Source: Syntrophaceae bacterium (lineage in GTDB: Bacteria > Desulfobacterota > Syntrophia > Syntrophales > UBA5619). From it: a stretch of 36,881 bases of DNA. Below the pieces are notes generated by a model, which was given only the letters and a program-made list of their open reading frames with translations, had not been told where the DNA came from and searched no databases. Each line of letters starts with the position of its first letter. Positions within the stretch are counted from its first letter, which is position 1. Location: assembly GCA_003141195.1 (NCBI GenBank), contig PLLC01000093.1, positions 18,443-55,323 on the forward strand, written 5' to 3'. The translations under genes and the position numbers were made by a program. Positions 1-36,881 of the stretch are shown in pieces.

Positions 1-944
1 TCGAGGGACTCGTCCAGCCTGTGCCGGTCCCGGAAACGCATGGCGTAATAGGACAGAGGTGCGGCGACCATCCCGATTACCATAGCCGCCATAGGCGTCA
101 CATAGCCGGAAGCGGGGGTCACCGCTGCCAGACCGACGACCATCCCCGTGGCGATCCCCAGGGGGCTGGGCCGGCCATCCAGCCAGGAGAGCATCATCCA
201 GACCAGACCGGCCGTCGCGGCCGAGGTGTTGGTTGTCAGCAGGGCGTTCACCGCCACGCCGTTCGCAGCGAGGGCGCTGCCGGCGTTGAAACCGAACCAG
301 CCCACCCACAGCAATCCGGCCCCCAAGACCGTGAGCGGTATGTTGTTTGGCTCCATCGGAGACTTGCCGAACCCCTTGCGCGGCCCGATCACCAGCGCAA
401 AGGCCAAGGCCGAAAAACCGGCCGCGATGTGCACCACCGTTCCCCCGGCGAAATCAAGAACGCCCAGCGCCTTCAGCCATCCTCCCTGCCCCCAGACCCA
501 GTGGCACAGGGGATCATAGACCAGCGTGGCCCAGAGTAGGCTGAACAGAAGAAAGCTTTTGAATTTCACACGCTCGACGAAGGCGCCGGTGATCAACGCC
601 GGGGTGATGACCGCAAACATCATCTGAAAGGCGGCGAAAAGTCCATGCGGAACAGTCCTGCTGTAGTCCGGATTGGGCAGCGCGCCGACACCGTTGAAGC
701 CCAGGAAATTCAACCCGCCGATGATTCCCTGGATGTCCTCGCCGAATGCGAGGGAATAGCCATAGAGCAGCCATTGCACCCCGATCAGGGCCATAAAGGT
801 ATAACTCAGGGTCAGCGTGGAAAGGACGTTTTTCCGGCGGACCATCCCCCCGTAAAACAGCGCGAGGGCCGGCGTCATCAACAGAACCAGTGAACAACAG
901 ACCAGCACCCAGGCGGTGTCGCCCGCATTGATTGGATTCAGCAT
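1..944 (-). CDS. amtB: Ammonium channel AmtB (first copy, 3' end cut by window edge)
   Basis: The minus-strand frame from an ATG at 944 stays open to the window edge, giving 314 codons of an Amt/Mep/Rh-family ammonium channel. It begins MLNPINAGDTAWVL and carries family landmarks: LFYGGMVRRKNVLS in the first helices, WATLVYDPLCHWVWG, the first pore histidine in GGTVVHIAAG, and WFGFNAGSALAAN. The second pore histidine (GVHG) would lie beyond position 1. A purine-rich GGGGGGAAG stretch precedes the ATG. It is a clear paralogue of the channel at 5212-6447. A sigma-54 promoter lies about 50 bases upstream, so expression under nitrogen limitation is likely (inferred). Whether a PII gene follows it cannot be seen. 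Confidence 0.95.
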   Translation of the reverse strand, partial: MLNPINAGDTAWVLVCCSLVLLMTPALALFYGGMVRRKNVLSTLTLSYTFMALIGVQWLLYGYSLAFGEDIQGIIGGLNFLGFNGVGALPNPDYSRTVPHGLFAAFQMMFAVITPALITGAFVERVKFKSFLLFSLLWATLVYDPLCHWVWGQGGWLKALGVLDFAGGTVVHIAAGFSALAFALVIGPRKGFGKSPMEPNNIPLTVLGAGLLWVGWFGFNAGSALAANGVAVNALLTTNTSAATAGLVWMMLSWLDGRPSPLGIATGMVVGLAAVTPASGYVTPMAAMVIGMVAAPLSYYAMRFRDRHRLDESL

Positions 945-993
945 TCTTCCCCCCATCCTTCTTGATGAAATCAGACCGGTTCGGGGGATGATC

Positions 994-1009
994 AGCAATT
1001 ATCCTGCCA
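994..1009 (-). promoter_or_regulatory. Sigma-54 promoter of first amtB
   Basis: The minus strand reads TGGCAG-GATAA-TTGCT. The -24 GG and -12 GC are exactly 10 bases apart, as RpoN requires. Transcription would start near 983, leaving a leader of about 40 bases before the amtB ATG at 944. The sequence match is direct; activity is inferred. Confidence 0.8.
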
Positions 1010-1191
1010 AGGATAACGAACCGCTGCCTTTCTCGCAAATAGTCATCATTGCCGCGCACCTCCTGGCCTGGATCGGATCGGGGCTGTGCGGCCAACATGT
1101 TCACGTCAATCCGATGTACCTCACCCGCCACGGCCAAAATCATGCATGGCATGGGGGTGGAGGTGGCGAGTGGATGAGGGCAGGCAGGGAT

Positions 1192-1401
1192 TCAGAAGAG
1201 GCCCTCTTCCCTGATGCCGTAGCGCTCCTCCATCAACCGGGTCGATTCGAGATCCATCAATGGACCATACGGCTGCGGGACAGATTGCTTCCCCGGACCC
1301 GAAACCCCTCCGACAGGCTGTGCGTGGGACCCGTCGGTGGCACGGGCGTCGATATTGAACGCTTCGCTTCCAAAGATCCTCCGTTGCGAAATCATCTCCA
1401 T
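1192..1401 (-). CDS. Small protein of unknown family under a sigma-54 promoter
   Basis: This is a 69-residue ORF starting MEMISQRRIFGSEAF and ending YGIREEGLF. I do not recognise the family. The start at 1401 is chosen over an ATG 18 bases upstream because GGAGG lies 8 bases before it. The protein is soluble, slightly acidic and cysteine-free. A Gly/Pro/Ser/Gln-rich middle (PVGGVSGPGKQSVPQPYG) is followed by a likely C-terminal helix (DLESTRLMEERYG). A near-perfect sigma-54 promoter lies 68 bases upstream (1469-1484), matching the arrangement at both neighbouring amtB genes. That is the main reason to treat it as a real, nitrogen-regulated gene. It lies between the KaiC-like/PEP-binding gene and amtB1, all on one strand. 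A role in modulating ammonium assimilation is possible but only a guess. Confidence 0.65.
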   Translation of the reverse strand: MEMISQRRIFGSEAFNIDARATDGSHAQPVGGVSGPGKQSVPQPYGPLMDLESTRLMEERYGIREEGLF

Positions 1402-1468
1402 GGTCTGGACCTCCATCAACCACTTGGCTTAAAACGATCCTCAAAAGAATCGACTTTTCATTATGCAC

Positions 1469-1484
1469 CGCAAGAACGGTGCCA
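1469..1484 (-). promoter_or_regulatory. Sigma-54 promoter of the small protein gene
   Basis: The minus strand reads TGGCAC-CGTTC-TTGCG, a full TGGCAC -24 box with correct spacing to TTGC. The expected start site is near 1458, about 57 bases before the ATG at 1401. The promoter overlaps an inverted repeat, GCACCG-N6-CGGTGC (plus strand 1465-1482), which might be a regulator site. Confidence 0.82.
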
Positions 1485-1508
1485 TCCGGCCATGCCGGAA
1501 CGATAGAT

Positions 1509-1586
1509 GCAACATTCTGTATTTATTATTGTTGTGGTGTGTCGGGTCAGGCGGGACTTTTCAAGAAAAGGCAACAATATTGTACC
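1509..1586. promoter_or_regulatory. Candidate enhancer-binding sites upstream of the small-protein promoter
   Basis: ACAATATTGT (1574-1583), a perfect 10-base palindrome followed by ACC, lies about 120 bases upstream of the predicted start site. A related GCAACATTCTGTA lies at 1509-1521. A very similar ACAATTTTGTACC lies about 113 bases upstream of the amtB2 start site. The position fits sites for a sigma-54 activator, but the activator is unknown and the sequence is not the enteric NtrC consensus. Confidence 0.35.
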
Positions 1587-1925
1587 AGCTTTCAAAAGCG
1601 ACACAAAAGCGTTCGGACGCCCTTGAACAACGGGAAAATCATGGTCCTTCAATGCGCCTTCAACAGATGTCCTGAGCGCCAAAGGGACCGATTTTGAAGG
1701 GAAGAGATTTTAAATAATCCTCACCGCAAGGCTGAGCCAAAACTACCGATAAGGTGAAAGTCAATCAAGGCTTAATTCAACAAATTATAAAATCATAAGG
1801 ACGCATCAACCGGATGAACCAGAAGATGTTTGTTTTTGCTTGATTTGTTCGGAACCGTTTCAGTTTTACCAGGAAAATCCAGGATGGGACATTAGAATGT
1901 TCCGCCCTGTGGACGGGGCATTCAT
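1587..1925. other. Intergenic stretch, no gene seen
   Basis: This AT-richer spacer follows the KaiC-like/PEP-binding gene on the minus strand. No frame has both a start with a ribosome site and recognisable protein. An imperfect inverted repeat near 1890-1907 (GGACATT/AATGTTCC) has no T-run, so I do not call it a terminator. Confidence 0.5.
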
Positions 1926-4562
1926 TCAACGGTCCGGTTTTCCCGCATCCAGATAGCAGATCGCCCGCTGGCTCTGCGGGTCGGCCACGACATGGGCATA
2001 GAGCCCGCCTGTCGCCACCGGAAGGTCGAAAACGCGAATGATCTCCCGGAACCGTTCCGCATCGGGAAGGAGGTCCGTCAGAATATTCGGAAGGTTCTCG
2101 AAGACCTCCCGATTGAACTCCGCCTCCGGATCACTTGGATAGACGGGCAGGTAGATGATCTGCGCCTCGACGAGATCGAGGAAGAAATGGGTCCCGTAGG
2201 AAACCTCCGGCACCTGCCCCACCTCCTCCCGCGCCATCTCCACCAGAACAACCGTGTTGTTGATGTCGGCGTAGGTTACGTTCACGCCGAGGTCAATGTT
2301 GCTGCTCCCCCACCGCCCCGGCCCCATCATCAATATCCGTCCCCGGGCTACATCGGGATGCTCGTTGATCCGCCCAACGACGCGGCCAAGCGACTTTTTC
2401 GCCTCCAGGGAACCGACAGCCCCGTACCCGACCGGATCGATGTAGAGGAGGTAGCGGATGGGCGGCGTGACGCCGCCGCTGATCGTCCGACCCGACCGGA
2501 AGAGGACCCGCTTGGGGGGGATACCCTCGGGGAGCTGAACCCGGCCCGTAGCCCCGGGGAGCCGCATCGGGCGACACTGAAGGAGGTTGATCCGGACCCG
2601 GCCTTCGGCGTACACCGCGGCGGTGAATTCCGTGTCGATCGGCTGGCCGTAAGCCTTCTCCAAGCGGGTCAGCATCTCTCCGATGAAGCAGACGAAGCTG
2701 GTTTTAGCGAGGAGGTGGTTGAAGGTAAGGACCAGCTTGTCCTGGGTAGTCTCAAGGCGGCTTGTCCAGGGGTCGGCAGGATAGCCGTCTTTCATCAGAG
2801 AAACGAGGAGGTGGAGATTCGGGTAGTCGCGTCCCTCCAGAACTTCCGCAAGCGGCCTGGTCGTGAAGGCATTGTCTTCAAGATCGATGAGATCGACCTC
2901 CCACTGGGAGTATTTGGCGATCTTGGCGCCGGACTCGGGCCGCAGCTGGGGGTGGCTCACAGCAATCATTCGGGGGTAATCGTTTCCGACCCGGTTAACC
3001 GCCCGTGTTCCCAAGCCGAAGACAAGACGGATCATACCTCGGGCGGGGTCGATCCGGTCCGTCCAGGCGTAAGGATTCCTGGAGAAGGCCACCCCGGCCA
3101 GGCTCGGGAAGAAGAACTGTTTGTAAGGCGCCCCGGAAACGCGCTGGACGAGGATCGCCATTTGCTCGTCGCTCTCGCCCAGATCCCGAGCGCGGCGGTA
3201 GGCCATGGCGTCCGGGTTCAGGGTGCTCGCGTAGACGAGTTTCACGGCGCGAAGAAACGCATTGAGCCTCTCCTCCGGCGTCCCTTGGTTGGCACAGTAT
3301 TCGCTGCGGTACTTACCGGCAAAGGCGTTCCCGAAGCTGTCCTCCAACAGGCTGCTGGAGCGGGCGATGATCGGCGCCTGGCCGAAGTAGGCAAGCATGT
3401 CCCGGAACTGTTCCATGATCTCCGGCGAAAAACACCCGACGAGGAATCGCTGCTCCACCTCCGAGAATTCCTTATGGGAGATGTGTGATGCGCGGGAGAG
3501 GTGAAGGCGTAAACGGAAGAGGTCGTTGTTTACCAGAAAGGTGAAAAAAACATCCGAACCGATGTAGAAGGAGTCGTGGGCCTCGAGAACCTCTGCAAAG
3601 TCGATCTCGCCCGGTTCCGCGAGAAGTATCCGCCGGGCGATGAGCATCCCCGCCGCCTTCCCGCCGATCCGCCCCGAACCGATGAGACGGTCCCGGATGG
3701 CGAAGAGATCGTCGAGTGTGAAATAGGCGTCCACCAGGCGGTTAAGCTCGGGATGCGTCCCAATCATCATCCGGGAGAACTCCTGCTTGAGGGCTGCGAC
3801 CTCCGGCGTTTTCTCGTCGAGATCCATCCCCGCCTCGTGGTACTGCATGAGACGCCGGTATACGCTTTCCCAGGGAGCGATCGATCTCGCTTTCACCTGG
3901 AGCGGCTTGCGGCGCGCCGACACCGAAAGGGCCGCGGCCTCCCCGCTCCCGAAGACCGGTGTCCAAACCCCGTCCGCCATCACGTGGGGAATGAACATCT
4001 GGGGGGAGTAGCGGTCCCAAACCTTGAGCGGGTGGAGATACATGTTCCCATCGACCTGGTAGACATCCAGCAGGACCTGCGTGGTGTCCCGGATCCGGGC
4101 GACGGCGCTATGGCTGTGCTGGCCGCGGGTGAGTGCGAAATAGGCGACCGTGTCGAGTTCGAAGAGGAATGGACAGGTCACCTGGAAGAAGTTTGCCAGG
4201 AGTTCGTCGGTGGTCCACTCGACGACGAGCGCCGAGAGGTTGTCGAAGACGTAGAAGACCTCCCGTCCCTCCGTCGCGATGATTTCGTGCAAGGCGCCGC
4301 TGAAGGCGTCGAAACCTGTGTGGGGATTGATTTCAATCGTGGCGAGCCCGTTCAGCGGGGGCAAGATCGGCGAGTGGGGGGCGAACCGCAGATAGACGCA
4401 CCGCCGCCCGTCCCGGATCGTCTGCCGGACGAAGGGTTCCGCGAATTGTACGTAGTCCTCCAGGCAATCCACCTGCCAGACGACATTGTCGCCCAGCCGG
4501 AGACCCTGGAGTACCTGATCCAGCGCCGGAAGACCGCTGGAAACGATTCTGGCTGGCATCAT
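1926..4562 (-). CDS. KaiC-like domain fused to PEP/pyruvate-binding (PPDK N-terminal type) domain
   Basis: This 878-residue protein has two recognisable parts. Residues 1 to about 210 resemble the KaiC/RAD55 RecA-like fold (SGLPALDQVLQGLRLGDNVV), but the Walker A loop lacks GKT/S, so this half probably binds or senses rather than hydrolyses ATP. From about residue 290 comes the ATP-grasp PEP/pyruvate-binding domain of PPDK and PEP synthase: GGKAAGM near 299, ARSSSLLEDSFGNAFAGKY near 400, GVAFSRNP, GLGTRAVNR, and LLQCRPM near 657. The phosphohistidine swivel domain and the PEP-utilising barrel of PPDK are absent, so it cannot be a complete dikinase. Similar proteins occur in Geobacter-type genomes (from memory). 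Its place between glnK and the second amtB suggests a link to nitrogen or energy signalling (inferred). Two adjacent ATGs make the exact start uncertain by one codon. Confidence 0.85.
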   Translation of the reverse strand: MMPARIVSSGLPALDQVLQGLRLGDNVVWQVDCLEDYVQFAEPFVRQTIRDGRRCVYLRFAPHSPILPPLNGLATIEINPHTGFDAFSGALHEIIATEGREVFYVFDNLSALVVEWTTDELLANFFQVTCPFLFELDTVAYFALTRGQHSHSAVARIRDTTQVLLDVYQVDGNMYLHPLKVWDRYSPQMFIPHVMADGVWTPVFGSGEAAALSVSARRKPLQVKARSIAPWESVYRRLMQYHEAGMDLDEKTPEVAALKQEFSRMMIGTHPELNRLVDAYFTLDDLFAIRDRLIGSGRIGGKAAGMLIARRILLAEPGEIDFAEVLEAHDSFYIGSDVFFTFLVNNDLFRLRLHLSRASHISHKEFSEVEQRFLVGCFSPEIMEQFRDMLAYFGQAPIIARSSSLLEDSFGNAFAGKYRSEYCANQGTPEERLNAFLRAVKLVYASTLNPDAMAYRRARDLGESDEQMAILVQRVSGAPYKQFFFPSLAGVAFSRNPYAWTDRIDPARGMIRLVFGLGTRAVNRVGNDYPRMIAVSHPQLRPESGAKIAKYSQWEVDLIDLEDNAFTTRPLAEVLEGRDYPNLHLLVSLMKDGYPADPWTSRLETTQDKLVLTFNHLLAKTSFVCFIGEMLTRLEKAYGQPIDTEFTAAVYAEGRVRINLLQCRPMRLPGATGRVQLPEGIPPKRVLFRSGRTISGGVTPPIRYLLYIDPVGYGAVGSLEAKKSLGRVVGRINEHPDVARGRILMMGPGRWGSSNIDLGVNVTYADINNTVVLVEMAREEVGQVPEVSYGTHFFLDLVEAQIIYLPVYPSDPEAEFNREVFENLPNILTDLLPDAERFREIIRVFDLPVATGGLYAHVVADPQSQRAICYLDAGKPDR

Positions 4563-4851
4563 CCCGTCCTGACTGAGAAAATAGTGTCACCCTGAGCAAA
4601 TTCTCCCGTCACTTCAAAACACGCTCTATCGACTATGGTACCACGTTTTTAGTTCAATTTTTACCTTTTTTCAATTTTTCCATAAGAGAAACGACCGTTG
4701 ACCACCGTTGAACGGGATAAAAAATAGCGGATCCTTTTCCTCTCGGGCGTAGGACCTCCCGAAGCTTTATGAGGTGTGACCCCGTTGGAGACGTCTGCAT
4801 ACCGTTATTTTGTCCATGTATTAACGATAACCCCCTATTGCAGGCTCAGCC

Positions 4852-5199
4852 TCAGCCGATGGCGATCCCACCCCGTTCGCCGGAACTGATCCGGACGCAA
4901 TCGGCGAGGTCCAGTACGAAGATCTTCCCGTCCCCCACCTCGCCCTTGCCACTCCGGGCGCCCTTGTTGATTGCGGCGATGGTCGGCTCCACGAATGCCT
5001 CGTTCACGGCAATGTCGAGCCGGACCTTCCGAAGGAGGCCGCCGACCTCCTTCGCCCCGCGGTAGATCTCCGTGAATCCCTTCTGCCTCCCTTGTCCGAG
5101 AACGTTGGAGACGGTCATCAGATTCACGTCCACCGCTTCGAGCGCTTGTTTGACCTCTTCCAACTTATGCGGCTGGATGATTGCAACGATGTATTTCAT
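4852..5199 (-). CDS. glnK: GlnK-type PII signal protein without the uridylylated tyrosine
   Basis: This 115-residue PII protein has normal family length and the normal start MKYIVAIIQPHKLEEVKQAL. PII trimers bind ATP/ADP and 2-oxoglutarate and plug AmtB. The T-loop reads GRQKGFTEIYRGAKEV: Tyr46 is present, but position 51, the tyrosine uridylylated by GlnD in enterics, is Glu, and Ser49 (the cyanobacterial phosphorylation site) is Ala. The C-terminal loop reads SGKGEVGDGKIFVL, two residues longer than usual before the conserved GDGKIFV. An AGGAGG lies 8 bases before the ATG and overlaps the amtB2 stop, so the two genes are translationally coupled 12 bases apart. Regulation by covalent modification at Tyr51 is therefore unlikely; regulation by effectors alone is inferred. 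Confidence 0.95.
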   Translation of the reverse strand: MKYIVAIIQPHKLEEVKQALEAVDVNLMTVSNVLGQGRQKGFTEIYRGAKEVGGLLRKVRLDIAVNEAFVEPTIAAINKGARSGKGEVGDGKIFVLDLADCVRISSGERGGIAIG

Positions 5200-5211
5200 G
5201 ATCTTTTCCTC

Positions 5212-6447
5212 CTATTCAACGACCGTATAGGCCGATTCACTCTGTTGGGTCAGGTCCAGACCGACGATCTCATCCTTCTTCTCCACCCTCATTCCGACCA
5301 GGCCGTCCACGACCTTGAAGATGATCCAGGTCATCCCGGAAGCAAAGATCGGCGCGATGATGATCAGCAGGAACTGGACAAGGAACTGATGCGGATTTCC
5401 GAACAAAAGCCCGTCCGCCCCGGCGGCGTTGACCGCCTTCTCCGCAAAGAGTCCCGTCGCCAGGGTTCCCCACATCCCCCCGACCCCGTGGACGCCGAAT
5501 GCGTCGAGGGAGTCGTCGTAGCCGAGCTTCGTCTTGATCAGAACCACGGCGATGTAGCAGAACAGGGCCACCAGCATGCCGATGAAGATCGCATTCATCG
5601 GGTTGACAAAACCGCAGGCTGGCGTGATCGCGACCAGCCCCGCGACGGCGCCCGTTGCCGCTCCCAGGATGGTCGGCGCCCCGCGATGGTACCATTCAAT
5701 CAGCGCCCAGGTGAGCCCCGCCGCCGCCGTGGCGATATGGGTCGTCACGAAGGCATTGGCGGCCAGTTCATTGGCCCCGAGTGCGCTTCCCGCGTTGAAC
5801 CCGAACCAGCCGAACCAGAGCAGCGCAGCGCCGAGGACGGTGAAGGGCAGGTTGTGCGGCCGAAACGGCTGCTGCGCGTACCCGCACCGCTTTCCCAGCA
5901 GGATTGCCAGCGTCAGGGCCGAGATCCCGGAACTGACATGGACGACGATGCCGCCCGCGAAATCCAGCGCGCCAAGGTTCCTCAACCAGCCACCCATCCC
6001 CCAGACCCAGTGAGCCAGGGGATCGTAGACCAGCGTCGCCCAAAGGACGGTGAAGATCAGAAAGGCCGAGAATTTCATCCGCTCCGCGAAGGCCCCGATG
6101 ATCAGGGCCGGCGTGATCACGGCGAACATCGCCTGGAAGATCATAAAGGCCTGATGGGGGATCGTCGCCGCGTAATCGGCATTCGGCTGGCCGCCGACGA
6201 AGTTGAGTCCCGCCCATTTTAGGCTGCCGATGATCCCCCATCCGGTATCCGGCCCAAAGGCCAGCGAATAGCCGTAGAGGACCCACTGCAGGCTGATGAC
6301 GCAAGTGATGATGAAACACTGCATTAAAATGGAAAGAACGTTTTTCCTCCGCACCAGTCCGCCGTAGAAGAAGGCAAGTCCCGGAATCGTCATTCCCAGG
6401 ACTAGGACCGATGAGGTCAATACCCACGCTGTATCGCCTGTATTCAT
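5212..6447 (-). CDS. amtB: Ammonium channel AmtB (second copy, complete)
   Basis: This complete 411-residue Amt-family channel has about eleven transmembrane helices. The pore twin histidines are visible as His170 (GGIVVHVSSG) and His320 (AFGVHGVGG), with WATLVYDPLAHWVWG and WFGFNAGSALGAN between them. It lacks a cleavable signal peptide, ending with a short charged cytoplasmic tail (RVEKKDEIVGLDLT). AGGAGG lies 8 bases before the ATG at 6447. It conducts NH4+/NH3 across the inner membrane and is expected to be blocked by the PII protein encoded directly downstream. A sigma-54 promoter lies about 105 bases upstream. Confidence 0.97.
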   Translation of the reverse strand: MNTGDTAWVLTSSVLVLGMTIPGLAFFYGGLVRRKNVLSILMQCFIITCVISLQWVLYGYSLAFGPDTGWGIIGSLKWAGLNFVGGQPNADYAATIPHQAFMIFQAMFAVITPALIIGAFAERMKFSAFLIFTVLWATLVYDPLAHWVWGMGGWLRNLGALDFAGGIVVHVSSGISALTLAILLGKRCGYAQQPFRPHNLPFTVLGAALLWFGWFGFNAGSALGANELAANAFVTTHIATAAAGLTWALIEWYHRGAPTILGAATGAVAGLVAITPACGFVNPMNAIFIGMLVALFCYIAVVLIKTKLGYDDSLDAFGVHGVGGMWGTLATGLFAEKAVNAAGADGLLFGNPHQFLVQFLLIIIAPIFASGMTWIIFKVVDGLVGMRVEKKDEIVGLDLTQQSESAYTVVE

Positions 6448-6552
6448 GATAAATACCTCCTAAATGGTTTCCAGAATCCGTTCCGCCGGAATTTTGGGAT
6501 TCGGTTGTCCCAAGATACCCGTCCGGCGGTGATCCCGTTCGAGAGGGAATAA

Positions 6553-6568
6553 GGCAAGGGGAATGCCA
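6553..6568 (-). promoter_or_regulatory. Sigma-54 promoter of amtB-glnK
   Basis: The minus strand reads TGGCAT-TCCCC-TTGCC, with GG and GC exactly 10 bases apart. Transcription would start near 6542 and give a leader of about 95 bases before the amtB ATG. Nitrogen-limited expression is the usual logic for amtB-glnK. Confidence 0.8.
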
Positions 6569-6651
6569 AAGGCAATCATGAATGATAAGCATAAGAAATC
6601 CTTCGTTTATCTAATTCAATGGCTCGGGAATGCAGGGGGAGAATGATCGTG

Positions 6652-6691
6652 ACAATTTTGTACCTTTCCCGGACCGTCCGACAAAAATGTA
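6652..6691. promoter_or_regulatory. Candidate activator sites upstream of amtB-glnK
   Basis: GACAATTTTGTACC begins at 6651 and GACAAAAATGTAG-like sequence lies at 6681-6691. Both are roughly palindromic and centred about 113 and 142 bases upstream of the predicted start site. The first closely matches the site upstream of the small-protein promoter at 1574. Between them, CGGACCGTCCG (6670-6680) is a perfect palindrome of unknown meaning. This region also separates the divergently transcribed adenylyltransferase gene. Confidence 0.35.
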
Positions 6692-6926
6692 GTCTGCTTG
6701 AAGCGATCATGGGGATCCCCTCCGGGGGAGAAAACATTTGCCCTATCCAAGGACTTTGAGGTATGAAACGACCATTGTCGGCCATAATAAAATATTGTGC
6801 GCTTTGGAAAAGAGTCTCACCCTGCACCCGGACTCTTTTTTCGACCAGGAACATCCCCTTCGTTTCTCAGGACTCCGTCGGTCAGGGAGAGGAAGGACGC
6901 CATTTAAGGAAAAATGGGGAGGGGCA

Positions 6927-7658
6927 ATGATCACGGATGAAGAACGGAAACGATACGCCCGCCAGATTCTGATGATCGGAGAGGCGGGACAGGAAAGGCT
7001 CAAGTTGGCGCGCGTCCTCGTCGCCGGCGCCGGGGGACTGGGAACGGTGATCTCCCTCTACCTGGCCGCCGCCGGTGTGGGCCATCTGCGGATCATCGAC
7101 TGCGACGTCGTCGAGACGAGCAACCTGAACCGCCAGATCCTCCACTGGAGCGGGGACGTCGGACGGCCGAAAACCGCATCCGCCGAGGAGAAGCTCGCCG
7201 CCCTGAACCCCCTGATCCGCATTGAGACGGTCTCCGGAAGAATCGCAGAGGAAAGCATCGAGGAAATGGCGGAGGGCTGCGACCTCATCGTCGATGCGAT
7301 GGACAATTTCCCGACCCGTTATCTGCTGAACCGGACCACAGTCGAAAAAGGCATTCCGTTCATCCACGGCGCCGTGCGGGGGTTCTTCGGCCAGGCGACG
7401 ACGGTAATTCCCGGGAAGACCCCCTGCCTGCGCTGCTTGTTCCCCAAGAGCCCCCCGCGGGAGGTGTTTCCGATTATCGGGGCGACGTGCGGCGTTATCG
7501 GCGCCATCGAGGCGACAGAGGCGATCAAGCTGCTCACCGGTCAGGGAGAGCCGCTGGCCGGCCGGCTTTTCCTCTGGGACGGCCTCGCGGGCAGCGCCGA
7601 TTCCATCACGGTCGAAAGGGATCCGTCCTGTCCCGTCTGCGGAAAGTTGAAGAAATAG
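6927..7658 (+). CDS. HesA/MoeB/ThiF-family adenylyltransferase
   Basis: This 243-residue E1-like enzyme activates the C-terminal glycine of a small ubiquitin-like carrier by adenylation. Visible features are the opening EERKRYARQILMIGEAGQ, the ATP loop VLVAGAGGLGT, the conserved ETSNLNRQILH, the Asp of VDAMDNFPTRYLLN, and two zinc CxxC pairs, CLRC and the C-terminal CPVC. The start at 6927 has GGGGAGG just before it. An upstream in-frame ATG (6738) would add 63 residues that do not resemble the family and is rejected. The MoaD/ThiS-like carrier gene follows 113 bases later, so the pair probably serves molybdopterin (Mo or W cofactor) or thiamine sulfur transfer. Sequence alone does not decide between MoeB, ThiF and HesA. 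Confidence 0.9.
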   Translation: MITDEERKRYARQILMIGEAGQERLKLARVLVAGAGGLGTVISLYLAAAGVGHLRIIDCDVVETSNLNRQILHWSGDVGRPKTASAEEKLAALNPLIRIETVSGRIAEESIEEMAEGCDLIVDAMDNFPTRYLLNRTTVEKGIPFIHGAVRGFFGQATTVIPGKTPCLRCLFPKSPPREVFPIIGATCGVIGAIEATEAIKLLTGQGEPLAGRLFLWDGLAGSADSITVERDPSCPVCGKLKK

Positions 7659-7771
7659 CCGTGGCGCCGTCTCTCCCCATCTCCCCGTCGGCACGGATCG
7701 TGCGGAATCAGCAGATCCTTGGGATAAATGGCCGGGGAAATTGAATTGTTGCATGTAAAAAGGATCGCAAT

Positions 7772-8053
7772 ATGAAGATCACGTTCAGGACATTTGCCAC
7801 GTTTCGGGAGGTCATCGGCGCAAGGGAGATGGAGCTTACCCTACCCCCGGGGGAAAAGATCAGGGACCTGTTAGAGAACCTCTGCAACACCCATCCCGGG
7901 CTGCGGGAACACCTCTTCGACGCCGCCGGGCAGATCAAGCCCTATATCCTCATCCTGAAGAACGGCCGGAGCATCACGTCGCTGCAACAGCTCGACACGG
8001 TCATCGACGAGGGCGACGTGATCGCCGTCTTTCCCCCCGTCGCCGGCGGCTGA
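7772..8053 (+). CDS. MoaD/ThiS-like ubiquitin-fold sulfur carrier
   Basis: This 93-residue beta-grasp protein starts MKITFRTFATFREVIG and ends VIAVFPPVAGG. The terminal di-glycine is the site that is adenylated and thiocarboxylated. The DEGDVIAVFPPVAGG ending is typical of MoaD and the archaeal SAMP group. AGGA lies 7 bases before the ATG. Its partner is the adenylyltransferase immediately upstream. A role in molybdenum/tungsten cofactor synthesis is most likely; thiamine or cysteine synthesis is less likely. Confidence 0.9.
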   Translation: MKITFRTFATFREVIGAREMELTLPPGEKIRDLLENLCNTHPGLREHLFDAAGQIKPYILILKNGRSITSLQQLDTVIDEGDVIAVFPPVAGG

Positions 8054-8203
8054 GCGACCCTCCCGGGCCTGACCTGAGGTTTTTGGCCATGGAAGCGTTC
8101 CAAAAGATTGCTATCGAGAGGATGATTTTCACGGATAAAGGAGGGAATCGGGAAAAGGCGGGGGGGGAGGAATCCATGGGCTGCCCGGGAGGATTACGGG
8201 AGA

Positions 8204-8242
8204 AAAAGGAAAAAAAGGAGGCCGGCGGTTTGCCGGCCTCCT
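8204..8242 (-). terminator. Rho-independent terminator of the dicarboxylate operon
   Basis: Perfect 11-base arms (8216-8226 and 8232-8242, AGGAGGCCGGC type) with a 5-base loop are followed on the minus strand by a T-rich run (8204-8216). It lies 60 bases after the dctM stop and ends the operon that starts at 17590. It may also slow plus-strand transcripts from the carrier gene, but without a T-run on that side. Confidence 0.9.
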
Positions 8243-8301
8243 CCCATTTCACGATGCCAATCCCCCGGCGCACGGTCCGGGGGTCGGCAACCGGTTGTGC
8301 A

Positions 8302-9579
8302 TCAACGCATCCGCGAGGGGAGATACGTGGAGACGTCGGGCCAGATGATAAAGAGGATCATGCCGCCGATCAAGATAAGGATGAAGGGCCAGACCCCCTT
8401 GACGACCTCCTCGAGCTTGGCCTTGGCCATGGCCGACACGACAAAGAGGTTCAACCCCACGGGAGGCGTGATCATGGCAAGTTCCATGTTCACCGTCATG
8501 ACCACGCAGAACTGGACCAGGGGAATATCCAGGGCCTTGATGATGGGGAGCAGGATAGGCAGCGTGATCAGGGTGATGGAAATGGCCTCGAGGAAGGTCC
8601 CCATGACGAAGAACATAAACTGGGTGATGAACCAGAACATCCACTTGTTGACATGGCCCTCCGTCATTGCTTGGAGGACCTGCTGGGGGATCTGCTTGGC
8701 CGTGAGGAACAGGGAGAAGACCATGGCCGCGGCGATGATCAGGTAGATCATGGAGGAGATATTGACGGACTCGACCAGGATCCGCCGGATGCCGCCCCAC
8801 TTCAGCTCCTTGTAAACGAACACGGAGATGATGATGGTATAGAACACGGACAGGACCGCCGCCTCCGTGGGGGTAACGACGCCCAGGTAGATGCTCCCGA
8901 GGATGAAGACGGGCAGGAAGGCGCCGGGGAGGGACTTGAAGGTGCTTTTCCACCGCTCGTCCCAGGTGGCCTTCGGGAGTATGCCGAACTTTCCGATCTT
9001 CGCGTAGATGACGGCGCTGACGATGAGGATGCAGGCGAGGATGATGCCCGGGATCATCCCGGCCGCGAAGAGCTCGCCGATGGAGTACTCGGAGACGATG
9101 CCGAAGATGACCATGGTCACGCTCGGAGGGATGAGGATGCCCAGGGTCCCCGAGGCGGCGACGAGCCCCATGGAGAAGCGCTTGGGGTAGCCCGCCTCGA
9201 TCATGGCGGGAAGCATGATGGCGCCGATGGCGGCGGCCGTGGCCGGGCTGGAGCCGGAGATCGCCGCGAAGATGGCGCAGGCGGCGATGGTCACGACGGC
9301 GAGGCCGCCGGTTATGTGGCCGACCCAGGACCTGAGCCCGCCGATCAGGTACTTCGAAATGCCGCCGTGGGCCATGACTACCCCCGCAAACACGAAGGCG
9401 GGGATGGCCAGCAGGGGCGGGGAGAGAAGGGCGGCGAACATGCGCTGGGCGATCATGTAAAGGGTAAAGTCCGTCGTCGCCCACAGGACGACGATAGCCG
9501 CCGTGGCGAGCGACACGGCGATGGGAACGTTCAGGCAGAACAGGGCAATAAAGATTCCGAACAAGATTGCAGTTTCCAT
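8302..9579 (-). CDS. dctM: TRAP transporter large membrane subunit (DctM family), operon with sdh/fum
   Basis: This 425-residue, multi-helix DctM protein is the ion-coupled permease of a TRAP transporter. Family signatures visible are AISGSSPATAAAIGAIMLPAM, GTLGILIPPSVTMVIFG, VVTPTEAAVLSVFY and MELAMITPPVGLNLFVV. The start METAILFG at 9579 overlaps the dctQ stop by one base (TGATG), which means coupled translation. An upstream extension to 9711 overlaps dctQ and is rejected. It is the last gene of the operon, followed by a strong terminator. A C4-dicarboxylate substrate (succinate, fumarate or malate) is inferred from the operon. Confidence 0.93.
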   Translation of the reverse strand: METAILFGIFIALFCLNVPIAVSLATAAIVVLWATTDFTLYMIAQRMFAALLSPPLLAIPAFVFAGVVMAHGGISKYLIGGLRSWVGHITGGLAVVTIAACAIFAAISGSSPATAAAIGAIMLPAMIEAGYPKRFSMGLVAASGTLGILIPPSVTMVIFGIVSEYSIGELFAAGMIPGIILACILIVSAVIYAKIGKFGILPKATWDERWKSTFKSLPGAFLPVFILGSIYLGVVTPTEAAVLSVFYTIIISVFVYKELKWGGIRRILVESVNISSMIYLIIAAAMVFSLFLTAKQIPQQVLQAMTEGHVNKWMFWFITQFMFFVMGTFLEAISITLITLPILLPIIKALDIPLVQFCVVMTVNMELAMITPPVGLNLFVVSAMAKAKLEEVVKGVWPFILILIGGMILFIIWPDVSTYLPSRMR

Positions 9580-10103
9580 CAGACGATCGCTCCTTTCTCC
9601 ATCTCGTCGCTCCAGGACCGCCCGCCGTCCCTGTACAGGAACAGGAGCTTCTGGATGAACCGGGCGCCGAACATGACCCCGCTGACGGGCATGATGAGGT
9701 ACACGATCCACAGCGGGAACTGACTGTCCGTGGAACCCTGTCCCGTGGCGTAGTAATCCTGGACGAGGAGGATCCCGAAGTAGGTGTAAAAGAGGCAGAA
9801 GGCGATGCCCAGGGAGTGGGCAAACGTGCTGACACCCCGCTTCAGCCTGACGGGCATCATGTCGTAGAACATGTCCACCTTGATGTGGTGGTTGGTCCGG
9901 AGGGCCTGGGACATGCCCGCAAAGGTCCCCCAGACGACGAAATATACGGAGAATTCATCCAGAAGCGACTCCGGCATGCCCCAGACGTACCGGAGGGTGA
10001 CGTTGACCATGATGAGGGTGAGGCCGGTGAAGAGGAGGATCCCGGAGGTCCATTCCTCAAAGGCCTCGTAGAATCGAGACCATCTGCTTTTTTCCTTGTT
10101 CAT
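9579..10103 (-). CDS. dctQ: TRAP transporter small membrane subunit (DctQ family)
   Basis: This 174-residue protein has four predicted membrane helices typical of DctQ (GILLFTGLTLIMVNVTLRYVWG; VWGTFAGMSQALRTNHHIKVDMF). It couples the binding protein to the DctM permease. The start MNKEKSRW at 10103 has GGAGG 5 bases upstream. An upstream alternative at 10166 would read through GC-rich intergenic sequence and is rejected. It is overlapped by dctM downstream. Confidence 0.9.
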   Translation of the reverse strand: MNKEKSRWSRFYEAFEEWTSGILLFTGLTLIMVNVTLRYVWGMPESLLDEFSVYFVVWGTFAGMSQALRTNHHIKVDMFYDMMPVRLKRGVSTFAHSLGIAFCLFYTYFGILLVQDYYATGQGSTDSQFPLWIVYLIMPVSGVMFGARFIQKLLFLYRDGGRSWSDEMEKGAIV

Positions 10104-10125
10104 GTTTCCTCCGCAAAGGCTATGG

Positions 10126-10139
10126 GGGCGGGCCCGCCC
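10126..10139 (-). repeat. Intercistronic GC hairpin between dctP and dctQ
   Basis: GGGCGGGCCCGCCC is a perfect 14-base palindrome in the 79-base gap between dctP and dctQ. Such hairpins often stabilise the upstream message or lower downstream expression, which fits the greater need for binding protein. Function is inferred. Confidence 0.5.
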
Positions 10140-10182
10140 GCAGCGGGACCGCTCCCCCGTTTCCATGGATGGCCGCCGGCCG

Positions 10183-11187
10183 CTATTTCAGACTCTTGGC
10201 GTAATCGAGGTTGGCCTTGCCGATCTTGTCCTCATACGACTTGTACAGGGGCGCCAGGGCTTTGACGAATTCCTGCCGCTCCGCCGGAGTGAGGGTGTAA
10301 ACCTCCACCTTGCCGGACTTCTTCATGATCTCGAGGCTCTTGTCGTTGAGATCTTCGCTCAGGCTCCGTTCATAGGCGGTCGCCTGTTTCATGGCATCCG
10401 TGAAAAGGTTCTGCTGGTCCGGCTTCAGGCTGTCCCAGAACTTCACGTTCGTCATGACGATGTAGTCGATCCGGGTGAAGTTGCCGATGGTGAGGTACTT
10501 GGCCACTTCGTAGAACTTCATCGTCTCATGGTTGTTGAAGGTGTTGTCCAAGCCGTCGATGGCCTTGCTGTTGAGGGCCTGGTAAACCTCGGCGAAGGCC
10601 ATGGTCTGGGACCCGGCGCCGAGGGTCTTGTTGCGAGCGTCGAGCAAGCCGCCGCTCTGTACGCGGAGCTTCAGCCCCTTGAAGTCCTCCGGCTTTTTGA
10701 GGGGACGCTTCTGGTTGATAAACTGCGTGAAGCCGTTCGGCCACTGCGCGATCCCGATGAATCCCGCCCGCCGAAGGCTGTTGAACATTTCCTTGCCCTT
10801 GTCGGACGCCCAGAAGGTCTCGGCGGCATCCTCGCTGGCGAACAGGAACGGCATGTCCACGATCTGGAACTGGGGGTTGAATCCCACCATCTTCGTCATG
10901 GACGGGGCGATGACCTGGACGTTGTTGGCCCGCAGGGCCTCTAATTCCTCCTTGTCGCCGTAGAGCATGGAGGAGGGGTAAAGCTTCACGTCGAAGACGC
11001 CGGTTTTGTCAAGGAGTTCCTTGAACTTCATGCATGCCTGCCCCTTGGGCGTCATATCGGCGACGACGTGGGAGAACTTGACTTCGATCTTCTGGGCGTT
11101 GGCGATGCCCCCGTACAGGAGAAACGCGGCGGCCAGAAATACGACGGTAAAGACAACTCCGGTCTTTCTTGCTTTGATCCTTTTCAT
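10183..11187 (-). CDS. dctP: TRAP transporter periplasmic binding protein (DctP family)
   Basis: This 334-residue solute-binding protein starts MKRIKARKTG, with a signal peptide running through FLLYGGIANAQ and cleavage near residue 32. The mature part has DctP landmarks: KIEVKFSHVVADMTPKGQA, LKLRVQSGG containing the arginine that usually binds the substrate carboxylate, and YQALNSKAIDGLDNTFNN. The ATG at 11187 follows GGAGG by 6 bases; a TTG two codons upstream is rejected. It lies 66 bases after sdhB in the same operon, so it likely brings in succinate, fumarate or malate (inferred). Confidence 0.93.
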   Translation of the reverse strand: MKRIKARKTGVVFTVVFLAAAFLLYGGIANAQKIEVKFSHVVADMTPKGQACMKFKELLDKTGVFDVKLYPSSMLYGDKEELEALRANNVQVIAPSMTKMVGFNPQFQIVDMPFLFASEDAAETFWASDKGKEMFNSLRRAGFIGIAQWPNGFTQFINQKRPLKKPEDFKGLKLRVQSGGLLDARNKTLGAGSQTMAFAEVYQALNSKAIDGLDNTFNNHETMKFYEVAKYLTIGNFTRIDYIVMTNVKFWDSLKPDQQNLFTDAMKQATAYERSLSEDLNDKSLEIMKKSGKVEVYTLTPAERQEFVKALAPLYKSYEDKIGKANLDYAKSLK

Positions 11188-11253
11188 GAACAACCTCCTT
11201 CTTTTGGTTTTGATGGTTCTGGTGCAGGATTTGACTTCCCTTCCCTCTTTGCC

Positions 11254-12084
11254 CTACGTGCCCGCCGTAAAAGGCGGCGCCTCAATCTTAGGCTTCCGTT
11301 CCGCATTCGGCGGCAGGGGATGGGTCTTGGCGCAGGCATGATCCTTCCCCAAATGTAAGTAATCCCGTACAAGATCCCGCTTCAGAAGCTGGATCGCCCG
11401 GGCGGGGTCCACGCCCTTGGGACAGGCGTTGGAGCACTCGCCGGCGTAGTGACAGCCGAAGACCCCGTGGCTTTTCGCCACGAGATCCTTCCGTTCCCCG
11501 CCCCCGTCGTCACGGGAGTCCGTATTGTACCGGTAGGCCTGCGTGAGGGCCATGGGGCCGGGGTACTGCCTGTCCGTCGCCATGGTGGGGCAGGCGGCCA
11601 TGCAGACTCCGCACTTGATGCAGTAGGTAAACTGGAGGAACTCCTCAAGTTGATGCGGGCTCTGGAAATATTCCCCGGACGGTTTTTCCATCTCCTGGGT
11701 GTCCTTGCGGATGATGTAAGGCTGGACCCGCTGGTGGACGCCGAACATGGGAACGAGGTCGGGCACGAGGTCCCGGATGATGTTGAAGTTGGGCAGGGCC
11801 CCTACGGTAAGGACGCTGTCCGTCAAATCCAGGGTCTGCGTGTTGCACGCGAGCGTCGGCTTGCCGTTGATGAGCATGGCGCAGGATCCGCAGACGCCCA
11901 TGCGGCAGGAAAAGCGGAAGGCGAGGGACGGATCCTGCTCTTCCTTGATGACGTGGATGCAGTCCAGGACCGTCATGCCCTTTTCCACCTGCAGCACGTA
12001 CTTCTGGATCCGGGGCTCCTCATCCGTGACCGGATCGAACCGCCGGATGTAAAACGTAATGGGAACTTTCTTCATCTGTTCCAT
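11254..12084 (-). CDS. sdhB: Succinate dehydrogenase/fumarate reductase iron-sulfur subunit
   Basis: This 276-residue SdhB/FrdB passes electrons between FAD in subunit A and the membrane anchors. The three cluster motifs are seen in order: CRMGVCGSC with a later Cys for [2Fe-2S], CIKCGVCMAACP for [4Fe-4S], and CHYAGECSNACPKG for [3Fe-4S]. The tail after LVRDYLHLG is about 30 residues and Pro/Lys rich. AAGGAGG precedes the ATG at 12084. It lies 9 bases after the anchor gene sdhD. Confidence 0.95.
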   Translation of the reverse strand: MEQMKKVPITFYIRRFDPVTDEEPRIQKYVLQVEKGMTVLDCIHVIKEEQDPSLAFRFSCRMGVCGSCAMLINGKPTLACNTQTLDLTDSVLTVGALPNFNIIRDLVPDLVPMFGVHQRVQPYIIRKDTQEMEKPSGEYFQSPHQLEEFLQFTYCIKCGVCMAACPTMATDRQYPGPMALTQAYRYNTDSRDDGGGERKDLVAKSHGVFGCHYAGECSNACPKGVDPARAIQLLKRDLVRDYLHLGKDHACAKTHPLPPNAERKPKIEAPPFTAGT

Positions 12085-12093
12085 GTCTCCTCC

Positions 12094-12468
12094 TTACAGG
12101 GCTTTCCCGAGCGCTCTTGCGGCAATGGCGGCGTACGTCCCGATGACGAACAGAACAATCCCCGCGCACCACAGGAACTTCGTGATGAACCGCTGCCCCC
12201 CCCGGGAGGGGCCCAGCTCGAAAAGGATCGTCCGCAGGCCGAAGAATCCGTGGTAGAGAACGGCGGCCAGCAGGAAGATGTACGTCACGGTGAAGAAGAG
12301 GTTCTTGCCCCGCCAGGAGACGTTCTCCCAGGCCACGGCGTCCGAACCCGCGGGGTTGAAGATGCCGAGTATCGCACTCATATGCACCGCCGTCATGTGG
12401 AGCCCACCCAGGATGAAGATGACGATGCCCGCGATGATAAACCAGGTCCAGCTATATGTTTCACGCAT
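12094..12468 (-). CDS. sdhD: Succinate dehydrogenase/fumarate reductase membrane anchor (SdhD-like)
   Basis: This 124-residue protein has three hydrophobic helices: WFIIAGIVIFILGGLHM, LFFTVTYIFLLAAVLYHGFFG and LWCAGIVLFVIGTYAA. The histidines in GGLHM and LYHGFFGLR are candidate haem b ligands. It sits between sdhC and sdhB with gaps of 12 and 9 bases, so it is assigned by position and topology rather than by strong sequence recognition. Confidence 0.85.
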   Translation of the reverse strand: MRETYSWTWFIIAGIVIFILGGLHMTAVHMSAILGIFNPAGSDAVAWENVSWRGKNLFFTVTYIFLLAAVLYHGFFGLRTILFELGPSRGGQRFITKFLWCAGIVLFVIGTYAAIAARALGKAL

Positions 12469-12480
12469 GTCGCACCCCCT

Positions 12481-12918
12481 TTAATGCAGGACAAAGATGT
12501 TCATGCCCCCCGCCAGAATGACCACGGCGGCGATGACCATGACGACGATCATGAGGGGTCTTTGCACGTTGAGGGAGGACCGGTACGGGTAAACCGGCTC
12601 CTCCGCCTTCCCCACGGCGAAACCGAGCTCGATGAGGATGAGCCGGAGGCCGTTGAGGGCATGGAAGGCGAACCCGAAGTACACGACAAACTCGCCGAGT
12701 TTGAAAACGGGGTGTTTGAGAACATTCATGGCCGCATTCCAGCTTTCCGGTCCGAAGATTCGGACGGAGCTTTCGAAGATGTGCATCATAAAAAAGAGAA
12801 GAATCCCCAGTCCGGCGACCCGGTGAATGATGTAGAGGTAGCGCTCGATACCCCAGCGGCCGCCGCCGAGCCAGCCGATGATGCCAAAATGATTGTCGAA
12901 TTGTTTCGTCTCTCTCAT
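12481..12918 (-). CDS. sdhC: Succinate dehydrogenase/fumarate reductase cytochrome b anchor (SdhC-like)
   Basis: This 145-residue protein has three membrane helices and the SdhC pattern RYLYIIHRVAGLGILLFFMMHIFES followed by FHALNGLRLILIELG. The histidines in IHRVAG, MMHIFE and FHALNG are plausible haem b or quinone-site residues. Together with sdhD it anchors subunits A and B and exchanges electrons with menaquinone (inferred for an anaerobe). It lies 10 bases after sdhA. Confidence 0.9.
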   Translation of the reverse strand: MRETKQFDNHFGIIGWLGGGRWGIERYLYIIHRVAGLGILLFFMMHIFESSVRIFGPESWNAAMNVLKHPVFKLGEFVVYFGFAFHALNGLRLILIELGFAVGKAEEPVYPYRSSLNVQRPLMIVVMVIAAVVILAGGMNIFVLH

Positions 12919-12928
12919 CGATCCCCCC

Positions 12929-14683
12929 TTAGTATTTCCGCTCTACCGGTTTCCAGTTCGTGATGGCCACCGGCTTGTAACTGAGCACGGGCCCTTCCTT
13001 GGTGTAGCCGACGAGGGTGTGCTTCAGCCAGTGGTTATCATCCCGGGTCTTGAAATCCCTCCGGGAATGGGCCCCCCGGGACTCCTGCCGGGCCAGGGCC
13101 GCCGTGATGATGGCCTCGGCGAGATCGAGGAGGTTTTCGATCTCCAGGACATTCACGAGGTTCGTGTTGTAGATGCCGCTCTTGTCCACAACGGAGACGC
13201 CGGCAAAGCGTTTCTTAAGGGCCTCGACCTTTTTCAGACCTTCCGCCATGCCCGCGGCATCGCGGTAAACCCCTGCGGACTTGTCCATCACCTCGCGGAG
13301 TTCCTTTTTGATGGCGTAGGGATCTTCCCCGCCCTTCCGCTCGCAAAGTCCGACAAAGATCCGCTCCCACTCCGCGTCGATGGGGCCCGCCGGCAGTTTT
13401 TGCAGGGGCGGGTCCGACTGGAGGTACTTCACGATCTCCCCCCCGGTGATGCCCCCCCACACGAGGCATTCCGCAGTGGAATTACAACCGAGACGATTGG
13501 CTCCGTGCAAAGAGTGGCAGGCAACCTCTCCTGCCGCCCAAACACCACGCATGGCGGTTGCACCGTTGATGTCCGCCTCGATCCCGCCCATGGAGTAATG
13601 GGCAACCGGTCTCACTGGAATCGGCGTGAGGATCGGATCCAGGGCCAGGAACTTCATGCAAACTTCCCGGATCAAGGGAAGGGCATGATTGATCTTTTCC
13701 GCCCCCAGGTGTGTCAGATCCAAGTGGACGTAATCCAAACCGCCGGGGCCGGGAAAACCCCGGCCTTCCAGGATCTCGGTCATTTCGGACCGCGAGACGA
13801 TATCCCGCGGCGCCAGTTCCATGAATTTCGCAGCATACTTTTCCATGAGACGCTTGCCTTCGGAATTTCTCAGATATCCTCCTTCGCCTCGGCAAGCCTC
13901 CGTCATCAGGATGCCCGAAGGGACAAGACCGGTGGGGTGAAACTGCAGAAACTCGGGATCTTCCATATGAAGACCGGCCCGGTATGCGATCGCCTGGCCA
14001 TCGCCGCTGACGGTCTGGGAGTAGGTCGTAAAAGCGTACAGCGTTCCCAGTCCGCCGGAGGCGACGAGCATCGCCTTGGCCCGCAGCACCATGAATTTCC
14101 CCGTGGGCATGAAGATCCCCGCCAGCCCGCAGAATTCGCTGTTCTCCACCAGGATGGACGTCGCGAAAAATTCATCGTACCGGGAAAAATTTTGATACTG
14201 CATCAAGGTGTCATAAAGGGTCTGGACCTCGAAGAAGCCGGTTTTATCCGCCGCCATCGTGGCCCTGGGGAAGCTGTGTCCACCGAAGGGACGCTGCTGG
14301 ATACGGCCATCGGGGCGTCTCGACCAAGGCATTCCCCAGTGATCCATTTGCAGGATCTCTTTCGGACTGGTTTCCACGAATCGATCCACTACGTCCTGAT
14401 CCGCGAGAAAATCGGCGCCTTTGACCGTGTCCCAGGAATGCAGCTCCAGGTTGTCGCCGTCCTCTTCGCGCATGACGGCCGCCGTGCCGCCTTCCGCGCA
14501 GACGGAATGGGGACGTTGAATTTGGACTTTCGAAACAAGCCCGATGTTGATGGTGTCTTTGGATTTGCGTGCGATCTCGACCGCCGCACGCAGTCCCGCA
14601 AGCCCCGTTCCAAAAATCAGCACATCGTGTGTAACCACTTCCATTTCTCTGCCACCATACCCTGAAGTTTTCATATCCCTCAT
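12929..14683 (-). CDS. sdhA: Succinate dehydrogenase/fumarate reductase flavoprotein subunit
   Basis: This roughly 580-residue flavoprotein interconverts succinate and fumarate. It shows the FAD fold HDVLIFGTGLAGLRAA, the covalent-flavin histidine region RPHSVCAEGGTAAV, FLQFHPTGL, the catalytic CRGEGGYLRN, VAHYSMGGIEAD, and GANRLGCNSTAECLVWG. The EGG in the flavin loop is closer to fumarate reductases than to mitochondrial SDH, but direction cannot be read from sequence. The start is uncertain: ATGs at 14683, 14674 and 14644 are in frame, and homologues usually begin close to MEVVTHDV (14644). Gene order A-C-D-B is unusual. It follows the fumarase beta gene by 17 bases. Confidence 0.95.
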   Translation of the reverse strand: MRDMKTSGYGGREMEVVTHDVLIFGTGLAGLRAAVEIARKSKDTINIGLVSKVQIQRPHSVCAEGGTAAVMREEDGDNLELHSWDTVKGADFLADQDVVDRFVETSPKEILQMDHWGMPWSRRPDGRIQQRPFGGHSFPRATMAADKTGFFEVQTLYDTLMQYQNFSRYDEFFATSILVENSEFCGLAGIFMPTGKFMVLRAKAMLVASGGLGTLYAFTTYSQTVSGDGQAIAYRAGLHMEDPEFLQFHPTGLVPSGILMTEACRGEGGYLRNSEGKRLMEKYAAKFMELAPRDIVSRSEMTEILEGRGFPGPGGLDYVHLDLTHLGAEKINHALPLIREVCMKFLALDPILTPIPVRPVAHYSMGGIEADINGATAMRGVWAAGEVACHSLHGANRLGCNSTAECLVWGGITGGEIVKYLQSDPPLQKLPAGPIDAEWERIFVGLCERKGGEDPYAIKKELREVMDKSAGVYRDAAGMAEGLKKVEALKKRFAGVSVVDKSGIYNTNLVNVLEIENLLDLAEAIITAALARQESRGAHSRRDFKTRDDNHWLKHTLVGYTKEGPVLSYKPVAITNWKPVERKY

Positions 14684-14700
14684 CCTAATTAAGGCACTTG

Positions 14701-15258
14701 TCAGTCTTTCCGATATTTTTTTGCGCCTTCGACATAAAGATCGTTGCCCTTCGTGTCGTTGATCACAACCACCGGAAAATCCTCTACTTCCAGTCTATGG
14801 ATGGCTTCAGGCCCGAGGTCTTCATACGCAACCACTTGCGCCTTCTTGATGCTCTTTGCGAGCACCGCTCCGGCGCCGCCGGTGGCCCCAAAGTAAATCG
14901 CTTTATTTTTTTTCATCGCCTGGATGACTTCGGGCGCCCGATTCCCCTTGCCGATCATCCCTTTCATGCCGATCTCCATCAGCCTGGGGGCGTAGGCATC
15001 CATCCGGTAGCTCGTCGTCGGTCCCGCAGAGCCGATCGGCTTGCCGGGCCTGGCCGGCGCCGGTCCCACATAGTAGATGACCTGGCCGCGAACATCCATG
15101 GGAAGTTCTTTCCCCTGATTCAGAAGGTCGATCATGCGTTTGTGGGCCGCGTCTCTGCCCGTGTAAATGACGCCGCTGATCAGAACCTTGTCACCGATCT
15201 TCAATTGATCGACATCTTCCTCGGTCAAGGGGGTCTTCAGTCGAATTACGTTTGCCAT
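14701..15258 (-). CDS. fumB: Class I fumarase, beta subunit
   Basis: This 185-residue C-terminal-type fumarase/tartrate dehydratase subunit starts MANVIRLKTPLTEEDV. Visible family features are GDKVLISGVIYTGRDAAHKR, YYVGPAPARPGKPIGSAGPTT and GKGNRAPEV, with GATGGAGAVLAKSI near the end. The start at 15258 has GGAGGG 5 bases before it, in preference to an upstream in-frame ATG at 15306 that would overlap the alpha gene. With the alpha subunit it hydrates fumarate to malate. The symbol fumB is used here for the beta subunit, not for E. coli FumB. Confidence 0.93.
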   Translation of the reverse strand: MANVIRLKTPLTEEDVDQLKIGDKVLISGVIYTGRDAAHKRMIDLLNQGKELPMDVRGQVIYYVGPAPARPGKPIGSAGPTTSYRMDAYAPRLMEIGMKGMIGKGNRAPEVIQAMKKNKAIYFGATGGAGAVLAKSIKKAQVVAYEDLGPEAIHRLEVEDFPVVVINDTKGNDLYVEGAKKYRKD

Positions 15259-15274
15259 GCTATCCCTCCATCTT

Positions 15275-16114
15275 TTAGATCGTCGCTTCCTTGTGTCTGT
15301 TTGCATGACACTGCACGTTCACTGCAAGCGGCAGGCTGGCGATATGACAGGGTTCCACCTCAAAAAAGACGTCCAGCGCCGTCGTATTGCCGCCGTAACC
15401 CATGGGACCGATCCCGAGTTTGTTGATCCTCTCCAGGACCTCCCGTTCCATCTTGGCAATTTCCGGGTCGGGATTCCGCTGCCCCACTTTCCGCAACAGG
15501 GCCTTCTTGGCCAGAATGGCTGTCCTCTCGAATGTACCCCCGATGCCGACGCCTACAATCGTCGGAGGACAGGGGTTGGAACCGGCTTCTTTCATGCGGT
15601 TGACGATGAAATCCTGGACGCCTTCAGCGCCCGCCGAAGGCGTCAGCATGTGGACGCGGCTCATATTCTCCGCCCCCCCCCCCTTCGGAACAGCCATGAT
15701 TCTGATCTTGTCGCCGGGAACGATATCATAATGGATGATCGCCGGGGTATTGTCCCCGGTATTCTTTCGGGTAAAGGGATGGCAGGCCGATTTTCTCAAG
15801 TATCCCTCTTGGTACCCCTGCCGCACGCCCTCGTTAATGGCGTCCCTCAGATTCCCCCCGACCACATGAACATCCTGACCCATATCGACGAATACGACGG
15901 CAAGCCCCGTATCCTGGCAGATGGGGTACTCACCCTGCGATGCGATTGCGACGTTCTGCTTCAGTTCCTTGATCACTTCCCGCGCAACGGGGGACTCATC
16001 GCTCTGAATCCTCCGGTCGAATTCGTCAACAACATCCTGCCCCAATTTATAATTGGCGTCGATAAAGAGGTCCTTGACCGTCTTGACAATCTTGTCAACC
16101 TGGATCTCCCTCAT
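15275..16114 (-). CDS. fumA: Class I fumarase, alpha (iron-sulfur) subunit
   Basis: This 279-residue N-terminal-type subunit of the oxygen-sensitive [4Fe-4S] fumarase family has cluster cysteines in EYPICQDTG, SNPCPPTIVG and VQCHANR. The conserved stretches RKNTGDNTPAIIHYDIVPG and MAVPKGGGAENMS are also present. It is coupled with the beta subunit 16 bases downstream and lies 18 bases after the malic enzyme gene. It converts fumarate to malate in the cytoplasm. TtdA-like L-tartrate dehydratase is the alternative, but the sdh and malic enzyme context favours fumarase. Confidence 0.94.
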   Translation of the reverse strand: MREIQVDKIVKTVKDLFIDANYKLGQDVVDEFDRRIQSDESPVAREVIKELKQNVAIASQGEYPICQDTGLAVVFVDMGQDVHVVGGNLRDAINEGVRQGYQEGYLRKSACHPFTRKNTGDNTPAIIHYDIVPGDKIRIMAVPKGGGAENMSRVHMLTPSAGAEGVQDFIVNRMKEAGSNPCPPTIVGVGIGGTFERTAILAKKALLRKVGQRNPDPEIAKMEREVLERINKLGIGPMGYGGNTTALDVFFEVEPCHIASLPLAVNVQCHANRHKEATI

Positions 16115-16132
16115 GCTTGACCCCCTTTCTCT

Positions 16133-17590
16133 TTATTTCTTCACCTGTTCAATGGCCCGTTTCAGGGCGTTCTGGAGCATGCTGAGAGGCGGTTTCCGGA
16201 TGAACCCTTCCTCCATGAGGTGGTGGATGAGTTTGCGGGATTCCTTGATGTCATCCTCGGCCTGCTTGAAGGCCTCCTTGGCCGTCATCTTCACCCGGGC
16301 CACGCCGTCTTTAATGGCCTGCATGGCCACGTCGCGGGCCTCGGCGGGAAAGATCTCCCACTCATCCATCTTGGGCATGATGTTGTCCGGGTTGATGCCC
16401 CGCTTCTCTGCGGTCTTGGCCATGGAGTGGGCCGCGGCGATGGCCATGTTATCCGTGATCTTCGAGGCCTTGACGAGGAGGGCCCCCTTCAGGATCCCCG
16501 GGAAGCCGAGGGAGTTGTTCACCTGGTTGGGGAAGTCCCCGCGGCCCGTGGCGGCGATGTAGGCCCCCGCTTCCTTGGCGGCGTAGGGGTAGATCTCCGG
16601 AACGGGGTTCGCGCAGGCAAAGACGATGGACTTCTTCGCCATGGAACTCACCCAGGCGGGCTTGATCACGTCCGGTCCCGGAGTGGAGAGGGCGATCAGG
16701 ACGTCGGCGCCCTTCATGGCCGCGTCAATGGAATTGACCTTCTTCGGGTTCGTGGCCTTGCAGATCTCCCACTTCCGGTAGAACCGCTTGTCCGCCTCGA
16801 GGTCCTTGCGGCCCTTGTGGAGTCCCCCCTTGGAATCGCACACGATGATCTTTCCCGGGTCCGCCCCGGCCTGGAGGATCAGGCGGATGGTCGTCGCGTT
16901 CGCGGCCCCGGCGCCGAACATGGTGAGGCGGACGTTCTTCAGTTCCTTGCCCGCCACCTTGAGGGCGCTGAGAAGCCCCGCTAGGGTCACGGAACCGGTC
17001 CCCTGGGCGTCGTCGTGCCAGACGGGGATCTGGCAGGCATCGCGCAGGGTGTCGAGAACCTTGTAGCAGTTCGGCTGGGAGATGTCCTCCAGGTTCACGG
17101 CGCCGAAACTCGGCTCCAGCATCTTGACGAACTCGATGATCTTGTCGGGATCATGCTGGCCCTTGGCGTTGTAACTGTTGATGCACAGGGCGACGCCGTC
17201 CACGCCGCCCAGGTACTTCATGAGGAAGGCCTTGCCTTCCATGACGCCGAGCCCGCCGGACGGCGTCACGTCGCCGTCCCCGAGGACGCGGGTGGAATCG
17301 CTGACGATGGCCACCAGGTTGCCCCGGTTGGTTAGTTCAAATGAGGCTTCGTTGTGGTCCCGGATGCTTGTGGAGATCTTGGATACGCCGGGGGTGTACC
17401 AAACGTTAAACCAGTTGAACCCGTAAACGCCGGCCTTGGGGATGGTCGTCATCTTGCCGCCATAGAATTTGTGGGCATCGTAGGCGAGCTCCTTCAGGAA
17501 CAGGGTCTGCCCCTTGGCGATCTGCGCTTCCGTAAAATTCTTCGGGAAGGCCTTCCGTAAATCGGTCAGTGCAAAGTCAATCTTACTCAT
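16133..17590 (-). CDS. Malic enzyme (malate dehydrogenase, decarboxylating)
   Basis: This 485-residue enzyme is expected to convert malate and NAD(P)+ to pyruvate and CO2. Visible parts are the N-terminal FNVWYTPGVSKIS, the Lys/Asp region DSTRVLGDGDVTPSGGLGVMEGK, metal-site acids in NLEDISQPNCY and VWHDDAQGTGSV, and the nucleotide fold MFGAGAANATTIRL. The C-terminal extension after the core (about 60 residues, RVKMTAKEAFKQAEDDIKES) is helical and charged. Cofactor preference cannot be read reliably. It is the first gene of the ten-gene operon. An AGGAG lies about 10 bases before the ATG. Confidence 0.94.
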   Translation of the reverse strand: MSKIDFALTDLRKAFPKNFTEAQIAKGQTLFLKELAYDAHKFYGGKMTTIPKAGVYGFNWFNVWYTPGVSKISTSIRDHNEASFELTNRGNLVAIVSDSTRVLGDGDVTPSGGLGVMEGKAFLMKYLGGVDGVALCINSYNAKGQHDPDKIIEFVKMLEPSFGAVNLEDISQPNCYKVLDTLRDACQIPVWHDDAQGTGSVTLAGLLSALKVAGKELKNVRLTMFGAGAANATTIRLILQAGADPGKIIVCDSKGGLHKGRKDLEADKRFYRKWEICKATNPKKVNSIDAAMKGADVLIALSTPGPDVIKPAWVSSMAKKSIVFACANPVPEIYPYAAKEAGAYIAATGRGDFPNQVNNSLGFPGILKGALLVKASKITDNMAIAAAHSMAKTAEKRGINPDNIMPKMDEWEIFPAEARDVAMQAIKDGVARVKMTAKEAFKQAEDDIKESRKLIHHLMEEGFIRKPPLSMLQNALKRAIEQVKK

Positions 17591-18028
17591 ACAATCCTTA
17601 CTCCTTTCTCTGTGTTTTTTCCTATTTAGGATTCGACGAACCTTCCGATGCGTCGTTGCTCTTCAACCGGGTTTCCTGTTGCAGTGTGCGGAGATGTAAA
17701 ACGAAGGGACGGAGAATGAAGTGCGCCGCCGGACGGGGCCTGTTTTCGAAGCCGTCCATATCGACAAACTGCGTATAATAACAATTCGGCATAGATGCAA
17801 GGGCTGTCTTGGATGGTCTAACCCAAAAGGAAAACCCGCCGCCTTGTGCAAAAAATGTATGTTTTATTATCCTAATCTATTCCATAAAGGCAAGAAAAAA
17901 GTGGAGAAAAAGAACGAGCCCCTGCACGACTCATCCGGCGCCGGTCAGAAATGCCTTGCAGCACGGGCTTTTACGGTGGTCCGCCGGGTCGTCCTGTCTT
18001 TTTCAACAACCTTTGGGAGGCGCGCGCC
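17591..18028. other. Intergenic region upstream of the malic enzyme operon
   Basis: The promoter of the ten-gene operon must lie here, but I see no convincing -35/-10 or sigma-54 match on the minus strand. A TATAAT at 17774-17779 lies on the plus strand without a good -35. GAGGCGCGCGCCTC (18017-18030) is a perfect 14-base palindrome at the end of the DapA-type gene, without a T-run. No coding frame is convincing. Confidence 0.4.
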
Positions 18029-19312
18029 TCAGGATGGGAGGGCGCCCACATCGCGCAGGATTTTCTCGAGCGCCCTGCGCCCTTCGGGATCAAGCTGTTT
18101 CTGCGGCGGGAGGGGAGAACCCACGGGAAATCCCTGCATCTCGAGCCCCGCCTTGACGCAAGCGGCCAGGGAATACCGCTGGAAGGCCACGTTGAGGGGC
18201 CATTGCTTTTTCTGAAGGGCTGCCGCTTCTGCCCACCGGCCCTGCCGGGCTGTTTCGTACAGGGCAATGCTCTGCTCGGGAATGACGCACGCGGGACCGG
18301 ACATCCAGCCGACGCCGCCGATGAGAAACACGAACAGGGGAACGGAAGAGGTATCGCTGAAGAGTTTGATCCGGTCGCCGAGGGTCGTGACGATGGACAT
18401 GAGTTTGCCTACGTTCCCCGACGCATCCTTAAGGTATTGGATATTCGGTTCCCCGGCGAGCTCCCGGAGCGCCTCGACGGAAAAATCCCAGGTCTGGAAT
18501 TTCGGATTCGTGTACAGGGTGACGGGGCAAGACACAGCGCGGGCCACGGCCCGGAAATGGGCAACGACCTGCTGGTCGTTGAGGGGAAAGTAGCCCGGCA
18601 TGACGGCCAGGATCCCGTCCACGCCCAGTTTCTCCGTCTCTGCAGCCTCCCGGACGGCGCCGGGGGTTGACAGATTGCAGACACCCGCCACAACGGGAAC
18701 CCGTCCTGCCGCAGCCCGGACCGTGACCTCCACGGTCCGCCGCTTCGTCTCCCAGTCCAGATAGGGGGCCTCGCCGGTGCTGCCCAGGGGCGTCAGGCCG
18801 TGCACCCCCTTGCGGATCAGGTGTTCCACGAGATCGGCGAGGGGCTGTTCCTTCAGCTTGCCCGCCTCGGTGAGGGGTGTAACCAGATAGGGGAAAATGC
18901 CGGTGAATGCCTTGGCGCCCATGTGATCCTCCTTGTTGCTTCCTGCCTGCCCGTTGCCTCTGTCTGTTTTAATGGCAGAGCATTTTGCGCTCAGAATCGA
19001 CATAAGATGGCTCACGGCGACATCCCGCTGCGTCTTACGGCGCATGGGCCGCTCAAAGTCCACCAGATATCGGACACCTCTCCCCTCACGTTTTTTGCTG
19101 ATGTAGCCACCTTGGTCCAGATCGCTGATGATCAACCGGACGCTACGCTCCGTGATACCAACTTCCTGAGAAATCTCCCGGGCGGTGATCCGAGGATGTT
19201 TGGCCAGCAGCGATAGAACCGCCGCGTGGTTTGTGATAAAGGTCCACCGCTTTTCGCACTCACCGTAACGACTGATTTTTTTAGGGTCAACATTGGTCAT
19301 GGGACAAGCCAT
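18029..19312 (-). CDS. Winged-helix domain in frame with a DapA-family lyase
   Basis: One open frame of 427 codons. Residues 1-112 form a winged helix-turn-helix (RWTFITNHAAVLSLLAKHP, REISQEVGITERSVRLIISDLDQGGYI), a family normally found as a free-standing regulator of about 110-120 residues. Residues 131-427 are a complete 297-residue DapA/NanA-type aldolase: PLGSTGEAPYL, Tyr137 and Schiff-base Lys165 (YLKDASG) by lyase numbering. The lyase has its own start: AAGGAGG (18928-18934), 5 bases, then ATG at 18922. So the cell may make a full fusion, a separate lyase, or both. The 18-residue linker is hydrophilic. The upstream start (19312) has a weak ribosome site. Substrate is unknown; a 2-oxo acid or an aldol product is likely. 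Confidence 0.85.
   Translation of the reverse strand: MACPMTNVDPKKISRYGECEKRWTFITNHAAVLSLLAKHPRITAREISQEVGITERSVRLIISDLDQGGYISKKREGRGVRYLVDFERPMRRKTQRDVAVSHLMSILSAKCSAIKTDRGNGQAGSNKEDHMGAKAFTGIFPYLVTPLTEAGKLKEQPLADLVEHLIRKGVHGLTPLGSTGEAPYLDWETKRRTVEVTVRAAAGRVPVVAGVCNLSTPGAVREAAETEKLGVDGILAVMPGYFPLNDQQVVAHFRAVARAVSCPVTLYTNPKFQTWDFSVEALRELAGEPNIQYLKDASGNVGKLMSIVTTLGDRIKLFSDTSSVPLFVFLIGGVGWMSGPACVIPEQSIALYETARQGRWAEAAALQKKQWPLNVAFQRYSLAACVKAGLEMQGFPVGSPLPPQKQLDPEGRRALEKILRDVGALPS
18920..18934 (-). promoter_or_regulatory. Internal Shine-Dalgarno and start of the lyase part
   Basis: AAGGAGG, a 5-base spacer and ATG lie inside the long open frame exactly where the DapA-type domain begins (MGAKAFTGIFP). 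This is a much stronger start signal than that of the full-length frame, so independent translation of the lyase is likely. Confidence 0.75.
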
Positions 19313-19421
19313 CTTTTACTTGACAAGCAACCTATTTAAGGGATAACTCATGAACAACATTTCATGAATTATAGTTCTTATGTTTTATGCATAGCAGAAC
19401 ATCAGTTATTCCGCAATCAAT

Positions 19422-19441
19422 TTATGAGTCAATCCTCATAA
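19422..19441. promoter_or_regulatory. Candidate operator, inverted repeat TTATGAG-N6-CTCATAA
   Basis: Perfect 7-base arms lie in the 151-base gap between the winged-helix/DapA gene (minus) and the small exported protein gene (plus). Related ATGA-rich half sites occur nearby, such as the TTCATGAA at 19359-19366. It could be the autoregulatory site of the winged-helix protein; this is inference from position only. Confidence 0.4.
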
Positions 19442-19463
19442 CTATGCGGAGCATGAGGAACCG

Positions 19464-19796
19464 ATGAGATTCTTTCGGTCAACATGGTTACAGAGAATCT
19501 TGCTTTTCGTATTGCTGGTCTTGCTGAGCGCAGGTCCCTGTGGTTTTATTGAACAACAGGGGGATCGAAAAGACGAATTCGTCATCCATGCCACGCAGTT
19601 CCTACCCGAACTCAGTTCCATCCTCCAGCAGCCTCAGATCAATTATGGTTTTGATGTCGTCCACGTTTCGGTAGTAACGATTTTCAATAAGATCACTTCA
19701 GACGATTACATTCCGGGAACATCTTGTGATCCTCTTTCCGCCGATCTTCTAACCTATCTTTGTCGGGGTCCCCCTCACCTCATTACCATTCTGTAA
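19464..19796 (+). CDS. Small exported protein, possibly a lipoprotein, unknown family
   Basis: This 110-residue ORF starts MRFFRSTWLQRILLF with a clear signal sequence (LLFVLLVLLSAGPCG) whose SAGPC resembles a lipobox. The rest (EFVIHATQFLPELSSIL) is not recognised. GAGG lies 6 bases before the ATG. The C-terminal end after SCDPLSADLL looks weakly coding, so the gene could be truncated or degenerate. A hairpin follows 17 bases after the stop. Confidence 0.5.
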   Translation: MRFFRSTWLQRILLFVLLVLLSAGPCGFIEQQGDRKDEFVIHATQFLPELSSILQQPQINYGFDVVHVSVVTIFNKITSDDYIPGTSCDPLSADLLTYLCRGPPHLITIL

Positions 19797-19813
19797 ATAT
19801 CCAGTGGACAAAA

Positions 19814-19830
19814 CGGGAGTAACCCTCCCG
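19814..19830 (+). terminator. Weak hairpin terminator after the small exported protein
   Basis: CGGGAG-TAACC-CTCCCG, followed by a mildly T-rich stretch (AAATTTCCTTTCC). Stem of six G/C-rich pairs; no continuous T-run, so termination is uncertain. Confidence 0.4.
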
Positions 19831-19963
19831 GAAATTTCCTTTCCAACCGGATCTCTCGGGCAGGTGGCTCGCAGGTTGTAGTCTGGGATCGGGATACTTA
19901 GGAGGGAAACCCCCTTTTTATTGATACATGTCAACAAATAATAATTCGAGAAAGGAGTTAATC

Positions 19964-20326
19964 ATGGATAAACTTTTCAAATTAATAGGCATTTTATTCG
20001 TGCTTTCTCTATTGGCCTTGCCACTGACTGGGTGCGACAACCCCCCTTGGGAGGGTGGGATGATTCTAAATCTGAAGGTAGACACGCCTCGGGATGGCAC
20101 CACTGTTACTACGTCCACGGTAACGGTAAGCGGCCGCGTGAGTGGAACCCAAAGTGCAGGGGCAAGCGTGAGAATTAATGACGCAGACGTGCCTGTTAAG
20201 GACGGCAAGTTCTCCACCAATGTCACGCTGACCGAGGGCAAAAATGTCATTAATATTGTCGCTAAAGTTGATCAGGCCAAGCCAAATGAGACAGTGACTG
20301 TCACCTATGTCCCGGCTAAACAGTAG
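19964..20326 (+). CDS. Lipoprotein with an Ig-like domain
   Basis: This 120-residue lipoprotein has N-terminal MDKLFKLIGILFV, a hydrophobic signal and a lipobox LPLTGC (Cys at about residue 23). The mature part is one Ig-like beta-sandwich of the glucodextranase-B/Big type: LKVDTPRDGTTVTTSTVTV, ASVRINDADVPVKDGKF, TLTEGKNVINIVA, ending VTVTYVPAKQ. AGGAG lies about 6 bases before the ATG at 19964; an upstream in-frame ATG (19928) is rejected. Function is unknown; such domains usually mediate binding at the cell surface or in the periplasm. Confidence 0.8.
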   Translation: MDKLFKLIGILFVLSLLALPLTGCDNPPWEGGMILNLKVDTPRDGTTVTTSTVTVSGRVSGTQSAGASVRINDADVPVKDGKFSTNVTLTEGKNVINIVAKVDQAKPNETVTVTYVPAKQ

Positions 20327-20398
20327 ACTGGCACGTTTGACCATGTACATACGATCAAGTGATTATCGCTGAAGAACAATATCCGGGAGGATAAATCA

Positions 20399-20716
20399 AT
20401 GAACTGGATGTTTTGGAAAAGTGAGGGTCAGACCAAGAGGCTTCCGGGTCCAAAAGAACCCCCCCAACAAGTTGTCAACTATCTGGTGACAAATGCAAAA
20501 ATGTCTCCCGATCTGGTCTGGCGTCTGAAAGCAGTGACTATTCCCCGGTCAGATGAGAAAGATGTGATCGACGTCCGGGTGTACGACAGTAACGTTACGG
20601 AGCGCAATGGCGTCAAGGTGATAAACTATCATTCCTTAGATGATCATTCTGCCCTCGTAATTTTCGATGGCTGGTACAACAAAGTAACCCATGCTGTCGA
20701 TAAAAAGAAATTATAA
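20399..20716 (+). CDS. Small uncharacterised protein (family member A)
   Basis: This 105-residue cytoplasmic protein starts MNWMFWKSEGQTKRLPGPKE. It is a paralogue of the protein at 34101-34433. Both share an N-terminal FWK, an LPxP proline segment, PDxVWxLK near the middle, RVxD, and a C-terminal SLDxH followed by a hydrophobic strand and G(W/Y). GGAGG lies 8 bases before the ATG. No membrane segment or metal motif is seen. I know no function for the family. It follows the Ig-like lipoprotein gene by 72 bases and may be cotranscribed. Confidence 0.7.
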   Translation: MNWMFWKSEGQTKRLPGPKEPPQQVVNYLVTNAKMSPDLVWRLKAVTIPRSDEKDVIDVRVYDSNVTERNGVKVINYHSLDDHSALVIFDGWYNKVTHAVDKKKL

Positions 20717-20717
20717 C

Positions 20718-20780
20718 AGCATCCAGAAACAACTCGAAGGACAGGAGAATATACCTGCGCTCCTGTCTTGCCTGGATGCT
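20718..20780 (+). terminator. Nested inverted repeats, probable terminator structure
   Basis: Outer arms AGCATCCAG (20718-20726) and CTGGATGCT (20772-20780) enclose inner arms GACAGGAG (20740-20747) and CTCCTGTC (20760-20767). The structure starts just after the stop of the preceding gene. There is no long T-run, so it could instead be an RNA-stabilising element. Confidence 0.45.
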
Positions 20781-20819
20781 TCATCCTAACCAAGATTTTG
20801 GGGGCGAGTAAGGTGCAAC

Positions 20820-21068
20820 ATGCCGGAAGCAAAGGTCGTTTTGCATTTGATAAGGTCGGAGGATCTTAATCACCACGGGGCTTTGTTCGCCGGACAGATG
20901 GCGAAATGGTTAGTGGAGGCCGGTCTTATGGTAGTGCAAGATCTTTTGTGTGAAATTCATAGAGCATCAAAAAAGGTAGAAAAAAGTCTGAACCCCCAGA
21001 AAAAAATAGTTTCAGCGCAGGGTGATGTATTGATGAAGAAGGTTGACCTGATCTCTGGTCGATCTTGA
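20820..21068 (+). pseudogene. Remnant of a hotdog-fold acyl-CoA thioesterase gene
   Basis: The first 40 residues (LIRSEDLNHHGALFAGQMAKWLVEAG) match the YciA-type hotdog thioesterases, including the NHHGxLFxGxM segment. After that the frame has lost the middle of the fold: a short CEIHRASKKV recalls the conserved VCVKIHxLSFKK but is too close, and the remaining residues are unrelated. At 82 residues it is about half the family length. No good ribosome site is seen. I take it as a decayed gene; an active truncated protein is unlikely. Confidence 0.6.
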
Positions 21069-21177
21069 CGCCCAGGGGTCCGCTTCCCTGTCGCTGGGGC
21101 TGACAAGGGGCGATCTTACGCCAGGGACCGCGGAAGTCATTCTGGAAAGACATCCGATCCCGGGCGCGCAGAAATAA
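21055..21177 (+). pseudogene. Fragment resembling ParA/Soj ATPase
   Basis: A frame different from the thioesterase remnant reads LVDLDAQGSASLSLGL and then LTPGTAEVILERHPIPGA before a stop at 21175. This resembles the DLDPQGNATxGLG region (Walker A' partner strand) of ParA-type ATPases and the following helix. A stop codon sits just upstream (21049), and neither the Walker A lysine loop nor the C-terminal two thirds is present. It overlaps the end of the preceding remnant, so two decayed genes are joined here. Confidence 0.5.
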
Positions 21178-21200
21178 AGGGGTATGGCAGGGAGGGAATT

Positions 21201-21314
21201 ATGGGATCGAAAACGATGTTATGGGTTGGCGTAGTTATCGTTATAGCGATTTTATTTTTAATCTCATCCGGGTTAATTCCCCGCAGCTTGCTGCGAAAGG
21301 CCTATTCCTTATAG
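21201..21314 (+). CDS. Possible 37-residue single-helix membrane peptide
   Basis: The ORF starts MGSKTMLWVGVVIVIAILF, one transmembrane helix followed by a short basic tail. GGAGGG lies 5 bases before the ATG. The last ten codons coincide with a REP-like stem-loop, so the natural gene may have been longer. No family recognised. Confidence 0.4.
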   Translation: MGSKTMLWVGVVIVIAILFLISSGLIPRSLLRKAYSL

Positions 21315-21348
21315 ATGCATTTGATACCCCGTAGCTTGCTGCGGGGTA
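21279..21348. repeat. Pair of REP-like stem-loops
   Basis: Two copies of a CCCCGYAGCTTGCTGCG unit lie 48 bases apart. The first (21279-21295) has a CGCAGC/GCTGCG stem; the second (21325-21348) is a longer TACCCCG.../...CGGGGTA stem-loop. They resemble bacterial repetitive extragenic palindromes. No REP-associated transposase is seen in the window. Confidence 0.6.
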
Positions 21349-21783
21349 GTTCATTCTTGTTTCGGAATTAAACGGAGCCGGAGATCCTGTTCCCACGGTT
21401 TGTCAATAATCATCCATTCCGCCACAGAATGAAGAGGCTACTTTTTCAAATTTTTTGAAATTTTTGGGGCATGGGTTTTTATACAGAGGAATAGTAAAAG
21501 GGAAGGCCGGGGGGGTCCTGGGTAAAAAAATCTCTCTCCGGGGAGGCGTGAGTTATAGACGCAGTAACCATAAGAGAGGCTCATACCCCCCTGCATCGCG
21601 TTTCCGGGTCATATGGGCGGTGCTGGTAAAGTAATTCTTTTTTGTGGCAGCTTTCAACCCGAACTGCGGAGGTGTGATCGAAGAAAAAAGGACATGCGCC
21701 GGACCTTGAGTCCACCTACCTATACTGTTCATCGGTGGATATACATCTAAAGTGAGGATTACGGATTGAACTTGATGGAGACA
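21349..21783. other. Intergenic stretch, no gene seen
   Basis: It contains homopolymer-rich sequence and a region with GGAGGCGTGAG and related G-rich pieces around 21540-21600. I could not assign it to a known RNA family, and no frame is convincingly coding. Confidence 0.4.
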
Positions 21784-22737
21784 CTACCGTGTGGCTTTAA
21801 AGGACCTGCTCTGAACAGTAGCTTGGAGAGAATTCAAAATCTCCTCACATTGGGCGGCTACTTTCCGTTTCTGGCCCAGGGAGAGTTGCAGTGATTTTAT
21901 ATTTGTGTTCATCCTAGATAATCTGACCACTTCCTTATGCACCTCCATAAATTTCGAAAAGGCTAACAAAGAGTCACTAAAGATGATCCTGCCATGCTGG
22001 TTGGTAAGACGGGAAAGGTTGCTTAATGCATTGCGGACCTTTTTTTCATTCATGCCCATGAGGTTTTCCAGTTCGTCCATTTTCTTATCTTGAGCCTCAT
22101 TAATGTGCGGGGCTTCGAGGCTGTAAATCATAAATGCAGCGGTAGCAGCCTGATAGGCTAACTTTGCCATCTGCGCCCGTTCACCGTCAGATATAGGGAT
22201 ATCCATCAACTCAGATAAGAGTCGCTCGAAGTTTGCTATGGCTTGGGCGGCTGCGGTATAGGATAAATTTGCTGCTTTGATATTGGTATTCTCTACCGCT
22301 AGGGATAACAGTTCCTTGTCGATTACCCGGAAATTATTCCAATTATCACTGAATTCTTTCAGCAAATTCATCTCTTTGTCTATTTCTGCCGCATCTATCA
22401 GGCCTTTCAGTTCATGGTAATCTCGCTCGACGGCATCAGAACTCTTGCGCGATTGCTCGGCTAAGTCCTTCGATTCTTCGTCGGTAATGGCCATTACAGC
22501 GCCCTTTTCCAGGTCAGTCGATTTTAAAAGATTTATTCTCATCCGGGAGACAATTTCCACGACCTTTGTCGTGTTGCTAATGACGGTTTCATACTTGGCA
22601 TTCTGCCCTAGGAATCCTGAGAAGTACAAAACCAGCACTGACAATAGTAATGTAATGATCAGAACCAGGACAATCCGCACGCCGATTCCCGGAGTCTTTC
22701 TCCATGTTTTTAAGTCACTTCGATTTATTTCATCCAT
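21784..22737 (-). CDS. Membrane-anchored four-helix-bundle sensor protein without signalling domain
   Basis: This roughly 317-residue protein has an N-terminal helix (VRIVLVLIITLLLSVLVLYFSGF) and a long helical domain resembling the ligand-binding four-helix bundle of methyl-accepting chemotaxis proteins (SRMRINLLKSTDLEKGAVM; ERDYHELKGLIDAAEIDKEM). The second membrane helix, HAMP and cytoplasmic hairpin of chemoreceptors are missing; it simply ends SRSFKATR. The bundle would face the periplasm. The start is uncertain: 22737 puts the membrane helix about 16 residues in, and an upstream ATG at 22803 is also in frame; neither has a strong ribosome site. It may be a truncated receptor or a stand-alone sensor. 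Confidence 0.65.
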   Translation of the reverse strand: MDEINRSDLKTWRKTPGIGVRIVLVLIITLLLSVLVLYFSGFLGQNAKYETVISNTTKVVEIVSRMRINLLKSTDLEKGAVMAITDEESKDLAEQSRKSSDAVERDYHELKGLIDAAEIDKEMNLLKEFSDNWNNFRVIDKELLSLAVENTNIKAANLSYTAAAQAIANFERLLSELMDIPISDGERAQMAKLAYQAATAAFMIYSLEAPHINEAQDKKMDELENLMGMNEKKVRNALSNLSRLTNQHGRIIFSDSLLAFSKFMEVHKEVVRLSRMNTNIKSLQLSLGQKRKVAAQCEEILNSLQATVQSRSFKATR

Positions 22738-22876
22738 GTACAAGCATCCCGCCTGACTGATGTTATATCTTTTTGCTGGTGTCGATATTGATCGATAAGG
22801 CATTGCTTTTTCACGATGGGAGTATATGAAGATTGGTCCTGTGTGTCAATTGAATCCTGGGTAGCAAGATTTAAAC

Positions 22877-22905
22877 TTGACAAACCAGGAGACACGAAAT
22901 ATTCT
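22877..22905 (+). promoter_or_regulatory. Sigma-70 promoter of the riboswitch-kup transcript
   Basis: TTGACA (22877-22882), 17-base spacer, TATTCT (22900-22905). Transcription would start near 22912, exactly at the beginning of the riboswitch sequence. Confidence 0.85.
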
Positions 22906-22913
22906 CCACAAAT

Positions 22914-23035
22914 GCCGAATCCTGGTATCTTAAGGAGCGGGGGAACCAGACATTTGGGGCGTATCGCCGCATGGCGTAGGGCAACCTCTTCGGTCCGAGC
23001 CCGTCAGCTAACCTCGCAGGCATCGATGAGGAGAA
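22914..23035 (+). promoter_or_regulatory. c-di-AMP riboswitch (ydaO-yuaA type)
   Basis: The conserved blocks of the ydaO-yuaA RNA occur in order: GCGGGGGAACC (22937-22947), GGGGCGTAT (22956-22964, consensus GGGGTGAAT), AGGGCAACC (22978-22986) and the hallmark CCCGTCAGCTAACCTCG (23000-23016). It starts at the predicted transcription start and ends about 60 bases before the kup start. This class binds cyclic di-AMP and usually turns off potassium uptake genes when bound. No clear T-run terminator follows, so control may act at translation of the GGAGG at 23081. Boundaries are approximate. Confidence 0.9.
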
Positions 23036-23092
23036 CCTTCCGGATTGATCCAGGAGTTCATCCTACAGTACGATGATTTCGGAGGTTCTTTT

Positions 23093-25030
23093 GTGACATC
23101 CTCGCCCAACCTTAGTAGTGGACCAACTAACTCCGTTCCCGATAAGGAATTTGATCAAAAAAGGCTGAACAGAAAGGTCCTCGCTCTTTCTATCGGCGCC
23201 CTAGGTGTGGTCTATGGAGATTTGGGGACGAGTCCCCTTTATACAATCAGGGAATGCTTCTACGGGACACACGCCATCGCGCCCACAATTGCCGACATAT
23301 TGGGCGCACTCTCGCTTATCTTCTGGACGTTGACCGCTGTCATAAGTATTAAATATGTCGTATTTATCCTCCGGGCAGACAACCGGGGCGAGGGCGGGAT
23401 ATTTGCTCTTCTTGGCCTGATCCCTACATCCGGGAGTAGCATGTCACCCCGAGTCCGCTCGATAGCAATGCTTGCCGGGGTTGTCGGGGCAGGGCTTCTC
23501 TACGGAGACGGCATCATTACTCCTGCCATCACGGTTCTTTCTGCCATTGAAGGGCTTGAGATTGCCACAAAAGCCGCAGCACCCGCGGTGCTGCCCCTTA
23601 CCTGTGTGGTGCTCCTTTTGCTTTTTCTTTTACAACATCAAGGAACCGCGCATATCGGCAAGCTATTCGGCCCGATTATGATGATTTGGTTTATGTCCAT
23701 TGCCGCCCTCGGGCTCGGCCAGATTATTCTTGAGCCACGGGTTTTGTACGCCATCAATCCGCTCTATGCCCTCGATTTCTTCGCGCATAACGGGCTTCAC
23801 GGGATAGTCGTTCTCGGTTCAGTCGTTCTCTGTATTACCGGCGGTGAGGCGCTCTACGCGGATCTTGGGCATTTCGGACGGCATGCTATAAGGTTCGCCT
23901 GGTTTTGGTTCGTCTATCCTGCTTTGCTCCTCAACTACTTCGGTCAGGGCGCTCTGTTGCTTGGACATCCTGAGATGAATATCAACCCCTTCTATGGAAC
24001 AGTGCCGAGGTTTCTCCTTTATCCCATGGTCGGTCTCACAACCATAGCCTCCGTAATAGCCTCTCAGGCCTTGATCTCCGGCGTCTTCTCACTGACGCAG
24101 CAGGCCATTCAGCTTGGCTTCTGTCCCCGTATACACATCGTCCATACATCACAAGATATAAGAGGCCAGATATATATCCCTTCCGTAAACTACGCCCTGA
24201 TGCTCGCCTGCATAGGCGTTGTCATCGGATTCGGCGAATCGAGTGGACTTGCCGGCGCTTACGGAATTGCCGTTACAGGGACCATGACCATCACTTCCTG
24301 CCTCTATTTTCTTGTGCTCACCCGCAACTGGAACTGGTCTCTCTGGAAGGCAGTACCGCTCGTAGGTATCTTCCTATTCTTTGACATTGCCTACTTCGGC
24401 GCAAATCTCCTCAAGGTTGCTACCGGAGGATGGTTTACTCTTCTTGTTGCGGCTCTCATTACAGTTGCCATGACCACCTGGAGGAGGGGGCGGGAAGAAC
24501 TCAAACGCAAACTGCTCGGCGCCAGGTTACCACTGGATCTCTTCATGTCCGATGTGGCAAAGCAAGGCCTGCCGAGAGTATCAGGCACAGCGGTATTCAT
24601 GACCGTGTCTCCTGAGGGAACGCCTCCGACTTTGCTCCACCATGTGAAACATAACCACATGTTGCATGAAAAAGTCGTGCTCCTTTCCATCCAGTCCGCC
24701 GATTTTCCAACTGTCCCAGCTGACGAAAGAGTGCAGGTGGGCGACCTGGGCGATGGCTTCTATCGGGTTGTGGCGCTCTACGGCTTTATGCAGCGGCCTG
24801 ATGTGCCGCAGATCATGAAAATCGCCGCCCGCCATGGACTTATGGCCGAACCTTTAACCACGACCTATTATCTAGGCAGAGAGACGCTTCTTACCATCGG
24901 CGACTCCAAGATGATGCGCTGGCGCAAGGCCCTTTTTGCCTTAATGTCGAGAAATGCAGGAAATCCAACCGCTTATTTCAAACTTCCGGCCAACCGGGTG
25001 GTGGAGTTCGGCACTCAGATAGAGTTGTAG
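23093..25030 (+). CDS. kup: KUP-family potassium uptake transporter
   Basis: This 645-residue potassium:proton symporter has normal Kup length. It has about twelve membrane helices and the family signature ALGVVYGDLGTSPLYT, then FILRADNRGEGGIFALL, GLLYGDGIITPAITVLSA, ALYADLGHFG and GAYGIAVTGTM. A soluble C-terminal domain of about 190 residues follows. The GTG at 23093 is chosen because GGAGG lies 7 bases upstream; the alternative TTG at 23045 has no ribosome site. The c-di-AMP riboswitch upstream indicates repression when c-di-AMP is high. Confidence 0.96.
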   Translation: MTSSPNLSSGPTNSVPDKEFDQKRLNRKVLALSIGALGVVYGDLGTSPLYTIRECFYGTHAIAPTIADILGALSLIFWTLTAVISIKYVVFILRADNRGEGGIFALLGLIPTSGSSMSPRVRSIAMLAGVVGAGLLYGDGIITPAITVLSAIEGLEIATKAAAPAVLPLTCVVLLLLFLLQHQGTAHIGKLFGPIMMIWFMSIAALGLGQIILEPRVLYAINPLYALDFFAHNGLHGIVVLGSVVLCITGGEALYADLGHFGRHAIRFAWFWFVYPALLLNYFGQGALLLGHPEMNINPFYGTVPRFLLYPMVGLTTIASVIASQALISGVFSLTQQAIQLGFCPRIHIVHTSQDIRGQIYIPSVNYALMLACIGVVIGFGESSGLAGAYGIAVTGTMTITSCLYFLVLTRNWNWSLWKAVPLVGIFLFFDIAYFGANLLKVATGGWFTLLVAALITVAMTTWRRGREELKRKLLGARLPLDLFMSDVAKQGLPRVSGTAVFMTVSPEGTPPTLLHHVKHNHMLHEKVVLLSIQSADFPTVPADERVQVGDLGDGFYRVVALYGFMQRPDVPQIMKIAARHGLMAEPLTTTYYLGRETLLTIGDSKMMRWRKALFALMSRNAGNPTAYFKLPANRVVEFGTQIEL

Positions 25031-25098
25031 TATCGATGTCATATCCTCAAAACACTCCTCGTCCATTGAGTCGAGTAGACCGGTTTTCTCCCAGTATT

Positions 25099-25223
25099 AC
25101 ACTTGACGACCTCGTAAAAAGTCGGAAAATGACCCTTTTTGAAAATTCGCACCTAATAATTACAGCAAGTTACAGAGCTACATTTGGCAAATTTTGACTT
25201 TTTACGAGCTCGTCACACTTGAC
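25099..25223. mobile_element. MITE-like element with terminal inverted repeats and direct repeats
   Basis: Nineteen-base inverted repeats (25105-25123 and 25196-25214; core CTCGTAAAAAGTC) differ at one position and bound about 110 bases of non-coding sequence. The flanks carry a direct repeat ACACTT (25099-25104 and 25215-25220), extendable to ACACTTGAC if the first GAC of the left arm is counted. This looks like a target duplication of a non-autonomous element. No transposase of the matching type is seen in the window. Confidence 0.7.
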
Positions 25224-25394
25224 TTCAGTCAATATTGAATACCGTTTGAAATAAAGTATGTCTGAGAAAATTGCAGAATGCTGCCTTACAGGAAGTTGTC
25301 CGTATCAATCCTGCCTCATCAGCCATCCACTCGGGCCTTCTGAAAAATCTTGCTGGGCTACAATTCCTTCCTGCCTAACCCCTGTCAAAAGTCA

Positions 25395-25416
25395 GCTGAT
25401 CCTTTATCCGATCAGC
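25395..25416 (-). terminator. Hairpin overlapping the selenoprotein stop
   Basis: GCTGATC-N8-GATCAGC, perfect 7-base arms spanning the TAA at 25404-25406, followed on the minus strand by TGACTTTTGAC. It is a possible weak terminator of the HU-selenoprotein transcript. Confidence 0.4.
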
Positions 25417-25628
25417 CTGGAGATTTCTCCATCACTGGGGAATCGCTGACCTTTAGTATTCAGCTTAGAGTAGATCAACTTGCCGTTACATTTTACATCA
25501 AAGATACCGCCACCGCCTTCGATCAATTTGATAATTGAGTCAGGATAATTTGCCTTCAATTCTGCCTCCACACGGGAAGCTTGAGGCAGATAGTTTCAAA
25601 CGCCACAATATTCAATAAAAATGTTCAT
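25404..25628 (-). CDS. SelW/SelT/SelH-family selenoprotein with in-frame UGA (selenocysteine)
   Basis: The 74-residue protein is read only if the TGA at 25598-25596 is selenocysteine. It reads MNIFIEYCGVU (U = residue 11), then NYLPQASRVEAELK, IEGGGGIFDVKCNGKLIYSK and RFPSDGEISRLIG before TAA. The CxxU redox motif and the GGGGIFxV...GKLIxSK...RxPxxGEI pattern are those of the Rdx (SelW-like) thioredoxin-fold family, which often uses selenocysteine. AGGAGG lies 5 bases before the ATG. An 8-base-pair hairpin begins 6 bases after the UGA, as a bacterial SECIS should. It lies 9 bases after the HU gene and is probably cotranslated with it. A redox role is expected; the partner is unknown. An ordinary stop at the UGA would leave a meaningless ten-residue peptide. 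Confidence 0.88.
25561..25590 (-). promoter_or_regulatory. SECIS-like hairpin of the selenoprotein
   Basis: On the minus strand TCTGCCTC (25590 side written as its complement) pairs with GAGGCAGA: arms 25583-25590 and 25561-25568, 14-base loop containing CCCGTG. It starts 6 bases downstream of the UGA inside the coding sequence, the position where bacterial SelB binds. Confidence 0.7.
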
Positions 25629-25637
25629 AACGCCTCC

Positions 25638-25913
25638 TCAACCATTCACTCTATCCTTCAATTCCCTCCCCACCTTGAAAAACGGCAACCTCTTGGAGTC
25701 CACCTGAGTCTTGGCACCGGTTTTTGGATTCCTTCCCGCATAGCTGCCATATTCTCTCACGGTGAAGCTCCCGAATCCCCTGATTTCAATCCTACCGCCC
25801 TTCTTGAGAGTATCGGTGAAACCGTCAAAGACCATGTTGACGATCTCAGATGCATTATTTTCAGTCAGGTTTTCTTTGGTGGATAAAGCGTCGATCAGAT
25901 CGGACTTGTTCAT
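25638..25913 (-). CDS. HU/IHF-family DNA-binding protein
   Basis: This 91-residue histone-like protein starts MNKSDLIDALSTKENLT. It has the family arm FGSFTVREYGSYAGRNPKTGAK with the conserved GRNPxTG and the intercalating proline, and ends FFKVGRELKDRVNG. It bends DNA as a dimer and acts in nucleoid structure or recombination. HU versus IHF subunit cannot be decided. The selenoprotein gene follows 9 bases after its stop. A GGAGG lies about 10 bases before the ATG. Confidence 0.95.
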   Translation of the reverse strand: MNKSDLIDALSTKENLTENNASEIVNMVFDGFTDTLKKGGRIEIRGFGSFTVREYGSYAGRNPKTGAKTQVDSKRLPFFKVGRELKDRVNG

Positions 25914-26133
25914 GTGTGTGGCTCCTCCGTGAAATTTGAATAGAAAGACGTCTCTGGAAGATGCAAGGGTCTATTGCCGTTGGAATCAATATACCGGGAT
26001 TTAAATGGAAATCAATAGCATTATTGAAAATCTTTAGGAAGAGCTTCTAATAACAGTGCCCCGTCCCGTTTTCGTCATAATCACTCCCTAAATCCATTAT
26101 ATCCCCCCCGCCTCTACATATATTACTTTATTG
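25914..26133. other. Spacer between divergent HU and DNA-binding protein genes
   Basis: AT-rich sequence that must hold the HU promoter on the minus strand. I see no convincing promoter match and no coding frame. Confidence 0.4.
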
Positions 26134-26148
26134 AAATGACTGTCATTT
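26134..26148. promoter_or_regulatory. Candidate operator, 15-base palindrome AAATGACTGTCATTT
   Basis: Perfect 7-base arms around a central T, about 105 bases before the gene at 26255. Related half sites GTCATG (26154) and AGTCATTT (26169) follow within 40 bases. The arrangement suggests a regulator-binding region; the regulator is unknown. Confidence 0.4.
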
Positions 26149-26254
26149 TAAATGTCATGTGATTCATCAGTCATTTCCACATATCCCCATCATCCCCTAA
26201 TCCACCAAGCACCCAATCCCCTTCATAACCCTTCAACAAACGGAGGAACCATGC

Positions 26255-26761
26255 ATGGAAACCGCCGACCAAGAAATCAGGAGAGAAAAAGTATTAATCC
26301 CGAGTGAGATGAGCAGAACAGAAATAATGCAAAAGTACGGTGTCTCGCCATCATGCGCATATGCTGCCATGAAGAAAGGCTGGCTAATCAAAAATTACAG
26401 CCGAAACCAGATCATCATCGACCGTGACCATTTCAACCCAGCGGTTTGCTACTCCATCGCCAAGCAAGTTTTCTGGAAAAAGTTTCGTTGGAATCCAGTC
26501 GCCATCTCCATCAAGGAAGACCTGATCCAGGAAGCGGTTTCACTCATGTTCATGCAAAGCGGAAAGATCAAGGCAGGCGCCAATGAGAAATACAACGATC
26601 GATATGGGTTCTGGTGGTGCGCCTACAATGCGATGCTGGCATATCTCAAGAAATGGATCAACCAGACCGAGCACGATGTGGAGCTCCAAGACGAACTCCA
26701 TCCGATGATGTTCAATGGAAATCGAAGATGGTCACCGGAATACGGATGGGGCTATTGTTGA
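26255..26761 (+). CDS. Probable DNA-binding protein, HTH plus sigma-like segment, unknown family
   Basis: This 168-residue protein has an N-terminal segment MSRTEIMQKYGVSPSCAYAAMKK that looks like a helix-turn-helix. A middle part, IKEDLIQEAVSLMFMQSGK through WCAYNAMLAYLKKW, weakly recalls region 2 of sigma-70-type factors. No region 4 is present. GGAGG lies 8 bases before the ATG at 26255. Base composition is AT-richer than the metabolic operons, and an IS remnant follows, which fits an accessory or phage-derived gene. Function is not established. Confidence 0.55.
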   Translation: METADQEIRREKVLIPSEMSRTEIMQKYGVSPSCAYAAMKKGWLIKNYSRNQIIIDRDHFNPAVCYSIAKQVFWKKFRWNPVAISIKEDLIQEAVSLMFMQSGKIKAGANEKYNDRYGFWWCAYNAMLAYLKKWINQTEHDVELQDELHPMMFNGNRRWSPEYGWGYC

Positions 26762-26785
26762 GATGGGTAACGGGGGGGATTAACC

Positions 26786-26866
26786 AGAGGGCCAGAGTGC
26801 ATGATCAATATCGGGGATAAGACGGAAGGGGATTATCTTTGCTTATTGAACGTGCCCTGGCCCTCT
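26786..26866. repeat. Inverted repeat AGAGGGCCAG / CTGGCCCTCT
   Basis: Perfect 10-base arms (26786-26795 and 26857-26866) enclose 61 bases between the DNA-binding gene and the IS remnant. It may be a terminator-like structure or ends of a small element; no direct repeats were noticed. Confidence 0.4.
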
Positions 26867-26926
26867 GTCTTGGGATGGGGATGGGGAGGGGGAGATGATG
26901 AGGGGATTTCTGTGTGGGCTATTTTT

Positions 26927-27123
26927 TTGAACCGAACAGAGATCTTCTACACCCTGAGAGAAGCACAGGTGCTGATTGAAAAATGGCGATTGGAATACAA
27001 CACGTTCAGGCCACACAGCTCCTTGAATTACCGCCCTCCGGCACCAGAGGCGTATCTGCATTGAGAAATAAAAATTGGCAGAATTCTAACTTTAAATGTG
27101 GTACATGTTCTGGGGGCAGGTCA
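26927..27123 (+). mobile_element. IS3-family transposase 3' remnant with right end
   Basis: The frame to 27064 encodes the last 46 residues of an IS3-type OrfB integrase (EIFYTLREAQVLIEKWRLEYNTFRPHSSL, then YRPPAPEA). The catalytic DDE residues are lost except possibly the C-terminal part; the sequence upstream of 26927 is unrelated. The right end of the element is probably GGGGGCAGGTCA, finishing at 27123, from its position and CA-type terminus. The left part is absent, so the element is dead. Confidence 0.75.
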
Positions 27124-27680
27124 ATTACTTAATCAAACTGTGCGTGTCGTTCCTCATTACGGCAACCGGTGGTTTCATCGCCAAACAACTGGGACTGGAG
27201 CTGCCGAAAACTGTTACACCTGTGGCCTGGGCCTTGATCGTCGGCGGTGTGGTAATTCTGTTTATCGAGCGTTACGTCGGCCATCGTCAGATCAGAGAAC
27301 AAGACTCATGGAAAGTCGCGGTTGTGGTCGGTCTGGGGCAGATACTCGCTGCCGTGTTTCCGGGCACTTCACGTTCTGCCGCCACCATCTTTGCAGCCAT
27401 GTTGGCCGGCTTGAGTTCACGTGCAGCGGCTACCGAGTTTGCGTTTTTGGTCGGCATCCCCACCATGTTTGCCGCCACGAGCTATGAACTGCTGAAAGTC
27501 ATTAAGAATGGCACGGCCGTGAATGAAGACTGGACCGCGCTCGGCATCGGTTTTATGGTGTCCGCCGCGGCGGCTTTCATTGCGGTCAAGTGGCTGTTGC
27601 GCTACATCCAGACTCACCAGTTCACCGTGTTTGCCTGGTATCGCATCGTGTTTGGTGCGGCGTTATTCTTCCTGGTGTGA
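27123..27680 (+). pseudogene. uppP: Undecaprenyl-diphosphatase gene beheaded by the IS3 remnant
   Basis: The frame encodes the C-terminal two thirds of UppP/BacA: AWALIVGGVVILFIERY, the catalytic PGTSRSAATIFAAMLAG, AFLVGIPTMFAATSYEL and AWYRIVFGAALFFLV. The N-terminal 80-90 residues, including the first conserved glutamate-rich active-site motif, are missing. Homology begins exactly at the IS end (27123). An ATG at 27096 inside the IS end gives an open frame of 194 codons, but the protein should be inactive. Intact UppP recycles the lipid carrier of cell-wall synthesis, so another copy must exist elsewhere. Confidence 0.8.
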
Positions 27681-27684
27681 TCTT

Positions 27685-30600
27685 ATGGATACCAAAAAGA
27701 TGTCCCCAAGCCGATACCGATTCCCATGGTTTCTGATCTTTGCCGTTGTGATCGGCGTGACAGCCCTGTTTTTCATCGGCCGTTACCGAATTGCCGTCGA
27801 TACGGACATCCTTGCCTCCCTCCCCCAGGGAGATCCCATCATCGCCGATGCCCGTAACGTAATCACGCATCACCCCATCCAGGAACGCATCGTCATCGAC
27901 ATCGGCCATCGGGGCAACAATCCGGAGCGGCTGATTGCGGAGGCGGTTTCACTGGAAAAAAGACTGCAGGACAGCGGCCTCTTCAAAACCGTGGGTTTAA
28001 GCCGGGAGCAACAGCTTTTTCCCGCTTTGATTGCCCATGTGACGGAGAATTTCTCCGTTCTCTTTAACGAAAGTGATCTTCAGGAGAAGATCGGCCCTCT
28101 CATTGTGCCGGAGAAAATCCGGGAGGCCCTGATGAAGGCCCGGGCAGAATTGACAGGACTCGAAGGAATCGGCCAGGCAGACATCATTGCACGGGATCCT
28201 CTGAGTTTCCGTAGCATCATCCTCGAACGGATGGCCCCCCTCGCGCCTTCCGGGAAGGTCGTCTTCTTCCAGGGGCAACTTCTGTCTGCGAACCGGAAGC
28301 ACCTGCTGATCATCGCTGAGCCTGTCACCTCGGGATATGACACAGCCTTCTCCCGAAAAGTCACCGCCCTGATCGCCGATGCAGGCCGCCAACTGGACAA
28401 GAAGTTTGCAGGCTCGGATACCTTAACCCTGACGCCAGTCGGGGCCTACCGCGCCGCCCTGGATAACGAGACAGCGGCCAAGACGGGCACCCACCGGGCC
28501 GTCTTTATCTCCACCATCGCCATCGCCTTTCTGTTGCTGCTGGGATTTCCCCGGCCCTGGATCGGTCTCCTGGCACTCCTCCCAGCCTTCGCGGGGACTA
28601 TGGTCGCCGTCTTCGTCTATTCCCTCTTTCAGAAATCCATCTCTGTTATGGCCATCGGTTTTGGCGGCGCCATCATTTCCTTCACCGTGGATTACGGGAT
28701 TGCCTACCTCCTTTTCCTGGACAGGCCTTATGAAACTCACGGCCTGGAGGCCACGAAGGAAGTCTGGTCCCTGGGGCTCCTGGCCATGCTGACGACAGCG
28801 GTCAGTTTCGCTTTCCTTTTCGTTGCCGGTTTTCCTGCCCTTTCTCAACTTGGCGCCTTTGCCGCCCTCGGCGTCGTTTTTACCTATATCTTTGTCCACG
28901 CCGTGTACCCGTTCCTGTTCCCGAAGGTGCCGCCAGCCAAGCGGGACGGTTTCCTACCGCTTCAAGGCATCGCCGATACGATGACCAAAGGGGGAATGAC
29001 GGCGGCATTTGCCGCGCTCCTTTTCGGCGCCGTGATGCTCTTTTTCGCGAAGCCCGATTTTCACGTAGATCTCCAGGCCATGAACAGCGTGAGCCGGGAG
29101 ACCCTGGCGGCGGAGAAGCTGATCCGTGGCGTGTGGGGAGATGTTTTCAGCCGGATCTTCCTTGCTGTGGAAGGGAAAACCCTGCCGGAACTTCATGCCC
29201 GGGAGGATCGCCTTGCCGGACTGCTGGAGGAGGAGTCGAAGAAGGGAACCGTGACCTCCGCCTTTGTCCCTTCGATGATCTTTCCCGGAGAGGAACGGGC
29301 GAAGGGGAATTTCGCCGCCTGGCAGGCCTTCTGGACGGCGGAGCGCATTGCGGAACTTCGGCGGTCCATGGCCCCGCTGTCGCAGGAGTTGGGCTTTTCA
29401 CCCCAGGCCTTTGACGGCTTCTTCGCCGCCCTGAAAGCGAAGACGTTCCGCGTCCCCGCTATTCCCCCGCCATTCTTTTCTCTTCTGAGCATCGTTAAGA
29501 AGCAGGACGGAAAAGGATGGACGCAATTCGCATCCGTTCAACCTGGACCAGCCTACAATGGGGAAATCTTTTACGAAAAAATGGCGGCAAGCGACTTGGC
29601 CAAGGTCTTTGATCCCGCCCTCTTCGGCGATCGCCTGGGCGGCGTCATCCTGAACGGATTCATCGATGTGGCCATGATCGTCGGCATCATGACCTTTCTC
29701 GTTTCCCTACTATATCTCTTCCACTTGCGTCTGACCCTGATTGCCCTCCTGCCTACGGCCTTTTCCCTCATCTGCACCATCGGGACGCTCCGCCTGTGCG
29801 GGCAGACCCTCGGCATCCCCGTGATTATCGTTTCCGCCGTTGTCATCGGCATGGGAACGGATTATGCCCTCTACCTCGTCCGGGCATACCAGCGTTACAT
29901 GAATGAAGATCACCCCTCCGTAAGGTTGATCCGCCTGTCTATTTTCCTGTCTTTTGCCACGACCTTCATTGGTTTCGGCGTCCTCGCCCTGTCCGGGCAC
30001 ACGCTCCTTAGGAGCGCTGGGCTGGCCCTGGCCCTGGGCATCGGCTATTCCTACCTGGGAACTGTCACCCTGGTACCGCCGCTTTTAAGACATCTTCTTG
30101 TTCCAGTGCCTTTCGGTTATGAACCCCTAACAGCGGGATCGAAAGAGCATGCCCGGCGGACCCGCCGCCACTACCGGAATATGGAAGGCTATCCCCGTCT
30201 GTTCTCCCGCTTAAAGCTGATGCTGGATCCAATGTTTCCCAGACTGGCCGGTTTCGTGCGGGACCCCCGAGTGATCCTTGATGTTGGAACGGGTTTCGGC
30301 ATCCCCGCGGTCTGGCTTCTGGAACTCTTTCCCTGCGCCTGTGTTTACGGCATCGAACCGGACAAGAAGCGCGTCCTGTTTGCCTCTATGGCTATCGGTG
30401 AAAGGGGCGCGGTGACCGTCGGCTCGGCGCCGCATATCCCGGAAGCGCCGCAGAAGGCGGACACCATCACCATGCTCGATATGCTCCATTATCTGAGCGA
30501 TAGGGACCTAGCACTGACCCTGTCAAGGCTTCGTGAGGCAGCCGCCTCGGAATGCAGGCTCATCATCAGGGCGACCATCCCCACAATGACGCAATCTCCT

Positions 30601-30771
30601 TGGACGAAGCGCATCGAACAGCTTCGCCTAAGGATCTTCACGATCCCATACTATTACCGGCAGATTTCGGATATCGAGAAAACCCTGCTGAATGCGGGAT
30701 TCCGGGTAACGAAGATCGAGCCCTCGGCCCCGGGACGGGAGGAACAATGGATCATAGCCGAGGCTGCGTGA
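27685..30771 (+). CDS. MMPL/RND-family exporter fused to a SAM-dependent methyltransferase
   Basis: The 1028-residue protein has a first part of about 830 residues that is an MMPL-type RND exporter. It has helix FLIFAVVIGVTALFFIG, a large periplasmic loop, helices around ISVMAIGFGGAIISFTVDYGI, a second loop, and a second set with VIVSAVVIGMGTDYALYLVRAYQRY. The conserved acidic residues in TVDYG and GTDYA are present. The last 180 residues form a class I methyltransferase: motif I ILDVGTGFGIPAVW near residue 865, acidic GIEPDKK, and DMLHYLSDRDL. The start at 27685 lies 5 bases after the uppP stop with a weak ribosome site. Such exporters accompany lipid or aryl-polyene clusters in other genomes, but no biosynthetic partner is here. 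Cargo is unknown. Confidence 0.85.
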   Translation: MDTKKMSPSRYRFPWFLIFAVVIGVTALFFIGRYRIAVDTDILASLPQGDPIIADARNVITHHPIQERIVIDIGHRGNNPERLIAEAVSLEKRLQDSGLFKTVGLSREQQLFPALIAHVTENFSVLFNESDLQEKIGPLIVPEKIREALMKARAELTGLEGIGQADIIARDPLSFRSIILERMAPLAPSGKVVFFQGQLLSANRKHLLIIAEPVTSGYDTAFSRKVTALIADAGRQLDKKFAGSDTLTLTPVGAYRAALDNETAAKTGTHRAVFISTIAIAFLLLLGFPRPWIGLLALLPAFAGTMVAVFVYSLFQKSISVMAIGFGGAIISFTVDYGIAYLLFLDRPYETHGLEATKEVWSLGLLAMLTTAVSFAFLFVAGFPALSQLGAFAALGVVFTYIFVHAVYPFLFPKVPPAKRDGFLPLQGIADTMTKGGMTAAFAALLFGAVMLFFAKPDFHVDLQAMNSVSRETLAAEKLIRGVWGDVFSRIFLAVEGKTLPELHAREDRLAGLLEEESKKGTVTSAFVPSMIFPGEERAKGNFAAWQAFWTAERIAELRRSMAPLSQELGFSPQAFDGFFAALKAKTFRVPAIPPPFFSLLSIVKKQDGKGWTQFASVQPGPAYNGEIFYEKMAASDLAKVFDPALFGDRLGGVILNGFIDVAMIVGIMTFLVSLLYLFHLRLTLIALLPTAFSLICTIGTLRLCGQTLGIPVIIVSAVVIGMGTDYALYLVRAYQRYMNEDHPSVRLIRLSIFLSFATTFIGFGVLALSGHTLLRSAGLALALGIGYSYLGTVTLVPPLLRHLLVPVPFGYEPLTAGSKEHARRTRRHYRNMEGYPRLFSRLKLMLDPMFPRLAGFVRDPRVILDVGTGFGIPAVWLLELFPCACVYGIEPDKKRVLFASMAIGERGAVTVGSAPHIPEAPQKADTITMLDMLHYLSDRDLALTLSRLREAAASECRLIIRATIPTMTQSPWTKRIEQLRLRIFTIPYYYRQISDIEKTLLNAGFRVTKIEPSAPGREEQWIIAEAA

Positions 30772-30871
30772 GAGATCGAACGGGTCAAGGCCAAGTCGAT
30801 GTAGTACCGGGAAGAAGTGGGAGTGATCTCCCGATCGAAATGTTGAAGGAACAGGCGCGGGAAAATATCCC

Positions 30872-30900
30872 TTGACAGGGCTGTCAAAATACAATAATTA
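30872..30900 (+). promoter_or_regulatory. Palindrome TTGACAGGGCTGTCAA over a possible -35 of the TRAP operon
   Basis: TTGACAG-GG-CTGTCAA (30872-30887) is perfectly symmetric. Its left half is a consensus -35 box; an imperfect -10 (AATAAT/TAATTA) lies at 30893-30900. This suggests a repressor-controlled promoter with a 240-base leader to dctP at 31150. Inferred from sequence only. Confidence 0.4.
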
Positions 30901-31003
30901 ACCGTCCGTTTCTAATCAATGAACGGAGTAAGATGAAAAGTGCACACAGCCTTCAGTAGATTCGACATTACCCGCATCCCCTTCTATACCTATATGTATT
31001 AAT

Positions 31004-31037
31004 GCCTGCTGTCTGTCCAGAGGACGGGCAAGCAGGC
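31004..31037 (+). promoter_or_regulatory. Strong leader hairpin upstream of the second TRAP operon
   Basis: GCCTGCT with GTCTGTCC pairs through a 3-base loop with GGACGGGC and AGCAGGC, about 15 pairs with one bulged A and two G-T pairs. No T-run follows, so it is not a standard terminator. It lies between the candidate promoter and dctP and may affect RNA stability or attenuation. Confidence 0.45.
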
Positions 31038-31149
31038 CTTCCCCCACAATAACCACCGTCATCCCCACTATTTAAATGTTTGTAATGGAAGCGGTCTTAT
31101 CGACTGAGAAAGCATTGTCTCAGCGAGTAAAAAAATAAGGAGGATAACC

Positions 31150-32172
31150 ATGAGAAAGTTTTGGAGGTCTCTGTTTTTCACCGCTTGCATGTCCTGCATC
31201 GGGTTTACTGTTTTCACCCCTTCGGCATCCGCCCAAACCCCGATCAAGCTGAACTATTCGGTCTTTTTCCCTGCCTCCCATATTCACAGCGTCCTGGCCG
31301 TCGAATGGGGAAAGGAGCTGGAAAAGAGAACCAATGGGCGGGTCAAGGTGGATGTTTTACCGGGCGGCACCCTGACGCCTGCCGACAAATGTTATGACGG
31401 CGTTGAGAAGGGGATCTCCGATCTGGGGATGTCGGTCTTCGCCTATACGAGGGGGAAGTTTCCTCTGACGGAGGTGATCGACCTGCCTTTAGGCATCAGG
31501 AGCGGGTTGGCGGCAACTCGGTTGATCAACGACTACTACCGGACATTCAAACCGAAGGAGTTGGACGGCGTGAAGGTGATGTTTCTCCATGCCCACGGCC
31601 CCGGCCTTCTCCACAGCAAAACGGCCGTCAATAAACTTGAAGACCTCAAAGGGATGAAGGTCCGTTGTACCGGTCTGGCCACAAAAATCGTCACCGCCCT
31701 CGGGGGAACCCCGGTCGCCATGCCCATGGGGGAGACCTATGACGCCCTGAGCAGGGGAGTCGTTGACGCCTCCATGGCGCCGCAGGAATCGCTGAATACC
31801 TGGAATTGGGGAGAGGTGGTGAAGTTTACGACGGAGGATTTCGGCGCCTCGTATTCCACGGGGATGTTCGTCGTCATGAACAAGGAGAGGTGGAACTCCC
31901 TGCCGCCCGATATCCAGAAGACAATCGAGAAACTGAATGAAGAATGGATTGAAAAGTCGGGGAAGGGATGGGATGACATCGATAAGGCCGGAAGAGAAGC
32001 CACGCTCAAATTGGGCAATAAGATCATCTCTCTTTCCAAAGAGGAAAATGAGCGGTGGGCAAAGACGGTCCGCCCGCTTCTGGATGATTACGTGAATAAT
32101 ATGAAATCAAAGGGGCTGCCTGGAGACCAGGTGTTGAAGTTTGCCATGGATCGTTTGAAAAGCCTCCGGTAG
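31150..32172 (+). CDS. dctP: TRAP transporter periplasmic binding protein (DctP family, second system)
   Basis: This 340-residue protein has a signal peptide MRKFWRSLFFTACMSC through TPSASAQ (cleavage near residue 29). The mature part has DctP features: IKLNYSVFFPASHIHS, DLKGMKVRCTGLATKIV with the carboxylate-binding arginine, and YDALSRGVVDASMAPQESL. AGGAGG lies 6 bases before the ATG. It resembles the TRAP proteins that bind organic acids other than C4-dicarboxylates, but the substrate is not readable. It is the first gene of the dctPQM operon. Confidence 0.93.
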   Translation: MRKFWRSLFFTACMSCIGFTVFTPSASAQTPIKLNYSVFFPASHIHSVLAVEWGKELEKRTNGRVKVDVLPGGTLTPADKCYDGVEKGISDLGMSVFAYTRGKFPLTEVIDLPLGIRSGLAATRLINDYYRTFKPKELDGVKVMFLHAHGPGLLHSKTAVNKLEDLKGMKVRCTGLATKIVTALGGTPVAMPMGETYDALSRGVVDASMAPQESLNTWNWGEVVKFTTEDFGASYSTGMFVVMNKERWNSLPPDIQKTIEKLNEEWIEKSGKGWDDIDKAGREATLKLGNKIISLSKEENERWAKTVRPLLDDYVNNMKSKGLPGDQVLKFAMDRLKSLR

Positions 32173-32219
32173 GAGATCAACAGATGGGGTGTCGGCATGG
32201 GCGCCAAAAGGAGAAATCC

Positions 32220-32705
32220 ATGAACGGATTTGAAAAAACAGTGACGGAGATAAGCAGATTCCTCAATGGCATCGCCGGGATCAGTTTGATCTTTCTCATG
32301 TCGCTGACGATCGTCGATGTGATTTTGCGGGGCTTCAACAAACCCCTCGTGGGAACCTATGAACTGGTCGCCTTGGCGGGGGCGGTGGTGATCGGATTTT
32401 CGATGCCGCAGACCGCGACATTGAGGGGCCATATTTATGTCGATTTCCTTATCGCCAAATTCTCCCGCAAGGTGAGAAACCTCTTCAATATCGCCACACG
32501 ATTGCTGGTCCTCCTCCTTCTGCTCTTCATCGGATGGAACCTGTTCAAGTATGGCTGGGATCTCCAGAGATCGGGTGAGGTTTCCCTCACTCTCCAGATG
32601 CCTTTCTACCCCGTGGCGTACGGGGTCGGGATCTGCTGTTTTGTCCAGTGTCTGGTCATGGTCTGCGACATCATCAAGATCCATGGAGGGACGTTCGATG
32701 AGTGA
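32220..32705 (+). CDS. dctQ: TRAP transporter small membrane subunit (DctQ family, second system)
   Basis: This 161-residue protein has four membrane helices (GISLIFLMSLTIVDVILRGF; ELVALAGAVVIGFSMPQTATLRGHIYVDF). The ATG at 32220 follows GGAG by 7 bases; an upstream ATG at 32184 lacks a ribosome site. It ends 8 bases inside the dctM gene. Confidence 0.9.
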   Translation: MNGFEKTVTEISRFLNGIAGISLIFLMSLTIVDVILRGFNKPLVGTYELVALAGAVVIGFSMPQTATLRGHIYVDFLIAKFSRKVRNLFNIATRLLVLLLLLFIGWNLFKYGWDLQRSGEVSLTLQMPFYPVAYGVGICCFVQCLVMVCDIIKIHGGTFDE

Positions 32706-33999
32706 GGTAATGGTTGGACTTCTGGGCATGGCGTCGCTCCTGCTCTTCTTCCTGACCGGGATCGAACTCGGTTTCGCCATGGCGCTGGTCGGTGTCATCG
32801 GATTCGGCATCATCGTCTCCCCGCATGCCGCCATGAATCTGTTGGCCAAGGATGTCTTCGACGTTTTTGCCTCCTACGGCTTTACCGTAATCCCGCTTTT
32901 TATCCTGATGGGTCAGATCGCCTTCAACGCGGGTATTGCCAAGAGATTGTACAACGCCTCCTATAAATTCGTCGGCCATATTCCCGGGGGAATGGCGATG
33001 GCCACGGTGGTGGGGGCCACGGCATTCAAGGCGATCTGCGGATCGTCGCCGGCCACGGCCGCCACGTTCGCCAGCATCGCCGTCCCCGAGATGGACCGGT
33101 ATCACTACGACAAAAAACTCTCCACGGGAATCGTGGCATCGGTCGGAACGTTGGGGATTCTGATGCCCCCGAGCGTCACCCTGGTTGTATTCGGAATGAT
33201 CACCGGGCTGTCGATCGGCAAGCTGTTCTTGGCCGGACTCATTCCCGGGCTGATCATTGCATCCTTTTTCATTGTGACCATCTACGGATGGTGCAAGATC
33301 AACCCCCGCCTGGGTCCGAAGGGGGAACGATCGACCTGGCGGGAGAGGATCGCCTCCCTTCCGGAGATCGGATTGGTCTTGCTGATTTTCCTGATGATGA
33401 TCGTGGGGTTGATGAAGGGACTCTTTACCCCGACCGAAGCGGGAAGCGTCGGAACCGGACTGGTTCTGCTCTTGTCCTTCGCCAGAAGGGACCTCGATTT
33501 CAAAGGATTCATCAAGTCGGTCGCCGAATCTCTAAAAACGGCCTGCATGGTCTTGATGCTAATCGCCGGGTCCACCATCCTGGGCCATTTCCTGGCAGTG
33601 ACGAAAATTCCGATGATTGCAGCCGATTGGGTTGCGGGGCTTCATCTCAACAGATACCTCATCATCGTGATCATCGGTTTGATCTACCAGACCGGCGGAT
33701 CCTTCATTGACGATCTGGCCTTCATGATCCTTGCCACCCCCATTTTCTTTCCGGTTATCATAAAGCTTGGGCTCGACCCCATCTGGTTCGGCATCATCAT
33801 CGCGATCACGGTGATGATCGGGGTCGTTATCCCCCCTGTGGCCATGAATGTATTCGTTGTCAAGAACATCACCAAGGTGCCGTTCAACGTCATCTATAAA
33901 GGGGTGTATCCCTTCTTGATCAGTCTTGTGGTGTGCGCCGCGCTGCTGTTCGTTTTTCCCCAGCTTGCCACGTTCCTGCCGAATCTTCTGATGAAGTAG
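32698..33999 (+). CDS. dctM: TRAP transporter large membrane subunit (DctM family, second system)
   Basis: This 433-residue permease starts MSEVMVGLLGMASLLL. Family signatures are AICGSSPATAATFASIAVPEMD, GTLGILMPPSVTLVVFG, LFTPTEAGSVGTG and VVIPPVAMNVFVVKNI. The start overlaps the end of dctQ by 8 bases, which sets it; an upstream start at 32551 is rejected. The paralogue-B small protein gene follows 101 bases later. Confidence 0.93.
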   Translation: MSEVMVGLLGMASLLLFFLTGIELGFAMALVGVIGFGIIVSPHAAMNLLAKDVFDVFASYGFTVIPLFILMGQIAFNAGIAKRLYNASYKFVGHIPGGMAMATVVGATAFKAICGSSPATAATFASIAVPEMDRYHYDKKLSTGIVASVGTLGILMPPSVTLVVFGMITGLSIGKLFLAGLIPGLIIASFFIVTIYGWCKINPRLGPKGERSTWRERIASLPEIGLVLLIFLMMIVGLMKGLFTPTEAGSVGTGLVLLLSFARRDLDFKGFIKSVAESLKTACMVLMLIAGSTILGHFLAVTKIPMIAADWVAGLHLNRYLIIVIIGLIYQTGGSFIDDLAFMILATPIFFPVIIKLGLDPIWFGIIIAITVMIGVVIPPVAMNVFVVKNITKVPFNVIYKGVYPFLISLVVCAALLFVFPQLATFLPNLLMK

Positions 34000-34100
34000 A
34001 GGTGATATTCTACTGTATACACAGCAGCATAATATGATGGAATAAGAACGTATCTTTTTAAAAATGTCTACATTTGAAATTCAAGAAAAGGAGAATTAAA

Positions 34101-34433
34101 ATGTTATTTTGGAAACGAAAGGCCACCGAGGAAGGAGAAATAAAGTTGCCAAGGCCCTCAGACATACCTGGCATGGCAGGGAGGCATATGGTGACTGAAA
34201 TGAAGAAGGACCCGGATTGGGTATGGAAACTTAAAGGTGTGGTCCGGCCGGCGGACAAAAAGAAGGCATTCTATTGTCGCGTTTTTGATGAGACCCAGAC
34301 AAAAAAAGCGAATGTCAAAGTGGAAAACTGGACCTCGCTGGATGGACATCCGGAATTGATACTGTGGGAAGGCTACTTCGACAATGAAACATACACCGCC
34401 CGCACGGAGAAATTTGTTAAATCTGCAGAATAA
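34101..34433 (+). CDS. Small uncharacterised protein (family member B)
   Basis: This 110-residue paralogue of the protein at 20399-20716 starts MLFWKRKATEEGEIKLPRP. Shared features in order are FWK near the N-terminus, the LPxP segment, DPDWVWKLKGVVRP in the middle, CRVFD, and TSLDGHPELILWEGYF. It is richer in Lys and Trp than member A. GGAG lies 7 bases before the ATG at 34101; an upstream ATG at 34074 is rejected. No known domain. It follows the second TRAP operon and may be read from it. Confidence 0.7.
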   Translation: MLFWKRKATEEGEIKLPRPSDIPGMAGRHMVTEMKKDPDWVWKLKGVVRPADKKKAFYCRVFDETQTKKANVKVENWTSLDGHPELILWEGYFDNETYTARTEKFVKSAE

Positions 34434-34716
34434 TCCCTATTTCCAAGGGGGATTGTGTCCCCTGATCGAAAGAAAGATAAAGGCTAAACGATCATCGAAA
34501 TAGAGCCGGGAACATCGCCAATCCAAGGAATCGAGGGTATCCGCTTGCAGATACCTCTCCAGCATTCGGCATATACATGGTAAGGGCATCACTATTCCGA
34601 CAACGATCCCTGAACCTTCGTTCTCACCTAGAAGCGGGGCTGATAATAAAAACCCTCCCCGGAACCTGCGTCGAAAATCGAACAACTATCGGGATCAAAC
34701 ATGCATTATAAAGCTG
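34434..34716. other. Intergenic stretch, no gene seen
   Basis: Convergent region between the plus-strand small protein and a minus-strand membrane protein. An 82-codon minus frame (34437-34685) has no ribosome site and no recognisable protein. Confidence 0.4.
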
Positions 34717-34923
34717 TTACTTTTCTTTGGCAACCTTCTTGCCCTTGCGGTGTTCTAAAATCTGTCCCTCAGCGAAGAGAAACACAACGCCGAAAAGACA
34801 AACAATGCTGCCGAGCAGCGCACAGATAATTTGGACGAATGTCGGTGGCTCATAAACACTTATAAGACATAATGCCGTAATTGCAATAACTATCGTAAGG
34901 AACCCACCTAGTTTTTCTAACAT
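34717..34923 (-). CDS. Small two-helix membrane protein, unknown family
   Basis: This 68-residue protein starts MLEKLGGFLTIVIAITALC and has two hydrophobic helices (LTIVIAITALCLISV; IICALLGSIVCLFGVVFLF). A basic, probably cytoplasmic tail (EHRKGKKVAKEK) follows. GGGAGG lies 6 bases before the ATG at 34923, which is preferred over an in-frame ATG 21 bases upstream. No family recognised. Confidence 0.6.
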   Translation of the reverse strand: MLEKLGGFLTIVIAITALCLISVYEPPTFVQIICALLGSIVCLFGVVFLFAEGQILEHRKGKKVAKEK

Positions 34924-35486
34924 ATTTAACCTCCCTGGAAACATGATTCAGAAATTGGGGTGATCTACTCCGATTGATGCGCGCGGAGCTCCAGACAAAA
35001 AAGTGGTCCTAGGACCAGGAGGGAGGTGACCTATAACCGTAGGGTAAAAGATGTAAAAATTGATTTTAATCGCTACATTCCACTGAACGAAGGGCGTTGT
35101 GAGTATCTGTTCTATATCGAATGGCTGGGTACTTGTTAAACCGGTTGAGACGTTATTATCCAGACTGCTGTATGGGCAGGAGAGGAGGTGGTGGAGTTGA
35201 CAAGCGATTAAACAGTCATTTTAGCCATGAAAAGCGCTGTAACCCTTAACTGATCAGGATTTGAGGAGCATTGATCGGAATTTAGTTCCGGCTTTGGCAA
35301 CTCAGAATTTTTGGGGTCGGATTGCGACGGCTTTTGTTGAAAATAGTTCCTGTTTTTGTGGCCTTTTGGTCACTTTTGAACATTCACACATCTGATGTAT
35401 CATACCGTAATTGCAATGAATCGCCTGAGATCACGACACTTTAGAATTTGTATGCCTTTCACTTTCCGATTCCGGCCGGGGCGCTT
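34924..35486. other. Intergenic stretch, no gene seen
   Basis: About 560 bases of lower-GC sequence with no convincing coding frame on either strand. A GGAGGGAGGTGACC at 35019-35032 looks like a strong ribosome site but no open frame of useful length follows. It may contain decayed genes too degraded to name. Confidence 0.4.
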
Positions 35487-36839
35487 CTACGCCGAGAGGA
35501 GCAGGCCGATATCGGGGATTTCCTCGAGATGGAGAACCCGCTCTATGAGGATCTCCGCCCGGGACGGCGGAATCACCCCCGCGACCAAAGACTTGAATTT
35601 TCCGATGACCTCCTCCTTGGAAAGGGGGTTCTCCGGATCACCCTTGGGGTATTCATTCGCTGCGGCAAGCTGCCGCCCGTCCTTCAGGACAATCTGCACG
35701 CGCGCCGGCCATTTTCGCGGGTAAGCCCCGGTCAGTTCGGGGTCGCTCTGGATCCGGATCTTCTGCATGAGGGAACGAATGTCGGCGTCCCGGAGCCGGG
35801 CATCCGTGAAATCGCCAAGCTGAACCTGACCATACCGGAGGGCCGTCGCGACACAGAAGGGGAGGCAGAATTTCGCCAGGTAGGGGGTCTTGGGTTCCAC
35901 ATGGCCCAGAAGATCGAGGGCGGCCTGATACAAGGAAACATGAACCTCTTCCACGTCATCCGGCAGGAACGTCTTCCCGCCGGTCGCAAGGAGGATGGCA
36001 TCAAGCATGGAGTGGGTATGTCCACAGGAGGCATGGTATTTCAGGGAGTTGCGGTCCCCGTGGAAGACCTCCCCCAGACCGTCGCAGCATTTTTTCTCGT
36101 CGAAGTCCCGGGAGGTGGCGCGGAAGAACCCCTTCTCCCCTTCCAGGATGCGCCTCGCCCCGGTAAAACCTTCTTTCGCGAGGAGGGCCGCAAGCAGGCC
36201 GTTGAGGGCCGCCTTCCCCGGGTGAAGCTGTTTGCTCATGGCGCTTTCCACGAGGAATTCCCAGAGCCCGGCTGCCTGGGTCCCCGCGGAGCCCAGGGCC
36301 CAGGCGAGTTGATCCTCGTTCAGGCCCAGGAGTTTGGCCGCCCCGGCGGCGGCGCCGAAAACGCCGCACGTACTCGTCGTGTGCCAGTAATGGTAATGAC
36401 TGGGGCCGACGGCGAGGGCGATACGGATCCCAACCTCATAGCCGGCGGAGATGGCGACGATGAGGTCCCTGCCTGAGGCGTGCTGCCGTTCCGCCATGGC
36501 GAAGGCGGCCGGCAAAACCACACAGGCCGGATGGAGGATCGATTCACGATGAAGATCATCCATCTCCACGACATGGGAGGACGCCCCGTTGACGAGGGCG
36601 GCGAACAGGCAATTGCTCCGGGATCCGTCGGAAATCACCGTGGCCTCCTCCGTTCCCCCGAGGCCGCGGATCACGTCCCGCATCATCCGGACCGGAGGGA
36701 GGTTCCCTCCGGCATAGGCAGAGCCAAGCCAGTCCAGGAAAAAGACCTTCATCCGGGAAACATGATCCCGGCTGAGGTCGGGGAACGTAAGGCCGCATAC
36801 GTAGCGGGCCAAGCGGTCGGCAAGAATTTCGGCGGACAT
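35487..36839 (-). CDS. MmgE/PrpD-family protein
   Basis: This 450-residue protein of the MmgE/PrpD family (2-methylcitrate dehydratase, cis-aconitate decarboxylase and iminodisuccinate epimerase relatives) has visible stretches VFFLDWLGSAYAGG, LVNGASSHVVEMDDLHRESILHPACVVLPAAFA, the HTTSTCGVFGAAAGAAKLLGL block, and KYHASCGHTHSMLDA. The MDD..H segment and the CGHTH histidines are likely active-site parts. The ATG at 36839 has AAGGAGG 5 bases upstream. The true substrate of this subgroup is unknown; the nearby TRAP genes are on the other strand and only suggest organic acid metabolism. Confidence 0.9.
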   Translation of the reverse strand: MSAEILADRLARYVCGLTFPDLSRDHVSRMKVFFLDWLGSAYAGGNLPPVRMMRDVIRGLGGTEEATVISDGSRSNCLFAALVNGASSHVVEMDDLHRESILHPACVVLPAAFAMAERQHASGRDLIVAISAGYEVGIRIALAVGPSHYHYWHTTSTCGVFGAAAGAAKLLGLNEDQLAWALGSAGTQAAGLWEFLVESAMSKQLHPGKAALNGLLAALLAKEGFTGARRILEGEKGFFRATSRDFDEKKCCDGLGEVFHGDRNSLKYHASCGHTHSMLDAILLATGGKTFLPDDVEEVHVSLYQAALDLLGHVEPKTPYLAKFCLPFCVATALRYGQVQLGDFTDARLRDADIRSLMQKIRIQSDPELTGAYPRKWPARVQIVLKDGRQLAAANEYPKGDPENPLSKEEVIGKFKSLVAGVIPPSRAEILIERVLHLEEIPDIGLLLSA

Positions 36840-36881
36840 GGGTTCCTCCTTAGGTCTATTTTGCAGGCTGTTCAAAAATGC

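Follow-up and report, generated by a model that had tools for sequence, protein, structure and literature searches.

Among the described systems closest to the one analysed here, the 61-residue protein sP36 of Methanosarcina mazei is induced by nitrogen limitation, binds both AmtB1 and GlnK1 and is found where GlnD is lacking (PMC10714827). In cyanobacteria, glutamine synthetase (GS) is the target of the inactivating factors IF7 (65 residues) and IF17, which are made in nitrogen excess (PMC7760959), while PirA and PirC are small nitrogen-linked proteins partnering PII. Finally, sigma-54 nitrogen regulons have been described in related bacteria, for instance those of DVU3220 and DVU1949 in Desulfovibrio vulgaris (PMC3333781, PMC4641369).

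Here, we compare these systems with a 69-residue protein encoded in a stretch of 36,881 nucleotides, hereafter the window, from a Syntrophaceae bacterium (assembly GCA_003141195.1, contig PLLC01000093.1, positions 18,443 to 55,323). Like sP36, it is small, linked by its promoter type to nitrogen limitation and tied to AmtB and GlnK in a setting where GlnD is absent or undetected. However, sP36 assembles into stable hexamers, and its fold is modelled with confidence (PMC10714827), whereas the small protein is predicted, from a monomer model only, to be disordered with one short helix; moreover, sP36 is under archaeal regulation, while the small gene has a bacterial sigma-54 promoter. The small protein may work like sP36, to which it is likened by description, not by sequence. 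With IF7 and IF17, it shares being a small protein of nitrogen control, but these are NtcA-repressed factors of nitrogen excess, whereas its own promoter is of the nitrogen-limitation type, and it has no Pfam or NCBIfam match of any kind. The likeness to PirA and PirC extends to PII, their partner, since the small gene is co-regulated with glnK, yet here too the small protein is without a family match. As for the Desulfovibrio regulons, the common trait is the control of an ammonium transporter and PII operon by an enhancer-binding protein; unlike in those regulons as described, the present locus features a tandem ACnnnnTTGT-N19-ACnnnnTnGT site derived here, of which the literature searched returned no description and for which the activator is only a candidate.

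A Small Protein Gene outside Known Families

The small gene (1192..1401, reverse strand) runs over 69 codons from an ATG at 1401 to a TGA at 1192, with a GGAGGT directly 5' of the start, and 68 bases separate this ATG from the end of its promoter at 1470. Both the good ribosome site and the distance had been anticipated by the original prediction, as had the position of the protein outside known families: Pfam, NCBIfam and PDB sequences (the latter by profile search) all yielded zero matches. An RNA element or riboswitch was rejected, as the region has no Rfam match and the stretch downstream of the gene folds no better than shuffles (z = −0.83).

Our search of relatives recovered the intact gene 13 times, in 12 genomes of a single Syntrophaceae-type family (genera g1 and g4), G003 having two copies, and remnants reduced to the tail in G007, G010 and G056. 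Conserved homologues, set beforehand as a test, are therefore present in relatives, and a frameshift check found none in the 13 copies, the three further loci being remnants only. A non-coding explanation, either an ORF arisen by chance or an RNA element, is highly improbable, even though the small gene is short, without known family, variable in its N-terminal part and reduced to remnants in three genomes. Indeed, start and ribosome site are common to all 13 copies, which measure 66–73 residues, changes over the last 14 codons are mostly synonymous (pS 0.60, pN 0.09 across all 13 copies), with variation mostly at third codon positions, and no Rfam match was obtained. The homologues and the codon pattern led us to reject a chance ORF, a reading already largely contradicted, and the 69-residue ORF, as judged from these sequences, is a genuine, previously unnamed protein gene.

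Intact copies were found in this family only. A class-level search of the same 155 genomes returned the same set plus one weak match within a longer frame (G122), a phylum sample of 395 genomes yielded it in the window's own genome only, and plasmids and viral contigs gave no match; on these grounds, a widely distributed gene or one carried by a mobile element was rejected. Those homologues that have named records come from Syntrophaceae or deltaproteobacterial MAGs.

As for the remnants, the one in G007 (C469; L080/L068) is an out-of-frame tail, EERHGIREEGIY and a stop, that comes after a porin-like gene carrying the tandem site and a sigma-54 promoter. G056 (C9; L035), from another family within the order, has only the tail left near 7088–7129; downstream of this remnant come a porin-like gene, amtB and glnK, with a promoter module of the same kind. 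In G010 (C150; L036), the place of the upstream part of the tail-only copy (6241–6282) is taken by the sequence that comes after a Proton_antipo_M (NADH dehydrogenase-type) gene; this copy could be a remnant or a 23-residue peptide.

Sigma-54 Promoter and Tandem Activator Site

The regulation of the small gene is the strongest result of our analysis. Its promoter, TGGCACCGTTCTTGC (1470..1484, reverse strand), is the sole zero-mismatch TGGCAC-N5-TTGC of the window and, as predicted, its best sigma-54 match; with one mismatch allowed, this pattern occurs eight times against 2.18 expected, a count reached by 0 of 100 shuffles. Upstream lie two activator half-units on the same strand, ACGCTTTTGT (1603..1612) and ACAATATTGT (1574..1583), exactly 19 bases apart. 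A tandem site (ACATTTTTGT-N19-ACAAAATTGT, 6652..6690, reverse strand) also precedes the sigma-54 promoter of amtB1-glnK1 (TGGCATTCCCCTTGC, 6554..6568, reverse strand), and the combination of both elements is found at these two places only in the window. In comparison, 0.01 tandem sites are expected per Markov-shuffled window, and none of 200 shuffles combined one with a sigma-54 promoter. The claim that both amtB genes have the same promoter type stands in that −24/−12-like elements occur at both, but the two are unequal, the tandem site being present at amtB1 only. Before amtB2, the internal sigma-54-like element TGGCAGGATAATTGC (995..1009, reverse strand) has no tandem site matching the pattern directly upstream and is poorly conserved: it is degenerate in G001 (L038) and absent in G005 (L041).

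Of the 13 copies, nine have TGGC-N7-TTGC 80–84 bases ahead of the start codon, each of them together with the tandem ACnnnnTnGT-N19-ACnnnnTnGT at about −199 to −212 (with a spacing of 20 in L032); four of them stand in an amtB2 context and five elsewhere. In a tenth copy (L037), the promoter is at −137, and the G009 copy has no recognisable sigma-54 promoter upstream. Where the gene adjoins unrelated genes, it is the promoter module, rather than the neighbours, that is the more constant feature.

Genome-wide (3.27 Mb), the tandem pattern occurs three times (0 in the reversed control), at the small gene and amtB1, both with a sigma-54 promoter, and at the gene of a 2539-residue FAD/Fe-S/glutamate-synthase-like protein, where no such promoter was found. 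Over the 21 family genomes, site plus promoter gave 15 matches and 0 in the control: the small gene (eight), amtB1 (four; G000, G002, G006 and G018), a porin-like gene, a GlnQ-like ATPase and a urtA-like binding protein, these last three being named by reading N-termini, without curated match. We take the genes sharing this module to be nitrogen-limitation genes, and for that reason infer that one enhancer-binding protein would act on all of them. The obvious candidate, from gene position, is the GAF-type sigma-54 activator encoded beyond glnK2, which adjoins glnK2 in the window's genome; in G003, a copy of it with 83% identity and the small gene are arranged divergently. With its GG-N10-GC promoter, its upstream activator sites and the occurrence of the same site at nitrogen genes, the small gene has the sequence attributes of a member of a sigma-54 nitrogen-limitation regulon, and its regulation of this type is well supported at the sequence level.

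Genomic Context and Candidate Partners

The window genes discussed here are all on the reverse strand. The window holds amtB1 (5212..6447; PF00909, E 2e-129), glnK1, encoding a PII protein that keeps the EIYRG tyrosine in its T-loop (4852..5199; PF00543, E 7e-25), and a second ammonium transporter gene, amtB2, cut by the window edge (1..944; PF00909 match at G000:C30:18445-19356). In the window's genome, the cluster reads amtB1-glnK1-[PPDK_N protein]-small gene-amtB2-glnK2-activator-glutamate-synthase-like protein-glnA, the part beyond the window (L073, G000:C30:6000-20000) comprising glnK2, the GAF-type activator, the 2539-residue protein and glnA. The PPDK_N-domain protein (4562–1926, reverse strand; 878 residues), the N-terminal stretch of which had first been called KaiC-like, has an 87%-identical copy near amtB1-glnK1 in G002 (L078, 5269–2636).

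That glnA belongs to this cluster, on the same strand some 12 kb further downstream and preceded by a TGGCACAGGTGTTGC element, raises the possibility that the small protein is a GS modulator, its tail docking on GlnA to stimulate or restrain it in the manner of sP26 or of the cyanobacterial inactivating factors. Small GS-binding proteins do exist (PMC7760959; sP26, PMC11957540), and G009 has the small gene and two GS-type matches without any Amt, but the linkage to glnA is seen in the window's genome only, and GS was not found in three carrier MAGs, all incomplete (G003, G017 and G019). Moreover, since a promoter of this type would have the protein made under nitrogen limitation, as opposed to the nitrogen excess in which IF7 and IF17 are made, a pure GS inactivator is unlikely, and we regard the GS modulator in general as unlikely too.

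The small gene is directly upstream of amtB2 in four genomes (G000, G001, G003 and G005). The window, G003 and G001 share this arrangement at 92–95% identity (blastn), with glnK2 following. In the window, the amtB2 ATG comes 247 nt after the small-gene stop, with the poorly conserved element in between, while in G005 (L041) this interval is only 13 nt and the two genes apparently form an operon. G013 shows amtB2-glnK2-tRNA-Gln(CUG)-small gene, and both a sigma-54 promoter and tandem sites precede its amtB2. In G009 as well as G013 (L031, 6249–6322; L033, 747–820), a tRNA-Gln (CUG) is the immediate upstream neighbour of the small gene.

In other genomes, the small gene stands beside unrelated genes, so that gene order is only partly conserved. 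Among carriers, an amtB next to the small gene is absent in several genomes, and no Amt at all was found in three of them (G009, G017 and G019; MAGs 79–84% complete). In a hand tally, the small gene occurs in 7 of 9 genomes with amtB2 and in 5 of 12 without, a weak and not decisive association, and its distribution singles out no partner. Such partial conservation would suit another task in nitrogen limitation, not directly connected with Amt, PII or GS, for instance that of an adaptor which delivers some protein to a protease; the promoter module also precedes the glnQ-like, urtA-like and porin-like genes, and a disordered body ending in a short conserved motif would fit an adaptor or a degron as well as it fits a regulator. 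Given the repeated linkage to amtB2-glnK2, we nonetheless hold this to be quite unlikely.

GlnD and PII in the Family

GlnD was found above the cut-off in none of the 21 family genomes, which gave only weak matches (model positions ~329–523), while the E. coli and Caulobacter controls were positive; homologues of 840–850 residues were seen in family f14 of the same order, although these too fell below the curated cut-off. Family members without the small gene likewise have no detected GlnD. Uridylylation requires the T-loop tyrosine of PII, and this residue is absent from GlnK2 (as read by eye).

The co-regulation and proximity of glnK also fit a PII ligand similar to PirA and PirC, which would be bound to GlnK in one nitrogen state and, once released in the opposite one, would target a third enzyme. 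Although PII-binding small proteins of a similar size class are known (PMC8092223, PMC7760959), no PII-binding motif is evident in the small protein, and the carriers G009 and G019 have only divergent PII matches and G017 none; we regard such a ligand as improbable.

A Variable Front and a Conserved Tail

The two parts of the small protein evolve differently. Over the first 50 residues, dN/dS ranges from 0.3 to 1.4 among the five closest copies, most pairs being close to drift. In contrast, the tail (DLESTRLMEERYGIREEGLF, residues 50–69; 1195..1254, reverse strand) follows the consensus D-x3-[RSK][LSF]MEE[RS]YGIxEEG[LIMV]F-COOH in the 13 copies (MEERYGIxEEG[LIM]F with few exceptions), and residues D50, M57, E58, E59, I63, E66 and G67 are invariant in all 13. 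The codon pattern indicates that the tail is under strong purifying selection. An AlphaFold2 monomer built from the 13-sequence alignment has a mean pLDDT of 57.9 and a sole helix at 51–60. According to this model, the first ~50 residues are probably disordered; it is consistent with a disordered body and a terminal docking motif, which it does not prove. A C-terminal tag common to many proteins (of the encapsulin-cargo type) was rejected, the tail occurring once in the window's genome.

Proposed Role of the Small Protein

From promoter, context and tail together, our leading though still tentative reading, somewhat short of an even chance, is that the small protein belongs to the nitrogen-limitation regulon and is a disordered docking peptide, the tail of which would bind a component of ammonium uptake or assimilation, most likely AmtB2 and/or GlnK2. 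Its effect on GS, PII or AmtB, a role which the original prediction noted as frequent among small proteins under nitrogen control, is something that we infer. Briefly, under nitrogen limitation, an enhancer-binding protein (the candidate being the GAF-type activator) would drive the small gene and the ammonium transporters. The product, mostly disordered, would act through its tail, a predicted short helix LESTRLMEER followed by YGIxEEG-L/I/M-F-COOH, which would dock on AmtB2 and/or GlnK2, and on ammonium upshift this docking would shut or tune uptake, in cells apparently without GlnD and hence without the classical uridylylation switch. Thus understood, the small protein probably fine-tunes ammonium uptake or assimilation.

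We rank AmtB2/GlnK2 first among the partners, GS second and another PII-linked or an unrelated nitrogen target after them, because the promoter type, the amtB2-glnK2 linkage and the lack of detectable GlnD fit the sP36 pattern, and because of the missing tyrosine of GlnK2. The AmtB2/GlnK2 reading is made less certain by the three incomplete carriers without Amt and by the co-occurrence tally; the lack of detected GlnD in non-carriers and the G009 copy without recognisable promoter also count against it.

A broader proposal, which we deem doubtful, is that of a new bacterial family of disordered small proteins, of which the near-invariant C-terminal tail (14–20 residues) would control ammonium transport or assimilation without GlnD, replacing the uridylylation switch, with an origin independent of the archaeal sP36. 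For uncultured Syntrophaceae, the tandem activator site would offer a simple means of reading the nitrogen regulon, and the small protein is a concrete, testable candidate, in a lineage apparently without GlnD, for the not yet settled route by which the nitrogen signal reaches AmtB and GlnK.
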